64,000 nucleotides of DNA, from NCBI RefSeq assembly GCF_020171845.1, contig NZ_JAIVAM010000015.1, positions 62,001 to 126,000 of the forward strand. Reading direction: 5' to 3'. Numbering within the stretch: the stretch's first letter is position 1; each line of letters opens with the position of its first letter. The notes under the pieces are model-generated. The model was given only the letters and a program-made list of their open reading frames with translations. It was not told the origin of the DNA and did no database searches. This document shows positions 1 to 64,000 of this stretch, one piece after another. The position numbers were made by a program, and so were the translations under genes. This stretch comes from Cytobacillus kochii (GTDB taxonomy: Bacteria; Bacillota; Bacilli; Bacillales; Cytobacillaceae).

Positions 1-17
1 AATTAAGGAAGGTTCCT

Positions 18-494
18 ATGATCACTATTCGAAAAATTAAGCAGAAAGATAACTTACAGATTGCAGCAATTATAAAAGAAGCATTAGAGTCAGCCAATTT
101 AGCTATTTCAGGAACGGCTTATTACGATCCTCAATTAGATTCGCTCCATCAATACTATGAAGAAACCCCAGGCTCAGCCTATTGGATTGTTGAAATGGAA
201 AAAGAAATCATTGGAGGTATCGGCATTGCTCCTTTTGACTTAGACGAAGGAATATGTGAATTACAAAAACTATATGTTTCACCTAAAGCTAAAGGACTGG
301 GCTTATCCAAAAAGTTAATGGATACTGCACTCACATTCGCAAAACAACATTATCAGTATTGTTATTTAGAAACACACAATACACTAACAATTGCGGATCG
401 CCTATATCAATCATATAGGTTTGAATTACTTCATGAGCCACTAAAAGGGTCAGAACATTCAGCTATGGATCGTTGGTACATAAAACCACTGTAA
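18..494 (+). CDS. GNAT family N-acetyltransferase
   Basis: A 158-residue single-domain GNAT protein, expected to move an acetyl group from acetyl-CoA to an amine. The acetyl-CoA binding segment is visible near residues 88-104 (LQKLYVSPKAKGLGLSKKLM), where the usual Q/R-x-x-G-x-G/A loop is KAKGLG. The C-terminal part (ADRLYQSYRFE) fits the family's last helix and strand. An AAGGAAGG ribosome binding site sits just upstream of the ATG. It stands alone, convergent with ytvI, with a shared terminator between. Substrate cannot be told from sequence; small-molecule or polyamine acetylation is possible but unproven. Confidence 0.85.
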   Translation: MITIRKIKQKDNLQIAAIIKEALESANLAISGTAYYDPQLDSLHQYYEETPGSAYWIVEMEKEIIGGIGIAPFDLDEGICELQKLYVSPKAKGLGLSKKLMDTALTFAKQHYQYCYLETHNTLTIADRLYQSYRFELLHEPLKGSEHSAMDRWYIKPL

Positions 495-497
495 ATG

Positions 498-526
498 AAA
501 AAACGAACAAATTGTTCGTTTTTTCT
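498..526. terminator. Bidirectional terminator between GNAT gene and ytvI
   Basis: The near-perfect palindrome AACGAACAA-A-TTGTTCGTT is flanked by A-runs on the left and T-runs on the right, so it can end transcription from both sides. It lies between the two convergent stop codons. Confidence 0.8.
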
Positions 527-537
527 ATTTCACCAAA

Positions 538-1668
538 CTAACCATCTTTTTCATTCTTAAACCCATCTCTTATAAAGTAATAAATACTATGTGTAATCTT
601 TATATCGTGAAGAATGATAAGCAAAACAAGTGTGACTGGACCAATAAATAAGCCAAATGCTCCGAATAATTGGAGACCAACAAAAAGAGAGATTAACACA
701 GCAACCGGATTTAAATCCATGCTGCTCGATAAAACTTTGGGCTCTAACAATTGTCTTACGACTAATGTCACGCCATAAACAATGGCAATGCCAACCCCAA
801 GTCTGACATCTCCTGTAATGAGTAGATAAACACTCCAAGGAATGAGGATTGTCCCTGTGCCTAAATAAGGTAGAAGTTCTGCGATACCTATAATAACCGC
901 TAGTGTAAATATATTTTCTACTCGCAAAATAGCAAGACCAATGAAGACAATAATTCCTGTTGCGATCATTAGAATAAACTGCGCTCGTATAAAACCAAAC
1001 AGTCGGTTTCTTATGGCAAAGTTAAACTCTTTTGCCTTCACTCTCATACGAAAAGGGAGAATTCTCCTAAAAAAACTTCTATATTGTCCCCAATCTTTTC
1101 CCATAAAGTAAATGCTTAATAAGAAAAAAATAAAGGCAACAAAAAAAGTAGGCAAGCTGAGTAGCAACTGAGATAACCAATCAACAACTCCTTGACCAAT
1201 ATCTCCTAAAATAGAACCAACCTGTGAACCAAGTTCCATTATTCCTTGCTTCATTGCCTGATTATTACCCGAACCAATTGAGTTAAATAACCCTGACGCA
1301 TCTTGCCAAAAAGGTAAAATAACCGTATTAAAAAAGTGTTGCACATTAATAGAAGCGCCCTCTATCCAGTTAGGGATTTGCAAGAAAAAGGTTTTAAAAT
1401 TGGCGATTAGTAAGAACAGTAGGCCAGTAATCATACCGCATATAACAAGAACACCGCCTAACAAGCCAACGAAGCTTGCCCATCCTGAAGAAAAGCGTAA
1501 TTTACTTTGTAATAACCGAACAAGGGGCTGTAAAAACCAGGCAAATAAGGCAGCCAACCAGAAAGGATAGGTAAGGGTGAATGTTTTTATGACGAACCAG
1601 CCGACCAACACCAAAGTGAGTATAAGCACGCCAGCTCGTACAATCATCCAAGCATGACTTCTTTTCAT
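538..1668 (-). CDS. ytvI: Sporulation-type AI-2E family membrane protein YtvI
   Basis: Polytopic membrane protein of the AI-2E exporter/PerM family, about 376 residues with roughly seven to eight hydrophobic segments. Family hallmarks include the C-terminal stretch around ELLPYLGTGTILIPW and the GLQLFGAFGLFIGPV segment. In B. subtilis YtvI is a sporulation-associated membrane protein of unknown substrate. The open frame begins at a TTG 21 bases earlier, but the ATG used here follows AAGAGGA at good spacing. It is monocistronic and ends at the terminator shared with the upstream acetyltransferase. The sporulation role is known for the family, not shown here. Confidence 0.85.
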   Translation of the reverse strand: MKRSHAWMIVRAGVLILTLVLVGWFVIKTFTLTYPFWLAALFAWFLQPLVRLLQSKLRFSSGWASFVGLLGGVLVICGMITGLLFLLIANFKTFFLQIPNWIEGASINVQHFFNTVILPFWQDASGLFNSIGSGNNQAMKQGIMELGSQVGSILGDIGQGVVDWLSQLLLSLPTFFVAFIFFLLSIYFMGKDWGQYRSFFRRILPFRMRVKAKEFNFAIRNRLFGFIRAQFILMIATGIIVFIGLAILRVENIFTLAVIIGIAELLPYLGTGTILIPWSVYLLITGDVRLGVGIAIVYGVTLVVRQLLEPKVLSSSMDLNPVAVLISLFVGLQLFGAFGLFIGPVTLVLLIILHDIKITHSIYYFIRDGFKNEKDG

Positions 1669-1689
1669 AAAACATCCTCTTTTCATCAA

Positions 1690-2001
1690 TTCTTCTGTTT
1701 ATTTCATGTCATAATTATATACTAGTCCTCTGAAAGAACAAAAAGTCTACACTCGAAAATCATGAAAAATTTGGTACGATTTTTTGAAAAGTGCTGGATA
1801 TTTAGAGATATTAAAGTTGGTAATTTTACAATAATGTCCTTGAAAGTGGAAATTTGCTTGAGCATCCTATGCAGCTAAAGAAGCAGCTCCACGCCCGGTT
1901 TTTTTCATACTCATGAAGACGATTAATGATTTGTGTGCAATCAAGAAAGGTATTAAATATAGCTGACTTTATTCATGAAAAGGCCTGCTAGTAATAAAAG
2001 A
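1690..2001. other. Intergenic stretch without recognisable gene
   Basis: AT-rich region upstream of ytvI and downstream of dat. I found no open frame with a credible ribosome binding site, no tRNA-like fold and no repeat. The ytvI promoter should lie at its left end, but no convincing -35/-10 pair was found. Confidence 0.5.
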
Positions 2002-2048
2002 GCACCTCCACTTGTTAGATACCGTCTAACAAGTGGGGTGCAGTTTTT
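2002..2048. terminator. Strong hairpin terminator downstream of dat
   Basis: An 18-base arm (GCACCTCCACTTGTTAGA) pairs with TCTAACAAGTGGGGTGC across a 5-base loop with one bulged base. A T-run follows on the plus strand and a TCTTTTATT stretch on the minus strand. It lies about 50 bases after the dat stop, so it most likely ends the pepV-dat transcripts. Confidence 0.8.
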
Positions 2049-2100
2049 GATATTACTTATCGTTAGAAAGAATTCTATCTTCCCTTTATATTGATAATCA

Positions 2101-2967
2101 TTACACTGTCGTTGTTAATCTTCCGCATTCGCTTTCAATCGCTGCATCAAATAATCCTTGAATTCTCTTCGTTAAAACGCCAGGTACACCTTCACCTACT
2201 AGTTTTTCATTTATTTGAATAATAGGTGTAATTTCTGAAGTTGTGCTAGATAAAAATACTTCATCCGCTGTATTTAAATCATTTAACGAGAACGGCTCTT
2301 CCACTACCGGAATACCATCCTTTTCACAAACCTCAATCATTTTACGACGAGTGATGCCATTTAAAATCAGATTGGAAGCAGGATGTGTGTAAAGTGTTCC
2401 ATCTTTAATAATAGAAATGTTAGATGAGCTACCTTCTGTTACAACTTCGCCACGATGTTGAATCGCTTCATAACATCCTTTTGACACAGCCTCTTGTTTA
2501 GCCATGACATTACCAAGTAAATTTAAGCTTTTAATATCGCAAAGTAACCAGCGAATATCTTCTTTTAATATGGCTTTGACACCATTTTCTAAATTCGCAA
2601 GCGGACGCGCTACTTCCTTCGTATAAGCCACAAATGAATGAGCTACATCAGAAGTAGGGTATGGATGATTACGTGGAGCTACTCCTCTTGAGAATTGTAT
2701 ATAAATCGTTCCATGCTCTAATGAATTTTTTGTTATTAATTGTGTTAACAGCTCTTTCATTTCATTAACAGTATAAGTTAACTCCATGCCAATTTTTTTT
2801 GCGCTTAAAATAATTCGCTCCAAATGTTCTGTCGCTGTAAACATTTTGCTATTATAGACGCGAATGACTTCATACACTCCGTCACCAAATTGGTAGCCAC
2901 GGTCTTCAATATCAACATTTGCTTCCGATCTTTCAATGATATTGCCATTAAAAATGACATAATTCAT
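2101..2967 (-). CDS. dat: D-amino acid aminotransferase (D-alanine transaminase)
   Basis: A 288-residue class IV PLP-dependent transaminase that interconverts D-alanine and 2-oxoglutarate with pyruvate and D-glutamate, supplying D-amino acids for peptidoglycan. The catalytic lysine lies in DIKSLNLLGNVMAKQ (about residues 144-158), typical of bacillary D-AAT. The GSSSNISII and SSTTSEITPI segments are PLP-phosphate binding loops. AAGGAGA precedes the ATG. It lies 91 bases downstream of pepV in the same direction; the same dat/pepV pairing occurs in staphylococci, which suggests linked use of peptides and D-amino acids. Confidence 0.93.
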   Translation of the reverse strand: MNYVIFNGNIIERSEANVDIEDRGYQFGDGVYEVIRVYNSKMFTATEHLERIILSAKKIGMELTYTVNEMKELLTQLITKNSLEHGTIYIQFSRGVAPRNHPYPTSDVAHSFVAYTKEVARPLANLENGVKAILKEDIRWLLCDIKSLNLLGNVMAKQEAVSKGCYEAIQHRGEVVTEGSSSNISIIKDGTLYTHPASNLILNGITRRKMIEVCEKDGIPVVEEPFSLNDLNTADEVFLSSTTSEITPIIQINEKLVGEGVPGVLTKRIQGLFDAAIESECGRLTTTV

Positions 2968-3058
2968 GATAGAGCATCTCCTTCAACGATTTCATTTTTC
3001 CTTTAAAGTGCTAAACTTCAACGCTATCTTACCAAGGAAAACAGCATTTATCAATAGA

Positions 3059-4474
3059 TTATTTTGTTAATTCGTATATTGCTTCTGCATAGATGGCCGT
3101 TGCTTTCAATAAATCTTCAATATACATATATTCATCTTTTTGATGGGCTACATCTTCTCTCCCAGGGAATAACGCACCAAAAGCTACTCCAGCTTTTAAT
3201 GAACGCGCATAGGTTCCTCCACCTATCGAAAGTAATTCAGCTTCTTCCCCAGTCTGTTCTGTATACACTTTTTTTAATGTTTGAATGAGGAAAGAGTCAC
3301 CATCTACGTGATGTGGTCTTGAATCATCTAGGTTTTCAAATAGCATCCCCAATGTTTGAGCTTTTTGTTCAATTTTCTTCAATGTAGATTCAATATCAGT
3401 AGTAACTGGATATCTCATATTTAAACCCAATCTACCTCCAGTTTGTTGCTTGTAATAGATTTTACCTACATTGATTGTCAAGTCTCCCGTGATATCGTCC
3501 GAGAAGGCAATACCTAACTGATTACCTCTAGAATCATTAGCAAAATGCTTCGCTATGAAACCGATAAATTGGTCTGCTTGTTGATCTAGCTTTAAACTTG
3601 AGAGAAAATCTGCTAATAATAGTCCGGCGTTTTCACCCAAATTCGGCTCCATCCCATGTGCAGATACACCTTCAAGCTCAAGAATAAGTTCACCATTGTC
3701 CATATAATATTTACCTTGAAGTTCTTTTTCCTTTAAAAAGTCAACATACATTTGTACAACTTCAGTTGGCTCATATTGAACCATAAGTGATGCTTTAGCA
3801 AAATCAGGAACCATATTGTATCTTTTACCTGACTGGAGTGAGAGCACTTTTACTTGTGAGGAAGCGACGCCACGAATAATTTCTTTTTGCACAAGGTCAA
3901 AGTCAGCAATGCCCTTTTCTGCATAAATAATAGGAAAATCTGCATCTGGGGCAAAACCTAAAGTTGGCATTTCTTCCACTTCAAAGTATCGGTCCACACA
4001 ACGCCAATCACTCTCTTCATCCGTACCAATAATCATCCTTACACGTTTGTTCATATCCAGGCCTAACTCTTTGACAATTTTCATTGCGTAATACGCAGCC
4101 ATTGTTGGTCCTTTATCATCAATCGCTCCACGAGCAAAGATTTTACCATCTCTTATTTCGGCAGCATAAGGATCACTGGACCAGCCATCTCCCTCAGGAA
4201 CAACATCGACATGACAAAGTATGCCGAGTAACTCTTCACCTTGTCCAAACTCTAGGTGACCAGCAAGATTCTCAACATTTTTTGCTATAAATCCATCGGT
4301 TTCACCTAAGTTCAATAGATAGGTTAACGCTTCTTTTACCTCTTTACCGAGCGGCGCATCAGATGTGGCATTTTCCTCATCTAGCACACTTTTAATTTGC
4401 AATAACTTTTGTGTATCTTTAATTAAGTCGTCCTTCCTTTTCATAACTTCTTCTTGCCAATTAATATCACCCAA
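3059..4474 (-). CDS. pepV: M20 family dipeptidase PepV
   Basis: A 471-residue zinc-dependent dipeptidase (PepV/Sapep type) that releases amino acids from unblocked dipeptides in the cytoplasm. Zinc-site motifs are clear: GILCHVDVVPEGDGWSSDPY near residue 84, the bridging Asp in GAIDDKGPTMAAYYAMK, and GTDEESDW with the catalytic Glu pair. The late His is in YARSLKAGVAFG...HQKDEY. Length matches the family. The start is a TTG preceded by AGGAGG at 8 bases, which beats any ATG downstream. It is followed by dat; the two probably form an operon. Confidence 0.93.
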   Translation of the reverse strand: MGDINWQEEVMKRKDDLIKDTQKLLQIKSVLDEENATSDAPLGKEVKEALTYLLNLGETDGFIAKNVENLAGHLEFGQGEELLGILCHVDVVPEGDGWSSDPYAAEIRDGKIFARGAIDDKGPTMAAYYAMKIVKELGLDMNKRVRMIIGTDEESDWRCVDRYFEVEEMPTLGFAPDADFPIIYAEKGIADFDLVQKEIIRGVASSQVKVLSLQSGKRYNMVPDFAKASLMVQYEPTEVVQMYVDFLKEKELQGKYYMDNGELILELEGVSAHGMEPNLGENAGLLLADFLSSLKLDQQADQFIGFIAKHFANDSRGNQLGIAFSDDITGDLTINVGKIYYKQQTGGRLGLNMRYPVTTDIESTLKKIEQKAQTLGMLFENLDDSRPHHVDGDSFLIQTLKKVYTEQTGEEAELLSIGGGTYARSLKAGVAFGALFPGREDVAHQKDEYMYIEDLLKATAIYAEAIYELTK

Positions 4475-4651
4475 TGTAAAAACCTCCTGCTATATGTAAT
4501 CAACATCCTTCTCTTTTAAAAGGATTAATAAAGTAAGTGCTTTCATGGTTATTATAACACTACCCTTAAAAATATAACGATATGTACGGTATGTTTCTAT
4601 TTCAAAGTCTACATCTTATATTCATTATTGATCATTTCTTTAATAAACGTT

Positions 4652-4688
4652 AAAAGTCCGAACAACACATCACATTGTTCGGACTTTC
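4652..4688. terminator. Terminator after the permease/binding-protein gene
   Basis: AAAGTCCGAACAA pairs with TTGTTCGGACTTT across a 10-base loop, with T-rich flanks on both strands. It is placed just after the stop of the minus-strand transporter operon. Confidence 0.8.
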
Positions 4689-4704
4689 TTATCTTTCTTG
4701 TTCA

Positions 4705-6219
4705 CTACTGGATAAGACCTTTCTCTTTTAAATATTCTTCTGCTACTTCTTTGGCACTTTTCCCATCAACATTCACTGCATAGTTCATTTTTCGCATCTC
4801 ATCGTCTGTTATCTTCCCTGCCAACTGGTTGAGAGGATCAACAATTTCCGGATATTTCTCAATTGTTTCTTGTCTCAATAACGGTGCACCTTGATAAGGA
4901 GGAAATAGTGATTGATCATCTTCTAGAACAGTTAGTCCATACTCTTCTAACTCAGAATCAGTTGAGTAGGCATCAACAAGATTGATTTCACCATTTTCCA
5001 AAGCGGTATACCTTAATTTAGGCTCCATTGTCACCACTTCAGAAAAACTTAAGCCATACAACTCCTGAATACCGATGTAACCATCTTCACGATTAGAGAA
5101 TTCGAGTGTAAATCCTGGTTTCATCATGCTTTCAATTGCTTTTAAGTCGGATATTGTTTGAAGTTCATGTTCTTCGGCAAATTCATTAAGCACAGCTAAT
5201 GCATAGGTATTATTATATTCCATTGGTTCTAATAGAACTAAATCGAATTCCTCTTGAATTCCTTCTTTCGCTTGTTCATAGACGGCTGTTTGGTCTGTGC
5301 TTACTGCTTCTTCCTTTAAAAACTCAGCAATCACTGTACCAGTGAATTCAGGATAAATATCAATACTACCGGAAGTTAAAGCTTTAAATACAAAAGAAGT
5401 CTTACCCAGTCCTGGCTGGAGCTCAACCGTTAAGTCTGTTTCTTCTTCAATCAATAATTTATACATATTGATAAGAATCTCAGGTTCTGATCCAAGTTTT
5501 CCGGCAATCTTCAAGTCTTTCTCTTGTTGAAAGATATAAGGAGACACCGTTACAAACAAGGCAATTATAGCTCCAATACTGACACCTACCAGCGCTTTCT
5601 TAAATGATAATTTCTGGAACCTTCTTAAAATAAAATCAAATAAAATAGCTAAAAGGGCCGCTGGAATAGCGCCAATCACAATTAGTGTAGAATCATTGCG
5701 GTCAATCCCTAGTAAAATAATATCTCCTAGGCCTCCTGCACCTATAAGTGCTGCTAGAGTTGCCGTTCCTATAATTAGAACCATACCTGTACGGATTCCA
5801 GCCATAATGACAGGTAGCGCTAGAGGGAGTTCAACTTTCATCAACCGTTGTGCAGATTTCATTCCCATCGCACTGGCCGCCTCTTTTAAGGCTGGATCAA
5901 CTTCTTTAATTCCTGTATATGTATTTCGTAAGATTGGTAAAAGAGCATAGGCAACTAAAGCAATAATAGCTGGGATTTTACCAATACCTAATAAGGGAAT
6001 TAATAAGCCAAGTAAAGCTAATGAAGGGATTGTTTGAATAACTGCCGCAATGCCAAGAATGGGTTCTGCTACCTTTTCATTCCTCGTTAAGATAACCCCT
6101 AGTGGGATTGCAATAATCACGGCAAATAATAAACTAATAAATGAAATTTGCATATGCTCAATTAATGCATTGAGCAATTGGTCTTGTCTCTCTGATAAAA
6201 CGTTAATAAGTTCATTCAT
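4705..6219 (-). CDS. ABC importer permease fused to substrate-binding domain (EgtU/OpuB-C type)
   Basis: A 504-residue fusion. Residues about 1-215 are a BPD-type permease with the EAA-like loop DPALKEAASAMGM and about six membrane segments. Residues about 230-504 form a type II periplasmic-like domain (starts near LKIAGKLGSEPEILINMYKL, with GSIDIYPEFTGTV). This architecture is shared by osmoprotectant (betaine/choline/carnitine) importers and by the ergothioneine importer EgtU. The binding domain has no tryptophan, so any cation cage must use its tyrosines (YPEF, YNNTYAL, DAYSTD, PPYQG). It overlaps the ATPase gene. An in-frame ATG 15 bases upstream is an alternative start. Substrate is uncertain. 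Confidence 0.88.
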   Translation of the reverse strand: MNELINVLSERQDQLLNALIEHMQISFISLLFAVIIAIPLGVILTRNEKVAEPILGIAAVIQTIPSLALLGLLIPLLGIGKIPAIIALVAYALLPILRNTYTGIKEVDPALKEAASAMGMKSAQRLMKVELPLALPVIMAGIRTGMVLIIGTATLAALIGAGGLGDIILLGIDRNDSTLIVIGAIPAALLAILFDFILRRFQKLSFKKALVGVSIGAIIALFVTVSPYIFQQEKDLKIAGKLGSEPEILINMYKLLIEEETDLTVELQPGLGKTSFVFKALTSGSIDIYPEFTGTVIAEFLKEEAVSTDQTAVYEQAKEGIQEEFDLVLLEPMEYNNTYALAVLNEFAEEHELQTISDLKAIESMMKPGFTLEFSNREDGYIGIQELYGLSFSEVVTMEPKLRYTALENGEINLVDAYSTDSELEEYGLTVLEDDQSLFPPYQGAPLLRQETIEKYPEIVDPLNQLAGKITDDEMRKMNYAVNVDGKSAKEVAEEYLKEKGLIQ

Positions 6220-7168
6220 ACTCTCCACCCACATCTTTCGCTTGAGTGGCTAAAAACTGAATGACACTCTCCCTTGTAATCATCCCAACGATAACACCAT
6301 CTTCTTCCACTGCTATTTTTTCATGTGTGACCAGTTGATCTAGCACTTGCTCTTTACTTATGTTTGTAGTTACTGTTTCAGTGATTGATACATCGCTCGT
6401 ATCAAAAGGAATCATCACATGATTAATGGCAAATCGATCAACTGTTTGGTCAGTTGAAGTGATGAACTCTTCAACAAATTGACTTTCAGGTTGATACCTC
6501 AGCTCTTCGGGTGTACCAATTTGGACCATTTTTCCTTCATTCATAATAGCAATGCGATCACCTAGCTTTAGCGCTTCTTTCATATCATGTGTCACAAAGA
6601 CAATTGTTTTATTTATATTTCTCTTCATTAACAATAAATCATCTTGTAGCTTCACTCTCGTAATCGGATCAAGCGCACTAAATGGTTCGTCCATTAATAT
6701 CACTTCAGGATTGGCAGCTAAAGCACGGGCGACACCTACTCTTTGTTGCTGACCACCAGATAGCTCAGCTGGCTTTCGGTTACGATACGTACCTGCATCC
6801 AATCCCACTAAGTCTAATAATTCTGTCACACGTTGATGAATTTTACTTTTATTCCATTTTTTTAATTCTGGTACAATGGCTATATTCTCTTCTACTGTCA
6901 TATGCGGAAAGAGAGCTATCTGTTGCAACACATAGCCGATGTCATAACGTAAATCATGAAGAGCATAATCACTAATATTCCTTTCATTTATTGTAATTGA
7001 TCCACCACTCGTTTCTTCTAAGCGGTTAATCATCTTTAGTGTTGTTGTTTTACCACAGCCGCTTGGACCTATTAATACAAATAGTTCTCCTTTTTCTATG
7101 GAGAAATCCAAAGAAGTGACGACTTCTTTTTCTCCAAAAGCCTTAGACACACCAGCAAATGTAATCAT
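6212..7168 (-). CDS. ABC importer ATPase with C-terminal CBS region (EgtV/OpuCA type)
   Basis: A 318-residue ATPase that powers the downstream permease/binding fusion. Walker A is [10 protein letters not shown]-loop near GYVLQQIALFPHMT, signature LSGGQQQR, Walker [13 protein letters not shown] and H-loop FVTHD. After about residue 240 it carries a CBS-like region (EKIAVEEDGVIVGMITRESV), which in betaine-family importers senses ionic strength or nucleotides. The ATG used follows TGGAGG at proper spacing; the longer frame begins at a TTG 27 bases earlier. It overlaps its partner by 8 bases with the chosen start, indicating translational coupling. Confidence 0.9.
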   Translation of the reverse strand: MITFAGVSKAFGEKEVVTSLDFSIEKGELFVLIGPSGCGKTTTLKMINRLEETSGGSITINERNISDYALHDLRYDIGYVLQQIALFPHMTVEENIAIVPELKKWNKSKIHQRVTELLDLVGLDAGTYRNRKPAELSGGQQQRVGVARALAANPEVILMDEPFSALDPITRVKLQDDLLLMKRNINKTIVFVTHDMKEALKLGDRIAIMNEGKMVQIGTPEELRYQPESQFVEEFITSTDQTVDRFAINHVMIPFDTSDVSITETVTTNISKEQVLDQLVTHEKIAVEEDGVIVGMITRESVIQFLATQAKDVGGEYE

Positions 7169-7195
7169 GAGTTTCCTCCAACTAGATAATTTCAA

Positions 7196-7574
7196 TCTAT
7201 AATAACTTCCCTAACATTTCATTCTTTAAACCAATAAAAAAGTTTTTCTTTTATTTTTTTGAATATTTAGAACATAAAACAGGCTCCTTTAGCCATATAT
7301 ATGATGTTAAAAAGAATGGAGGATGCTTTTGTATATTTAGCAGGAAAAAGAGAAAAATAATGTAAAATCATGCAAGTGACTAGAAATTATCTGAAAATAG
7401 GTTTACAATATTAATAATTAGTATGACATCTTGATTATTTCTTCTGTTAAACCAAAAAAGGAGTTGTCTCGGGAAAAAGAAGACTACATATAACTGAAAG
7501 GACATGTTTCTTAACTGAAACTGTCGGTTGCAGGCACTTGCCATGGGTTTATAAATTGGATAGGGAGTGGTTTT
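7196..7574. other. Intergenic region between ABC importer and ytzE
   Basis: AT-rich divergent region that should carry the promoters of the importer operon and of ytzE. I see no open frame with a ribosome binding site longer than a few codons, no riboswitch-like fold and no clear -35/-10 pair. Confidence 0.5.
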
Positions 7575-7796
7575 TTGAAACCTTCGACTAACCGGATGTT
7601 AAACCGTATCAAATCCGTTTATATGTTTATTCGGAAAAACGGAACTGTAACAACTCAGGAGCTTGTAGAGGAATTCGGTATCACTCCTCGTACGATACAG
7701 CGAGATTTAAATGTTTTAGCTTATAATGACTTGGTGAAAAGTCCAAGCCGAGGAAAATGGACTATTACACAAAAGAAAGTGAAGATGTCATCATAA
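7575..7796 (+). CDS. ytzE: Small DeoR-type HTH regulator YtzE
   Basis: A 73-residue protein consisting only of a DeoR-family N-terminal winged helix. The HTH is at about residues 22-45 (TTQELVEEFGITPRTIQRDL), followed by NVLAYNDLVKSPSRGKW, the wing. It lacks the sugar-phosphate sensing domain of full-length DeoR proteins, like B. subtilis YtzE, which it closely resembles. The start is a TTG after a GGGAGTGG ribosome binding site. It is convergent with the pseudouridine synthase gene. Target genes are unknown. Confidence 0.88.
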   Translation: MKPSTNRMLNRIKSVYMFIRKNGTVTTQELVEEFGITPRTIQRDLNVLAYNDLVKSPSRGKWTITQKKVKMSS

Positions 7797-7810
7797 GAAA
7801 ATGACAAGCG

Positions 7811-7845
7811 AAAAAAAGAAGCTCTTATTCAGGCTTCTTTTTTTG
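7811..7845. terminator. Bidirectional terminator between ytzE and pseudouridine synthase gene
   Basis: AAAAAAAGAAGC pairs with GCTTCTTTTTTT across a 10-base loop. The A-run and T-run allow termination on either strand between the two convergent genes. Confidence 0.85.
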
Positions 7846-7865
7846 TTACAAAGTATATTTAGTAC

Positions 7866-8594
7866 TTACATTTCATTACTTGGATCATAAGATAATAATT
7901 CTTCTAATTCTTCATCCGTTAATTCTCGATATTCTCCTAACGCAAGAGAATCATCAAGTTGAAGCGGACCCATTGTAAGCCTTTTTAAATAAATCACCTT
8001 TTTATTTACTGCCTCAAACATGCGTTTGACTTGATGAAATTTCCCTTCTGTAATCGTTAAATGAATTTCAGAGTTTGTCTCACTTTTTAATATTTCTAGT
8101 TTTGCTGGCTTCGTTTCATAACCATCATCAAGCTTCACACCTTTAGAAAAGGTATGAATATCTGCCTCTGTTACTCTATCATTAATAATGGCATAATATG
8201 TTTTTGGCACATGTTTTTTTGGTGACAATAACTGATGACTAAGCTTACCATCATTCGTTATTAGTAATAGTCCCTCTGTATCCTTATCCAGTCTACCTAC
8301 AGGAAATGGAGAATAAACGATATCTTCCATCTCTAATAGATCAATGACTGTTTGATGCATCGTATCTTCTGTGGCAGAAATTACCCCGTTAGGCTTATTC
8401 ATCATTAAATATATGTATTCTTTATACTCAATTATCTCCCCATGAATACCCACTTCGTCCTGTTTTGGATCAATATGTTGTTTAGCATCTTTAATCTGCG
8501 CCCCATTTACCTTTACTGCTCCTTGCTTTAATAATTGCTTTACTTCTTTTCTACTTCCATAACCTAAGTTTGCTAACATTTTATCTATTCTCAT
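7866..8594 (-). CDS. RsuA-family 16S rRNA pseudouridine synthase
   Basis: A 242-residue protein with an N-terminal S4 RNA-binding domain (MRIDKMLANLGYGSRKEVKQ) and an RsuA-type catalytic domain that isomerises a uridine in small-subunit rRNA. The catalytic Asp is in VGRLDKDTEGLLLITNDG. The C-terminal ITEGKFHQVKRMFEAV motif is conserved in RsuA/RluB enzymes. The ATG follows AAAGGAG at 8 bases; a frame extension 36 bases upstream has no support. It corresponds to B. subtilis YtzG by neighbourhood (next to ytzE), which I infer rather than prove. Confidence 0.9.
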   Translation of the reverse strand: MRIDKMLANLGYGSRKEVKQLLKQGAVKVNGAQIKDAKQHIDPKQDEVGIHGEIIEYKEYIYLMMNKPNGVISATEDTMHQTVIDLLEMEDIVYSPFPVGRLDKDTEGLLLITNDGKLSHQLLSPKKHVPKTYYAIINDRVTEADIHTFSKGVKLDDGYETKPAKLEILKSETNSEIHLTITEGKFHQVKRMFEAVNKKVIYLKRLTMGPLQLDDSLALGEYRELTDEELEELLSYDPSNEM

Positions 8595-8690
8595 CTTACT
8601 TACTCCTTTTATATCATCGTTCCTACGCACATATTGCCTTTATCAACATAGACTAACATCATAGTTTATCGATAAAGGAGTGCAAGAAAC

Positions 8691-8888
8691 ATGTATTACT
8701 ATCGTCAACAACCAACGTTTTTCCCTATTCCAGGCTTCCCGCCGAGCAATACCAACCGTAGAATAGAGCGTTTAGAAAATCAAGTACAACGCTTAGAGCA
8801 ACAATTCGATCGTTTAGAAAGAAGATTAGAAAGAGTGGAACGGCGCATTGGTATTAGTAATCCGCCACCCTCTCCTCGCCCTTATTGA
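8691..8888 (+). CDS. Small coiled-coil protein
   Basis: A 65-residue protein with three zones: an aromatic/proline-rich N-terminus (MYYYRQQPTFFPIPGFPP), a charged coiled coil from about residue 24 to 53 built on RLE/RRLERVERR heptads, and a Pro-rich tail. The ATG is preceded by AAAGGAG. It lacks a signal peptide and membrane segment. The Tyr/Pro-rich head followed by an Arg/Glu coil resembles small coat-like proteins of spore formers, but I do not recognise the family and assign no function. A small hairpin follows the stop. Confidence 0.7.
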   Translation: MYYYRQQPTFFPIPGFPPSNTNRRIERLENQVQRLEQQFDRLERRLERVERRIGISNPPPSPRPY

Positions 8889-8904
8889 GGAAGGAGGAAA
8901 GATC

Positions 8905-8930
8905 AAGAGGAAGTTTTTCCTCTTTCTACA
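8905..8930 (+). terminator. Weak hairpin terminator after the coiled-coil gene
   Basis: AAGAGGAA-GTTT-TTCCTCTT followed by a TCTACATATCCTCTTTTT tract. Confidence 0.55.
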
Positions 8931-9011
8931 TATCCTCTTTTTGTCAGTTACTCCTAGTTAACCCTAGTATATCATCTACCTAACATAATGTAACTTACAC
9001 ATACATCCTGA

Positions 9012-9158
9012 TCATACACTCTTACTATTTGTGAGAGGACGTTTCTTTATTTCTTTGTTATCTCCATGCTTTTGTCTGTTTTCATTTAAATGACAAAGGG
9101 AACCTAATTTCTGTTGCCCATAGTGATGAGACGTGTGTTTTTTCCTGTTAACTAACAT
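9012..9158 (-). CDS. Small basic protein, 48 residues (hypothetical)
   Basis: A short frame, MLVNRKKHTSHHYGQQ to NSKSV, rich in Lys, His, Gln and Asn with one Cys. It starts at an ATG preceded by GAGGTGAGG at good spacing. The composition (hydrophilic, basic, no hydrophobic core) is like small spore-associated proteins, but I recognise no family. It sits alone between the antiporter gene, which lies upstream of it on the same strand and ends in its own terminator, and the coiled-coil gene. Coding status rests on the ribosome binding site and composition only. Confidence 0.45.
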   Translation of the reverse strand: MLVNRKKHTSHHYGQQKLGSLCHLNENRQKHGDNKEIKKRPLTNSKSV

Positions 9159-9240
9159 TTTCCTCACCTCTTCATTCAGTTTTATTAAATATTCTATGTA
9201 AGTCCTTTAATAAGTGATTAATACACAATAGAAACTGAAA

Positions 9241-9272
9241 CAAGACTGCATGATTTCATCATGCAATCTTGT
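9241..9272 (-). terminator. Terminator after the antiporter gene
   Basis: CAAGACTGCATGA pairs with TCATGCAATCTTG (one mismatch) across a 5-base loop immediately after the antiporter stop codon. Confidence 0.75.
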
Positions 9273-9274
9273 GC

Positions 9275-11065
9275 TTATTTTACTTCCTCCAAATAAATGA
9301 TAATGTCTTCTATATCAACAGAAGGTGAATCCTTTAAGGTCTTAAAATCGATCGATCCATCCTTTTTACGAACACATAAAGGATAACCGCCCACTTGTGC
9401 TTCCTCTATTTTTTCATAATTGTCGTTTGCTTGTTTACTTTCTATCGAATAAGTTGTATTTATCTTCTTATTTAACTCTGTGAACACATGCTCTTCGTCA
9501 AAAAGCATATGAGCTTTCACAGTTGTGGGTAACCTTCCATCCTTTTCCTCATCCATCCGCTCAGTCGCAATGGTAAACGTTTTATTATAGCCAAACTCCG
9601 GAAGAAATGACTGTGTTACCAGTGCATTGTAATTAGGATCATCAGACATTACCAGGATGAATTCGTAAGGTGTTAAATCGATTTCGAATTGACTATGCTC
9701 ATCTAGTATTTGTCCCGAGTAAGTTTCAATCCCCTTTTTTCGGATAAGCTTTAACTTGCCACTTGATGTGTCACTAATTAGTACAGGATTACCCAACTCT
9801 TTTAACTTGTATGCTAAAGCAATTGAAAAACTACTTGCTCCAACGATCAGTACACCTGGCTCTGATTCAGATGCTAATTTTAATTTCTTTGCCAGCGGTG
9901 CTAATGTAAAACCATGAGCACAAACCGTAATAAAAACGAGAGCAAAAGTTAATGTTGTAAGTAATCCCGCTTCTCGATAACCATCATCCATTAATGTCGT
10001 TGCGAAATAACCAGAAACCGTTAATGCCACGATTCCTCTTGGGGCAATCCATCCAATTAAAGTTTTCTCTCGATTGGTTAGCTCTGTCCCTATTGTTGAT
10101 ATCCAAATTGATAGTGGACGAACAACAAATAACATCACGATTACAAAGCCAATGATTTGGATACTAAACACTTCTGCAATTGTCTCTCTTGTTAAAGAAG
10201 CTGTTAATAGAATAAATATTGTAGATGTTAAGATTACAGAGACATTTTCAATGAAGTGACTAATATTCCCAAGGGCAGATACCCTTTTCTTCTCTCTAGC
10301 TAGCACGAGTCCCATCACTGTCACAGCAAGCATGCCTGTTTCATGCATAATCACTTCACTTATGCCAAAACAAATGAACACAAGTGATAAAGTAATAGGG
10401 GATTTCAAGTATTCTGGAAACAACCCTTTGTTAGCCATCCAGCTCAAAACCTTTGCAAATATGTAACCGATCACAATCGCTAATAATGAAGCTAACAAGA
10501 ATTTTCCGAGCTCCATCATGCCTAACGTATCACTTACTAATACTTTAATAACCTCATAAGCAAATAAGGCTAGTAGTGGTCCTGCTGGGTCGACAATAAT
10601 ACCTTCCCATTTTAATAAAGCACCCACTCGTGGTTTAAGTTTGGACTGCCTTAATAAAGGGATTATAACAGTTGGCCCTGTAACGATAAATAATCCACCG
10701 ATGATAAAAGCCACCTCTAAACTCAAGCCTGCGATATAGTGAGCTGCCAAAGATCCAAGTATCCAAGCAAGAAACGCCCCAACAGTAACTACCCGAAAAA
10801 CAGATTTGGAAATACTACGAACTTCACGAATATCAAGTGTTGTACTACCTTCAAATAATATGACAGCTACAGCTAAAGAAATAACAGGGCTATAAAGACT
10901 TCCTAGATCTTGTTCTGGGTTCAATAGTCCGAATGCTGGACCGATTACTAATCCAGCAATCGACATAATCACAATGGAAGGCCATTGAATTTTCCATGAT
11001 AACCACTGCGAAAAGACCCCTAAAGCAATAACGAGAATAATTCCTAATAATCCAAATGACTCCAT
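9275..11065 (-). CDS. CPA1-type cation:proton antiporter with C-terminal RCK/TrkA-like domain
   Basis: About 596 residues. The N-terminal 400 residues form 12-13 membrane segments of the NhaP/CPA1 Na+(K+)/H+ exchange domain, with FIVTGPTVIIPLLR and the WEGIIVDPAGPLLAL segment holding the family's acidic residue, and a WIAPRGIVALTVS motif. The C-terminus has a Rossmann-like TrkA-N/RCK fold starting at GVLIVGASSFSIALAYKLKE, which normally gates transport by nucleotide or ion binding. The start is uncertain: an ATG with weak AAGTGA is used here; a GTG 39 bases upstream with AAGGGAG is an alternative. It is transcribed divergently from the GntR-led operon. Confidence 0.88.
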   Translation of the reverse strand: MESFGLLGIILVIALGVFSQWLSWKIQWPSIVIMSIAGLVIGPAFGLLNPEQDLGSLYSPVISLAVAVILFEGSTTLDIREVRSISKSVFRVVTVGAFLAWILGSLAAHYIAGLSLEVAFIIGGLFIVTGPTVIIPLLRQSKLKPRVGALLKWEGIIVDPAGPLLALFAYEVIKVLVSDTLGMMELGKFLLASLLAIVIGYIFAKVLSWMANKGLFPEYLKSPITLSLVFICFGISEVIMHETGMLAVTVMGLVLAREKKRVSALGNISHFIENVSVILTSTIFILLTASLTRETIAEVFSIQIIGFVIVMLFVVRPLSIWISTIGTELTNREKTLIGWIAPRGIVALTVSGYFATTLMDDGYREAGLLTTLTFALVFITVCAHGFTLAPLAKKLKLASESEPGVLIVGASSFSIALAYKLKELGNPVLISDTSSGKLKLIRKKGIETYSGQILDEHSQFEIDLTPYEFILVMSDDPNYNALVTQSFLPEFGYNKTFTIATERMDEEKDGRLPTTVKAHMLFDEEHVFTELNKKINTTYSIESKQANDNYEKIEEAQVGGYPLCVRKKDGSIDFKTLKDSPSVDIEDIIIYLEEVK

Positions 11066-11197
11066 TTTATTCACTTCTTTCAACGAAATACGCGAAGGAT
11101 CCACTTCTCTCCCTTTTTAGTAATTACATTTCATTTTGTTTTTCATTCACATTATCAATAAAAAGTAGGAAGAATGCTTTAGTTAGAAAATATTAAA

Positions 11198-11244
11198 TAT
11201 ACTGAAAATTTACTGTTGACAGTATACATTTATATTCTTATGAT
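11198..11244 (+). promoter_or_regulatory. Sigma-A promoter with overlapping dyad operator for the GntR operon
   Basis: TTGACA (11216-11221), a 17-base spacer and TATGAT (11239-11244) make an almost consensus vegetative promoter. Two dyads cover the -35: TACTGT-TG-ACAGTA (11211-11224), and the wider TATACTG (11198-11204) with CAGTATA (11220-11226). This is the expected position for autorepression by the adjacent FCD/GntR regulator; binding is inferred. Confidence 0.7.
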
Positions 11245-11293
11245 AATTACATATTGAATGCGCTTACATTTTTTGTTGAAAGGATTGGTTTGC

Positions 11294-11938
11294 TTGATTT
11301 CCATTATGAGAGAAACATTAACAGTACAAGTGTATCAGCATTTAAAAAAGAGATTATTAGACGGATATTATCCTGGAGGAGAAAGATTAATAGAAGTAAA
11401 AATCGCTGAAGAATTTAACGTTAGCCGAGGGCCAGTACGTGAAGCATTAAAAATGCTCATCCAAGAAGAATTAGTTGTACAAAACGGAAACACCCTTAAA
11501 GTATTTAGTCCTTCCCTAACAGATATGATACAAATTTATCAAATTAGACAGCAATTGGAGTCGTTCGCAGCAAAGTTGTCCGCTAAAAACATCGAAAATT
11601 CTGACTTAGAACTTTTAGAAAGTATTATTGATCAAACGAAACAAGCATGGTTATCGCAGGCGAAAGAGGATGTCGTAAGACTTAGTATACAGTTTCATGA
11701 AATCATCTTAAGCTCATCTGGAAATGATCATTTAGTTTCATTAACTAATACCATTCGTGATAAAGTAACCTATTTCAGAAATAGTGGGATTAAAATCGGC
11801 ATACGAGACGAGAGTTGTATCGAGGAACACGCTCAAATTCTAGCCGCACTTAAAGAACGAGATAGCTTAAAAGCAGCCAATGAAATGTACAATCATATTG
11901 AACAAGATTTACTCTCTTTACAAGCAATCTATAAGTAA
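11294..11938 (+). CDS. GntR family regulator, FadR/FCD subfamily
   Basis: About 214 residues: an N-terminal winged helix (LKKRLLDGYYPGGERLIEVK, AEEFNVSRGPVREALKMLIQEEL) and an all-helical FCD ligand-binding domain. The FCD metal-site pattern is partly visible: FHEIILSSSGND and the late HAQILAALKERD and MYNHIEQDL histidines. Such proteins usually bind small organic acids. The first ATG of the frame lies only a few bases beyond the predicted transcription start and lacks a ribosome binding site, so a TTG after AAAGGA is preferred; the ATG at 11306 is another option. It leads the CoA-transferase and carboxylate transporter genes. Confidence 0.85.
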   Translation: MISIMRETLTVQVYQHLKKRLLDGYYPGGERLIEVKIAEEFNVSRGPVREALKMLIQEELVVQNGNTLKVFSPSLTDMIQIYQIRQQLESFAAKLSAKNIENSDLELLESIIDQTKQAWLSQAKEDVVRLSIQFHEIILSSSGNDHLVSLTNTIRDKVTYFRNSGIKIGIRDESCIEEHAQILAALKERDSLKAANEMYNHIEQDLLSLQAIYK

Positions 11939-11972
11939 ATTTATTTATTAATCATTCATTGAGGTGAAAAAA

Positions 11973-13172
11973 ATGTCCAATAAAGCGTTATCTGGTTTAA
12001 AGGTTCTTGAACTGGGACAGCTAATCGCTGGACCCTTCGCATCGAAATTATTAGCTGAATTCGGTGCAGATGTCATTAAAATTGAACCTCCTACAAAAGG
12101 AGACCCTCTTAGAACTTGGAGAGTAATAGAAGATGAGACTAGCCTTTGGTGGTATGTGCAATCTAGGAATAAGAAATCAATTACACTGGATTTAAAAAAA
12201 GAAGAAGGTCAAAAAGTTCTCCGCGCATTAGTGAAGGAAATTGATATTTTAATTGAGAACTTTCGTCCAGGTACCCTTGAGAAATGGGGTATTGGATATG
12301 AGGAATTAAAAAAAATTAATCCACGATTGGTTATGGTACGAGTGTCTGGTTACGGACAAGATGGACCATACAAAGATAAACCTGGGTTTGGATCAATTGG
12401 AGAAGCAATGGGTGGACTTCGCTTTATAACGGGCTATCCCGACCTCCCCCCAGTGAGGGTAGGCATAAGTATAGGTGATTCCCTATCTGCTCTATATGCA
12501 GTAATTGGTGCACTAATAGCGGTTTATCACCGTGACGTAAATCATTCAGAAGAAGGACAAGTCATTGATGTCGCCCTTTATGAATCGGTGTTTAGTTTAA
12601 TGGAAAGCATCCTACCTGAATACGGAAGAAATGGGGTAATCAGAGAGCGTACGGGTAGCACACTACCAGGTATCACTCCTTCCAATACATACCTTTGTTC
12701 GGATGGCAAATATATCGTCATTGGTGCGAATGGAGATACGATTTTCAAAAGGTTAATGAAAACCATTGGCAGAGAAGAGCTTTCAAGAGATTCTCGCTTT
12801 GAAAATAATATCGGTCGCTCTAAACATGCAAAGTATTTAGATCAGCTGATTGAAGCTTGGACGAGTCAGCACCCACTACTTGTAGTCAAAGAGCTCTTAG
12901 ATGAGGCTGGTGTACCAGCTGGGTCGATTTATTCAATCGAAGATATTGTAAATGATCCACATTATCAAAACAGAAATATGATACAAGAAGTACCTATTGA
13001 TGGAATCGGAACTTTGAAAATGCCAGGAATCGTACCGAAATTGAGTAAAACACCTGGTGAGATAAAGTGGGCCGGTCCAAACTTAGGGTCGCATACAGAA
13101 GATGTTTTAATGTCAGAATTATCACTCACAAAAGAGCAAATCGCAAAATTAAGAGAAAAAGGGATTATATAG
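11973..13172 (+). CDS. CaiB/BaiF family (class III) CoA-transferase
   Basis: A 399-residue class III CoA-transferase that moves CoA between acyl donors and carboxylic acids. Hallmarks are the N-terminal GLKVLELGQLIAGPFASKLL with FGADVIKIEPP, the NKKSITLDLK segment, GYGQDGPYKDKPGFGSIGEA and the presumed catalytic Asp in GISIGDSLSALYAVIGAL (near residue 170). It starts at an ATG with GAGGTG upstream and lies 34 bases after the regulator. With a CitMHS carboxylate importer next to it, activation of an imported organic acid by CoA transfer is a reasonable inference; the acid is unknown. Confidence 0.88.
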   Translation: MSNKALSGLKVLELGQLIAGPFASKLLAEFGADVIKIEPPTKGDPLRTWRVIEDETSLWWYVQSRNKKSITLDLKKEEGQKVLRALVKEIDILIENFRPGTLEKWGIGYEELKKINPRLVMVRVSGYGQDGPYKDKPGFGSIGEAMGGLRFITGYPDLPPVRVGISIGDSLSALYAVIGALIAVYHRDVNHSEEGQVIDVALYESVFSLMESILPEYGRNGVIRERTGSTLPGITPSNTYLCSDGKYIVIGANGDTIFKRLMKTIGREELSRDSRFENNIGRSKHAKYLDQLIEAWTSQHPLLVVKELLDEAGVPAGSIYSIEDIVNDPHYQNRNMIQEVPIDGIGTLKMPGIVPKLSKTPGEIKWAGPNLGSHTEDVLMSELSLTKEQIAKLREKGII

Positions 13173-13219
13173 AAGAAAAAAACACATCTATTTATATATT
13201 AAAAGGAGTGAATGTAAAC

Positions 13220-14515
13220 TTGCTATCTCTATTAGGCTTCTGCATGATGATATCTTTTCTTCTTTTAGTTCTGACTAAAAAACTTTCACCTGTTGTTGCT
13301 TTTGTCTTTGTTGCAGTTGCTTTTGCCATTATCGGAGGATTCAGCAACGAAATGGGCCAACTGATGATGGATGGGATTATCCAAGTAACCCCTACAGCGA
13401 TAATGATTGTTTTTGCGATCCTATATTTTGGATTAATGATTGATGTAGGGCTATTTGACCCAATGATTTCACGTATTTTAAAGTATGTCAAAGGGGATCC
13501 ATTAAAAATAGTGATAGCTACAGCTCTTATTACAATGATTGTTGGTTTAGACGGGGACGGCTCATCCACTTTCATGATTACCATATCAGCGATGCTACCT
13601 CTTTATAAGAAGTTAGGCATGAACCGCCTTATTTTATCATGTGTTGTTGCCTTAGCTGCAGGGGTAATGAATATGATACCTTGGGGAGGTCCTTTAGTTA
13701 GAGCCGCTGCTAGTTTAAATGTGGAAATGAGTGATTTATTTATCCCTCTCATCCCAGCGATGATCGGCGGACTAGTCTGGACATTTTTCTCTGCTTATAT
13801 TCTAGGTAAGAAGGAAAGAGAAAGAATCGGTGTCATTCAAATATACACTGAGAGTTTCACAGAACAATCGAGTACAATCGAACAGAAAAAAACGTCCCCC
13901 ACATTATTCTGGTTTAATTTACTTTTGACAATCGCATTAATGATCATGCTTATTATGGACGTATTGCCATTACAAATTTTATTTGCCATTGCTTTTTCTA
14001 TCGCACTTTTTGTCAACTTCCGGGATCCAAAAGCGCAACAAGAACAAATTTTAAGTCATGCAAATAACTTTGTATTAATCAGTACATTAATCTTTGCTGC
14101 AGGGATATTCTTAGGTGTCCTAAATGGAACGCAAATGATGGACGCGATGGCAGTTTCCATTGTTTCTATCATACCTGAAGGCCTTGGTCCTTACCTTCCT
14201 GTCCTTGTTGCGATAACCAGTTTACCGTTAGTGTTTGTTTTCCCACCTGATGCTTATTACTTTGGCATTTTACCAATTATAAGTGAAACAGCAGCCAACT
14301 TTGGCATCGACCCAGTGGAAATAGGTAGAGCAGCATTACTCGGTCATTCAACAACAGGCTTCCCTCTGTCTCCTTTAGTTCCTGCGACCTTTATTCTCAT
14401 CGGGCTATCTGGTGTAGACTTTGGGGAGCATCAGAAGTTCCTATTTAAGTGGGCGTTTGGGACCACGATTGTGATGACGATTATTGCCGTACTTACGGGT
14501 GCCATTTCCTTTTAG
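13220..14515 (+). CDS. CitMHS family divalent-metal:carboxylate symporter
   Basis: About 431 residues with 11-12 hydrophobic segments. The family signatures MNMIPWGGPLVRAA and VFVFPPDAYYFGILPI are clear, as are DGDGSSTFMITISAML and TGFPLSPLVPATF. B. subtilis CitM/CitH of this family import citrate with Mg2+ or Ca2+. The open frame extends far upstream through the end of the CoA-transferase gene, but the membrane domain and an AAAAGGAG site support the TTG start used here. It is the third gene of the GntR-led operon. The neighbouring CoA-transferase hints at a carboxylate other than citrate. Confidence 0.85.
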   Translation: MLSLLGFCMMISFLLLVLTKKLSPVVAFVFVAVAFAIIGGFSNEMGQLMMDGIIQVTPTAIMIVFAILYFGLMIDVGLFDPMISRILKYVKGDPLKIVIATALITMIVGLDGDGSSTFMITISAMLPLYKKLGMNRLILSCVVALAAGVMNMIPWGGPLVRAAASLNVEMSDLFIPLIPAMIGGLVWTFFSAYILGKKERERIGVIQIYTESFTEQSSTIEQKKTSPTLFWFNLLLTIALMIMLIMDVLPLQILFAIAFSIALFVNFRDPKAQQEQILSHANNFVLISTLIFAAGIFLGVLNGTQMMDAMAVSIVSIIPEGLGPYLPVLVAITSLPLVFVFPPDAYYFGILPIISETAANFGIDPVEIGRAALLGHSTTGFPLSPLVPATFILIGLSGVDFGEHQKFLFKWAFGTTIVMTIIAVLTGAISF

Positions 14516-14587
14516 TGAAAATTTTCAGTATTTCCCAACTCCTATGAAACTTCCACCCCATCATTCCGTCTACTCATAAAAAGGGGA

Positions 14588-14872
14588 ATGAACTTGATGA
14601 AAAAAACGTCTCGTCTACTGCTATTTCTATTACTACTTTTCTTAAGTAGCTGTTCGACAGCACCAGAACCTAAAATTTCCGAACAACAAGCCAAGTCCAT
14701 CGTTATTGAAAAGAACACAAGAACAATTGGGAATGTAACTATCGTTTCAATTGAACAGAAAGGAAATAAATATATAATCAAATGGGAGAATCCAGAGAAT
14801 TGTGAAAGCGGGGTTGAACATATGAACCACCAAAGCGGTAAAATCATTACAAGTGAAGTAACCATCTGTTAA
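14588..14872 (+). CDS. Small lipoprotein, uncharacterised
   Basis: A 94-residue exported lipoprotein. Residues 1-21 are a Lys-rich n-region and Leu-rich core ending in a lipobox LFLSSC, so Cys21 or so would be lipidated. The mature part (about 73 residues) has alternating polar/hydrophobic strands and two further cysteines (ENCESG and the terminal TIC). No known domain is recognised. AAGGGG precedes three possible starts (ATG, TTG, ATG within 12 bases). It follows the transporter by 72 bases with no clear terminator between, so it might be cotranscribed. Confidence 0.7.
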   Translation: MNLMKKTSRLLLFLLLLFLSSCSTAPEPKISEQQAKSIVIEKNTRTIGNVTIVSIEQKGNKYIIKWENPENCESGVEHMNHQSGKIITSEVTIC

Positions 14873-15008
14873 CGGAAACGATTAAAGAAAATGGCCAAGG
14901 TAATATTTATGAACTGTCCTTTTAGGACTGCAACAAATATTTCCCAATTGGGCATTAACATTTATCTGGAGGAAAACATTGCATAAGAGGAAGCAGTAAA
15001 AACTTAAT

Positions 15009-15035
15009 GGCACCCAGTATAGATGGCTGGGTGCC
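15009..15035 (-). terminator. Terminator after murJ/ytgP
   Basis: GGCACCCAG and CTGGGTGCC form a perfect 9-bp stem with a 9-base loop; on the minus strand a short AT-rich stretch leads into a T-run. Confidence 0.7.
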
Positions 15036-15048
15036 TAAAAGATAGATA

Positions 15049-16665
15049 CTATTTCTTCAGCTTCAGTTTAATTAATATCCGATCGATTCTATCTCCGAAC
15101 AATAGTGGTAATAGTCGAACCTTATTTGCAAGATAGAAGTACACACTTGCACCTACTCCTCCACAAACAAACACAATGATAATTGCATGCCATCCAGAAG
15201 CTGGATTTAAGAAAATCATCAATATTTGATAAAGGACCCACGTAATGACAGTCATAACCAATGTAAGGATAATAATCAATAAACTGCGCCTGAATACAAA
15301 TCTAAATTGGTAGCCTGAGAATATTTTAATGACAATCAAGTTGATTAAAATTGCCACAGCATAACCAAGTGCTGTTGCTAGAACTGCTCCCTCTGTTTCT
15401 AACCACTTAATTAGGGGTATATTTAATGCAAGCTTTACTAAAATTCCTACTAATAAACTAAGAATGGTAAAGCGCTGCTCATTGATCCCTTGGAGAATCG
15501 CAGCTGTAACTGCATAAAGGGCAAATAACATTGCTACTGGGGCATAGGCCCGAAGTACAGCAGTGCCTAACTCACTATGCTCATAGAACAATGTGTATAC
15601 TGGTTCGGCTAATAATGCAAGGCCAACAACCGCCGGTAATATTAAAAACAAGATCACTTGAAACGTTTGATTCAATTGACGATTCATCGTCAAACGATCA
15701 TTTTTCATAAAGGAATTCGTAATGGTTGGTACCAGTGTTAATGAAAACGCCGTTGCTAAAGTGACAGGAATCATCACTAATTTATGCGTTTGATAGTTCA
15801 ATACGGAAAGGGCTTCTCCTGCTTCTTTACCAGAATATCCTATCGATTGCATCGCTTTATTAAACGTTGATAAATCAATCATTTGGAATAACGGATTAAC
15901 CAATGCGACAAGGACAAACGGAATCGAATAAAGAATGATTTCCTTATACATATCTGTAAGAGAGATATCCATTGTACCTTTATCTTTAGCCAATAGTTGA
16001 TCTAAATAAGGCTTTCTTTTGTACCAATAAATAAACAAAACAGCTAAACTACCGATACCACCTATGAAGGCTGCAAAAGTAGCTACACTGACTGCTGTAA
16101 CTAAATCGCCATCCATTACATAAAGGACGACAAATGCCCCAGCAAGTAGAAAGGCAATTCGTACAATTTGTTCAACGACCTGAGATACGGCTGAAGGTCC
16201 CATGGATTGATGACCTTGGAAGAATCCGCGAATTAAGCTCATAAACGGGATAATGATTAAGGCAAAGCTGACCGCTCGAATAACGGAGACAATATCTTGT
16301 AGCATTGCTACATCTTCTGGGTCCACAAAAATCTTTGCTAGAGTAGGCGCTCCCATATACATGATTAAGAAACAGACAATTCCGCTACAAAGCATAATAA
16401 TTAAACCGGATTTGAATAGCTTCCTACCTACAGCATACTCCTCTAATGCGTTATACTTTGAAATAAACTTTGAGACGGCAAGCGGTACACCCGCAGTCGC
16501 CACACTAATAAAGATTGTGTACGGTACATAAGAATAGTTATAAAGGATTGTTCCTTCGTTTCCAACGATTTGATAAAATGGAATCACATAAAATAATCCA
16601 AGAAACTTAGATATGAATGTACCAAGAGTTAAAATAAATGTTCCTCGTAAAAGCTTAGACGACAT
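15049..16665 (-). CDS. ytgP: MurJ-type lipid II flippase (YtgP, MOP superfamily)
   Basis: A 538-residue membrane protein with about 14 segments of the polysaccharide-biosynthesis/MATE-like fold. The N-terminus LLRGTFILTLGTFISKFLGL and the conserved RGFFQGHQSMGPSAVSQVVEQ are characteristic of the YtgP/SpoVB group. In B. subtilis YtgP acts as MurJ, moving lipid II across the membrane for peptidoglycan synthesis; SpoVB is a sporulation paralogue. ytfP next door favours YtgP over SpoVB. The ATG follows AGAGGAAGGG; the longer frame starting 24 bases upstream has no support. Confidence 0.88.
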   Translation of the reverse strand: MSSKLLRGTFILTLGTFISKFLGLFYVIPFYQIVGNEGTILYNYSYVPYTIFISVATAGVPLAVSKFISKYNALEEYAVGRKLFKSGLIIMLCSGIVCFLIMYMGAPTLAKIFVDPEDVAMLQDIVSVIRAVSFALIIIPFMSLIRGFFQGHQSMGPSAVSQVVEQIVRIAFLLAGAFVVLYVMDGDLVTAVSVATFAAFIGGIGSLAVLFIYWYKRKPYLDQLLAKDKGTMDISLTDMYKEIILYSIPFVLVALVNPLFQMIDLSTFNKAMQSIGYSGKEAGEALSVLNYQTHKLVMIPVTLATAFSLTLVPTITNSFMKNDRLTMNRQLNQTFQVILFLILPAVVGLALLAEPVYTLFYEHSELGTAVLRAYAPVAMLFALYAVTAAILQGINEQRFTILSLLVGILVKLALNIPLIKWLETEGAVLATALGYAVAILINLIVIKIFSGYQFRFVFRRSLLIIILTLVMTVITWVLYQILMIFLNPASGWHAIIIVFVCGGVGASVYFYLANKVRLLPLLFGDRIDRILIKLKLKK

Positions 16666-16830
16666 ATAATCCCTTCCTCTATTGTCCAAGCGCTACCAAA
16701 AGCGTGGTGTTTTCTATCATTCGCAAAATTAAACTATACAACTTCTCATTCTACCATATGTTACGACAATAATAGACATATTTTTATCTCAGAAGACCCT
16801 TTTCATTCTTGATGATTTTTTAAGAAGATG

Positions 16831-16859
16831 TTTAGATGTTTTATCTTTTGCTTTATAAT
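16831..16859 (+). promoter_or_regulatory. Candidate sigma-A promoter of ytfP
   Basis: TATAAT (16854-16859) with TTTAGA 17 bases upstream. It places the transcript start after the first ATG of the open frame, supporting a later start codon for ytfP. Confidence 0.5.
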
Positions 16860-16907
16860 AGCAAAGGTATGCTATTTTCAATGAAAGAGAAAAAGTTGGT
16901 GAAGAAA

Positions 16908-18188
16908 ATGAAACAAACACAATATGATGTCATTGTCATTGGCGGTGGACCGTCTGGACTAATGGCTGCCATTGGTGCTGCAGAGAATAAAGCAAAAGTT
17001 TTACTTATTGATAAAGGAAATAAATTAGGTAGAAAACTGGCGATTTCAGGTGGTGGTCGTTGTAACGTGACTAATCGGCTCCCAATCGATGAAATCATTA
17101 AACATATTCCTGGTAACGGTCGCTTTCTTCATAGCGCCTTCTCCATTTTTAGTAATGAAGATATTATCCTTTTTTTTGAGAAGCTTGGTATCGCCTTAAA
17201 AGAGGAAGACCACGGTAGAATGTTCCCAGTAAGTAATAAAGCACAATCCGTTGTCGATGCACTACTTATACGACTAGACGAATTGAAAGTAACGATAAAA
17301 ACAAATAGCCCTGTTGCTGATATTCAATTCCAACCGGAGAAAAGCCATACAGTCAAATTACATTCCGGTGAACAGTTTCATGCAAAAGCAGTTGTGCTAG
17401 CAGTGGGAGGCAAATCTGTTCCTCATACAGGATCTACAGGAGATGGCTACGGTTGGGCAGAGAAAGCTGGACATACGATTACAGACTTATTCCCGACAGA
17501 AGTCCCCTTAACGTCAAGTGAATTATTTATTAAGAACAAAGCGTTACAAGGACTCTCTTTACGCGATGTAGAAGTAAGTGTATTGAACCCTAAAGACAAG
17601 CCGTTGATTACACATCAAATGGATATGATATTCACCCATTTCGGGCTGAGTGGTCCTGCGATTTTAAGATGTAGTCAATTCGTTGTCAAAGCCATGAAAA
17701 AATGGAAGCTAAAAAAGGTAAGCGTACGCATCAATGCCTTACCTGGGCAAAATGGCGAGAAAACCTTCCAAGAGATCATATCACTAAAAAAATCAGAGCC
17801 AAAAAAGAGTATCAAAAACTTGCTAAAAGGGATCGTTCCTGAGAGATATCTTCTCTTTCATTTAGAAGAAGTAGGTATTGATCCAACGGCACAAGCAGTG
17901 AGTATCACGAATGAACTGCTCCGTTTATTCGTTAGCCGTCTACATGATTTCCGTGTTGAAATCGATGGGACATTACCATTAGAAAAGGCCTTTGTAACTG
18001 GTGGCGGCGTTTCTGTTAAAGAAATTGAACCACAAACAATGGCGTCAAAAAAAATGACTGGTTTATATTTCTGCGGAGAAATTCTTGATATTCATGGCTA
18101 TACCGGTGGCTACAATATTACCTCAGCCCTTGTAACTGGACGTTTAGCTGGCAGTAATGCGGCTATATGTAAAAGCGTAACTACTTGA
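16908..18188 (+). CDS. ytfP: HI0933/YtfP family FAD-dependent oxidoreductase
   Basis: About 426 residues. An N-terminal FAD-binding Rossmann motif ([17 protein letters not shown]) is followed by the family signature [16 protein letters not shown]; the C-terminal FAD contact is [12 protein letters not shown] with [23 protein letters not shown] (discontinuous in function). These cytosolic flavoproteins are conserved in bacteria; the physiological substrate is unclear, although the related BaiN reduces bile-acid intermediates in gut clostridia. The ATG at 16908 follows GGTGA; two upstream ATGs in frame are less likely given the promoter position. The 3-prime end forms part of a terminator hairpin shared with cse60. 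Confidence 0.88.
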
Positions 18189-18208
18189 TAAGTAAAAGTA
18201 GTTACGCT
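18174..18208. terminator. Terminator hairpin overlapping the stop codons of ytfP and cse60
   Basis: AGCGTAACTACTT (18174-18186) pairs with AAGTAGTTACGCT (18196-18208). Each arm includes coding sequence and a stop codon of one of the two convergent genes, so both transcripts end in the same structure. T-runs are weak on both sides. Confidence 0.6.
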
Positions 18209-18384
18209 CTATAAATGACCATCGCCGAAAAACAATAAATTTGCTCCTCATCTTCTTCTTGCATTGCAGCAATATTATACTTAATATCAACAAGCTTTTG
18301 TTCTTCCACCTTTTCTAAAAAACGGTTCATCGCAACCTCTAAATCTTTTTCATGCTCTTGGTCGAATAACTTCACCTTGATCAT
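18202..18384 (-). CDS. cse60: Sporulation protein Cse60
   Basis: A 60-residue protein matching the length and pattern of B. subtilis Cse60 (MIKVKLFDQEHEKDLEVAMN start and IYCFSAMVIYR end). Cse60 is a sigma-E-controlled mother-cell protein of unknown biochemical function. The open frame is longer, but the ATG used follows GAAGGGAG and gives exactly the family length. No clear sigma-E promoter was picked out upstream. It is convergent with ytfP and shares a terminator hairpin with it. Confidence 0.85.
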   Translation of the reverse strand: MIKVKLFDQEHEKDLEVAMNRFLEKVEEQKLVDIKYNIAAMQEEDEEQIYCFSAMVIYRA

Positions 18385-18472
18385 TTGATGAAAACTCCCT
18401 TCATGGGAATGAGTATTTTCATTTATTATTAACAGAAAATTCATAATATATACATAGGTAGGTGGTGATGAA

Positions 18473-18829
18473 ATGAGCGCCGTTAAACGAATACTTTTAA
18501 CTACCATTTGTCTTTATGGCTTGTGGGTAATTGGAGGTATCAGTAATTCAATTACTAAATACAATGGTGCTGGTTTTATCGACGCCATTTTGATAAAAGA
18601 AAAAGGCATGATTTACTTTATCGACGAAGAAAAACGGCCCACTGTCCAGATAAATGAAGAGGCAGCATCTAACACGACCTATCAACCTGACTATATACCG
18701 AACGGACCGACATTTTTGCTTGATTACCATTCATTCGATTCAGGCGATCAAGTTCGCATTTGGTATACAAGCATTTTAGAGTCTTATCCTGGAAGAATAA
18801 ATATCGTAGACGTAGAAAAGATTGATTAA
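18473..18829 (+). CDS. Membrane-anchored or secreted protein, uncharacterised
   Basis: 118 residues: a positively charged start followed by one hydrophobic segment (residues about 7-24, LLTTICLYGLWVIGG), then an extracytoplasmic domain of about 90 residues rich in beta-forming stretches (GMIYFIDEEKRPTVQIN, QVRIWYTSILESYPGRINIV). It resembles small single-OB-like secreted proteins of Bacillaceae, but I do not recognise the family. GGTGGTGA precedes the ATG. It is divergent from cse60, and its TAA stop overlaps the stop codon of the convergent MerR gene. Confidence 0.7.
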   Translation: MSAVKRILLTTICLYGLWVIGGISNSITKYNGAGFIDAILIKEKGMIYFIDEEKRPTVQINEEAASNTTYQPDYIPNGPTFLLDYHSFDSGDQVRIWYTSILESYPGRINIVDVEKID

Positions 18830-19563
18830 TCTCCGTCATTTTTTTCTCTTAACATGGTAAGGATGGTTTTTGTATCTGCGATTGCTTCTTTTAAAGACAT
18901 TAATAAGCGATCCGTAACATATACAATATCCTCCTGATTTTCTGGTAGGTTCAATACCTCTTTGATATGAATTGGATGAGCCATTTTTGCTTGTTGGACT
19001 AGGCGTAAAATAGATGCATAAGAATAATGAGCCATCCTTAATACTCGAATCACCTTTAACATATTTATTTCCTTTTCTGTAAAAACACGATACCCCTTTT
19101 CATTACGAGGAATAGTAATTAATCCGTTTCTTTCCCAATTTCTTATTAGCTCTGGATGAAGTTGAATTTTTTCAGCTACTTGTTGTCTTGACAATCCTTC
19201 ACTTTGAATTTCCTTAGTTGAATATAACCAACTCTCTGCAATATCAGCTGCTTCAACCGCTCTTTCATATTCCTTGTTTAAATGCAGTAAATGTTCTTCA
19301 GCCTGCTCGTAAGCTTTGAGAAATTGCTTCTGACCGCTAAGGAGCACAATCTCTCTTGCACTTTTACGAATACTGCCTTGAATGATTTCACAACGAAAAG
19401 CGAACCTCGCTATTTTCAATTGAAAAAGATGTATGTCATCATATTGTCTGTATCCATTATCAGCACGAGGAGCAGGGGAAAGATATCCCCATTCCTCGTA
19501 AACTCTCACCGTATTAGGATGAACGCCCATACTATCAGCGATTTCTTTAGTTGAATAAACCAA
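18826..19563 (-). CDS. MerR family regulator with two HTH domains
   Basis: 245 residues with two MerR-type DNA-binding modules: residues about 3-52 (STKEIADSMGVHPNTVRVYE, GYRQYDD) and about 124-178 (LSRQQVAEKIQLHPELIRNW, KGYRVFTEKEINML). A helical linker (about 70-115) joins them, and roughly 60 residues follow the second module. No cysteine-based metal site or drug-binding GyrI-like domain is visible. The TTG start has only a weak ribosome binding site. It is the last gene of an operon with an ABC permease and ATPase, so it likely controls that exporter. Confidence 0.82.
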   Translation of the reverse strand: MVYSTKEIADSMGVHPNTVRVYEEWGYLSPAPRADNGYRQYDDIHLFQLKIARFAFRCEIIQGSIRKSAREIVLLSGQKQFLKAYEQAEEHLLHLNKEYERAVEAADIAESWLYSTKEIQSEGLSRQQVAEKIQLHPELIRNWERNGLITIPRNEKGYRVFTEKEINMLKVIRVLRMAHYSYASILRLVQQAKMAHPIHIKEVLNLPENQEDIVYVTDRLLMSLKEAIADTKTILTMLREKNDGD

Positions 19564-19572
19564 GATATCTCA

Positions 19573-20310
19573 CTACTTCCATCTAAAATATTTAATCGAA
19601 AGGAATCCACTAATGAATACACAAGCCATCATTGTGACTATGGGAAAAATCATGTCGCTTAGAACTCCGCCTAAACTTACTTCCTTAAGCAACTGAATAC
19701 CTTGTGATAAAGGAAGGAATGCAAAGACATTCTGTAAAATTTGCGGGAAAATCTCAAAAGGTATAGTAGCACCTGAAAAAAGAAGCATGCCGAAATAGGC
19801 TAACGACCCCCATAGATTCGCTGCTTTTTGATCTGGAACAATACTCCCAATGAGTATACCAATGCTATACATAGCCATTAAAACAAATAAATAACTACAA
19901 AGAAACAAACCAAAGGAACCAGTCATTTCATAATTGAAAACAAAAAGATATACCGCAGTCACCCCTAGGAAAGACAACATAGAGGCAATAAATTGAACCA
20001 ATGCCTGCGCACAAAGCAAAGTTAAAGGCGAAGCTGGGGTCACCTGAAACCTTTTTAAAATATGGCGATGACGGTAATCAGCAATGGTAAGGGGCAGTCC
20101 CATTACACCTGTAGCTAATATACTAATAGTTACAACCGCTGGATAAGAATGGAGGAACATTGTATTTCCTTGGGTAAACAGTTCATTATTCATAATATAA
20201 CCAAATAATAAGGCAACAATGATTGGAAAAATGATACCGAAGATCAGTATATCTAAACCTCTCCAAACGAGTTTCGCTTCTATTTTTGTTAAAGTATAGA
20301 ATGTCATCAT
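19573..20310 (-). CDS. ABC-2 type exporter permease
   Basis: A 245-residue membrane protein with six hydrophobic segments in the ABC-2 pattern. Features include the DYRHRHILKRFQVTPASPLTLL loop region, the GILIGSIVPDQKAANLWGSL segment and FSGATIPFEIFPQILQNVFAFLPLSQGIQLLKE, which is typical of drug and antibiotic-peptide exporters (substrings cited are the key parts). Its ATG overlaps the TGA of the ATPase gene (ATGA), implying translational coupling. With the ATPase it forms an efflux pump of unknown substrate; the MerR gene follows 9 bases downstream. Confidence 0.86.
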   Translation of the reverse strand: MMTFYTLTKIEAKLVWRGLDILIFGIIFPIIVALLFGYIMNNELFTQGNTMFLHSYPAVVTISILATGVMGLPLTIADYRHRHILKRFQVTPASPLTLLCAQALVQFIASMLSFLGVTAVYLFVFNYEMTGSFGLFLCSYLFVLMAMYSIGILIGSIVPDQKAANLWGSLAYFGMLLFSGATIPFEIFPQILQNVFAFLPLSQGIQLLKEVSLGGVLSDMIFPIVTMMACVFISGFLSIKYFRWK

Positions 20311-21023
20311 CCTTCCCCCTCTTCATCTGTTAAAGTTAAATAGGCAGCTTCCAACGAAGCTTGTCCTGAATAATTGATCACTTCTGCTATCGTTCCTTCG
20401 CATATGATATGTCCGCCCTTTAAAATCATAACGCGGTCGCAGAGTGCTTCTACTTCATCCATATAGTGAGAGGTAAGGACAATAGATAATCCCTCACGCT
20501 TATAATTTCTTAGCGTTTGCCACAATTTTTTTCTTGCTTTCGTATCTAAACCCGTAGTCAATTCGTCTAGAAAGACTAATTCTGGGTTGGGTAACAATGC
20601 TAATAACACCGCTAATCTTTGCTTTTCACCGCCTGACAATGATTTAACTAATGATTTCTCCTTATCTTGTAGGCCAAATTTGGTCAATAAAAATTGATAT
20701 GGCGCGGTTGCCTTGTATAACACACTCCATTGCTGACATGCTTCAGAAACGGTCATTTTATCTGGAAAATGCGATTCCTGAAATTGCACACCCACTTTCT
20801 CAAATACTTGCTTTCTATTATGAATTGGAGATTGTCCTAATATAGCGACTTCCTTATAAACAGCAGGCCTAATTCCTAGCACAGCTTCTACCAACGATGT
20901 CTTTCCTGCGCCATTTTCTCCTAGTATTCCCAGTACCTCCCCTTTTTGAAGGGAGAAACTAATCTTATCAACTACCGTTTTCTCTCCATAACTAACGGAC
21001 AATTCTTTTACCTTCAGAACCAT
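20307..21023 (-). CDS. ABC exporter ATPase
   Basis: A 238-residue ATP-binding subunit with Walker A GENGAGKTS, signature LSGGEKQR, Walker B PELVFLDELTTGLD and switch His in LTSHYMDE. Note Walker B ends in LDELTTGLD where many exporters have LDEPTTGLD. It is the first gene of a three-gene minus-strand operon (ATPase, permease, MerR regulator). The ATG follows AAGGGTG. Likely role: energising export of a drug, peptide or lipid; the substrate is unknown. Confidence 0.88.
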   Translation of the reverse strand: MVLKVKELSVSYGEKTVVDKISFSLQKGEVLGILGENGAGKTSLVEAVLGIRPAVYKEVAILGQSPIHNRKQVFEKVGVQFQESHFPDKMTVSEACQQWSVLYKATAPYQFLLTKFGLQDKEKSLVKSLSGGEKQRLAVLLALLPNPELVFLDELTTGLDTKARKKLWQTLRNYKREGLSIVLTSHYMDEVEALCDRVMILKGGHIICEGTIAEVINYSGQASLEAAYLTLTDEEGEG

Positions 21024-21110
21024 CAACTCACACCCTTTTCTAAGAATAGATTCACATCATAGCAAAAGAAATGAAGGGTGGTGGTATATTGGAGGGTTTA
21101 TAAAACTCTT

Positions 21111-21548
21111 TTATTTATTTTCTGATAATAGGATATCGATGATTTGTGTGAGTGGTTCTTTATTTAGAACTCTATAAAAAGTAGGTTTTTTGTTTTTGTA
21201 GTGAATGGCGATTACTTCATCATATACGCTAACACTTTTTCCAGCTGTTTTCGTTACAAAACCAATTCTATACAGTTCTTTAGATGCTGTGCGATGATAC
21301 CTTTTTAATTCAATATCTGCCAAAAGTGAGCGAATTTCTTTTAGTTGCTTATCATGATCGTCCTTATTTAAAGATACAGTTTCTGTTGTTTCACTAGTAG
21401 CTATAATGATGGAATGTAGGTTTTCCTCCGATACCAGTACGACCTCATTAAAACCCAGCTTTTCTTGAGAAAGATAAAATTGATATACACCCATGGACAA
21501 AAATAATAGGACAATTACCGATAAAAAAGGGATGATTTTTTTACTCAT
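21111..21548 (-). CDS. Single-pass membrane-anchored protein, uncharacterised
   Basis: 145 residues: an N-terminal signal-anchor (SKKIIPFLSVIVLLFLSMGV) followed by an extracytoplasmic domain of about 120 residues. The domain mixes helices (KQLKEIRSLLADIELKRYHR) and strands (ELYRIGFVTKTAGKSVSVYD) and ends in a short amphipathic helix. AAGGAGA precedes the ATG. The fold recalls small DUF-type lipoproteins and membrane proteins of Firmicutes, but I cannot assign a family with certainty. It lies upstream of the ABC exporter operon by 88 bases on the same strand. Confidence 0.7.
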   Translation of the reverse strand: MSKKIIPFLSVIVLLFLSMGVYQFYLSQEKLGFNEVVLVSEENLHSIIIATSETTETVSLNKDDHDKQLKEIRSLLADIELKRYHRTASKELYRIGFVTKTAGKSVSVYDEVIAIHYKNKKPTFYRVLNKEPLTQIIDILLSENK

Positions 21549-21653
21549 TCTTTCTCCTTTCGCATCTATTTGAACAATCGTCTGAAGTAAATAAATTGAA
21601 TTTTTATAATATTATACCTATAATAGAGTAAATTGTTAACAGGTGGTGTAAAT

Positions 21654-22430
21654 ATGCAATATGCAATTTATGGTGGCGCAAGCGTAAGCAAGGAAGCGAT
21701 AATCGCTCTTCCACCTCTTGGTGAAAGAAAGGAAATTTTCTCCTCTCTTGGCAGTGTGTTAAGTGGCCATCGTATCATTTCATTTGATTTGCCTGGACAC
21801 AACGGTGAAGTTGATATGTCTCTTACTAATTATCTAAAAGGCATTCATCATGTATTAAATCAACTGGAAATAAGTGAAGCCCATTTTATCGGGAACTCTA
21901 TTGGTGCATGGATTATTCAAAAATATTACGGTACATATCCAAAGGAAGTATTAAGTCTTACCTTATTAGATGGTGGTTACTATCCAATAAATGAAAGGCC
22001 CAGCGAATACATTCAGCTTCCCATCATCCATAAGAATGATTTTATCCCTGCGATAAAAGAACATTGCCAACAAATGAGCAAGTTAACGAACGAAACAAGT
22101 GAAGTGCTATTTTCTTATTTGAAAAACAATTTTATCCTAACAGGAGAGGAGTATAAGCATCATAGTGATGAAAAGGCCGTAAATCGTCTCATACAACAAA
22201 TTCATACGGATTCATCCTATTATTTAAGGAAATGTGATATACCCTTGCAATTATTAATAGCTGATTTAAACCTCGATGAAATTAGTAAGACCAAACTGAC
22301 AGCCTTTACAAAAGAGCACCCTAACACAGACGTCTACCACATTAATAATGGCTATCATTTCTTACCAATCACAAATACAAAAGAAGTTGCTGAGAAAATC
22401 AATCAACTAATGATTGTCGCTAACGCCTGA
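21654..22430 (+). CDS. Alpha/beta hydrolase
   Basis: A 258-residue alpha/beta hydrolase of the soluble esterase/lactonase type. The nucleophile elbow is GNSIGAW (Ser near residue 86), the oxyanion strand region is IIALPPLGERKE, and the late His is in NNGYHFLPI; the acid would be Asp in LLIADLN. No signal peptide. The ATG follows AGGTGGTG. It is monocistronic and divergent from the anchored protein gene. Substrate cannot be inferred. Confidence 0.8.
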   Translation: MQYAIYGGASVSKEAIIALPPLGERKEIFSSLGSVLSGHRIISFDLPGHNGEVDMSLTNYLKGIHHVLNQLEISEAHFIGNSIGAWIIQKYYGTYPKEVLSLTLLDGGYYPINERPSEYIQLPIIHKNDFIPAIKEHCQQMSKLTNETSEVLFSYLKNNFILTGEEYKHHSDEKAVNRLIQQIHTDSSYYLRKCDIPLQLLIADLNLDEISKTKLTAFTKEHPNTDVYHINNGYHFLPITNTKEVAEKINQLMIVANA

Positions 22431-22666
22431 AAACAAACTCAGCTCAAAAAATTGATGAGAGCTAAATAAAAATGCCTCACAACTCTGAGAAATCCAGCGT
22501 GTTGGATAGTATTCAATTGATGAACACATTTCATGACAAGCTTGGCATATTGTAAAAGCAAACGGAAAGTTATGTACACACCTCGTAATTCTTACATACT
22601 TCATGAATCAAAACCTTAGCATAGTACTTACGTCCATCTCTTATATAGTTAAACGATAACGAAAAA

Positions 22667-22695
22667 AAGAAGACCTCCTAAAAAGAGGCCTTCTT
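22667..22695 (-). terminator. Terminator after rhodanese gene
   Basis: AAGAAGACCTC pairs with GAGGCCTTCTT (one mismatch) around an A/T loop; on the minus strand the stem is followed by eight T residues, a strong intrinsic terminator. Confidence 0.85.
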
Positions 22696-22707
22696 CAAAA
22701 GTAACAA

Positions 22708-23013
22708 TTATTTTGTTTCGCCTTCCCACTCAAGCATACCCCCGACCATATTGGTCACTTGATAGCCTTGTTCTTGCATAAAACGACAAACTTGTCCACT
22801 ACGATTCCCTGAACGGCAAATCATAATATACTCTTTGTCTTTATCAAACTTATCTAGGTTTTCAGGAATTGTGCCCATTCTAATATGTTTCGCACCAGGA
22901 ATGATTCCTTGAGCTACTTCGTCATCTTCCCTTACATCTACAAGTTCAAGTTGTTCTCCTGCTTCTAACTTTTTCTGCAATGCTTCTGTTGTGATTTCTT
23001 TCATTTCAGTCAT
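22708..23013 (-). CDS. ytwF: Rhodanese-like sulfurtransferase (YtwF type)
   Basis: A single rhodanese domain of about 101 residues. The active-site loop is CRSGNRS, with the persulfide-forming Cys near residue 67; the ELVDVREDDEVAQGIIPGA strand-helix start is typical. Such proteins carry sulfane sulfur in cytoplasmic thiolation or detoxification pathways. Three start codons (TTG, ATG, ATG) follow AAAGGGTGG; the second ATG has the best spacing. It lies between a hydrolase gene and leuS, as ytwF does near leuS in B. subtilis. Confidence 0.85.
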   Translation of the reverse strand: MTEMKEITTEALQKKLEAGEQLELVDVREDDEVAQGIIPGAKHIRMGTIPENLDKFDKDKEYIMICRSGNRSGQVCRFMQEQGYQVTNMVGGMLEWEGETK

Positions 23014-23140
23014 CATCAACCACCCTTTCCATTATCGTTATCTTTATTCTAAAGAAGTGTTGATCGAAATGCGAATATTACAGTCTCATAGGGAAAGGGG
23101 TAGCTCTTTTTCATTAAGCTACCTCCTTTCCTAAATAATC

Positions 23141-25555
23141 TTAATTAGCGACAATATTCACTAGCTTCCCAGGAACAGCAATGACTTTTCTTACTGTTTT
23201 GCCATCAATTTGTTCTTTGATTTTATCATCATCCATGGCAATTTGTTCTAGCACATCCTTTTGTGCATCAACGGGTACCATTAATTTAGCCTTCACTTTA
23301 CCATTGATTTGGATAACGATCTCCACTTCATCATCTGTCATTTTCGCTTCGTCATATGCTGGCCAAGCTTCATAAGAAATGGTTCCTGTGTGACCAAGTA
23401 TCTCCCATAGTTCTTCAGCAATATGTGGAGCAATTGGAGCCAACATTTTTACGAACCCTTCTGCATAAGCCTTTGGAAGAATATCAGCTTTGTAGGCTTC
23501 ATTGACGAAAACCATCATTTGTGAAATAGCTGTATTGAAGCGCAAACCTTCAAAGTCCTCTGTTACTTTCTTGACTGTCTGATGATACACTTTTTCTAGT
23601 TGAGATACTTCTACATCCTGCACTTTGCTACTTAAGCTATGATCTTCTTCAGCAATCAAACGCCAAATTCGGTCCAAAAAGCGTCTAGAACCATCTAATC
23701 CATTTGTAGACCAAGCAATGGAAGCATCTAGTGGTCCCATAAACATTTCATATAAACGAAGCGTATCCGCTCCATGGCTTTCTACAACGGCATCAGGGTT
23801 AACAACATTCCCTTTTGACTTACTCATTTTTTCATTATTTTCCCCAAGAATCATGCCTTGGTTAAATAATTTTTGGAATGGTTCTTTCGTATCCACTACA
23901 CCGATATCGTATAATACTTTATGCCAGAAACGAGCATATAATAAGTGAAGAACCGCATGTTCAGCGCCACCAATATAAATATCAACCGGTAACCACTCTT
24001 TTAATTTTTCCGCATCAGCTAATGCCTCACTGTTTTTCGGATCAATATAACGTAAATAGTACCAGCAGCTACCTGCCCATTGTGGCATCGTGTTGGTTTC
24101 ACGGCGACCTTTTTTACCTGTTTCAGGGTCAATAACATTAACCCACTCTTCAATATTAGCTAACGGTGATTCACCTGTACCAGATGGCTTAATCTCCGTT
24201 GTTGTTGGTAAAATTAACGGTAACTCTTCGTAAGGAACTCCCGTCATTGTACCATCTTCCCAATGAATAACAGGAATCGGTTCACCCCAATATCTTTGAC
24301 GACTAAATAACCAATCACGTAAGCGATATGTCACTTTTTTCGTCCCAATCTCTTTCTCTTCTAGCCAAGCGATCATTTTTGTAATTGCTTCTTCTTTACC
24401 TAAGCCATTTAAGAAATCAGAATTAATATGTTCTCCTTCACCGGCATAAGCTTCTTTAGAAATATCTCCACCAGCTACGACTTCTTTAATAGGCAAGTTA
24501 AATTCTTTCGCGAAATCATAATCACGCTCGTCATGAGCTGGAACAGCCATAATGGCACCTGTACCATACGAAGCAAGCACATAATCAGCAATCCAGATTG
24601 GCATTTTTTCACCGTTAGCAGGGTTAATTGCATAAGCACCTGTGAATACACCTGTTTTTTCTTTAGCTAAATCTGTTCTTTCTAAATCACTCTTTGTTTT
24701 AACTTTTTCAATATAAGTCTCAACTGCATTACTTTGCTCTTCTGTTGTAATTACATCAACTAGTTTATGCTCTGGTGCAAGGACAGCATATGTCGCACCA
24801 AATAATGTGTCTGGTCGTGTCGTAAACACTTCAAACGTACCTTTGTCACCTTCGATATGGAAAGTCACTTCAGCACCTTCAGAACGGCCAATCCAGTTAC
24901 GCTGCATATCCTTCAAGCTTTCTGGCCAATCAAGTAAATCAAGATCTTCTAGTAAACGGTCAGCATAAGCTGTTATTTTTAACATCCATTGGCGCATCGG
25001 TCTTCTTTCAACAGGATGGCCTCCACGTTCACTTTTCCCATCAATTACCTCTTCATTAGCAAGCACAGTTCCAAGTGCAGGACACCAGTTCACTGCTACT
25101 TCATCGATATAAGCAAGACCTTTTTCATAAAGCTTTAAGAAAATCCATTGCGTCCATTTATAATATTCCGGATCTGTTGTGTTAATTTCACGATCCCAGT
25201 CATAAGAAAATCCTAATGATTTAATTTGACGGCGGAATGTATTAATGTTTTTCTCGGTAAATTCAGCTGGGTCATTCCCTGTATCAAGGGCATATTGTTC
25301 AGCAGGTAAACCAAATGCATCCCATCCCATTGGGTGAAGAACATTATACCCTTGCATTCTTTTCATACGGGCAAGAATATCTGTTGCTGTATATCCTTCA
25401 GGGTGTCCTACGTGTAAACCTACACCAGACGGATAAGGAAACATATCTAACGCATAGAACTTTCTCTTCCCTTTTTCTTCACCCGTTTTAAATGTTTTTT
25501 GTTCTTCCCAATAGTGTTGCCACTTACCTTCAATTTGCTGATGATTAAAGCTCAT
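23141..25555 (-). CDS. leuS: Leucyl-tRNA synthetase
   Basis: An 804-residue class I synthetase that charges tRNA-Leu. HIGH-type motif is [13 protein letters not shown] near residue 45, KMSKS is [11 protein letters not shown] near 575, and the CP1 editing domain includes the [19 protein letters not shown] region that hydrolyses mischarged tRNA. The C-terminal [11 protein letters not shown] segment contacts tRNA. The ATG follows AGGAGGAAAGA; the 51-base frame extension upstream runs into the leader. Expression is controlled by a T-box leader with a leucine specifier just upstream. Confidence 0.97.
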
Positions 25556-25591
25556 CTTCTTTCCTCCTAAAAATGCTACGTTTTTAAGTAT

Positions 25592-25832
25592 AAAAAAACC
25601 CCTCATCCCTCAAAAAGGGACGAGAGGATTATGTATATCTCCCGCGGTACCACCCACATTAACAGTTTACAGTTAACTGTTCACTTCATTCATCCTTAAC
25701 GCGGAGTACGACAAGCATTACTGTCATTTTCACACTTGCTGCTCAGTAGGTGAGTTCATGCAAGGAGCTGACTAGCTTACACCAACCGCTAGCTCTCTAA
25801 TATCAGGCTTCCTAGCATTACTATTCCTCATC
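25592..25832 (-). promoter_or_regulatory. T-box leader of leuS (leucine specifier CUC)
   Basis: On the minus strand the T-box sequence GGGTGGTACCGCG lies at 25643-25655. Upstream is a Stem I region containing the GAA-CTC-ACC specifier loop with CTC (Leu) at 25752-25754, and the AGCTAGCGGTTGGTGTAAGC distal part. Downstream, CCTCTCGTCCC pairs with GGGATGAGGGG followed by seven T's, the regulatory terminator. Uncharged tRNA-Leu is expected to stabilise the antiterminator and turn on leuS. Confidence 0.92.
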
Positions 25833-25838
25833 ATTGCA

Positions 25839-25867
25839 GTTATAAAATATTCATATTGACATTGTAA
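25839..25867 (-). promoter_or_regulatory. Candidate promoter of the leuS T-box transcript
   Basis: On the minus strand TTACAA and TATAAC are separated by 17 bases and lie just upstream of the first conserved T-box leader sequence. Confidence 0.5.
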
Positions 25868-26028
25868 TCAATTTCAATGGTTGATGCAAGTAGGCTTTCA
25901 CAAGTTACTATAGATAAGTATAAGCTATTCAAGAAAATCGAAAACGTGTCAATTTTTTAATCCATGTATTACTCTTCCTTATTTTGCCCATAACTATAGT
26001 AAAAAATAAGGAAAGGTGATTTCATATT

Positions 26029-26382
26029 ATGAAAGGTATCGCTTTTATTAATGAAAAGTGGATTATGAATGATTTTAAAACGCTAGATGAAAGCCTTGAA
26101 GTTCAGAAGCAATCCATCCAGACGTTCATTGAAAATAACCAAATGAAAACCATTAAATTGAATCCTTATCAATTACATGATTACTACACCATTCCACATG
26201 CCTTATATTATGATTTAAAACAAACCAAACCAAAGTTAGATTGTCTGATACTCTACTCCGAAAAAGTCATTGAAAGTTTTATCGAGGCCTATCCCGCTCG
26301 TTGGTTGATCTTGAAAAGTTTCTTTCATAAAGTCATTTTTCTAGATGAAGTTCAATCACATCATTACCAGGATATTATCTGA
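26029..26382 (+). CDS. Small protein with distant resemblance to a serine-recombinase N-domain
   Basis: 117 residues, no membrane segment. The stretch SLEVQKQSIQTFIENN resembles the first helix of resolvase/invertase catalytic domains, and LYYDLKQTKPKLDCLILYS the LLEDIKxGKIDxVVVY strand, followed by a helix and FHKVIFLDE. However, the catalytic Ser is not seen (N-terminus is KGIAFINEKWIM) and the active-site RLSR-type arginines are replaced. If the similarity is real this is a catalytically dead, stand-alone fold. AAAGGTGA lies about 11 bases before the ATG. Resemblance is by eye and needs a structure-based search. Confidence 0.65.
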   Translation: MKGIAFINEKWIMNDFKTLDESLEVQKQSIQTFIENNQMKTIKLNPYQLHDYYTIPHALYYDLKQTKPKLDCLILYSEKVIESFIEAYPARWLILKSFFHKVIFLDEVQSHHYQDII

Positions 26383-26395
26383 ATGGTTAAGTAAA

Positions 26396-26433
26396 GAGCC
26401 CCTAGAGTTTTTATCTACGGGGCTCGCTTTTTA
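26396..26433. terminator. Terminator between the 117-residue protein gene and the MFS gene
   Basis: GAGCCCC and GGGGCTC with inner TAGA/TCTA pairing around a T-rich loop, followed by GCTTTTT on the plus strand; it can serve both convergent genes. Confidence 0.8.
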
Positions 26434-27618
26434 TGAAGGTATAGCTGGCACAACTTTTTTCTTTTTAAGCTTCTTATCATAAACAACAGTTGTATATACG
26501 GAAATGAGCAGTAATGCCATTAATATACCAAAAAGCATCTTCACACCGTATACATCCACGAGTACGCCACCAAGTAATGGCCCAATCATTCTTCCTCCTG
26601 TAGAGACACTGTTAACAATTCCTTGATAGAACCCTTCTTTACCTTTAGGTGCTAAGTCATTAGCAATTGTAGGTACCGCTGGCCATACGAGCATTTCCCC
26701 AATGGTTAAAATAATCATTGCTGTGACAAAGCCGGAAAAGGCAACTGCATTTCCTACAACAGCAAAAGAGATAGCAAAAATAAAAATACCAATAATAATT
26801 TGTACTTTTAATGATTTTATCCTTTTAACTAGAAGACTAATTAATGGTTGCGCAAGTACAATCATGGCGCCATTTATTGTCCAAAGCATACTGTATTGTT
26901 TTAATGAAATCCCAATTTGTTGAGTATATGCTGAGATAGTCGATTGCCATTGCACATAGCCAATACAACATAATAGATAACCGATTAACAAAACGAATAA
27001 AGCGTTTAATTTAGGATTACCGCGAAATTTTTGTGCTGTTTTTATTTCATTTGGTTGACTAACCGACTTTACTTCCATTTTTCGATAGCTAGTGATTGCT
27101 ATCAAGAAAAACAAGATATACATTAGACAATTAGCGATAAAGATATAATTGAAAGAAAATGAAGCTATATACCCCGCCATTGCTGCACCTAATGCTACTC
27201 CTAGATTTGTCGCTACATACATCGCATTAAACGCTTTTCTGCCGCCCTCTTTCCATACACTTCCTGCCAATGCATACATAGAAGGAAACACGATCCCTGA
27301 GCCAAAACCTAATATCGTCAATAATACAATGTATTCCGGCCATCCATGTTTAAAGACCATAATAATGAGTGAAGATAACGAAATGACTATGCCTAATAAA
27401 ATCGAACGATAGCCACCTAATTTATCAAACAGCACACCACCAACTAGATTGCCTATGACTGTTGCTGCTGAATTGATCATTAAAACAATGCCGGCAATCG
27501 ATAAAGACTTTCCTAATTCTTCATGCATATAAATGGTGTTTAAAGGCCATAAAAAAGAGGAACCTGTTACATTAACAGCCATCCCAATTACTAATAACCA
27601 CAAAGCTCGAGGCATCAT
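26431..27618 (-). CDS. yttB: MFS transporter (YttB-like)
   Basis: About 395 residues with 12 membrane segments of the DHA1-type major facilitator family. The cytoplasmic loop motif A is GGVLFDKLGGYRS near residue 60 and a weaker second-half copy is near GGVLVDVYGVK. Motif C-like glycines (GPLLGGVLVD) are in the second half. Likely a proton-coupled drug or metabolite exporter; the symbol follows B. subtilis yttB, which also lies near leuS. The ATG pair follows GAAAGGGG; the upstream GTG is less likely. Confidence 0.8.
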   Translation of the reverse strand: MMPRALWLLVIGMAVNVTGSSFLWPLNTIYMHEELGKSLSIAGIVLMINSAATVIGNLVGGVLFDKLGGYRSILLGIVISLSSLIIMVFKHGWPEYIVLLTILGFGSGIVFPSMYALAGSVWKEGGRKAFNAMYVATNLGVALGAAMAGYIASFSFNYIFIANCLMYILFFLIAITSYRKMEVKSVSQPNEIKTAQKFRGNPKLNALFVLLIGYLLCCIGYVQWQSTISAYTQQIGISLKQYSMLWTINGAMIVLAQPLISLLVKRIKSLKVQIIIGIFIFAISFAVVGNAVAFSGFVTAMIILTIGEMLVWPAVPTIANDLAPKGKEGFYQGIVNSVSTGGRMIGPLLGGVLVDVYGVKMLFGILMALLLISVYTTVVYDKKLKKKKVVPAIPS

Positions 27619-27844
27619 CCATACCCCTTTCACATTCTAATTCAATTCATTCCATTTCGAATTCCAAAATAAATTCTATTCGTTTTTTATGATCGATTCA
27701 ATACTAATTTTGTGACAGATTTAGACATCTTTCTTATCTATACATAAAAATGAATAATTACTCTTGAAATTAAGCATAAACAGAAGGAATGGATGACATT
27801 ATGTATGAAATATACAATAATATTTTTAAATTTATCATAGCCAT

Positions 27845-27876
27845 ACACAAGCAAACTCCATGAGATTTGCTTGTGT
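27845..27876. terminator. Hairpin downstream of the ytzC operon
   Basis: ACACAAGCAAA pairs perfectly with TTTGCTTGTGT, with an inner CTC/GAG pairing. It lacks a long T-run, so it may be a weak or Rho-type end or an RNA-stabilising hairpin. Confidence 0.5.
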
Positions 27877-27903
27877 ACAGATCATTTACTAAATACATAT
27901 TAT

Positions 27904-28068
27904 TTATTCTGGATGAAATTTAGATTTAACGGGTTGCCCACCTGTTTCCTCATATTTCTTTTTAGATCGAGGGATCACATTCGCACTACCGAATTCTACC
28001 TCTTGGTTATTGATACCATTTCTTGTTTTTTGCTCTGGATTGTTTTGTTTTGATTTTTTTCTAACCAA
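27904..28068 (-). CDS. Small hydrophilic protein, 54 residues, downstream of ytzC
   Basis: A short frame encoding MVRKKSKQNNPEQKTRNG at its start and ending in GQPVKSKFHPE. It is Lys/Asn/Gln-rich without hydrophobic core, in the style of small spore proteins, and includes EVEFGSANVIPRSKKKYEET. The start is a TTG preceded by AGAGGTGA at good spacing. Only 14 bases separate it from ytzC on the same strand, so the two are likely cotranscribed. I do not recognise the family with confidence. Confidence 0.65.
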   Translation of the reverse strand: MVRKKSKQNNPEQKTRNGINNQEVEFGSANVIPRSKKKYEETGGQPVKSKFHPE

Positions 28069-28082
28069 TTGTTGTTCACCTC

Positions 28083-28346
28083 TTAATGGGGAGTAATGAT
28101 CATTTGATTTTGTAACTGCTGTAGCTGTAATCTCATTCGATGAAGTTCTTCCCTCTGCGCATCTGTGGCACTATGAGACATCGTCATCAAATCATTATAG
28201 GCTTGTTCAATATGAGCAAGCGCTTTAGCATAGTCTTGATCGTTATAATGTTCTTGCATTTGCCCATCTTTAAACTGCATGTTAGCAAATTGAATGACTT
28301 CTTCACATTGTTGCATTAATTGTTGTACGGATTCACGGGTTGCCAT
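28083..28346 (-). CDS. ytzC: YtzC family protein (DUF2524)
   Basis: An 87-residue helical protein resembling B. subtilis YtzC: starts MATRESVQQLMQQCEEVI, contains EHYNDQDYAKALAHIEQAYN and ends REELHRMRLQLQQLQNQMI. Predicted to be two long amphipathic helices; function unknown. It is next to ytqA as in B. subtilis, transcribed divergently from it, and followed closely by a 54-residue ORF. Confidence 0.85.
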   Translation of the reverse strand: MATRESVQQLMQQCEEVIQFANMQFKDGQMQEHYNDQDYAKALAHIEQAYNDLMTMSHSATDAQREELHRMRLQLQQLQNQMIITPH

Positions 28347-28521
28347 AAAAGCCTTCCCCCTCTTTTTTAATGAAGTGTACGAAGCAAATACGCCTCAATG
28401 ATAGTATTTACCGAGTGTTCGATTTCTACTAATTGAAATGTTATCAATGTGTAATTGAGTTGATGATTTCTTTCATGATAATATTGAATTTGTCACAGTG
28501 GTGACTTTAGGAGGGCTGACT

Positions 28522-29490
28522 TTGGATTTACTGACTCAATTTCCATATACAAATGATCAAAAACGTTATCATACATGGAACTTTCATTTAAAAAAACATT
28601 TCGGGCACAAGGTCTTTAAAGTTGCTTTGGATGGAGGCTTCGATTGTCCTAATCGGGATGGCACTGTCGCTCATGGTGGCTGTACATTTTGCAGCGCAGC
28701 AGGTTCAGGTGATTTTGCCGGTAATCGTGCAGAACCATTAGACGTACAATTTATTAAAATCAAGGATAGCATGCATAAGAAATGGAAAAATGGAAAATAC
28801 ATTGCTTATTTCCAGGCATTCACAAATACCCATGCACCTGTTGAAGTCCTAAAAGAAAAGTATGAATTTGTCTTAAAACAAGAAGGGGTTGTTGGCTTAT
28901 CTATTGCCACAAGGCCTGATTGTTTACCAGATGATGTCATAGATTATTTAGCTGACCTTAATAAAAGAACATACTTATGGGTTGAATTAGGCCTACAAAC
29001 CGTTCATGAAAAAACAGCCCAATTAATTAATCGTGCACATGATTATGATTGCTATAAAGAAGGAGTAAAGAAACTTCGTCAACATGATATACGTGTCTGT
29101 TCTCATATCATTAATGGTTTACCTGAAGAGTCACCTGAAATGATGATGGAAACAGCACAAGAGGTTGCAAAATTAGATGTGCAGGGAATTAAAATACACT
29201 TATTACATCTATTAAAAGGAACACCGATGGTTAAGCAATATGAAAAGGGAATGGTTTCATTCCTTAGCCGTGATGAATACATTCAGTTAGTTTGTGACCA
29301 ATTAGAGATTTTACCTAAAGAGATGATTATTCATCGCATCACTGGCGATGGTCCCATCGACCTTATGATTGGTCCTATGTGGAGTGTGAATAAATGGGAT
29401 GTGCTAAATGGCATTGATCATGAACTGAAGCGAAGAGATAGCTGGCAAGGTAAATATCATCAACCATTTACCGAGGAGGTGAGCTCTTGA
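28522..29490 (+). CDS. ytqA: Radical SAM protein YtqA (TIGR01212-type, putative MnmL)
   Basis: About 322 residues. The [4Fe-4S] cysteines are C42 in DCPNRDG and C54/C57 in HGGCTFCSAAGSG; a GITGDGP-like segment (RITGDGPIDLMIG) lies near the C-terminus. Family members act in tRNA wobble-uridine modification; recent work on B. subtilis links YtqA (MnmL) to the cmnm5/nm5 branch ahead of YtqB (MnmM), which I recall rather than verify. The TTG start follows TAGGAGGG; the longer frame from a GTG 24 bases upstream lacks a ribosome binding site. It overlaps ytqB by 4 bases. Confidence 0.9.
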   Translation: MDLLTQFPYTNDQKRYHTWNFHLKKHFGHKVFKVALDGGFDCPNRDGTVAHGGCTFCSAAGSGDFAGNRAEPLDVQFIKIKDSMHKKWKNGKYIAYFQAFTNTHAPVEVLKEKYEFVLKQEGVVGLSIATRPDCLPDDVIDYLADLNKRTYLWVELGLQTVHEKTAQLINRAHDYDCYKEGVKKLRQHDIRVCSHIINGLPEESPEMMMETAQEVAKLDVQGIKIHLLHLLKGTPMVKQYEKGMVSFLSRDEYIQLVCDQLEILPKEMIIHRITGDGPIDLMIGPMWSVNKWDVLNGIDHELKRRDSWQGKYHQPFTEEVSS

Positions 29491-30059
29491 AGCTAGAACG
29501 TATTCTACCATTTGCGAGAGAACTACTACAGAAAGCAATTGCACCAGGAGACGTCGTGGTTGATGCTACACTTGGAAATGGACATGACACATTATTTTTA
29601 GCTCAGCTCGTTGGCGAACATGGCAGAGTTTATGGATTCGATATCCAAGATGAAGCCATACAGTCTACCCAAATAAAACTGGATGAACATGAACTTTCTA
29701 ATCGGACTGTTCTATTTAATCGTGGCCATGAGCATGTGACTGCTTGCATTCCACCAATCCATTTCGGACGTATCACTGGAGCTGTTTTTAATCTCGGGTA
29801 CTTACCTGGTGGAGACAAAACGATTGTCACAAGACCGAGAACAACCATTTCCGCGATTGAACAGTTAATTGATATGATGGCACCTGAAGGCATTATTATT
29901 TTGGTGATTTATCACGGTCATCCAGAAGGTGCTGTTGAGCGTGACTATATTTTGCGTTACTTGAAAACCATTGATCAAAATACTGCTCATATTTTGCAAT
30001 ATCAATTCATTAACCAAGCTAACCGGCCACCTTTTATTGTTGCGATTGAGAAAAGGTAA
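29487..30059 (+). CDS. ytqB: tRNA wobble-uridine methyltransferase YtqB (MnmM)
   Basis: A 190-residue class I SAM-dependent methyltransferase. The SAM-binding motif I is VVDATLGNGHDTLFLA and motif II DIQDEAI; the catalytic-region motif is VFNLGYLPGGDK, and IILVIYHGHPEG follows. B. subtilis YtqB methylates nm5s2U to mnm5s2U at position 34 of tRNAs. The GTG/TTG overlap (the TTG start shares bases with the ytqA stop, after GAGGTGAGC) shows coupling to ytqA. A strong terminator follows. Confidence 0.9.
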   Translation: MKLERILPFARELLQKAIAPGDVVVDATLGNGHDTLFLAQLVGEHGRVYGFDIQDEAIQSTQIKLDEHELSNRTVLFNRGHEHVTACIPPIHFGRITGAVFNLGYLPGGDKTIVTRPRTTISAIEQLIDMMAPEGIIILVIYHGHPEGAVERDYILRYLKTIDQNTAHILQYQFINQANRPPFIVAIEKR

Positions 30060-30085
30060 GTTAAGACAAATAAACACTCGAACAG

Positions 30086-30113
30086 ACAAGAACAAATTTG
30101 TTCTTGTTTTTTA
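30086..30113 (+). terminator. Terminator of ytqAB
   Basis: ACAAGAACAAA and TTTGTTCTTGT form a perfect 22-base palindrome followed by a T-run. Confidence 0.85.
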
Positions 30114-30384
30114 TTTTTTCTCGTTTACTTTTGTTTGAATTGAATCTAAGTTATTCTAGTCAAACTTGTAGCCTTTTCTTGATGGTTGACTAGATGCCGC
30201 TTGCGAATCAGATTTTTTCGAGTTAGACTATCCTGTTCCTGCTTTTCTCTTGTGGATTGCTTCCGATCTCTATTGCGTCAGAAGCCCCTTTCTAATGTCC
30301 TACGTTGATGACAAGTTTTATGGGGAGGAGAACTTTATTCTGCAAATTTTATCGTTAGACATGATTTTACTCTATCCACTGGAT
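30114..30384. other. Intergenic region between ytqB and ytpB
   Basis: No open frame with a ribosome binding site, no clear RNA fold and no repeat. Both flanking genes end here (convergent), so little regulation is expected. Confidence 0.5.
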
Positions 30385-31470
30385 TCATGAACGCACTACC
30401 GCCTGTCTACTTTTTAATGCGCGATAGACACGACCATTAATATAAAAAAAGAGGCTTGAGAATCCACCAGATTTAATCATCTTTCTTGCTAGTTTTTTCA
30501 TTTGTTGTCTTCTCCCGACTTTTTCATCGGATAAGTATAACCCTAATAATCCTCGATTAATTAAAAGGTGAAATCGTTTATGAGGAAGCTTGTCCGTATG
30601 CTCATCTGCACACTTTACAAAATAACGTATGCGCTCGAATAATTCTTTTTCATCTTCATAATAAAAGCAAAAGTTTAAATCACCGGCTTCCTTATCTTCC
30701 TCTTGATCAATGTAATAGTCTAATAAAATGTGCAGACCTTGAATATATGGAAAATACCCATTACGTATAATCTCCCCGTAACTTTCCTTATAGTCCCTTC
30801 TCGTTGCATAAGCAACTAAGCAAAAAATACCGAGTGTAGAACCCGAACAAGCAGAAAATTCATACCAGCTCATAGGTGGGATGAGATCTTGATGTTCTTT
30901 ATACCAACTTTGCAGACGAGAAACTCTTTCCTCAATTGCCACATGTTTATGTATTTGCAAATCACAATAATAACGACAAAGCTCTGTCAAATAAGATTTA
31001 ATCAATGGATAATTTTCCATAGAAGATAAAACTTTACGGCAAGTCATCACTAATGCTAACAGATACCCACCATCATCCTGGTCATCCCGATAACGATAAT
31101 AGTTCACCTTAGGTAACTGCTCATCGATTAACAATGAGTGACGCATCGCTTCATGTATTGCCGTAAAATCTTTTGGGTCCATCGATGTACTTCTATCACA
31201 TAGATTATCTAAGTAATCACTAATGGTTTGATAGGCAACAATAAACGTTATGACTTGACGATAGTCATCAACGGCCAAAAGTGACATGATGGCCCCACCC
31301 TCACAGTGAAAGGTTTTATCTTTTATGCTAGAAAGTGCTTGTGACTTTAATTCATCATTGGGGATTGATTCCGCCAATTTGCGCCATTTGTTTAACTCCT
31401 CATTCACAGCAGGCATCACTTTTTTATATGCATTTGTCATTAAGCTGATCGGCATTGTTGGAACATTCAT
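30385..31470 (-). CDS. ytpB: Tetraprenyl-beta-curcumene synthase YtpB (DUF2600)
   Basis: A 361-residue all-helical terpene cyclase of the DUF2600 group. In B. subtilis YtpB cyclises all-trans-geranylfarnesyl diphosphate-type C35 prenyl diphosphate to tetraprenyl-beta-curcumene, the precursor of spore-associated sesquarterpenes. An Asp-rich segment SDYLDNLCDRSTSMD near residue 83 fits the Mg2+/diphosphate site. The ATG follows AAGGGAG. It lies 24 bases downstream of ytpA, an operon conserved in Bacillus. Confidence 0.9.
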   Translation of the reverse strand: MNVPTMPISLMTNAYKKVMPAVNEELNKWRKLAESIPNDELKSQALSSIKDKTFHCEGGAIMSLLAVDDYRQVITFIVAYQTISDYLDNLCDRSTSMDPKDFTAIHEAMRHSLLIDEQLPKVNYYRYRDDQDDGGYLLALVMTCRKVLSSMENYPLIKSYLTELCRYYCDLQIHKHVAIEERVSRLQSWYKEHQDLIPPMSWYEFSACSGSTLGIFCLVAYATRRDYKESYGEIIRNGYFPYIQGLHILLDYYIDQEEDKEAGDLNFCFYYEDEKELFERIRYFVKCADEHTDKLPHKRFHLLINRGLLGLYLSDEKVGRRQQMKKLARKMIKSGGFSSLFFYINGRVYRALKSRQAVVRS

Positions 31471-31494
31471 TACATGGACTCCCTTTACTCTTTA

Positions 31495-32298
31495 CTAAAC
31501 GATATACCCGATAGACCGCAAACTACTCATTACAAAATCCTTTGCGTAATCAAATACATCTTCCCTCTCCGGCTCATTAAAGATTTCATGATAGCATTTT
31601 GGCCATTCTTTAAAACGTTTCTCAGTAAACGGGGCTTTATTGAACCATTGTTTAACAGGAACTTTATTAACGATCTTGTCATCTCCACCTTGCATAACCA
31701 GTAAAGGAACATCTTGCACCTTTTTTATATCTTCAAATGCCAGATTGATTGTTTGGTGTAGTTCACGAAACCATCGTACAGACACTTTGGTAATATACAG
31801 TGTGTCATTTACATCCATTTCTCTTACATCAGCATTCCTTGTTGCCATATCAATAGTTAACCCCGAATTGACTCTCAATGTAGGAGCAATTTTATTTAAA
31901 GGATACGACGCAATCTCGAGTAGCTTTGGTGGATTTTTCATAAGCCCTAAACATGGAGATGAAAGAATAACGCCCGCAAGCTTTAATCTTTCTTCTTGTA
32001 ACAAGCGTATTGTTATTAAACCACCCATACTATGACCTAAAAGAAAAACAGGTAAATCAAAGGTGTAAGCAGCTTGTATCCAATCCTTTACCTCAATAAG
32101 ATACTCTTGAAAAGAATCAATATGCCCTCTTCGTGATCTAGTCGTCATTCCTTGACCCGGAAGGTCACCCATAACAACGTGAAATCCTGATACTCTCCAC
32201 ATTTCTATTAACCAACCATACCTGCCGTGATGTTCCATTGCCCCATGAACCATCACAATCACACCTTTTGCCTCACCCTCAGCTTCCCATTTCCACAT
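31495..32298 (-). CDS. ytpA: Alpha/beta hydrolase, lysophospholipase-like YtpA
   Basis: A 267-residue serine hydrolase of the monoacylglycerol-lipase (Hydrolase_4) type. The MVHGAMEHHGRYGWL oxyanion region and the nucleophile elbow GHSMGGL (Ser near residue 90) are clear; the acid is in QGGDDKIV and the His in CYHEIFNEPE. B. subtilis YtpA is a lysophospholipase implicated in bacilysocin formation. The ATG follows AGGAGGATC. First gene of the ytpAB operon, divergent from ytoA. Confidence 0.9.
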   Translation of the reverse strand: MWKWEAEGEAKGVIVMVHGAMEHHGRYGWLIEMWRVSGFHVVMGDLPGQGMTTRSRRGHIDSFQEYLIEVKDWIQAAYTFDLPVFLLGHSMGGLITIRLLQEERLKLAGVILSSPCLGLMKNPPKLLEIASYPLNKIAPTLRVNSGLTIDMATRNADVREMDVNDTLYITKVSVRWFRELHQTINLAFEDIKKVQDVPLLVMQGGDDKIVNKVPVKQWFNKAPFTEKRFKEWPKCYHEIFNEPEREDVFDYAKDFVMSSLRSIGYIV

Positions 32299-32479
32299 CG
32301 TCTGATCCTCCTAAAAACAATTCTGTTTCGTTCAAGTTTGTTACCCTTTATTATATCCTACCTTTTAAAAATCTTCACGATTTCTCATGATTTCTCCATG
32401 ATATAATATTAAAAAAGAACAGAATGGCTAGAAAACAGTCATTCTAAATTGACTAAGGTAAAAAGGAGCTATGATAACA

Positions 32480-33001
32480 ATGATTTATCCTTTTCATAAC
32501 AAACAACCCAAAATTGCTGATGATGTATTTATTGCTGATTATACAACTATTACGGGTGATGTAGAAATTGGCGAAGAATCAAGCGTTTGGTTCAATACAG
32601 TCATCCGCGGTGATGTTGCACCCACTTATATTGGAAAAAGAGTGAATATACAAGACAATTCAGTTCTTCACCAAAGCCCTAATAACCCACTCATTCTGGA
32701 AGATGAAGTAACAATTGGACACCAAGTTATCTTACATAGTTGTAAAATAAGAAAAAAAGCATTAATTGGCATGGGTTCCATCGTCTTAGATGGAGCAGAA
32801 ATTGGTGAAGGTGCATTTATCGGAGCAGGTAGTCTTGTTCCTCAAGGTAAAATCATCCCTCCCAACACTTTAGCATTTGGTCGTCCAGCAAAAGTAGTCC
32901 GTGAATTAAATGATGATGATATAAAGGATATGGAACGGATTGTACGGGAATATACTGAGAAAGGGCAGTACTACAAAGCACTTAAAAAAGAAAGGCAATA
33001 A
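32480..33001 (+). CDS. ytoA: Gamma-carbonic-anhydrase-like hexapeptide protein YtoA
   Basis: A 173-residue left-handed beta-helix protein. Hexapeptide repeats run through [20 protein letters not shown] and the trimer-forming metal-site region ([33 protein letters not shown]) carries the three histidines of gamma carbonic anhydrases (H near 65, 84, 89). A C-terminal helix follows. Role as a carbonic anhydrase or acyl/metal-binding protein is unproven in Bacillus. Of two ATGs, the second has suitable spacing (11 bases) from AAAAGGAG and matches the family start MIYPF. Confidence 0.9.
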
Positions 33002-33062
33002 CTTCTGATAAATTTTGCTCAATCGCCGATAATAAGTGGAAGACATTTTTTAGGTGGTGTAA

Positions 33063-33884
33063 TTGTTGGAATTTATTATTGGATTGGCATTGATTTTGTT
33101 AGCTTATTTATTTATTAAACTGCTAAAAAATGGTGCTAAACAACTGCTTATCCCTCTTCTTATTTTAATTTTCCTTCTTCCTTCTCCGAAAGCAACAACG
33201 GAACACGCTGATGCTGCCCTTTTCCGAGAGAACAAATGGGCGGAAGGAACAAACAATGAAGAATTTATCGTAAAAATAAAACAACAAGTATTATTAGACA
33301 TTCCGGTCATATCACAATTTCCAGAACTCCCTCGCGGATGTGAGGTTACAAGCCTTGCGATGTTACTCAACCACGCAGGCGTAACTGTGGATAAAATGAC
33401 TTTAGCTAAAGAAATTAAGAAAAACCCTGCAACCTTTGAAAAAAAAGATGGCAAGATTTATTATGGTCACCCCAATGACGGTTTTATTGGTGATATGTAC
33501 TCTTTTAACAATCGAGGTCTCGGTGTTTACCATACGCCTATTAAAGAGCTGGCAGAAAACTATTTACCAGAGAAGATTCATGATTTTACTGGTGATGACT
33601 TTTCATCAATCAAAACACATCTCTCTAATGAGAAGCCTGTCTGGGTGATCATTAATACGAAATACAATGAACTGCCTGATGCTTATTTTCAGACATGGCA
33701 CACACCAAGCGGAGTGATTGACATTACGTATAAAGAACATTCCGTTTTAGTGACTGGATACGATGAGCAATATATATACTTTAATGACCCCTTCTCTAAT
33801 ATAAAAAATAAGAAAGCACCTATCAAAGAGTTCCAGGCGGGTTGGGAACAAATGGGCAGGCAGGCAATTACTTATTTAAATTAA
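33063..33884 (+). CDS. Membrane-anchored C39-like peptidase family protein
   Basis: A 273-residue protein with one or two N-terminal hydrophobic segments (residues about 1-42, EFIIGLALILLAYLFIKLL and LLIPLLILIFLLPS) and an extracytoplasmic C39-type papain-like domain. The presumed catalytic Cys is in ELPRGCEVTSLAMLLNHAG, the His in KEHSVLVTGYDEQ and the Asp/Asn in FNDPFS. Similar to B. subtilis YvpB. It would act on an extracellular peptide or be a non-proteolytic member. TTG start after AGGTGGTG; a second TTG 3 bases later is equally possible. It follows ytoA by about 60 bases. Confidence 0.82.
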   Translation: MLEFIIGLALILLAYLFIKLLKNGAKQLLIPLLILIFLLPSPKATTEHADAALFRENKWAEGTNNEEFIVKIKQQVLLDIPVISQFPELPRGCEVTSLAMLLNHAGVTVDKMTLAKEIKKNPATFEKKDGKIYYGHPNDGFIGDMYSFNNRGLGVYHTPIKELAENYLPEKIHDFTGDDFSSIKTHLSNEKPVWVIINTKYNELPDAYFQTWHTPSGVIDITYKEHSVLVTGYDEQYIYFNDPFSNIKNKKAPIKEFQAGWEQMGRQAITYLN

Positions 33885-33934
33885 AAAAAGTAAAGTGCAG
33901 TTAAGACATTTAGCATTTTTTACTTTAACAACAA

Positions 33935-33966
33935 GAAAACCCGAACTGAGTCCGGGTTTTCTTTCT
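33935..33966. terminator. Bidirectional terminator between C39 gene and asnB
   Basis: GAAAACCCG and CGGGTTTTC pair around a loop of about nine bases, with T-rich tracts on each strand, between convergent genes. Confidence 0.8.
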
Positions 33967-33983
33967 TTTTCACAGTTGTTGAC

Positions 33984-35876
33984 TTAAAGGTGTGCTGTTG
34001 TTGCTGAAATAAATTGCTTTTCGAAATCATATTTCTTTTCAATAAAAACATCATGCCACACAATAAACATAAGTACCGTCCAGATTTTCCTACTATAATC
34101 TGCTTTTCCTTGTGCATGCAATTCGAGTAAATTTACTACATACTCTTTATTAATTAAATAGTCTGTATGACTTTCTTTAATTAACGTTTTCGCCCAATCA
34201 TACATCTCATCTTTTAACCAATGACGGATAGGGACCGGGAAGCCTAGCTTTTTACGATTCAACACATGTTCTGGCACAATACCTTCCGCTGCCTTACGAA
34301 GGATATATTTCGTTGTTTGATGTGACGTTTTTAAATGAGTTGGGATGGTTGAAGCCACATTAAAGACCTCTTTATCAAGGAATGGTACCCTCAATTCTAA
34401 TGAATGTGCCATCGTCATTTTATCTGCTTTTAAAAGAATATCTCCGCGCATCCAAGTATGAATATCAATATACTGCATTTGATTAACCGCATCATAGGCT
34501 GCACTTTCTGCATATAATGGACGGGTAATATCTTTAAAATCATTCTTCTCATTATAAACCTGCAATAATTCTCTTTTTTCATGTTCTAAGAACATTTTCG
34601 CATTGCCAATGTAGCGTTCTTCCATTGGCGTCGTTCCTCGTTCAATAAAGCTCTTACCCCTCATCCCCTCTGGCATGATTCGAGAAAGGGTACGCAATAA
34701 CTTTCTTCCTGCTGAAGGCATTTTATTAAAAATTTCTAAGTCCTGTGGTTCACGATAAATATTATATCCACCAAACAATTCATCAGCACCTTCGCCTGAT
34801 AATACCACCGTTACATGTTTTCTTGCTTCCCTTGCGACAAAGTAAAGTGGAACGCAAGCAGGGTCCGCTAATGGATCATCCGTGTGCCACATAATTTTAG
34901 GTACTTCTTGCATATATTCTTCTGGAGAGATGATATAGCTTATATTTTCAACACCTAGTTTTTCGGCTGTTTCTTTAGCCACATCCACTTCACTAAAACC
35001 GTCTCTTTCAAAACCTACTGAAAACGTTTTAATATTGGGGTGAAACTGTTTTGCTATGGATGCAATAATAGAAGAATCAATCCCGCCCGATAAAAACGAA
35101 CCTACAGGTACATCACTGCGCATATGCATTTTAACTGAGTCAGTTAAAACATCTTGAATCTCTTTAATAAACTGAGATTCTTCTTTTTGTACAGGTTGGA
35201 AATGTGCTTTCCAATAACGCTGGATATGCATTGAGCCACCGATTTTCTTCTTGAAATAATGACCTGGCTCAAGTTTCTTTATACCCACTGACATAGTCAT
35301 CGGTTCAGGTACAAATTGATAAGTCATATAATACTGCAAAGCATCATAATTAATGACATCGTTTTTCAATGCCAGCAGAATACTTTTCTTTTCAGAGGCA
35401 AAATAAGTTGTCTCACCATCTTCAAAATAATAGAATGGTTTGATTCCAAAAGGGTCTCTCGCTCCAAAAACTTCTTGTTTTTCTTTATCCCAAATAACGA
35501 AGGAAAACATACCTCTCAGTTTTTCTGCCGCCTTCTCTTTGTAATAACTGTATAAAGCAATAATCACTTCAGTATCCGAATTAGTTTCAAAAGTTAGTCC
35601 TTTATTGATTAATTCCTCACGTAGTTCAACATAGTTATAAACTTCTCCATTGAAAATAATCCAATATTTACCATTATCATAAGTGAGTGGTTGATGACCA
35701 CTTTCAATGTCTATAATACTTAATCGACGGAAACCAAATTGGATATGGTCTGCACGATAATATCCTGAATCATCTGGTCCACGATGAGTAATAATGTTAT
35801 TCATATTCTCAAATTGTTTATCTGCTTCTTGTACTTTTTGTGCTTGATCATGTATACAACCAATAAAACCACACAT
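33984..35876 (-). CDS. asnB: Glutamine-hydrolysing asparagine synthase family protein AsnB
   Basis: 630 residues. The N-terminal class II glutaminase begins MCGFIG, with Cys2 as the nucleophile exposed after Met removal, which fixes the start at this ATG (AGGTGA upstream) rather than the GTG 12 bases earlier. The C-terminal synthetase domain has the PP-loop SGGIDSSIIA and VLSGEGADELFGGY. In B. subtilis, AsnB near metK amidates meso-diaminopimelate in peptidoglycan as well as being classed with asparagine synthases, so a cell-wall role is plausible here. A candidate ECF sigma promoter lies upstream. Confidence 0.93.
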   Translation of the reverse strand: MCGFIGCIHDQAQKVQEADKQFENMNNIITHRGPDDSGYYRADHIQFGFRRLSIIDIESGHQPLTYDNGKYWIIFNGEVYNYVELREELINKGLTFETNSDTEVIIALYSYYKEKAAEKLRGMFSFVIWDKEKQEVFGARDPFGIKPFYYFEDGETTYFASEKKSILLALKNDVINYDALQYYMTYQFVPEPMTMSVGIKKLEPGHYFKKKIGGSMHIQRYWKAHFQPVQKEESQFIKEIQDVLTDSVKMHMRSDVPVGSFLSGGIDSSIIASIAKQFHPNIKTFSVGFERDGFSEVDVAKETAEKLGVENISYIISPEEYMQEVPKIMWHTDDPLADPACVPLYFVAREARKHVTVVLSGEGADELFGGYNIYREPQDLEIFNKMPSAGRKLLRTLSRIMPEGMRGKSFIERGTTPMEERYIGNAKMFLEHEKRELLQVYNEKNDFKDITRPLYAESAAYDAVNQMQYIDIHTWMRGDILLKADKMTMAHSLELRVPFLDKEVFNVASTIPTHLKTSHQTTKYILRKAAEGIVPEHVLNRKKLGFPVPIRHWLKDEMYDWAKTLIKESHTDYLINKEYVVNLLELHAQGKADYSRKIWTVLMFIVWHDVFIEKKYDFEKQFISATTAHL

Positions 35877-35932
35877 TATGTACGTCACCTACTTTTTATT
35901 TCATCTAGTTTGTATTTTTTCCATACCTTGTA

Positions 35933-35961
35933 TAGACGATAAGTTATTTTAAAAAGTTTCA
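35933..35961 (-). promoter_or_regulatory. Candidate ECF sigma-factor promoter of asnB
   Basis: On the minus strand TGAAAC (with following TTTTT) and CGTCTA are separated by 17 bases, matching the AAC...CGTC form shared by Bacillus sigma-W/X/M promoters. It ends about 56 bases before the asnB ATG. Recognised by eye; no expression evidence. Confidence 0.5.
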
Positions 35962-36190
35962 CCTTTCGAAAAAAAAAATGGAATGATTTATGCTAGGCAG
36001 TATGTTCATGTTTTCTTCTTCATATACTTAAGGTTGTTTATTCCTTACCCACAATTTAAGACGAAAAGATGACATTCATTTTAAATTTTTATGAAATCGT
36101 TTTCTTAAGGATTTCTGTAAAATATCGGTAGTCTAAAATATTATATTTATTTTGCTAATGTAATATCTAAAAAAACGACTATTGCTCTAC

Positions 36191-36300
36191 TATCTTCGGT
36201 CCTTTTCACTTCTGATATACGAGCTAATCGCTTTTGCGCCGCCGCTATCTTTGACCATTCCACTTCTTGATATTCGAGCTAATCGCTTCGCCTCAATTGT
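36191..36300. repeat. Two-copy imperfect 55-bp direct repeat
   Basis: Copies begin at TATCTTCGGTCC (36191) and TATCTTTGACCA (36246); both contain CACTTCT(T)GATAT and CGAGCTAATCGCTT exactly 55 bases apart. It lies in the 506-base gap between metK and asnB, which otherwise holds the metK terminator and asnB promoter candidate. Confidence 0.7.
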
Positions 36301-36345
36301 AGGTCTATAAAAATTTAATGATAGCCCCTTTCCCACATAAAAAAA

Positions 36346-36378
36346 CTGTAGAAAACTCATTAAAGGAGTTTTCTACAG
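36346..36378 (-). terminator. Terminator of metK
   Basis: CTGTAGAAAACTC pairs perfectly with GAGTTTTCTACAG across a 7-base loop; on the minus strand it is followed by seven T's. Confidence 0.9.
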
Positions 36379-36394
36379 CCATAACTTTTCTAAT

Positions 36395-37594
36395 TTATTT
36401 TAAAGCTTCCTTACGCAATTCTTCCGCTTTATCTGTGCGCTCCCAAGGTAAATCAATATCTGTACGGCCAAAATGTCCATAAGCAGCTGTTTGCTTGTAA
36501 ATCGGACGGCGTAAATCAAGCATTTTGATAATGCCAGCAGGACGGAGGTCAAAATTGTTTCTAACAACTTCAACTAAAACATCCTCAGATACTGCTCCAG
36601 TTCCAAATGTATCAATACTGATGGATACCGGCTGAGCAACACCAATCGCATATGCTAATTGTACTTCTGCTTTGTCAGCTAGTCCAGCAGCAACAATATT
36701 CTTTGCTACATAGCGAGCTGCGTAAGCAGCTGAACGGTCAACTTTCGTTGCATCCTTACCAGAGAATGCACCACCACCGTGACGTGCATAACCGCCGTAT
36801 GTGTCAACGATAATTTTTCTACCAGTTAAGCCCGCATCACCTTGAGGTCCACCAATAACGAAACGACCTGTTGGGTTAATGAAGTATTTTGTGTTTTCAT
36901 CAATTAATTCAGTAGGAACTACTGGGTTAATTACATGCTCTTTTAAATTGCGTTGAATTTGCTCTAAACTGATCTCTGGATGGTGCTGCGTAGAGATAAC
37001 AATTGTATCAATACGTACAGGTTTGTTGTTTTCATCATATTCTACTGTTACTTGTGTTTTACCATCTGGGCGAAGGTAAGGTAAGATTTCCTCTTTTCTT
37101 ACTTCAGCTAAACGGCGAGAAAGTTTATGCGCTAATGAAATAGGTAATGGCATAAGCTCTTTTGTTTCATTACATGCAAAGCCAAACATTAAACCTTGAT
37201 CTCCAGCACCAATAGCTTCAATTTCTGCATCAGTCATCTGTCCTTCACGCGCTTCTAGTGCTTGGTCTACACCCATAGCAATATCTGCTGACTGCTCATC
37301 AATAGAAGTTAATACAGCACATGTTTCAGAGTCAAAGCCATATTTTGCACGTGTATAACCAATTTCCTTAATGGTTTCACGAACGATTTTTGGAATATCT
37401 ACATATGTGGATGTAGTGATTTCTCCTGCAACCAATACAAGACCTGTAGTAACAGACGTTTCCGCAGCAACCCTCGCATTTGGGTCCTGTGATAAAATAG
37501 CATCTAATATTGCATCAGATATTTGGTCACTGATCTTATCCGGATGACCTTCAGTTACTGATTCAGAAGTAAACAATCTACGTTTTGTTGACAT
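36395..37594 (-). CDS. metK: S-adenosylmethionine synthetase
   Basis: A 399-residue methionine adenosyltransferase making SAM from methionine and ATP. Signature segments [16 protein letters not shown], the [12 protein letters not shown] hexapeptide region and the phosphate-loop [19 protein letters not shown] are all intact. Length is typical. The ATG follows AAGGAGG. Expression is controlled by an S-box riboswitch about 240 bases upstream, and a strong terminator follows. Confidence 0.98.
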
Positions 37595-37833
37595 CTGACT
37601 TCCTCCTTATTTATCGAATCAATAAGACTTTATTATAGTCTTTATTTTTGATACGGAACTCATTCCCTTATTTGAATCTTCATTATTTATGGGCCAATGT
37701 TTATCTCATACCCTTAATAACCTATGCGCTAACTTGGAATATTGAGAATAAAATGGTTGGTCTTTTTCCCATACATAAATAGTACATTCCAAAAGCCGCT
37801 CCTCGTATTCGCCAACATCATGTTAAAAAGCAT

Positions 37834-38021
37834 GAAAAAAAACCTCTTCTCTGATTTAGTGAAAAGGTTGAAGCAAAATGATTCGCGCCTTTCACTCTTA
37901 TCGTTCAAGGATAGTGAGTAATAAATCCTTGCATCAGGTTAGCACCTTTGCTCATGAAAATGTAGTTGGCAGGTTGCTGGGTTTCATAGGGCCTGTCCCT
38001 CCACCAGCTCGGGATAAGAGA
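37834..38021 (-). promoter_or_regulatory. SAM-I (S-box) riboswitch of metK
   Basis: On the minus strand P1 arms CTCTTATC (38014-38021) and GATAAGAG (near 37894) enclose the conserved GAGGGACAGGCCCTATGAA core, ACCCAGCAACC and AAGGTGCTAACCTG segments. Downstream AACCTTTTC pairs with GAGAAGAGGTT followed by eight T's, the SAM-induced terminator. SAM binding should switch metK off. A 249-base plus-strand open frame over this region is a shadow of the RNA. Confidence 0.95.
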
Positions 38022-38039
38022 GTATCCGTTCAAGGATTC

Positions 38040-38068
38040 ATCATAACTTACACATGGAATATAGTCAA
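38040..38068 (-). promoter_or_regulatory. Sigma-A promoter of the metK riboswitch transcript
   Basis: On the minus strand TTGACT, a 17-base spacer and TATGAT lie just upstream of the S-box aptamer. Confidence 0.8.
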
Positions 38069-38126
38069 ATGTTTTTCATTAACAATTCCATGTAAAAATT
38101 GTCATATCCGACTCTATAAACTTTAG

Positions 38127-38407
38127 TTTTGATAACGGATAATTTTAGTTAAGATCATACCGTTCTTTTTCCTTAATATATATAAAAATTACAATAAATT
38201 TGCTGATTATCCTTTTTAAATTTGCAAAAGCTATTTATAATGAATACTGCCTGTATTTGTGACAATTTCATTAATTATATAAAAATGATTTATATAGTAT
38301 AGACTGAATGAATAAATGTGTTATACTATTTTTGAAGAAATAATCACAAATAGCGACTGAGATGCATATCTCTTAAATAATATTATATAAAGGAAGGTAT
38401 TCATCAG
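38127..38407. other. Promoter region of pckA
   Basis: AT-rich divergent spacer. TATACT at 38322-38327 is a candidate -10 for pckA, with only a poor -35 (ATAGAC) at 17 bases, as is common for genes needing activation or subject to CcpN-type repression. No further RNA element was seen. Confidence 0.4.
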
Positions 38408-39991
38408 ATGAATTCTGTATCGATAACTGAGTTAAATGATTTACTAAAAGGCGAAAACATCCAAGTTCAATTATCTGTTCCGCAACTAGTTGAAAAAGTA
38501 TTAAACAGAAACGAAGGTGTTCTTACATCTACTGGTGCAATTCGCGCGACAACAGGTAAGTATACAGGTCGTTCACCTAAAGACAAATATACTGTTGAAG
38601 AAGCAAGCTCTAAAGATAAAATTGACTGGGGAAGTGTGAACCAACCAATTTCTGAAGCAGTCTTCAATAACTTATACAACAAGGTGATTGCTTTCTTAAA
38701 AGAGAAAGAAGAAGTTTTCGTATTCAAAGGATTTGCTGGTGCGGATAAAAAACACCGTATGCCAATCCAAGTAATTAATGAATATGCTTGGCATAACCTT
38801 TTTGCACACCAATTATTTATTCGTCCTACAGAAGAAGATTTATTAGATCACGAATCTGAATTTACAGTTATTTCAGCTCCTAATTTCAAAGCAGACCCAG
38901 CAGTTGACGGTACAGCTTCAGAAACTTTTATCATCGTTTCATTCGAACGCCGTATTGTACTTATTGGTGGTACTGAGTATGCTGGTGAAATGAAAAAATC
39001 TATTTTCTCTGTTATGAACTACATGCTTCCTGAAAATGGGATTCTCCCTATGCACTGTTCAGCCAATGTTGGCCGCGAAGGTGATGTTGCTTTATTCTTT
39101 GGCCTTTCCGGAACTGGTAAAACAACATTATCAGCTGATCCAAACCGTCGTTTAATCGGTGATGATGAGCATGGCTGGTCTCCAAATGGAGTATTCAACA
39201 TTGAAGGTGGTTGCTATGCGAAGTGTATCGACCTTACACGTGAAAAAGAACCACAAATTTTCGATGCCATCCGTTTTGGCGCAGTACTTGAGAATGTTGT
39301 ATTAGACAAAGAAACACGCGTAGCAGATTATGCGGACAATACGCTAACAGAAAACACGCGTGCGGCTTACCAATTACAAGCAATTGACAATATTGTTGAC
39401 CCAAGTATTGCAGGTCACCCGAACACTATCATCTTCTTAACAGCTGATGCTTCTGGTGTATTACCTCCAATCTCTAAATTGAATAAAGAACAAGCAATGT
39501 ATCACTTCCTAAGTGGATACACTTCTAAACTGGCTGGTACTGAGCGTGGTATTACTTCACCACAAGCGACTTTCTCCACTTGTTTTGGATCACCATTCTT
39601 ACCATTACCAGCTCAACAATATGCAGAAATGCTTGGTAAAAAAATTGACGAGCATAACGCGAAAGTATTCCTAGTAAACACTGGTTGGACTGGTGGCGAA
39701 TATGGTGTAGGCAGCCGTATGAAGCTTGCTTATACACGAGCAATGGTTGAAGCTGCTCTAGAAGGCGAACTTAATTCTGTTGAGACAGTAACTGACCAAG
39801 TATTCGGTTTAGAAATCCCTCAACACGTAACTGGAGTTCCAGATGAAGTACTATTGCCTAACAAAACTTGGCCAGACCAAGACGCATATAATGTAAAAGC
39901 AAAAGAACTTGCAAATGAATTCCGTGAAAACTTCAAGAAATTCGGTAATATCTCTAGTGAAATCGCTGAAAAAGGCGGTCCTATTGCTTAA
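38408..39991 (+). CDS. pckA: Phosphoenolpyruvate carboxykinase (ATP)
   Basis: A 527-residue gluconeogenic enzyme converting oxaloacetate and ATP to phosphoenolpyruvate. The ATP-binding P-loop is [15 protein letters not shown], with the Mn2+-binding LIGDDEHGW just after and the arginine-containing [12 protein letters not shown] near residue 57. Length fits the ATP-type family. AAAGGAAGG precedes the ATG. Monocistronic with its own terminator; divergent from metK as in B. subtilis. Confidence 0.97.
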
Positions 39992-39994
39992 TTT

Positions 39995-40030
39995 AAAAAA
40001 CCTTCGAGCATCCGACTCGAAGGTTTTTTG
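39995..40030 (+). terminator. Terminator of pckA
   Basis: AAAAAACCTTCGAG pairs perfectly with CTCGAAGGTTTTTT across a 7-base loop and runs into T's. Confidence 0.92.
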
Positions 40031-40323
40031 TTACAATAATTTCACTTCACTCTTCACCCACTGTTTATTTTTGAGGGTCAAAATACCGCATCAATGGGCT
40101 TCGATTTACTAATTGCAATTAACTTAGGTCGATTGATTAGTAAGTGCTAATCTCACCAAGTTGCAATCGAGGCTTGAATGTATTCAATATTCGCCCTTTG
40201 ATATGAGTCTACAAATTAGCTTCTAATTTAAATTCGTCACTGCTTAATAAATACTTATATTTATATTCATGCAAAGCTTCAATATAAATAAGCTCAACAC
40301 TGCAAAAGCAGTCGGGCCAATTT

Positions 40324-40566
40324 TTAATTTGTAGTTTTTAGCGAAATCAGTTGATAAAAGATTTTCGTACAATCATTTTCCATTTCTAACTTTTGGATAC
40401 TTCCCATTCCACTGATTTCACCGTCTCTTGTTTTCTTTACTTCAAGTGGAATATTTAGTGGGTAGAGGCGGTATCCTTCTTTTGTTAATGTAAAAAGGTT
40501 TTCATTTAGCCTCTCTTCTCTTCCTTTCGTAACGATCATTGTATTCAATTCTAAAGGCATACCCAT
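40324..40566 (-). CDS. ytmB: YtmB family protein (DUF2584)
   Basis: An 80-residue soluble protein matching YtmB in length and pattern (PLELNTMIVTKGREERL, EGYRLYPLNIPLEVKKT, EISGMGSIQKLEM). Predicted mostly beta. No catalytic motif. AAGGAG lies about 11 bases before the ATG; a second ATG two codons later is possible. The gene lies downstream of ytmA on the same strand as in B. subtilis. Function unknown. Confidence 0.85.
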   Translation of the reverse strand: MGMPLELNTMIVTKGREERLNENLFTLTKEGYRLYPLNIPLEVKKTRDGEISGMGSIQKLEMENDCTKIFYQLISLKTTN

Positions 40567-40635
40567 AATTGTTTTGCTCCTTGTTCATCGAGTTTTATAT
40601 TACTATTGTATCTTACAATCTCTATACAATAAAGC

Positions 40636-41400
40636 TTATTGTTCTTTCATCCACCGCCCAAGATCACGGACAATCTGTCTATTGATAGCTGGCGGAAAAT
40701 AATGCGTATATTCTTTGAAATACCATGTATCTACAGGTTTACCTAACTCTTTTAATCGCTTCTCTAAGCGGAAGGCATGCTCGACAGAAACATTATGATC
40801 TAAGACCCCATGAATAATTAATACATTTGCTTGCAGTTGATTAAGTTCATATAATGGCGTCCGAAATTCATATCTTTCTGGGTATTTATGGGGCGTTCCA
40901 CCGATGACCCGTTTCATCATTTTACGCAAGTCCACTCTTTCTTCATATGTGAGGAACATATCGCTTACACCACCCCAAGTAACAACTGACGCCGCTTCAG
41001 GCATATGTAAGGCTGTTAATAACGCCATTACACCTCCTCTAGAAAACCCAAAGACATGTACCCTTTTTACCCGAGGGTGTTCTGCTAAAAGTTGAAAAGC
41101 TGAAAAAGCGTCATAACGATCATCACCTGCAAAATCTTCATTTCCCTCCCCTCCTTGATTGCCCTGATAAAAAGGCGCAAATACGATGAAACCTTGGAGG
41201 GCAAACTGCACAATCCGACTTGGGCGCACTTTACCGACATTCTTAATCCCACCTCTTAAATATAGAAAACCTTCTGATACGTTTTTATTTTCTGGTTCAG
41301 CTAATAGACCTTTAATTTTTAGATCATTAGATAAGTATGTAATGATTGATAATTTCACTTGAGGATGCGGAGATGGAAACCGCCATTTATCGATTATCAA
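40636..41400 (-). CDS. ytmA: Prolyl-oligopeptidase-like alpha/beta hydrolase YtmA
   Basis: About 254 residues. A serine hydrolase of the S9/DLH-like group with nucleophile elbow GFSRGGVMALL (Ser near residue 118), acid in IHGVLDHNVSVEHA and His in YTHYFPP. The N-terminal DLKIKGLLAEPEN strand pair is typical of YtmA. The longest frame extends 48 bases upstream, but a TTG after AAAGGAGGG matches the family start better. Substrate unknown; esterase or small-peptide hydrolase. Confidence 0.85.
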   Translation of the reverse strand: MIIDKWRFPSPHPQVKLSIITYLSNDLKIKGLLAEPENKNVSEGFLYLRGGIKNVGKVRPSRIVQFALQGFIVFAPFYQGNQGGEGNEDFAGDDRYDAFSAFQLLAEHPRVKRVHVFGFSRGGVMALLTALHMPEAASVVTWGGVSDMFLTYEERVDLRKMMKRVIGGTPHKYPERYEFRTPLYELNQLQANVLIIHGVLDHNVSVEHAFRLEKRLKELGKPVDTWYFKEYTHYFPPAINRQIVRDLGRWMKEQ

Positions 41401-41519
41401 TGCTTTTCCCTCCTTTACATATAGTAAAAATTTCACATGGGCAATCACACAAATTTTTCACCCTCATAAGATAGTTTAGATGCAAAAATCTAAGAAACAT
41501 TGAATGAGGAGGTTCTCAA

Positions 41520-42518
41520 ATGAAAAAATGGCTTAAATGGAGCTTCATGCTTCTCTGTATTTCTGTTTTACTCATTCCTCTTGCAGCCTGTGGAAAAGAG
41601 GATGTGACAAAAATACGTATCGGTGAGGTCACAAGATCTCTTTTTTATGCTCCCCAATATGTTGCAATTGAAAAAGGATTTTTTAAAGAGGAAGGTTTGG
41701 ATGTTACGTTAACCACGACTGCCGGCGGCGATAAAACGATGACTGCGCTATTATCCGATAGTATTGATATTGCTCTTGTTGGCTCTGAAACATCCATTTA
41801 TGTTCAGGCGCAAGGAGCAAATGATCCTGTCATAAATTTTGCCCAACTGACGCAAACAGATGGCACCTTCCTTGTTGCAAGGGAAGATATCCAAGATTTC
41901 ACTTGGGATATGGTAAAAGATAGTACTTTCCTCGGGCAAAGAAAAGGTGGCATGCCGCAGATGGCTGGTGAGTATACGTTAAAAAAACATGATATTGATC
42001 CACATGCTGACTTAGAGCTAATTCAAAATATTGATTTTGCCAATATCGCTCCTGCCTTTTCATCTGGTACTGGTGAGTTTGTACAATTATTCGAACCGAC
42101 TGCGAGTGTGTTTGAAAAAGAAGGCATTGGACATATCGTCGCTTCCTTCGGTGAAGAATCTGGCCACCTTCCTTATACAGCATATATGACAAAGGATAGC
42201 TTCATCAATGGAAACGAAGAAACAGTAGAGAAATTTACACGTGCCATCTATAAAGCGCAACAATGGGTAGATGAACATTCAGCAGAAGAAACAGCTAAAA
42301 TCATTACAAAATACTTTGATAATACCGATTTAGAAATTTTAACCATGTCAATTGATCGTTATAAAAGTCAAGGGTCCTTTGCGACCGATCCTATTTTAGA
42401 AAAAGAAGAATGGGAGAACTTGCAAAATATTATGGATGAAGCAGGTGAACTGCCTGCTCGAGTGGATTATGAAACTCTTGTCAACACATCCATTGCTGAG
42501 AAAGTGATTAAAGAATAG
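41520..42518 (+). CDS. ytlA: ABC importer substrate-binding lipoprotein YtlA (SsuA/THI5-like)
   Basis: A 332-residue lipoprotein: signal peptide with lipobox PLAACG (Cys about 24) followed by an NMT1/THI5-like domain (VTRSLFYAPQYVAIEKGFFK, VTLTTTAGGDKTMTALL, DIALVGSETSIY). Such proteins bind sulfonates, pyrimidines, taurine-like or other small organics for import. The ATG follows GAGGAGG. It heads the ytlA-ytlC-ytlD operon; the exact ligand is not inferable from sequence. Confidence 0.9.
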   Translation: MKKWLKWSFMLLCISVLLIPLAACGKEDVTKIRIGEVTRSLFYAPQYVAIEKGFFKEEGLDVTLTTTAGGDKTMTALLSDSIDIALVGSETSIYVQAQGANDPVINFAQLTQTDGTFLVAREDIQDFTWDMVKDSTFLGQRKGGMPQMAGEYTLKKHDIDPHADLELIQNIDFANIAPAFSSGTGEFVQLFEPTASVFEKEGIGHIVASFGEESGHLPYTAYMTKDSFINGNEETVEKFTRAIYKAQQWVDEHSAEETAKIITKYFDNTDLEILTMSIDRYKSQGSFATDPILEKEEWENLQNIMDEAGELPARVDYETLVNTSIAEKVIKE

Positions 42519-42586
42519 TACTATGTGGAGCGGATAGAATGATTCTGTTCGCTCAACCATCCAGAAAAAAAAGAGGAGACTGCAAG

Positions 42587-43378
42587 ATGACATTCTTAAA
42601 AGTGCAAGATATTCATCATACTTACTTTACGAAATCAAATGCAGTGACGGCTCTCTCTAATATCTCACTTCAAGTGAATGAAGGAGAATTCATTTCATTT
42701 TTAGGACCGAGCGGATGTGGCAAAACAACCTTGTTATCTATCATTGCTGGTCTTTTCCAACCAACGGAGGGCCGTGTAGAGTTAGAAGGAAAGCAGGTAG
42801 CTACATTAAAGAGTGAAATAGGATATATGTTGCAACAAGATTATCTATTCCCTTGGAAAACCATTGAGGAAAATATTCTTTTGGGTCTAAAGATCAATCA
42901 TCACTTAGATGAAGAAAAAAAAGCTTATGCAAAAGATTTATTAATGCAAATGGGCTTATCAGATGTGGAGTCATTGTATCCTAAACAATTATCAGGCGGC
43001 ATGCGACAAAGGGTAGCACTTGTAAGGACGCTGGCAACAGAACCTAAACTTCTCATGTTAGATGAACCATTTTCCGCTCTCGATTATCAAACAAAATTGC
43101 ATTTAGAAAATCTTGTATCTGACACATTAAAATCATTTGGAAAAACAGCTATTCTTGTGACACATGATATCGGTGAAGCAATTGCGATGAGCGATCGTAT
43201 CTATTTATTCGCACCAAGCCCTGGTAAGATTCATAAAGTATTTGAAATACCTGAGGAATTAAGAGAATGCTCTCCATTTGATACTAGAAACCACCCAATG
43301 AATGCAGAAATTTTTCAAACGATTTGGAAGGAGATGGAGTCCCTTGGATCACAAGAGTCACACAAAAGCACTCCATAA
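42587..43378 (+). CDS. ytlC: ABC importer ATPase YtlC
   Basis: A 263-residue nitrate/sulfonate/taurine-type ATPase. Walker [10 protein letters not shown], signature LSGGMRQR, Walker [13 protein letters not shown] and H-loop LVTHDIGEA are intact. The ATG follows AGAGGAGA; the upstream part of the frame is untranslated. It overlaps the start of ytlD by 35 bases, so the two subunits are translationally coupled. Energises the YtlA/YtlD importer. Confidence 0.92.
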
Positions 43379-44150
43379 TGCGTATATCCGCTCCCTTAAG
43401 AAAGAAAAGTATTGGGTACGATTTTATCAACTCGTTATTTTTCTTATTTTCTTCTCGGGCTGGGAGATTGCCAGTAGAAACAAGTGGATCGACCCTCTCA
43501 TTTTCAGTTCACCTTCAAAAGTATGGGAGCTCTTTTTAATTAAAGTTCAAGATGGTACGCTGTTTTTTGATTTAGGTTTTACTTTATCAGAAACCATACT
43601 CGGTTTTATTTTAGGGACATTATTGGGAACGATTTTGGCTGCGATTCTATGGTGGTCACCGTTTCTCTCTAAGATTCTAGACCCTTATCTCGTCATTTTA
43701 AACAGTATGCCGAAAGTGGCTTTAGGACCGATTTTAATTGTCGCTCTTGGACCTAGCTTCACGTCGATTGTAGCAATGGGAACGATTATTTCCGTTATTA
43801 TCACAACCATCGTCGTTTATACATCTTTTAGAGAGGTAGATCCAAATTATATTAAAGTGCTTCAAACTTTTGGTGGAACCCGCTTCCAAATATTTAAGGA
43901 AGCCATTCTTCCGTCATCCTTTCCTGTAATTATTTCCACACTTAAAGTCAATGTCGGCTTATCTTGGGTCGGGGTGATCGTCGGGGAGTTTCTCGTCGCC
44001 TCTAAAGGATTAGGTTATATGATTATTTACGGATTCCAAGTATTTAACTTTACTTTAGTTATGCTCTCTCTGCTTGTCATAGCTGTATTAGCTACCATTA
44101 TGTATCAAGCAGTAGAATTTTTAGAGAAGAAATTAATAAAAAACAACTAA
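43344..44150 (+). CDS. ytlD: ABC importer permease YtlD
   Basis: About 268 residues with six membrane segments in the BPD family arrangement. The coupling EAA-type loop is [20 protein letters not shown] near residue 175. The TTG start after AAGGAGATGG, inside ytlC, gives the usual length; the longer frame reaches further into ytlC without support. Completes the YtlACD importer and is followed by a terminator. Confidence 0.9.
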
Positions 44151-44180
44151 GGGCTTGCATGAGCGTGCAGCCCTTTATTT
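44151..44180 (+). terminator. Terminator of ytlACD
   Basis: AGGGCT...AGCCCT stem with inner TGC/GCA pairs, followed by TTTATTT; it overlaps the end of the convergent ytkD gene. Confidence 0.7.
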
Positions 44181-44648
44181 CAAGCGATTTTGTAGATAAG
44201 CTACACTTCTCTCGACTACTCGATCTTTCATTATAAAGCTATAATTGGGTTGATGAATCTCCCTCATGAGCTGATTAATCGCTACCCATTTTGGACCATC
44301 CGTTTCGAAATAATGGTCTACTTTTTGCAAATAATCAACCTCTGCAAACATGATTGCCTTTATAAAGGAACGATGTTTTTCCATTACTTGATATGTACCA
44401 ATATGTTCAATAGAAGACAAGACTGCTCCGGTTTCTTCCTTTACTTCTCTCTTTGCAGCTGAATATATATCTTCTCCTTCCTCCGCCTTTCCACCTGGAA
44501 ACTCCCATCCTCTTTCTTTATGGTTCGTTAATAACCAGTCATCGCCTTTTTTACATAACACCAACACATGACGCGGCTCCATTTCAAATCCTTCTTCATT
44601 AAATGAGAGTGCTACACGATTCCCGTTCTGATCGATAAAATATTCCAT
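44175..44648 (-). CDS. ytkD: Nudix hydrolase YtkD (8-oxo-dGTP-type)
   Basis: A 157-residue Nudix enzyme. The Nudix box is intact from GGKAEEGED to REVKEETGA (Gx5Ex7REVxEETG, residues about 53-75), giving the Mg2+ site. B. subtilis YtkD hydrolyses oxidised guanine nucleotides (MutT-like) and removes RNA 5-prime triphosphates weakly. Expected role is nucleotide-pool sanitation under oxidative stress, near dps. Convergent with ytlD. Start at ATG; the upstream gap to the next gene contains a terminator. Confidence 0.9.
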   Translation of the reverse strand: MEYFIDQNGNRVALSFNEEGFEMEPRHVLVLCKKGDDWLLTNHKERGWEFPGGKAEEGEDIYSAAKREVKEETGAVLSSIEHIGTYQVMEKHRSFIKAIMFAEVDYLQKVDHYFETDGPKWVAINQLMREIHQPNYSFIMKDRVVERSVAYLQNRLK

Positions 44649-44722
44649 TTAATCCTCTCACTTTACATATACTTATTGGTATATTTTACTTTGAAAGAAA
44701 CGTAACGTACAGGAAAAGGTGA

Positions 44723-44751
44723 AAACACCGTCAATATTTATAACGGTGTTT
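44723..44751 (-). terminator. Terminator downstream of the 107-residue protein gene
   Basis: AAACACCGT pairs with ACGGTGTTT around an AT-rich loop of about ten bases; TTTTC follows on the minus strand. Confidence 0.7.
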
Positions 44752-44762
44752 AGAGCACAGCT

Positions 44763-45086
44763 TTATTGTTGTTCAGGGGGAAGAATCCCCATATTGACAA
44801 TATGATTTTTCGCTTCTTCATCGCCTAATCGATAAATGGCGCTATATATTTGCGTTAAACCATCATCATACTTATCATTTTGCCTGTCGAAATGATACTG
44901 TAAATAAGGGACATGAGCCCGGAAAAAACCTTCCCATTCTGTTGAGTAATTTTGATCAAACAACTCTCTTAATTCGATAATTTCATCATCAGTTGCCTCT
45001 ATTTTAAAATTCCATGATGAGGAAGTAGAACTTTGTGAGATTTCACCATCATTCACCGTAATATAATAAGTTTTCTTCTGATCCAC
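44763..45086 (-). CDS. Small soluble protein of unknown function
   Basis: About 107 residues. N-terminal beta part (KKTYYITVNDGEISQSS, WNFKIEATDDEIIELRELF) then an alpha-helical part with a HVPYLQYHFDRQNDKYDDG segment and conserved end LGDEEAKNHIVNMGIL. It looks like a conserved Bacillaceae hypothetical that I recognise by pattern but not by name. No catalytic signature is evident. The GTG start after AAAGGGG is preferred; the open frame runs 75 bases further upstream without a ribosome binding site. Confidence 0.75.
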   Translation of the reverse strand: MDQKKTYYITVNDGEISQSSTSSSWNFKIEATDDEIIELRELFDQNYSTEWEGFFRAHVPYLQYHFDRQNDKYDDGLTQIYSAIYRLGDEEAKNHIVNMGILPPEQQ

Positions 45087-45214
45087 ACTTTCAGCCCCTT
45101 TCTTCTTATTATTTGTTTCCCTCATTATGAATGAATTTATACGAAAAATGAGCAAAACCATGAACTTAACATATACTAAACGTAAAATAAGAAGAAAATA
45201 GGCAGGTGCAAATA

Positions 45215-45451
45215 ATGAAAATTATTGATGAACTGTACGACTATTATCGTAATAAGCTTACAGGTGACGAAGAAGATATTGATATGCTTACGTTTGCTTT
45301 CTTAGAGGAAATGTCCCGAGAAGATATCCTTACATTAATTCAAGAACTGGATAACCAAGAACTATATAATTTAATGGGTCTTTACGTTATTGAATCCCTT
45401 AAAGGAAAATTTGCAGAAAGTGATTTTACAAAGCCTCAAAACTATCATTGA
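45215..45451 (+). CDS. Small acidic helical protein (DUF6154-like)
   Basis: A 78-residue acidic protein (KIIDELYDYYRNKLTGDEED, AFLEEMSREDILTLIQELDN), mostly helical, likely a small protein-protein interaction module. The family name is my best guess from the pattern. The ATG follows AGGTG; it is divergent from the 107-residue gene. Function unknown. Confidence 0.72.
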   Translation: MKIIDELYDYYRNKLTGDEEDIDMLTFAFLEEMSREDILTLIQELDNQELYNLMGLYVIESLKGKFAESDFTKPQNYH

Positions 45452-45653
45452 GTCTACATAGGCCTCGGATACAAAAGTGGCATGGTACAGAAAGGGATAG
45501 GTTCGGAAATAAGGCTAAACTTGGTGTCATGTTTAAAAGTGAAGCTGAATATTCACCCATTTATCTTTAACCCTGCTGTATTGCCAAATTAGTTAGTGGC
45601 ATGGTAGAAGCATCTTGGTCTTCTCTCGCTTGATGTTGATTCAAGTAAATGCT

Positions 45654-46670
45654 GGAATTACGACTCATCTGAATGAGATGCATCGTTGAGTCGGGAAGAT
45701 GATGGAATCGCTACTCATCTTAGCGGTGATCCACAGTTTAGTCGGGCTTTTGCCCGAATCGCTACTTATCTCAACGAAGACCCACAGTTTAGTCGGGCTT
45801 TTGCTCGAATCGCTACTTATCTCGACGGAGTTCCATAGTTTAGTCGCGATTTTGCTCGAATCGCTACTTATCTCAACGGAGTTCCATAGTTTAGTCGCGA
45901 TTTTGCCCGAATCGCTACTTATCTCCACGAAGATACAAAGTTTAGTCGCGATTTTGTTCGAATCGCTACTTATCTCGACGAAGAACCACAGTTTAGTCGC
46001 GATTTTGCTCGAATCGCTACTCATCTCGACGGAGTTCCATAGTTTAGTCGCGATTTTGCCCGAATCGCTACTTATCTCGACGAAGATCCATAGTTTAGTC
46101 GCGATTTTGCTCGAATCGCTACTTATCTCCACGAAGATACAAAGTTTAGTCGCGATTTTGTTCGAATCGCTACTTATCTCGACGAAGATACAAAGTTTAG
46201 TCGCGATTTTGCTCGAATCGCTACTTATCTCGACGAAGATACAAAGTTTAGTCGCGATTTTGTTCGAATCGCTACTCATCTCGACGGAGTTCCATAGTTT
46301 AGTCGCGATTTTGCCCGAATCGCTACTTATCTGGGCGGTGATCCATAGTTTAGTCGCGATTTTGTTCGAATCGCTACTCATCTGGGCGGTAATCCACAGT
46401 TTAGTCGCGCTTTTGCCCGAATCGCTACTTATCTCGACGAAGATCCAAAGTTTAGTCGCGATTTTGCCCGAATCGCTACTTATCTCCACGAAAAACCACA
46501 GTTTAGTCGCGATTTTGCCCGAATCGCTACTCATCTCGACGGAGTTCCATAGTTTAGTCGCGATTTTGTTCGAATCGCTACTCATCTCGACGGAGTTCCA
46601 TAGTTTAGTCGCGATTTTGCCCGAATCGCTACTTATCTGTGCAGAATCCACAGCTTAGTCAAGTCAATGC
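45654..46670. repeat. 51-bp tandem repeat array (19 regular units plus decayed ends)
   Basis: GAATCGCTACT recurs exactly every 51 bases from 45705 to 46623, 19 times. Each unit has a conserved core (TTTAGTCGCGATTTTG, AATCGCTACTTATCT) and a 13-14 base variable segment drawn from a small set (CGACGGAGTTCCAT, CGACGAAGATACAA, CCACGAAGATACAA, GGGCGGTGATCCAT). GCGATT and AATCGC form a 6-bp stem with a 7-base loop in most units. A decayed 50-bp unit precedes the array and a shortened one ends it. Both strands stay open for over 300 codons because 51 is a multiple of 3; no ribosome binding site supports either, so I treat it as a minisatellite. Confidence 0.9.
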
Positions 46671-46844
46671 TTGAGTTCTCAATTCTTTACACTTCCTTGT
46701 GTTCGTATTCTTGTTTAACAACTATTCTCGGCTCTTTTCAGCCCACTTAAGTTCGCAATTTCAGATCTCCTTTACACTCGGGTCTTTCAGATTCCACATT
46801 CTTTCATATCGTCTCTCCCTGCACATTTATATTTCCCAAAAATA

Positions 46845-46873
46845 AAAAAGACCTCTTAAAAGAGATCTTTTTT
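46845..46873 (-). terminator. Terminator of dps
   Basis: AAAAGACCTCTT pairs with AAGAGATCTTTT (one mismatch), with T-runs following on the minus strand. Confidence 0.85.
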
Positions 46874-46877
46874 CCGC

Positions 46878-47315
46878 TTATCCTAAAAATGCTTTAAGCA
46901 TCCAGTTATGTTTTTTCACACTCTGTTTAACTGCAATCAGCATATCACCAGTGGCTTCATCTTTCGCTTCATCAGCTAGTTCAATACCTTCTTGTAGTTC
47001 GTCTAACATTTTTTCGAAGTCACTCCATACAGATTGTACCATGTCTCTTGCGTCTTCTTTACCTGTTGCTTCTTCAATTGAAGCCGTATCTAAGCAATCC
47101 TTCATTGTTGCTACAGGATTTCCACCTAAAGCAAGTATTCTTTCCGCTAATTCGTCAATATGGTCATTAGCTTCGTTATATAGTTCTTCAAATTTTTCAT
47201 GTAATACGAAGAAGTTGCTTCCTTTAACATACCAATGGTAGTTATGTAACTTCACATACATTACAGTCCAGTTTGCTACTTGTTTGTTTACTGATTGGAT
47301 TAATTTTTCGCTCAT
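46878..47315 (-). CDS. dps: Dps family DNA-protecting ferritin-like protein
   Basis: A 145-residue Dps/MrgA-type mini-ferritin that oxidises and stores iron in a 12-subunit shell and protects DNA. The inter-subunit ferroxidase residues are visible: NYHWYVKGSNFFVLHEKFEE (His near 31 and 43) and YNEANDHIDELAERILALGG (Asp near 58, Glu near 62). The ATG follows GGAGG; an upstream in-frame start is unlikely. A sigma-B-type promoter lies upstream, consistent with B. subtilis dps being a general-stress gene. Confidence 0.95.
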   Translation of the reverse strand: MSEKLIQSVNKQVANWTVMYVKLHNYHWYVKGSNFFVLHEKFEELYNEANDHIDELAERILALGGNPVATMKDCLDTASIEEATGKEDARDMVQSVWSDFEKMLDELQEGIELADEAKDEATGDMLIAVKQSVKKHNWMLKAFLG

Positions 47316-47338
47316 ATTTATCAACCTCCACTTATAAG

Positions 47339-47363
47339 ATACCCGCTTATCCAATTTTCAAAC
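47339..47363 (-). promoter_or_regulatory. Candidate sigma-B promoter of dps
   Basis: On the minus strand GTTTGA, a 13-base spacer and GGGTAT, close to the sigma-B consensus GTTTAA-N12-15-GGGWAW, 24 bases before the dps ATG. Confidence 0.75.
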
Positions 47364-47450
47364 ACATAACTATCGGATAAGGAAAGATATTTTAGTTCAG
47401 ATTAAAAGAGAGAAATGGTAAAATAGCTTTTGTAAAGGGGGAGACTATTG

Positions 47451-47624
47451 ATGACTTATATTATTGTCATTATGATATCAATTATTATTGTCTTTACAAT
47501 CCTTATTTTAAGTGTAATGACAACATCCAAAGCTTACACATTCAAACATACCGTAGATCCTCTACCTAAACCTCTTTCAGAAGAGGATAAGGCACCCAAT
47601 CAAGAGGACAAGGATATAAAGTAA
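47451..47624 (+). CDS. ytzI: Small membrane protein YtzI-like
   Basis: 57 residues: one N-terminal membrane segment (TYIIVIMISIIIVFTILIL, residues about 2-21) followed by a hydrophilic tail (AYTFKHTVDPLPKPLSEEDK). AAAGGGGGAG precedes the ATG. The KHTVDPLP motif after the membrane segment matches my recollection of YtzI family proteins. It lies between dps (divergent) and cls (13 bases downstream gap to frame), perhaps cotranscribed with cls. Function unknown. Confidence 0.72.
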   Translation: MTYIIVIMISIIIVFTILILSVMTTSKAYTFKHTVDPLPKPLSEEDKAPNQEDKDIK

Positions 47625-47657
47625 CACTAATACTTTTTGAGAGGAATCTGCACTTCT

Positions 47658-49109
47658 ATGGATATTTACTCCATATTTATTGGACTCATTTACCTTTTAA
47701 ATATGATTCTTGCCATTGTCGTTATTTTTCTTGAACGAAAAGATGCCGCATCCACATGGGCATGGTTACTCGTTTTGTTCTTTATCCCGCTACTCGGGTT
47801 TGCCATTTACTTATTATTCGGACAAAACTTCTCTAAAAAGAAGAAAATGTTTCAATGGGAAGATCGTAAGAAAATAGGCATTGATGAAATGCTCAAAATG
47901 CAAATATCAGCGCTTCATAATCGCAGTTTGCCTGCAGAGAATGAGCAGGTTCAAAATCATTATGACCTCATTCATATGCAATTAGTCAATAATGATGCTG
48001 TACTCACGCAAGATAATGATATACAAATGTATACGGATGGCAAAGACAAGTTTGATGCTTTATTTAAAGATATAGAAGGCGCTACTGACCATATCCATCT
48101 TCAATACTATATCTTAAGAAGGGATGCATTAAGCAAAAGGCTAATCACACTTCTGAATAAAAAAGCCCGTGAAGGTGTAAAGGTCCGCATTTTATATGAT
48201 GATTTAGGATCAAGAAGTTTAACCAAACGGTTTTTTAAGAGCTTACGTGAGGCTGGAGGAGAGGTTGAGGCGTTCTTTCCTTCTAAATTCCACTTTATTA
48301 ATTTACGGTTAAATTATCGTAATCATCGCAAGCTAGTGATTATTGATGGCAAAATTGGCTATGTTGGGGGCTTTAATGTTGGAGATGAATACTTAGGTTT
48401 AAATAAGAAATTCGGTTATTGGCGAGATACACATTTAAGGATTGAAGGAAGCGCAGTTTATGCGATACAAACACGCTTTATACTTGACTGGAATCAAGCT
48501 TCTCATCGTCATGATATTCACTATTTACCTGAGTATTATCCCCCTATCACTACTAAGGGGCGTATCCCTATGCAAATTGTAGCAAGTGGACCTGATAACG
48601 AACTCGAACAAATCAAACTTGGTTATATAAAAATGATTATGTCTGCAAAAGAAACCATTCTTATTCAAACTCCTTATTTTATACCTGATGCCAGTGTTGT
48701 TGATGCGCTTAGAATAGCTGTTTTGTCAGGTGTGAATGTAAAAATTATGATTCCTAATAAACCTGACCATATGTTTGTTTATTGGGCTACCTATTCGTAC
48801 ATTGGCGAATTATTAAAACTCGGGGCAAAAGTACTGATTTATGATAATGGCTTTATTCATGCGAAAACAATCGTCATTGATGATGAAATTGCATCTGTTG
48901 GGACAGCCAACATCGATGTTCGAAGCTTTAGACTCAACTTTGAGGTCAATGCCTTTATTTATGACCGCAAGATAGCTGAGGAAGTAGCAGCTAGCTTCTA
49001 TAATGATGTAAGAGTATCACGTAACCTTACATTAGATGATTACAATAACCGTTCCTTTTATATTAAGTTCAAGGAATCTATATCGCGCCTACTATCACCG
49101 ATTCTGTGA
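47658..49109 (+). CDS. cls: Cardiolipin synthase
   Basis: A 483-residue membrane enzyme of the phospholipase D superfamily, condensing two phosphatidylglycerols into cardiolipin and glycerol. Two N-terminal hydrophobic segments (SIFIGLIYLLNMILAIVVIF and WAWLLVLFFIPLLGFAIYLL) are followed by HKD motifs HRKLVIIDGKIGYVGG (about residue 223) and HAKTIVIDDEIASVGTANID (about 402). The ATG used lies 12 bases after GAGAGGA, somewhat long; a TTG 21 bases upstream lacks a ribosome binding site. The stop codon lies within a terminator hairpin. Confidence 0.94.
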   Translation: MDIYSIFIGLIYLLNMILAIVVIFLERKDAASTWAWLLVLFFIPLLGFAIYLLFGQNFSKKKKMFQWEDRKKIGIDEMLKMQISALHNRSLPAENEQVQNHYDLIHMQLVNNDAVLTQDNDIQMYTDGKDKFDALFKDIEGATDHIHLQYYILRRDALSKRLITLLNKKAREGVKVRILYDDLGSRSLTKRFFKSLREAGGEVEAFFPSKFHFINLRLNYRNHRKLVIIDGKIGYVGGFNVGDEYLGLNKKFGYWRDTHLRIEGSAVYAIQTRFILDWNQASHRHDIHYLPEYYPPITTKGRIPMQIVASGPDNELEQIKLGYIKMIMSAKETILIQTPYFIPDASVVDALRIAVLSGVNVKIMIPNKPDHMFVYWATYSYIGELLKLGAKVLIYDNGFIHAKTIVIDDEIASVGTANIDVRSFRLNFEVNAFIYDRKIAEEVAASFYNDVRVSRNLTLDDYNNRSFYIKFKESISRLLSPIL

Positions 49110-49122
49110 GTCGGTGATTTTG
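49094..49122 (+). terminator. Terminator overlapping the cls stop codon
   Basis: ATCACCGA and TCGGTGAT form an 8-bp stem spanning the TGA stop of cls, followed by TTTTGG. Confidence 0.6.
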
Positions 49123-49186
49123 GTATAGATTTATGGACATCGATAACATAAAATAGAAATATATGGATAAAAAAGGAGTCATGTTG

Positions 49187-49528
49187 ATGAAGATAAAGTT
49201 TTGGACTATTTTCCTCATTACCTTTGCCATTGAAACAGGTATCACTTATTTTCTCTCTTCTCAGTTTTCTGTTCGCTTTATTGAAGTCATGTTCTTTACG
49301 GGCATTGTATTTCTTATCACAAGCATTTACTTTTCTGGAGGGCTCTCTTACATCAAGGAGCAACAAGATGCCAAGACTCATGCAGAAACGGGCTTTACAC
49401 CATTTGTAGAACCACCAACTATATTTAGAAGAGGACCATTCTTTATCGCTTCCCTCACTTTTTTTCTTATCGGACTTATATTCTACATCTTACTGCTAAC
49501 TGAAATTATTCCTCCAGGTTCTCTATAA
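49187..49528 (+). CDS. Small polytopic membrane protein, uncharacterised
   Basis: About 113 residues with three hydrophobic segments (FWTIFLITFAIETGITYFL, VMFFTGIVFLITSIYFSGG, FFIASLTFFLIGLIFYILL). The loop between segments 2 and 3 is hydrophilic (KEQQDAKTHAETGFTPFVEP). ATG/TTG/ATG cluster follows AAAAGGAG; the last ATG has the best spacing. No family recognised with confidence. It stands alone after cls, before a 200-base gap and the luxS terminator. Confidence 0.68.
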   Translation: MKIKFWTIFLITFAIETGITYFLSSQFSVRFIEVMFFTGIVFLITSIYFSGGLSYIKEQQDAKTHAETGFTPFVEPPTIFRRGPFFIASLTFFLIGLIFYILLLTEIIPPGSL

Positions 49529-49728
49529 AATCTAGATAAATTTTAATAAAAAATAAAGGTAGAAGGGTAATGACCTGTAATAACTGGAGTGGATATTCTT
49601 TTATACGAGTGACAGATTTAATTTCTCTTCGTCCTTTAGATTTAAAATGGCTCTTGGTTCAGAGAAGGTTTATACTTTCTGTTTGCGTGGGTGAAGTAAC
49701 AAATCACTTCAGTAAAAATAAAAAACCT

Positions 49729-49752
49729 TCCATCAAAAATGATGGAAGGAGA
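49729..49752 (-). terminator. Terminator of luxS
   Basis: CCTTCCATCA and TGATGGAAGG pair perfectly around an A-rich loop; T-run follows on the minus strand. Confidence 0.88.
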
Positions 49753-49757
49753 ACTAT

Positions 49758-50231
49758 TTAAGCAAATACTTGCTTTAATTCTTCTTTTGATTGAGAAAGC
49801 CAATATTTCATTAACTTCTTTGCACCTTCTAGGTCATGTAGCTTCGCTTGACCACATTGTTTTTCATTTGCTGCTGGTATTTCTTCAATTGTTACAGCAT
49901 CCTTCATTGTTGCATCTAAAAGGTCGATAATTTCTTCCACTGTCGGCTCGCCACTTACAACTAAATAGTAGCCAGTCTGACAACCCATTGGCGAGATATC
50001 AATAATATCAAAATGATCATATTTCTCTGCGTGTGTTCGAATGTTAAACGCAAGTAAATGTTCAAGTGTGTGAATAGAATCTGGCTTCATGGCCGCTTTG
50101 TTTGGTTGACAGAAACGAATATCATATTTATTAATCTTTCCGTCTGTTCCTACTTTATGCACGCCACAATGTCTCACATATGGAGCTTTGACAGCGTTAT
50201 GGTCTAATTCAAAACTTTCAACTGATGGCAT
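49758..50231 (-). CDS. luxS: S-ribosylhomocysteine lyase LuxS
   Basis: A 157-residue Fe/Zn enzyme splitting S-ribosylhomocysteine into homocysteine and DPD, the precursor of autoinducer-2, in the activated-methyl cycle. Metal-binding HTLEH (about residues 53-57) with catalytic Glu57, the Cys in [10 protein letters not shown] (about 84) and the third metal ligand Cys near CGQAKLHDL are all present. The ATG with AAAGGAG upstream gives the standard 157 residues; the frame's earlier ATG adds 3. Confidence 0.97.
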
Positions 50232-50383
50232 AAAATACACTCCTTTATCATCATTGCCTTCATTATACTATAATATCCGACTAATTTCATCAACTTTAAA
50301 TACATAGTCAATGATTTGGACTTTTCACCCTATTATATGATATCTTGGTGCTAAAAGAGCAACTTTTTCAAAGGAAGGTTCAT

Positions 50384-50626
50384 ATGTTACAAAAAATCAT
50401 GCTTGGATTTTTTAAATTCTATCAAGTAGCCATTTCACCCATCAAGCCACCTACTTGTCGTTTTTATCCTACTTGTTCCAATTATGGATTAGAGGCCGTT
50501 AAACGGTTTGGTGCAATCAAGGGCGGATATTTGACCATCAAACGAATCTTAAAATGTCACCCATTCCATCCTGGTGGAGTTGATTTCGTGCCAGAAGAAT
50601 GGCCAACTCGCAAACAAAGCAAGTAA
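50384..50626 (+). CDS. yidD: Membrane-protein insertion efficiency factor YidD
   Basis: An 80-residue protein (B. subtilis YtjA) with the family core [19 protein letters not shown] and [15 protein letters not shown]. YidD assists YidC-type membrane insertion at the inner membrane; an amphipathic N-terminus ([15 protein letters not shown]) contacts the membrane. The ATG follows AAGGAAGG; the earlier part of the frame is untranslated. Its stop is one base from that of the convergent ytiB. Confidence 0.93.
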
Positions 50627-50627
50627 C

Positions 50628-51191
50628 TTATTTCCTCTCGTATCCATCCACTACTAAGTCCAGTTTGCCTGTACTAGGATCGATGACAAGACCATGTACT
50701 GGTACTGCTGGAATCAGCGGGTGGTTCTTAATCATATCCACACTGTGTGAGACACTGTCCTCTACTTTATTAAAGCCTTCTAACCAGCTCTCAATATCAA
50801 TCCCAGAATAATTCAAAGTAGAAATTGTTTCTTCTGAAATGCCTCTTTCCTTCATATTTTCAATCATTGCATTGGCATTCATTCCACTCATCCCACAATC
50901 ATGGTGGCCGATAACTAATACTTCGTCTGCTTTTAATTGATACAGCGCAACGAGAATACTTCTCATAATACTGCCAAACGGATGACTTACAAGTGCCCCT
51001 GCTGTTTTGACGATTTTTATATCACCATTTTTTACATTTAATGCTTTCGGTAATAGTTCCACTAATCTTGTATCCATACATGTTAAAATAACCATTCGTT
51101 TGTTTGGATATTTCGTTGTGGCATATTCACGATATTGCTCTGTTTCCACAAACTCCTTATTAAATGCTAATACCTCTTGTAAAAGACTCAT
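50628..51191 (-). CDS. ytiB: Beta-class carbonic anhydrase YtiB
   Basis: A 187-residue zinc enzyme interconverting CO2 and bicarbonate. Zinc ligands: Cys in LTCMDTRL (about residue 39), His and Cys in VIGHHDCGMSG (about 96-99), with the catalytic Asp-Arg dyad DTR. It belongs to the short, clade-D-like beta carbonic anhydrases of Firmicutes. The ATG follows GGAGATG at 8 bases. Convergent with yidD, no room for a separate terminator. Confidence 0.92.
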   Translation of the reverse strand: MSLLQEVLAFNKEFVETEQYREYATTKYPNKRMVILTCMDTRLVELLPKALNVKNGDIKIVKTAGALVSHPFGSIMRSILVALYQLKADEVLVIGHHDCGMSGMNANAMIENMKERGISEETISTLNYSGIDIESWLEGFNKVEDSVSHSVDMIKNHPLIPAVPVHGLVIDPSTGKLDLVVDGYERK

Positions 51192-51329
51192 TTTTTTCAT
51201 CTCCACTACGTATATTGTTAAATATGTGTTAAATCGCTTGCTCTTCCTTTATGATACAAAATAGTATCCATTTTAACAAATTTTATACTTGATTTTTGGA
51301 TTTAGTTTTTGTATGATTACATATGTGAA

Positions 51330-51344
51330 TCGGAATGATTACGG
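51330..51344 (+). promoter_or_regulatory. Zur-box candidate 1 upstream of the zinc lipoprotein gene
   Basis: TCGGAATGATTACGG matches the Bacillus Zur core TCGTAATNATTACGA at 13 of 15 positions and is flanked by AA and AT as in the longer consensus. Confidence 0.65.
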
Positions 51345-51359
51345 ATTAATACGAGAAAT

Positions 51360-51380
51360 AAATCGTAACAAATACGATTT
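51360..51380 (+). promoter_or_regulatory. Zur-box candidate 2 upstream of the zinc lipoprotein gene
   Basis: AAATCGTA-ACAAA-TACGATTT, a perfect 8-bp dyad with Zur-box spacing, about 23 bases before the ATG. Confidence 0.75.
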
Positions 51381-51402
51381 GATACATTAAGGGGAGAAAC
51401 CT

Positions 51403-52380
51403 ATGAAGAAATTATTTATTTTACTTATTCCTTTTATTTTCATATTTGCTGCATGCTCAAATTCAACAGCGAGTGACAAGGGGACAACACAATCATCAGA
51501 AGAAGTGTTAACTGTTTATACGACAGTCTACCCATTACAATATTTCACAGAAAGAATCGGTGGAAACCTTGTTGATGTAAAAACTGTTTACCCTCCCGGT
51601 TCTGATGAACATACTTACGAACCTTCACAAAAGGACATGATTAAAATGGCCGATTCTGATTTATTTATCTATTTGGGCCTTGGTTTAGAAGGATTTGTTG
51701 ATCAAGCGAAAGATATCTTAAGTAATGAAGGCGTTAAAATGATTGCCGCTGGGGAACATCTTGCAATAGAAAACACAGAGCAGCACGAACACGATGATCA
51801 TGATCATGAACATGAACACGACCATGATGGTCATAGTCATGATGGTCACGATCATGGCGATGTTGACCCACATGTTTGGATCGATCCAGTATACGGACAG
51901 CAATTAGCAGAAGAAATCAAAACACAATTAATTACTGCCCTTCCAGAGCATGAAGAAGAATTTACTGCAAACTTTGATCAACTAAATGAAGAACTTAATG
52001 AATTAAATGATAAATTTACTTCAATGGTTGAAAATGCAGACAAAAATAAATTCATCGTTTCTCATGCAGCCTATGGTTATTGGGAATCGCGTTATGGATT
52101 AGAACAAATAAGTGTGGCCGGGCTTAGCACATCTAGTGAACCCTCCCAAAAACAATTACAGAATATTATTCAAACAGCAAATGAAAATACATTAGACACG
52201 ATTTATTTCGAACAAAATGTTAGCTCTAAATTAACTGAAATCGTTCAATCTGAAATTGGTGCCGAGAGCTTACAGCTTCATAATCTTGCTGTCTTAACTG
52301 AAGCAGATATTAATGAAGGAGAAAACTATTTTACATTAATGGAAAGAAATATTGATAACCTGGAAAAAGGTTTAAACTAA
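51403..52380 (+). CDS. Zinc-binding ABC importer lipoprotein (AdcA/ZnuA family)
   Basis: 325 residues: a lipoprotein signal with lipobox FIFAACS (Cys about 17) and a cluster A-I metal-binding fold. The His-rich loop near residues 126-150 (EHDDHDHEHEHDHDGHSHDG) is typical of ZnuA/AdcA zinc receptors; ligand histidines include DEHTYEPSQ, DPHVWIDP and VSHAAYGYW. Two Zur boxes upstream imply zinc-starvation induction. No cognate permease or ATPase is adjacent, so those subunits must be elsewhere. GGGGAG precedes the ATG. Confidence 0.92.
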   Translation: MKKLFILLIPFIFIFAACSNSTASDKGTTQSSEEVLTVYTTVYPLQYFTERIGGNLVDVKTVYPPGSDEHTYEPSQKDMIKMADSDLFIYLGLGLEGFVDQAKDILSNEGVKMIAAGEHLAIENTEQHEHDDHDHEHEHDHDGHSHDGHDHGDVDPHVWIDPVYGQQLAEEIKTQLITALPEHEEEFTANFDQLNEELNELNDKFTSMVENADKNKFIVSHAAYGYWESRYGLEQISVAGLSTSSEPSQKQLQNIIQTANENTLDTIYFEQNVSSKLTEIVQSEIGAESLQLHNLAVLTEADINEGENYFTLMERNIDNLEKGLN

Positions 52381-52387
52381 TTAATCG

Positions 52388-52428
52388 TAGGACCAGAGCA
52401 AATGAATGCTTTGGTTCTTATTTTTTTT
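52388..52428 (+). terminator. Terminator of the zinc lipoprotein gene
   Basis: AGGACCAGAGCA pairs with TGCTTTGGTTCT through several G-T pairs, followed by a TTATTTTTTT run. Confidence 0.8.
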
Positions 52429-52633
52429 AAAAGATATCGTATATAGGTTCCGGACTAATAAGCACATCTGATGGGCATCTCAAGCTTTACAATTGAATCA
52501 GAAAAGTCGTTAGTGATAATTAGTTTACTCTCCCTTTATTTGAAAAAACTTATGATTATATCATCAGCCAATTATGGTAAGAATAGTGATGATGGCGAAA
52601 TCCATCTGAAGATTTTTCTAAAAGGAAGTGAAA

Positions 52634-52786
52634 ATGATGGCAAAAGATGTATTATGTGAAGTCAATAATTGTACTTTCTGGGAAAAAGGCAATCTATGTG
52701 GTGCTGATCAAATTTATGTAGTCAGCCATCGAGACCAGGCATCTACGAGCAAGGAAACTGACTGTAAAACGTTTGAACCTCAATAA
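52634..52786 (+). CDS. DUF1540-type small cysteine-rich protein
   Basis: A 50-residue protein, too short for usual ORF cut-offs. Four cysteines at residues 8, 13, 22 and 44 follow the DUF1540 pattern: VLCEVNNCTFWEKGNLCGA and ETDCKTFEP. The domain is thought to bind a metal ion and may be spore-related. AAAGGAAGTG precedes an ATGATG pair. A good terminator follows. It probably has its own promoter in the preceding 200 bases, which holds no other credible gene. Confidence 0.85.
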   Translation: MMAKDVLCEVNNCTFWEKGNLCGADQIYVVSHRDQASTSKETDCKTFEPQ

Positions 52787-52798
52787 GAAATAGCCTAT

Positions 52799-52848
52799 AG
52801 ACGCTTTTATATGTAATTTCCGTACATATAAAGGCGTCTTCCTTTTTC
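52799..52848 (+). terminator. Terminator of the DUF1540 gene
   Basis: AGACGCTTTTATATGTA pairs with TACATATAAAGGCGTCT, then TTCCTTTTTC. Confidence 0.85.
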
Positions 52849-52863
52849 TAAAAAAAATAATTA

Positions 52864-52892
52864 TTGCTATTTTTCAAATAGCATTATATACT
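52864..52892 (+). promoter_or_regulatory. Sigma-A promoter of the 25-codon unit
   Basis: TTGCTA, a 17-base spacer and TATACT; the start point would fall about 24 bases before the small ORF. Confidence 0.7.
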
Positions 52893-52922
52893 AAAGCTAC
52901 TAAATATTGAAAGTGGGTGAGC

Positions 52923-53000
52923 ATGATGAATCTAATTAACTTTTTCATACCGAAGCAATTAAAGTTTTCATATTTATCATGCTCATTGGAAATAGGTTAA
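52923..53000 (+). CDS. Candidate 25-residue peptide or small RNA unit
   Basis: A 26-codon frame (MMNLINFFIPKQLKFSYL...EIG) preceded by GTGGGTGAGC and bounded by its own promoter and terminator, making an about 175-base transcript. The peptide is partly hydrophobic with two lysines and one cysteine, no known family. It could be a small protein, a leader, or incidental inside a regulatory RNA. Coding status is uncertain; the transcription unit is better supported than the peptide. Confidence 0.5.
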   Translation: MMNLINFFIPKQLKFSYLSCSLEIG

Positions 53001-53036
53001 TACCCTATTATTCATTTCTTTCATTTATGTGCGGAT

Positions 53037-53078
53037 AAACCTTATGATCCTTTAATTGCGGGTCATAAGGTTTTTTAT
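53037..53078 (+). terminator. Terminator of the 25-codon unit
   Basis: AAACCTTATGATCC pairs with GGGTCATAAGGTTT (one G-T pair) across a 9-base loop, followed by six T's. Confidence 0.9.
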
Positions 53079-53104
53079 TTATCACAAAAATGGAGGAAAT
53101 GAAT

Positions 53105-54097
53105 GTGAAAAAAAACAATGAAAAACAACTCATCGGGCGAATTGCTATCGCCTATAACCATATGTACAAAATATTGACAAAAGAGCAAACTTTTTTACCC
53201 GCTAGCCTCCCTGGCAATTATCACTTTCATGTTCAACATGAGGCGGACTATCCAACGGTTGGTGATTGGGTTGTCTTTCACCAATTACCAAATGAAGATA
53301 AAGCAATGATCAAAGAAGTTTTACCACGAACGAGCAAGTTTTCAAGAAAAACTGCCGGTGTTGCTGTGAAGGAACAAATTATCGCTACCAACATTGATTA
53401 TTTATTCATTGTTACAAGCATGAATGAAGATTTTAATATAGCAAGAATCGAGCGCTATTTAGTAGCAGCACAACATTCTGGAGCTTTACCGATTATTGTC
53501 TTAACAAAAGCTGATCTTTGTGAAGATAAAGGATGGATTTTAGATCAATTATTACTACTTGGCGTCGACTTCACATTGGTTAGCATGTTTCAACCCGAAT
53601 CTGTAGAGGTCATCAAAGATTACTTAATTGGAGGCAAAACTGGTACATTTGTGGGATCATCAGGTGTCGGAAAATCTACACTTATTAACTTACTAACGAA
53701 TGAGGATCGGATGAAGGTGGGCAATATTCGTGAAGATGATCAGAAAGGTCGTCACACCACAACCCATAGAGAATTAATTCAATTAGGTGATGGATATATC
53801 ATCGATACCCCAGGAATGCGTGAATTTCAACTTTGGGAAGATGATATAAATTTAGGGGAGAGCTTTACAGATATTCAAGCACTAAGTGAGCAATGTAAAT
53901 TTAGAAACTGCTCTCATCATAAAGAAGTGGGTTGTGCCGTACAACAAGCAATTGTTGAGGGTAAAATAACTGAGAAGAGGCTTAGTAGCTACTTTAAACT
54001 AGAACGAGAGTTAATCATGCTCGAAAAACGCCGTGCGAAACAAGAAAAGAAACGTATAAAAACAACGAATAAGAAAAAGAGTGCACGTTATGAGTGA
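53105..54097 (+). CDS. RsgA-like circularly permuted GTPase
   Basis: A 330-residue GTPase of the RsgA (YjeQ) family: OB-fold (about 1-75), then permuted G-motifs TKAD (G4) before GSSGVGKST (G1) and DTPGMREF (G3), and a C-terminal zinc knuckle with Cys/His in CKFRNCSHHKEVGC. RsgA checks late 30S ribosome assembly. This looks like the second, shorter paralogue present in many Firmicutes beside YloQ, which is usually next to prkC; here it is next to an acetyltransferase. GTG start after GGAGG. The frame extends 15 bases further upstream. Confidence 0.85.
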   Translation: MKKNNEKQLIGRIAIAYNHMYKILTKEQTFLPASLPGNYHFHVQHEADYPTVGDWVVFHQLPNEDKAMIKEVLPRTSKFSRKTAGVAVKEQIIATNIDYLFIVTSMNEDFNIARIERYLVAAQHSGALPIIVLTKADLCEDKGWILDQLLLLGVDFTLVSMFQPESVEVIKDYLIGGKTGTFVGSSGVGKSTLINLLTNEDRMKVGNIREDDQKGRHTTTHRELIQLGDGYIIDTPGMREFQLWEDDINLGESFTDIQALSEQCKFRNCSHHKEVGCAVQQAIVEGKITEKRLSSYFKLERELIMLEKRRAKQEKKRIKTTNKKKSARYE

Positions 54098-54542
54098 CAT
54101 TCATTTAACGGCAATCACAAAAGAGAATTGGTATGAAGTGGCATCATTACATGTTACAACAGAGCAGAGTAAATTTGTGGAAAGTAATGCTATCTCTATC
54201 ATTCAACAACAGTATGAACCTTCTTTACAAACCTATGCGATTACAGTAAATCAGCAAATCATTGGCTTTGTTATGTATAACCGTCAGCTAGAAGAACTGA
54301 ATGGTTATTGGATTTATCGTATTATGATTTGCGATAGTCATCAACAAAAGGGATATGCCAAGCAAGCATTAAAACTTATCATGACAGAAATGAAACAATT
54401 AGCTAGAAAACCCCTTATTATTGCAGGTATTCATCGTGAGAATCATGCTAGTATTGCTCTGTTTAAAGCGGTGGGCTTTATTGATAGTGGACATCATTTT
54501 GGCAAAGAAACGGCTTATATTTTGCCCATAAACGAATACTAG
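54090..54542 (+). CDS. GNAT acetyltransferase (BltD/spermidine-type)
   Basis: A 150-residue GNAT protein resembling spermidine acetyltransferase BltD in length and pattern: an N-terminal VTTEQSKFVESNAISI segment and the acetyl-CoA loop HQQKGYAKQALKLI. IHRENHASIALFKAVGF completes the fold. Starts at an ATG inside the RsgA-like gene, overlapping its end by 8 bases, so likely coupled. Substrate (polyamine?) is inferred from pattern only. Confidence 0.8.
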   Translation: MSDIHLTAITKENWYEVASLHVTTEQSKFVESNAISIIQQQYEPSLQTYAITVNQQIIGFVMYNRQLEELNGYWIYRIMICDSHQQKGYAKQALKLIMTEMKQLARKPLIIAGIHRENHASIALFKAVGFIDSGHHFGKETAYILPINEY

Positions 54543-54580
54543 CTTTTGCATAAAGTAAAAATTCATTAGGAGGAAGATGA

Positions 54581-55057
54581 ATGACTGAGGCGAGAGAAGT
54601 ATTATTAGATCAGTTAGCCGCAAATGCAGATGATCCTAGTTGGTATACCCCCTTCTTGCAAACGGTTGATGAAATTAGTGAAGAAGAAGCGTTTATAAAG
54701 CCAAACGATAAAAGTCACAGCATAGCCGAAATAACACAACATCTCATTTACTGGAATGAAGTTTGGCATATTCGCTTTAAAGAAAAAAATGTTGGGGCAG
54801 TTCAACGAATCGAAAATAATGATTGGAGCTTTTTCGTTCCTAAAGGAAAAAGCTTTTCAGATTTAAAAGCTTCACTCTTAGTTAAGTTAAAACACTGGCA
54901 AAAACTCCTAACAACCAATGAATTATTGGATCAACATGTCGAAGGGTTTCCTGTTACAGCCCAGTGGTGGGCAATCATTGCCAATGTCACTTCACACAAC
55001 GCTTACCATATAGGGCAGATAGCTTATTTGAAGAAATTAATCAAGTCATCTCATTAG
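54581..55057 (+). CDS. DinB-family four-helix protein
   Basis: A 158-residue DinB/YfiT-like helical bundle with metal-binding histidines in EITQHLIYWNEVWH and VTSHNAYHIGQIAYLKK (H-x3-H). This family includes bacillithiol-dependent transferases and many uncharacterised proteins. AGGAGG precedes the ATG. It lies 38 bases after the GNAT gene and may share its transcript. No specific reaction can be named. Confidence 0.85.
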   Translation: MTEAREVLLDQLAANADDPSWYTPFLQTVDEISEEEAFIKPNDKSHSIAEITQHLIYWNEVWHIRFKEKNVGAVQRIENNDWSFFVPKGKSFSDLKASLLVKLKHWQKLLTTNELLDQHVEGFPVTAQWWAIIANVTSHNAYHIGQIAYLKKLIKSSH

Positions 55058-55085
55058 AAAATCCGAACAATCGTTCGGATTTTCT
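55056..55085. terminator. Bidirectional terminator between dinB-like gene and menE
   Basis: AGAAAATCCGAAC pairs with GTTCGGATTTTCT across a 4-base loop, with T-runs on both strands. Confidence 0.9.
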
Positions 55086-55088
55086 CCT

Positions 55089-56576
55089 TTAAAATACTTG
55101 TACCATTTTTCTTAGTTCTCTTCGCAAGATTTTTTTAGCAGCGTTTCTTGGAATTTCATCGACAATAAAGAATCTCTTCGGAATTTTGTACTTCGCTAAT
55201 TTTTCTTGGCAATATTCCTCGAGCTCTTTATGAGAAACTTCTGCATTTTTCTTGATTACAACAAATGCTACCGGCACTTCTCCCCAGGTGGAATCTTTCA
55301 TACCTATCACACCTGTATCATCAACAGCTGGATGAGCTGAAACAATTCCTTCTACTTCAGCAGGATACACATTTTCTCCACCTGAAATAATCAAATCAGA
55401 GCGACGGTCAAGCACATAAAGAAAGCCATCTTCATCTAGAAGGCCAATATCCCCTGTTGCTAACCAACCTTGTTGAATTTTTTCAGCAGTTGCCTCATCT
55501 TTTCCTAAATAACCACTTGTTACATTCGGCCCTTTAACAAAAATTTCACCCGATTCATTCGCCTCTGCCACTTCACCAGTCTCTCGACATATCTTTACTT
55601 GAGAAGGAAATAAGGCTTTACCAGCCGAACCTAACTTTTTAATACTATCCTCAGGTGATAATGTTACGATTTGTGAGGATGTCTCTGTCATCCCATATGT
55701 TTGATAAACCGGGATACCACAAGAAACGGAATCTTCTAATAGTGCACGCGATGCCGGTCCCCCTCCAAGTAACATACAGCGAAATGAATCGTGCAACGGC
55801 TGCTGTTGCAAACGTTCTACCATTTTCTTCAACATCGTACTGACCGCAGACATAATGGTCACTTTTTGCTCACGGATCAGTGTAATCGTTTTATCCGCAT
55901 CGAAACTATCAAGTAGTACAATCTTATGACCATATATGAGTCCTCTCATAAGAATGGAGAAACCGCTTATATGAAATAACGGGACAGCACATAACCATAC
56001 ATCATCATCCCTTAGTCCAAGGTTTAAACTTGAGCCAACAGCACTCCATAAGTGATTACCGTAAGTTTGCATCACACCTTTTGGATGACCTGTCGTGCCT
56101 GACGTGTACATAATTGTACAAATATGATCTAATTGGACTTCGCTTACTATCATAGGCTCCTCGTATTCATCATCCATGATTTCCTCTTTCATAAGTAAAC
56201 AAAGGGATGATACTTCTATTTCAACATCAGCTCTAACTTTTTTAAAAGCCTCTTCAGTAATAAAAAAGACAGACTCCGAATCCTGTAGTTGCCAAATAAT
56301 TTCTTTACTCGTTAGTCTACTGTTTAATATTACCGCTTTAACGCCAAGAAGTTGCAAAGCGAATAAAATGAAAACCGATTGAAGATTATTCTTAAGCAGT
56401 ACACCGACGAATTGTGATTGCTTTACTCCTTTTGCTGATAAAATACCAGCCCACCGATATGCTTCATGATAAACGGTTTCAAAAGTATAACTTTTTCCTT
56501 CGTAATAAAATGCTTCTCTTTTCGGTGTAGATAAAAAGCGTTTATAAATAAAATTTTGCATCTCTTGATTAGACAA
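55089..56576 (-). CDS. menE: o-Succinylbenzoate-CoA ligase MenE
   Basis: A 495-residue adenylate-forming ligase activating o-succinylbenzoate for menaquinone synthesis. AMP-binding P-loop MYTSGTTGHPKGVMQTYGNH, the YGMTETSS motif, TGDIGLLDEDGFLYVLDR and the C-terminal lysine in PRNAAKKILRREL are present. The TTG start follows AAGAAGGTG and gives the family length; the open frame extends a further 213 bases into menB, which is not translated as MenE. A hairpin separates it from menB. Confidence 0.94.
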   Translation of the reverse strand: MSNQEMQNFIYKRFLSTPKREAFYYEGKSYTFETVYHEAYRWAGILSAKGVKQSQFVGVLLKNNLQSVFILFALQLLGVKAVILNSRLTSKEIIWQLQDSESVFFITEEAFKKVRADVEIEVSSLCLLMKEEIMDDEYEEPMIVSEVQLDHICTIMYTSGTTGHPKGVMQTYGNHLWSAVGSSLNLGLRDDDVWLCAVPLFHISGFSILMRGLIYGHKIVLLDSFDADKTITLIREQKVTIMSAVSTMLKKMVERLQQQPLHDSFRCMLLGGGPASRALLEDSVSCGIPVYQTYGMTETSSQIVTLSPEDSIKKLGSAGKALFPSQVKICRETGEVAEANESGEIFVKGPNVTSGYLGKDEATAEKIQQGWLATGDIGLLDEDGFLYVLDRRSDLIISGGENVYPAEVEGIVSAHPAVDDTGVIGMKDSTWGEVPVAFVVIKKNAEVSHKELEEYCQEKLAKYKIPKRFFIVDEIPRNAAKKILRRELRKMVQVF

Positions 56577-56633
56577 AACAGACACCTTCTTTAATATAGT
56601 CACAACGAATCCTAAAAAGAAACAATGGCAAAA

Positions 56634-56660
56634 CAGCTTGATGGTTATCCCATCAAGCTG
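56634..56660 (-). terminator. Hairpin between menB and menE
   Basis: CAGCTTGATGG pairs with CCATCAAGCTG around a 5-base loop; on the minus strand TTTT follows. It could be a partial terminator reducing menE expression or a processing site. Confidence 0.6.
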
Positions 56661-56676
56661 CTCATTTATCATTTCA

Positions 56677-57498
56677 TTAAGGGAAACGTGGGAATTGTCC
56701 AAAGTCCGGATCACGTTTTTCTTTAAATGCGTCTCTTCCTTCTTTTGCTTCATCAGAAGTATAGTAAAGAAGGGTTGCATCTCCAGCAAACTGTTGAAGG
56801 CCTGCTAGACCATCTGTATCTGCATTAAATGCAGCTTTTAAGAAACGAATCGCAGTTGGACTTTTTGATAGAATTTCTTCACACCATTGAATCGTTTCCT
56901 CTTCTACTTTTTCAAGTGGCACTACTGTATTAACTAGTCCCATATCTAAAGCTTCTTGTGCGTTATATTGACGGCATAAGAACCAAATCTCACGCGCTTT
57001 CTTATGGCCTACAAGACGTGCCAAGTAACCAGAACCATAACCAGCATCAAAGCTACCAACTTTAGGGCCTGTTTGACCAAATACAGCATTATCTGCAGCA
57101 ATTGTTAAATCACAAACAACGTGAAGAACATGTCCACCACCGATAGCATAACCTTTTACCATTGCAATGACAGGTTTCGGAATGACACGAATTAATCGTT
57201 GTAAGTCCAGTACGTTCAAACGAGGAATCTGGTCATCTCCAACATATCCGCCATGTCCACGGACTTTTTGGTCCCCACCAGAACAGAAAGCTTTATCCCC
57301 TGCTCCTGTAAGAACGATTACACCTACATTAGAATCATCTCGTGCGTATGCAAATGCATCCATTAATTCCATTACAGTTTTTGGTGTGAACGCATTATGT
57401 ACGTGCGGACGGTTAATTGTAATTTTAGCAATACCGTTATATGTTTCATATAGAATTTCTTCATACTTACGGCCTGCTACCCATTCTACTGCTGACAT
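56677..57498 (-). CDS. menB: 1,4-Dihydroxy-2-naphthoyl-CoA synthase MenB
   Basis: A 273-residue crotonase-fold enzyme closing the naphthoate ring from o-succinylbenzoyl-CoA. Oxyanion-hole and active-site segments [20 protein letters not shown] and [15 protein letters not shown], with [20 protein letters not shown] near residue 150, are fully conserved. The C-terminal [13 protein letters not shown] is a family hallmark. AGGAGG precedes the ATG. It follows menH by 110 bases. Confidence 0.97.
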
Positions 57499-57608
57499 TT
57501 CGAATTCCTCCTTCTATATTACTAACTCAATTTGTAGTTTTAAATAGTGCTTCCTATCATATTTTAGCAATAATTGACGAAAAACACACCTTTTTTCATC
57601 ATTTTCTT

Positions 57609-58424
57609 CTAATAGGTTGATGTTTCCAATAAAAATGTCTCTATTTCATCCACATACTGTAAAGGTTTTTCAAGGTGAACGGTATGGCCTGATTTTTCAA
57701 TCGTTTGATGTGTAGCACGCTGAATACGCATAGACATCTCTTCACCAATCGTACAAAACTTTTGATCGATTGAACCGGTCAAAATAAGGACTGGCATCTG
57801 AAGCTTAGCTATCGCTGTCCACCAACTAGGTTGCGCACCAGTACCCATCCCAATAAGACTATTTATTAACCCTTGGGGGTTATTTCTCAGACGTTGCGTA
57901 CGTACCTGCTCTCTCTTATGTGCTGTTAATTTCTTTTGACTTGCGAACAAAGGAATATTTTCCCAATAATTCACAAATCCCTCTATTTCTTTATCTTTAA
58001 TCAATTGACAGATTTTCATATCATTTATCATACGTTTTTCTCTATCTTCAATAGAGTTAATTCCTGGTGTTGTACTCTCAAGGATCAGGCGATGGACCTT
58101 TTCTGGAAAAAGCAGAGCAAAGGTAATGGCTAAACGCCCACCCATTGAATAGCCAATTACATCAACTTTACTTATCTTCATAACGTTTATTAAATGTGCA
58201 AGCATAGCCGCTTGCTCTTCAATCTGATAATGAGAAATATGTTCCGGTGATTCTGACTGTCCGTGACCAATAATATCCGGTGCAATGATTGTTCGATCAG
58301 ATATTATTTCTGAATAAAATCGCCAACCGTTGCTATTACCTGTAAATCCATGAAGTGCCATGATTGGTTCACCATTACCGAAAGTTTCGACATGATATTT
58401 CACGTTATTGTAGAAAAAGTCCAT
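57609..58424 (-). CDS. menH: SHCHC synthase MenH
   Basis: A 271-residue alpha/beta hydrolase (YtxM) that eliminates pyruvate from SEPHCHC to give SHCHC. Nucleophile elbow GYSMGGRLA (Ser near 97), His in KSGHTVHLEKP and Asp in GSIDQKF. The ATG shares its first base with the last base of the menD TAA stop, showing tight coupling. Confidence 0.93.
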   Translation of the reverse strand: MDFFYNNVKYHVETFGNGEPIMALHGFTGNSNGWRFYSEIISDRTIIAPDIIGHGQSESPEHISHYQIEEQAAMLAHLINVMKISKVDVIGYSMGGRLAITFALLFPEKVHRLILESTTPGINSIEDREKRMINDMKICQLIKDKEIEGFVNYWENIPLFASQKKLTAHKREQVRTQRLRNNPQGLINSLIGMGTGAQPSWWTAIAKLQMPVLILTGSIDQKFCTIGEEMSMRIQRATHQTIEKSGHTVHLEKPLQYVDEIETFLLETSTY

Positions 58425-60175
58425 TACTCTTCGTCCTTTATTCTCTTATCTATTTCCCGGGAAACAGATTCCCACAAATTCCGATGCTCTTTTACATTAT
58501 TTTCTCTATTGGTCATAACCTCAATTACCTTTAAATGAGATGTCTCCGTCGCAATTGCTTCCGAGAACTGCTGCCAATCTTCCACCTTTATATAATCTCC
58601 ACCAAACATTGTTACACTGTGTGAGAAATCTATGTTCAATGGCGTACCAAATAATAATTCAAAATGCTTCGGGTGTTCTGATTGTGGTAAGAAAGAGAAG
58701 ATCCCTCCGCCATTATTATTAATAACAATAATCGTAATAGGAATATGGTAGAGTTTACTAGCAATCAACCCATTCAAGTCGTGGAAAAAGGTCAAATCTC
58801 CAACAATTAAGTAAAGTGGTTGTGTATGCATTGCCACGCCTAGCGCTGTGGAAATTGTGCCGTCAATACCATTTGCTCCTCTATTACCTATAATCCTCAT
58901 AGATTTGTTATTAACAAAATAAAAGCTATCTAAATCCCGAATGGGCATGCTATTCCCAACGAAAACCGTAGACTCTTCAGGCAGTAACTGACCTAATTGG
59001 GCAAATATCTTTCCCTCATTGAGTTGTTCAATCTCCAACACTTTTACCATTTCTTTTTTTGCCACTTCATTAACGTCCTGCCATAAAGTAAGATAGCCAT
59101 TCTCTTTAATAGCAAAAGCATTGGCACGAAGAATCAGTTCTTCACAAAATTGTTTCTCATCACAATAAATCATATCTGTTGATAACAATGAGGGATCTCT
59201 GAAGCCTCCTCCACCATCGACAATTAATTGACGCGTTTCTGGATATTGCTTCATAAACAGTAACAACGGTTTCGATACTGGCATCGCCCCAAAACGAATG
59301 ATTAATTCAGGTTGCAACTCAACTTTCGCTGTCTCACTTTTCAAAATGGCATCATATGCATCAATGATTTGGCTTTGTTCATGGCGTCCACTGCGTAATT
59401 GTGAAAGTGGATCAGCAATAATCGGAAATTGTAGTGCCTTTCCAAGTTCAACAATCTTATGTGAAAGGTCCGCATCATCCATAGGTCCGCAGATAATCAT
59501 TCCTTTATTATATGTTGAAACAGTTTGCGCAAAAGTATCAAATTGGGCATCATCCACTGTTAAAATAGATGATGACACTGTCATATACTTTTCTTCTCTA
59601 GAAGAGCTAAGGAAAATCTCCGGATCGTTTAGGTCAGGGATGAGCGGTTCCCTAAACGGAAAATTCATATGAACAGGACCTTCTGGATTCCTCTTCGCAG
59701 TAGCAACTGCTCTTACAGCAGCCGTACGGACATAATTAATCATCGAAGGCCCATTTTCAGGTGGTGCCATTTCTGCAAACCATTTGACATGTTTTCCGTA
59801 CATTTGAATTTGGTCGATAGCTTGTGGCGCGCCTATATCTCTTAGTTCATGAGGGCGGTCTGCAGTAAAGACAAGTAGAGGTACTCGAGAGTAAAAGGCT
59901 TCGATTATCGCAGGATAGTAATTTGCTGCTGCAGTACCCGAAGTACATAAAATGGCGACTGGACGTTTTGTTCCTTTGGCTATTCCAAGAGCAAAGAAAG
60001 CTGCCGAACGTTCATCAACATGGATATGGACTTGAAGATCTGGGTGCTCAGCCATTACCATAGCCATGGGCGTAGAACGAGATCCAGGACTGACGACCAC
60101 ATCTTCTACCCCATTTTTTACTAACTCAGAAATGAAAGCCGCAATGTATTTAGTTAAAGCCTGTTGATGGCTCAT
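58424..60175 (-). CDS. menD: SEPHCHC synthase MenD
   Basis: A 583-residue thiamine-diphosphate enzyme adding 2-oxoglutarate-derived succinic semialdehyde to isochorismate. ThDP-binding GDLTFFHDLNG...NNNGGGIFSFLP is intact and the N-terminal VVSPGSRSTPM with Glu in HIHVDERSAAFFALG is the catalytic region. Start overlaps the menF stop by 4 bases (ATGA). Confidence 0.95.
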   Translation of the reverse strand: MSHQQALTKYIAAFISELVKNGVEDVVVSPGSRSTPMAMVMAEHPDLQVHIHVDERSAAFFALGIAKGTKRPVAILCTSGTAAANYYPAIIEAFYSRVPLLVFTADRPHELRDIGAPQAIDQIQMYGKHVKWFAEMAPPENGPSMINYVRTAAVRAVATAKRNPEGPVHMNFPFREPLIPDLNDPEIFLSSSREEKYMTVSSSILTVDDAQFDTFAQTVSTYNKGMIICGPMDDADLSHKIVELGKALQFPIIADPLSQLRSGRHEQSQIIDAYDAILKSETAKVELQPELIIRFGAMPVSKPLLLFMKQYPETRQLIVDGGGGFRDPSLLSTDMIYCDEKQFCEELILRANAFAIKENGYLTLWQDVNEVAKKEMVKVLEIEQLNEGKIFAQLGQLLPEESTVFVGNSMPIRDLDSFYFVNNKSMRIIGNRGANGIDGTISTALGVAMHTQPLYLIVGDLTFFHDLNGLIASKLYHIPITIIVINNNGGGIFSFLPQSEHPKHFELLFGTPLNIDFSHSVTMFGGDYIKVEDWQQFSEAIATETSHLKVIEVMTNRENNVKEHRNLWESVSREIDKRIKDEE

Positions 60176-61578
60176 TTCAGTTCCCCTCCAAGCGCTGATA
60201 ACATTGGTCTAAACTTAATTTTCGTTTCCTGATATTCACTTTCAACTTCAGAATCTTTCACAACGCCACAGCCAGCAAAGATCGAAGCCTCATTATCTTG
60301 TATTAATCCTGATCGCAATGCCACCGCAAAATCTCCATTGCCTTGGTAATCAAGCCAGCCAATTGGGCTGCCATATAATCCTCTGTCCAAAATCTCTAAA
60401 TCCCTAATGACTTCTATAGCTTTTTCTGTCGGAACTCCACCTAGAGCTGGTGTTGGGTGGAGTTTTTCTATAATTGCCAAGAGCGATCCTTCCTTACTAG
60501 CTGCTGCAATAACTGGCGTATAAAGATGTTGAATATCTCTTAATTTTAAAAGTTGAGGACCCTCAGGTAATTCGACTTCTGTACCTACCATTTCCATCGC
60601 TTGACGAATCATATCTACAACGTATTGATGCTCTTGGAGATTTTTTTCATCTTGTAATAATTCTTTCCCGAGAGCATCATCCTCTTCCTTTGTCTCTCCT
60701 CTTTTCATTGAGCCCGCTAAACAAGTCGTATAAAGCGTATGACCTTGTTTTTTCACTAACCGTTCTGGTGTCGCTCCAATAAAACAATCAGACCCTGACT
60801 CAAAGGCAAAGATAAAGCTGTTTTTTTGCTTGTCTAAAAGGTTTTGTAGGACGCTTTCAATTTGTACAGGATGAGCAAAAGTAAGTCTCGTTTCTCTTGC
60901 CAAAACCACTTTTTGTATAACGTTTTTTCTCATCTCATCTACTACTTGTGCGACAGCTTTCTTCCATTCCCCAGACGCCACCTCATGTTGGGCAATCACC
61001 TTGTTATTGATCCTAGTAGGTAATATTTTAGCATTTTGTAATAATTGCCTACGTTCCTCTAACATATCCTCTATGCGTTCTTCTCTATCGTTTGGATGAA
61101 CAAGCATATTCGTTGTTAAAAAAGCACGACCACCAGCAATCGTGCACATATATTGCGGTAGATGAAAATCTGTATGCTTATATTGACTCCATAATTTGGT
61201 CTTTTCTTTCAGAGGATCGAAAGTGAATCCACCAAATAATGTTGGACCAATCGCGTCGATTGAGTATGAATTATGGATTATTGCATCATCAAGCAATGAC
61301 TGCCACTTTTTTTGCACATAAAAAAAGCGGTCAGTAGTCTGATCCGATTGAAATAAATAGTTAATACCAACACCAGTTATTACAACCTCATTATCAGAAC
61401 CTGTCCAAAAAAACCGATCACCTAGTTCTGTCTTTTTTCCTGCTCCAAAAAAAGCTAAAGGATCTATGCAATCGATCTCACAAACCTCACTAAATAAAAT
61501 ATCATGGTTCGTTCGTTGTGCTTTCGATAACGCTTCAATAAACCCTTCTTTAAATTCTGTGTGCTGTAAAGTAAACAA
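60172..61578 (-). CDS. menF: Isochorismate synthase MenF
   Basis: A 468-residue chorismate-utilising enzyme converting chorismate to isochorismate, the first committed step to menaquinone. Late motifs LHPTPALGGVPTEKAIEVI and GSPIGWLDYQGNGDFAVALR and metal site EYQETKIKF are conserved; a CLAGSMKRGETKEED segment carries the active-site loop. TTG start after TGGAGGG. First gene of the menF-D-H-B-E cluster, divergent from menA. Confidence 0.94.
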   Translation of the reverse strand: MFTLQHTEFKEGFIEALSKAQRTNHDILFSEVCEIDCIDPLAFFGAGKKTELGDRFFWTGSDNEVVITGVGINYLFQSDQTTDRFFYVQKKWQSLLDDAIIHNSYSIDAIGPTLFGGFTFDPLKEKTKLWSQYKHTDFHLPQYMCTIAGGRAFLTTNMLVHPNDREERIEDMLEERRQLLQNAKILPTRINNKVIAQHEVASGEWKKAVAQVVDEMRKNVIQKVVLARETRLTFAHPVQIESVLQNLLDKQKNSFIFAFESGSDCFIGATPERLVKKQGHTLYTTCLAGSMKRGETKEEDDALGKELLQDEKNLQEHQYVVDMIRQAMEMVGTEVELPEGPQLLKLRDIQHLYTPVIAAASKEGSLLAIIEKLHPTPALGGVPTEKAIEVIRDLEILDRGLYGSPIGWLDYQGNGDFAVALRSGLIQDNEASIFAGCGVVKDSEVESEYQETKIKFRPMLSALGGELK

Positions 61579-61837
61579 AAAAATCCCTCCAATAACAGCT
61601 ACAATCAGCTGCTATTCTTCATTCATTAAAGATACACCTCTTGCTTAAATGCTGTCAATCATTCCAATCAATACACTTCCTTATTATATATTATTTTGAG
61701 TAAAATAAGCACTGTTCGTTCTTTAGTAGGAAATATCCTCCTTCGCTTCTTTCAAAATTCAATTGACACTTAATAGGACATTACCTAAACTTAAGAAAGT
61801 GATTTGTTTTATTTGACTTAACTGGAGGTACTAAAAA

Positions 61838-62767
61838 GTGCAAACACAACCTAATATAAACACGCCACATTCTACGAAGAAGAAATGGCAAATCTGGTGG
61901 CAATTAACACGTCCACATACATTAACAGCTGCCTTTGTTCCTGTATTACTAGGTAGCGCATTGGCTATTTATGAAACGTCGATAGATGCTGGCCTTTTTA
62001 TCGCCATGATGGTTGCTAGTCTTTTCCTTCAAATTGCAACGAATATGTTCAATGAATATTATGACTTCAAACGCGGCAATGACACAGCTGAGTCTGTAGG
62101 GATTGGTGGAGCAATTGTTAGAGAAGGGATTAAACCACATGTTGTGCTTAACTCCGCTTTAGGGTTATACGGCGCTTCCATCTTGATAGGGATTTATATT
62201 TGCATGAATAGCAGTTGGTGGTTAGCAGCTGTTGGACTTCTAGGTATGGCTATTGGCTATTTATACACAGGTGGGCCATTACCAATTGCCTATACACCTT
62301 TTGGTGAAATTATTTCTGGTTTTGTTATGGGTATGTTACTTATTTTAATCTCATTTTTTATTCAAACTGGTACAGTAACTACGACAAGTGTTCTTGTGGC
62401 CATTCCTAGTCTTTTATTAGTTGGAGGTATTATGCTCTCTAATAATATACGAGACTTAGATGGGGACAAGGAATTTGGTCGAAAAACATTAGCTATTTTA
62501 ATCGGACGTCCAAAAGCCGTAAAATTATTAGCAACCATGTTTATCGTTTCATATATATGGGTATTTATTTTAATTGTAATGCAAATTGTTTCACCATGGC
62601 TTGCACTCGTAGTGCTAAGTGCGCCGAAACCAATCAATGCCATTAAAGGCTTTAAAGGCAAGACAATTGCATATGAGATGGTCCCAGCAATGAAAAATAC
62701 TGCCCAAACAAACACTGTATTTGGATTACTACTTTCTATAGGATTATTAATCGGATATATTCTATAA
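61838..62767 (+). CDS. menA: 1,4-Dihydroxy-2-naphthoate polyprenyltransferase MenA
   Basis: A 309-residue UbiA-superfamily membrane enzyme with about nine membrane segments, attaching the polyprenyl tail to dihydroxynaphthoate. The Asp-rich motifs NMFNEYYDFKRGNDTAE and NIRDLDGDKEFGRKT bind Mg2+-diphosphate. GTG start after TGGAGG. Divergent from menF across a 259-base spacer, so the two directions can be regulated together. In B. subtilis menA lies elsewhere. Confidence 0.95.
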   Translation: MQTQPNINTPHSTKKKWQIWWQLTRPHTLTAAFVPVLLGSALAIYETSIDAGLFIAMMVASLFLQIATNMFNEYYDFKRGNDTAESVGIGGAIVREGIKPHVVLNSALGLYGASILIGIYICMNSSWWLAAVGLLGMAIGYLYTGGPLPIAYTPFGEIISGFVMGMLLILISFFIQTGTVTTTSVLVAIPSLLLVGGIMLSNNIRDLDGDKEFGRKTLAILIGRPKAVKLLATMFIVSYIWVFILIVMQIVSPWLALVVLSAPKPINAIKGFKGKTIAYEMVPAMKNTAQTNTVFGLLLSIGLLIGYIL

Positions 62768-62786
62768 AATCAGTAGCATTTTGCTA

Positions 62787-62815
62787 AGCGCCTTTTACTT
62801 ATAAGGCGCTTTTTC
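62787..62815 (+). terminator. Terminator of menA
   Basis: AGCGCCTT and AAGGCGCT form an 8-bp GC-rich stem, then TTTTCC. Confidence 0.88.
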
Positions 62816-63091
62816 CTACTTTTTTTAGCATTCAATCTCTGCTTAGCGTACCATAAAATGATAAAATAAATGAATAATTATCGCAATTTTTCACTTATTC
62901 CAACCAACAACGGCACATCTAGAAAGCGACTAAAGTATTTGAACTAGGTCATATTATAAGAAAAGCAACAGTGAAACCTACTAATAATCAAGATAAAAAC
63001 TTAATACATCCTGAATTCACCCATGTAAGATGCTAAATAGGAATAGATACAAAGGACGAAATCTCACTAAAGATTGTAAGGAGGATGAAAG

Positions 63092-63958
63092 ATGCTGGAT
63101 AGTCAGTATAAAGCACAATGTAGTACCGAGTATAGCCGTTTAAAGACTGTCGTATTATGCGAACCAACCTACATGAATATTGAGAATCAAATCAATGAAA
63201 CACAAAGAAGGTATTCTGATAAAGGCTTTAATGTGGAGCAAGCCATCATTCAGCATCAACAATTCGTTGCAAAATTAAAAGATTTAGGGATTGAGGTCGT
63301 ACTTTTACCTCCAGGTAAAAACTATCCTGAACAAGTATTTACGCGTGACATTGGTTTCACCCTTGGGGACACTGTATTTATCGCTGCGATGGCAACGAAA
63401 ATAAGACATGGTGAGGAAGATATTTTACAAGAGTGGTTAAAATCTCATAATGTATCTTATAACAACATAAAACATGGTCATGTTGAAGGTGGAGATGTCA
63501 TTATCGATCAAGATACCGTTTATATTGGACAAAGTGACCGTTCCGATACGATTGGTATTCAATATTTACAATCTAAATTACCACATATGAAAGTATTACC
63601 AGTACCATTCACTAAATCCTTTTTACATTTAGACTGTATCTTTAACGTGCTGTCTCCTACAGAAGCACTCCTATATCCAGGACAAATGGATAAAAAAGTA
63701 GAAGAATATTTATATTCAAGATATGACATTATTGAGGTCTCTAAAGAAGAACAGTTCACACTAGGAACAAATGTCCTTTCTGTAGGTAATAGACAAGTAT
63801 TCTCACAACCAATCAATTCACAAGTAAATCGAGCTCTGAGTCAAAGAGGCTTTGAAGTAATCGAAGTAGATATTTCTGAAATCATAAAATCCGGTGGTGC
63901 CTTCCGCTGTTGCACAATGCCCCTATTACGTTTAACAGACCCAACCTATTTTGATTGA
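63092..63958 (+). CDS. DDAH-like amidinotransferase-fold hydrolase
   Basis: A 288-residue protein with the pentein fold of dimethylarginine dimethylaminohydrolase/arginine deiminase. Visible motifs: FTRDIGF (substrate Asp), HVEGGDVII with the catalytic His/Glu pair and LHLDCIFNVL; the nucleophile Cys is in GGAFRCCTMPLLR near the C-terminus, where two adjacent cysteines occur. It likely hydrolyses a guanidino compound such as N-methylated arginine, or acts as an arginine-related deiminase. AAGGAGG precedes the ATG. The 270 bases upstream hold no gene. Confidence 0.88.
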   Translation: MLDSQYKAQCSTEYSRLKTVVLCEPTYMNIENQINETQRRYSDKGFNVEQAIIQHQQFVAKLKDLGIEVVLLPPGKNYPEQVFTRDIGFTLGDTVFIAAMATKIRHGEEDILQEWLKSHNVSYNNIKHGHVEGGDVIIDQDTVYIGQSDRSDTIGIQYLQSKLPHMKVLPVPFTKSFLHLDCIFNVLSPTEALLYPGQMDKKVEEYLYSRYDIIEVSKEEQFTLGTNVLSVGNRQVFSQPINSQVNRALSQRGFEVIEVDISEIIKSGGAFRCCTMPLLRLTDPTYFD

Positions 63959-64000
63959 GGGAATAGATAAGATTGGGTGAATAAGAAATTTAGACACTCT

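Follow-up and report, generated by a model that had tools for sequence, protein, structure and literature searches.

A 51-bp tandem array of Cytobacillus kochii and the helical phase of constant-length, variable-sequence repeats

A mosaic, non-coding array between convergent gene ends

The locus described here raises the question of what a long run of 51-bp units, open on both strands, represents between two gene ends of Cytobacillus kochii. The window, by which we mean the whole 64,000-nucleotide stretch of DNA analysed, contains one TRF array of period 51, at 45705–46638 on the plus strand (18.3 copies, 89% match, 0% indels, score 1357). Read in 51-bp steps from 45654, it comprises 18 clean units (45705–46622), preceded by a degenerate first unit (45654–45704) and followed by a degenerate last unit (46623–46673), all on the plus strand, which confirms the exact spacing reported in the initial annotation. 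The array is flanked by convergent gene ends. Specifically, the left neighbour encodes a DUF6154 protein (45215–45451, plus strand; PF19651, E 5.5e-18) and the right neighbour a Dps/ferritin-like protein (46878–47315, minus strand; PF00210, E 1.5e-33), each with its 3′ end facing the array. Elsewhere in the window, a 15-bp repeat of 2.7 copies (51817–51856) lies within an open frame (51403–52380) encoding a His/Asp-rich stretch, and looks like an ordinary coding repeat.

The variable segments of the units recur in non-adjacent units, as the initial annotation had claimed (its unit n is unit n + 1 here, where the count starts at 45654). In particular, CGACGGAGTTCCAT is present in units 4, 8, 13, 18 and 19, CGACGAAGATACAA in units 11 and 12, and CCACGAAGATACAA in units 6 and 10. 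Fifteen of the 18 units are distinct, with unit 6 identical to unit 10, and units 8, 13 and 19 identical to one another. Because the mean identity of two units is nearly flat with their distance (0.899 at distance 1, 0.896 at 5, and 0.880 at 11) and identical units lie far apart, the description of the array as a mosaic of shuffled units stands. The pattern of variants fits unequal exchange or conversion. A CRISPR array consists of a constant repeat with unique spacers between the copies; that reading was dropped, since the variable segments recur inside the window array. A plasmid or phage origin was likewise rejected, with no match at E 1e-5.

Both strands are indeed open across the array, with frames of 328 aa on the minus strand (45665–46651) and 319 aa on the plus strand (45699–46658). 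Since 51 is divisible by three, the unit length alone cannot exclude coding, and a gene encoding 17-residue repeats would account for both the length and the open strands. The codon statistics argue against it: under a pooled codon model no frame exceeds −0.02 bits per codon, and no frame of the window array carries a codon signal. The scores of all 51/52-bp arrays range from −0.41 to 0.24 bits per codon, and six arrays labelled coding by the codon-score script range from 0.34 to 0.77. Furthermore, relatives have arrays with periods of 52 or 103 bp, so that the gene reading, already doubted in the initial annotation, is scarcely credible. Matches of the two array frames to Pfam were judged artefacts, the sole one above cut-off being PF11416 (17.7 versus 16.6 bits, best stretch 7 residues). 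The plus frame at 45699–46658 thus passes the cut-off of PF11416 (Syntaxin-5_N), which is likely to yield a false annotation; more generally, long open frames made by such arrays could pass as genes.

The hairpins noted in the initial annotation are present in the letters, but the evidence does not support them as the key feature of the array. Specifically, the best perfect inverted repeat of the window's consensus unit is no better than in dinucleotide shuffles (p 0.18). Among the arrays compared, inverted repeats reach significance in 8 of the 23 cluster representatives, and in 12 when all 51 arrays are counted. REP/BIME elements of enterobacteria have palindromic units and differ in this respect from the unit of the window. 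What the two would have in common is an intergenic place and, on a reading discussed below, a link to gyrase, for which REP/BIME elements are named in PMC6379681.

Folded as RNA, 300 nt of the array are only slightly more stable than shuffled sequence, with z −2.1 on the plus strand (3 of 200 shuffles equally good) and z −1.3 on the minus strand (20 of 200), and the only Rfam match (E 0.91) lies outside the array. A hairpin or RNA element was therefore rejected as the common feature. A transcribed element, read through and acting as tandem stem-loops or as a sponge, would draw on the somewhat better folding of the plus strand and on the 52-nt repeats of B. coagulans, which Subirana and Messeguer (2021, PMC8161180) report to be transcribed. 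It has against it the inverted repeats, significant in 8 of 23 representatives and not in the window, the minus-strand folding, the lack of an Rfam match inside the array, and a helical phasing of A+T (see below) that would not be expected for RNA, and we consider it very unlikely.

One length and several sequences within the genome

The genome of C. kochii, which from its gene content we take to be Bacillus-like, contains further arrays related to that of the window. A BLAST search of this genome with the array as query identified four further array sites. Two boxes, AGTCGCGATT and CTACTTAT, separated by 12 bp, occur in 10 exact copies in the window array, the first at 45842–45871 on the plus strand, and are short sequences that arrays of the window's family have in common. 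In the whole genome, the two-box pattern was found at 174 places at ≤3 mismatches, versus 8 places for the reversed pattern, and at 160 places at ≤2 mismatches; the sites number 12, with the ends of contigs C1 and C2 counted as one. At these two contig ends (C1:173095–173139 and C2:1–1016) the arrays belong to one family and run on one strand, so that the assembly was probably broken inside one array and the copy numbers may be too low. The array sequence is species-specific: against 160 places in the own genome, congeners are at control level, with one match each at ≤2 mismatches in 6 of 35 congeners, and the reversed pattern likewise has matches in some congeners. The exact two-box pattern had no match in genome_contigs, a collection from which near records may be missing.

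Across 11 array consensus units, identity is 93% inside the boxes and 50% outside, a contrast that is inflated because 6 of the 11 arrays were located by the box search. The other five (the window and the four BLAST sites) were found independently of the boxes, and the comparison leaves out a twelfth array, whose consensus is 50 bp long. Boxes common to arrays of the own genome point to a sequence-specific protein instead of a platform on which helical phase is read. In such a case, each array would be a row of sites for a nucleoid or partition-like DNA-binding protein on one helix face, with AGTCGCGATT and CTACTTAT as candidate sites here and other boxes elsewhere. The conservation of the boxes, including that in the five independently found arrays, speaks for this explanation, while the search-inflated contrast, the dropped array, and the existence of other families without these boxes in the same genome speak against it; we regard it as distinctly unlikely.

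Those other families emerge from a sample of the own genome that was drawn without regard to arrays (C1:1–160000 and C2:100001–300000, 360 kb in total). The period is 51 in nine arrays of the sample and 20 in one more. Seven of the nine do not cluster with the window array (0.60 identity; shuffled units reach at most 0.55). Thus, several unrelated sequence families of period 51 coexist in one genome, and 284 of 295 unit spacings in this genome are exactly 51 bp. Nine arrays in 360 kb amount to 25 per Mb, or more than 100 genome-wide if the sample is typical. That the genome is rich in 51-bp arrays, several of them of different sequence, had escaped the initial annotation.

Fixed length and rapid turnover among relatives

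A search for one box repeated at 51 bp gave matches in 10 of 397 genomes of the order, the own genome included. At the matched loci of the other nine, TRF found 51-bp arrays whose sequences belong to three other families in G376, G415, G384 and G187; G388 has arrays of 52 bp there, and G401, G235, G026 and G321 have no array. We further sampled 29 other genomes of the order, in 90 stretches of 20 kb that add up to 1.8 Mb. Arrays played no part in the choice of the stretches, but did in that of some genomes: G376, G187, G384, G388, G026 and G321 were chosen from the matches at 51 bp, and G028, G003, G045, G006 and G044 were resampled because their first stretch carried an array. The figure for arrays of 16 of 29 genomes leans high, because some genomes were selected for arrays or resampled in this way.

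The 90 stretches contain 43 arrays with at least 2.8 copies and a period of at least 15 bp, 7 of which were dropped as coding-like before periods were counted. Among the 36 that are left, 32 have a period of 20, 21, 42, 51, 52, 83 or 103 bp, and the remaining four have periods of 24, 39, 126 and 151 bp. These 32 are whole multiples of about 10.35 bp (tolerance 0.85), a property that by chance 16% of all integers between 15 and 110 would have (p 5e-22), where the value of 10.35 bp was picked after seeing the data and sampling stayed within one order.

Units of 51 bp are found in C. kochii (G000), G376, G415, G187, G384 and G015, and units of mostly 52 bp in G388, G003, G044, G006, G005, G051 and G321, for some of these on few spacings. 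The split runs through a single genus, with 51 bp in G000 and G015 and mostly 52 bp in G003, G044, G006, G005 and G051. A separate observation concerns G187, in which two long arrays with almost identical 51-bp units (L134:8378–9147 and 9842–10777) lie about 700 bp apart, one of them 98% regular. What the relatives have in common is the fixed length, not the sequence, a point that the initial annotation had also missed.

These properties place the window array in a class already described from Bacillus and other Firmicutes, in which tandem repeats of 51–53 nt, with a sister class of 20–21 nt, keep one length and vary in sequence. Subirana and Messeguer (2021, PMC8161180) describe the class in 176 Bacillus genomes, where 1,886 of 4,029 repeats are 51–53 nt and 781 are 20–21 nt long. 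The same article reports that the repeat sequence is variable and species-specific, that short sequences are shared, and that place is partly conserved; nucleoid proteins or small RNAs are suggested, and 20–21 nt is noted to be two helical turns. With 18 units at exact 51-bp steps, the window array falls within the class as delimited by 51–53 nt, at least four repeats and at least 60% of equal length, and by its codon score it is non-coding. The arrays described here resemble the class in unit length, in variable and species-specific sequence, in the presence of several families per genome, in the short sequences that arrays share and in a place that is partly conserved between related genomes, and differ in that 52 nt is the main length there and 51 bp here. 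The satellites of Leptospira interrogans and Methanocella conradii, as presented in PMC6749651, are also related non-coding arrays at many sites per genome, but the units of their families are 37, 46 and 69 long, rather than of one length over unrelated sequences.

Conservation of place was followed at four sites in G015, the closest of the congeners compared by Dps identity (97%). At the Dps site, G015 has 328 unmatched bp versus 1,396 bp here, with flanks about 95% identical and without an array, and 29 congener Dps loci have no array of period 51 or 52 in flanks of up to 1.5 kb. The array is also absent from G015 at a second site, next to a gene that we presume from gene content to be gatB-like. 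The other two sites have arrays in both genomes with different copy numbers: 9.8 versus 12.7 copies with a unit 90% identical at the third site, and 23.1 versus 16.3 copies at the fourth, presumably degU/degV-like by its gene content, where the unit is 69% identical between flanks that are 94% and 96% identical. Place and length are thus partially conserved, and array length is retained while unit sequence is replaced. The initial annotation had allowed for a recent local expansion. The absence of the array from the Dps site of G015 agrees with this, but the many 51-bp arrays in the genome and the 51-bp array shared with G015 at another site do not, and an expansion that is local only was rejected on the several array sites of the same genome together with the nine unselected 51-bp arrays.

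Fast turnover between two close species, in presence, in copy number (9.8 versus 12.7) and in unit sequence, would be expected of a neutral or selfish minisatellite, in which duplication and unequal exchange are favoured where DNA that is looped or wound on protein is in helical register, so that the arrays which survive have units of whole turns and no function is served. The mosaic units also favour this account. It is less readily reconciled with the fact that each genome examined mostly keeps one length, 51 or 52 bp; overall, we consider it possible and lean against it.

Helical phase and position near gene ends

A unit of 51 bp corresponds to five helix turns, and the mean spacing of the 20–21-bp arrays is 20.69 bp (122 spacings). 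In genome G028, one array of about 20.6 bp (L163:13098–13541) has spacings that repeat as 21, 21, 19, 21 and 21, which add up to 103 bp. One unit in five of this array is short, as if helical phase were restored; alternatively, a single event may have been copied within a 103-bp repeat.

Within the units, A+T content is phased with the helix. Fourier power at five cycles per 51/52-bp unit is strongly raised over 23 cluster representatives (z 8.8), with all others of the first 12 harmonics at ≤1.7, and the full set of 51 arrays (21 clusters) gives the same z of 8.8. For the 22 arrays in 15 clusters that come from unselected stretches or are the window array itself, z is 5.8 (other harmonics shown ≤1.7), and for 12 unselected arrays of other genomes it is 6.2. 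The five-cycle share is 0.099 in the arrays, and 0.045 in background non-coding windows versus 0.042 when shuffled (9,496 windows). The 20–21-bp units show a corresponding two-cycle phasing (z 5.1 over 21 TRF rows, in which some arrays have two rows).

The Fourier test is weak on single arrays, and the phase appears by pooling only. The window array has a five-cycle share of 0.12, which is marginal (p 0.05), the 10 unselected and window arrays of the own genome are not significantly phased when taken alone (z 1.3, p 0.11), and one own-genome family of six arrays has shares of 0.00–0.05. These three results stand against a reading of the arrays as platforms for a phase-reading protein, and the families without phasing are in keeping with neutral minisatellites. 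The pooled phasing itself, on the other hand, is not predicted by a mechanism that acts on length only.

The arrays also have a preferred position relative to genes, measured for 51–52-bp arrays and their multiples. Among gaps of 200 bp or more, 44 contain such arrays (27 tandem, 15 convergent, 2 divergent) and 682 contain none (447, 96 and 139, respectively). Divergent gaps are depleted (Fisher p 0.009) and convergent gaps enriched (p 0.0016), in contexts that contain errors because the genes were called crudely from open frames and a pooled codon score, and in gaps that are longer than the background because the array lies within them. The own genome contributes 13 tandem, 8 convergent and no divergent gaps (p 0.008 for few divergent, p 0.09 for many convergent), 10 of these 21 from loci found through boxes or BLAST. 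If the arrays were neutral, their position would reflect selection against the disturbance of promoters. The terms gyrase, intergenic, convergent, period and supercoil did not occur in a text search of the part of PMC8161180 available; neither the helical phasing of A+T within units nor the scarcity of divergent gaps, both measured here, was found there.

A candidate platform for a wrapping protein

A free sequence, a fixed length of whole turns, and phased A/T near gene ends are together what a wrapping protein would favour. Judged from sequence, there is an even chance that the array is a DNA-level platform for a protein that wraps or polymerises. An array of this kind would act, if at all, at the level of its DNA rather than as a gene. 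Units of whole turns, in which A/T-rich and G/C-rich segments tend to alternate at the helical repeat, would present the same helix face every five turns, and a protein could then wrap or polymerise along the array near gene ends. Copy number would shift by whole units, recombination would swap unit variants within an array, and the sequence of the unit could be replaced while its length stays. The protein that reads the phase is a candidate that we infer from these features.

DNA gyrase can be compared with such a protein on the basis of two reports. In the E. coli gyrase motif, G/C is phased along two flanks of 47 bp; each GyrA CTD is thought to wrap 35–52 bp, and the regions downstream of operons are enriched in cleavage sites (PMC6379681), while a preprint gives 48 bp as wrapping the pinwheel (PMC12393610). 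Gyrase would fit the arrays in arm length (35–52 bp per CTD, 48 bp per pinwheel) and in the regions downstream of operons, and may fit in helix-phased G/C over arms of about 47 bp, to judge by the pooled families, with the window marginal and the own-genome arrays taken alone not significantly phased. It would not fit in period, which is 10.75 bp in the E. coli motif and 10.2–10.4 bp in the arrays, and, in the view of the authors of PMC6379681, the attraction of gyrase to downstream regions is not hard-wired. According to the same article, the E. coli sites furthermore differ from the arrays: each stands alone and spans 130 bp with the cleavage region in its centre, whereas the arrays consist of tandem units of fixed length. 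Gyrase, rather than another wrapping or nucleoid protein, is the leading candidate, but an unlikely one.

A more complete version of the gyrase proposal would hold that gyrase wraps DNA on the constant-length repeats found in Bacillus-like Firmicutes, whose five-turn or two-turn phased arms lie near gene ends with positive supercoils, whose lengths of 51 or 52 bp are tuned to the geometry of each organism's own gyrase, and in which length is selected and sequence drifts. We hold this version to be unlikely as a whole.

Why some bacteria keep dozens of arrays of one length and free sequence is an open question in print, as stated in PMC8161180, and helical phase is a new handle on this known class. 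If the length is a helical-phase constraint that is read by a wrapping protein, the arrays would be a largely sequence-independent element of chromosome architecture.
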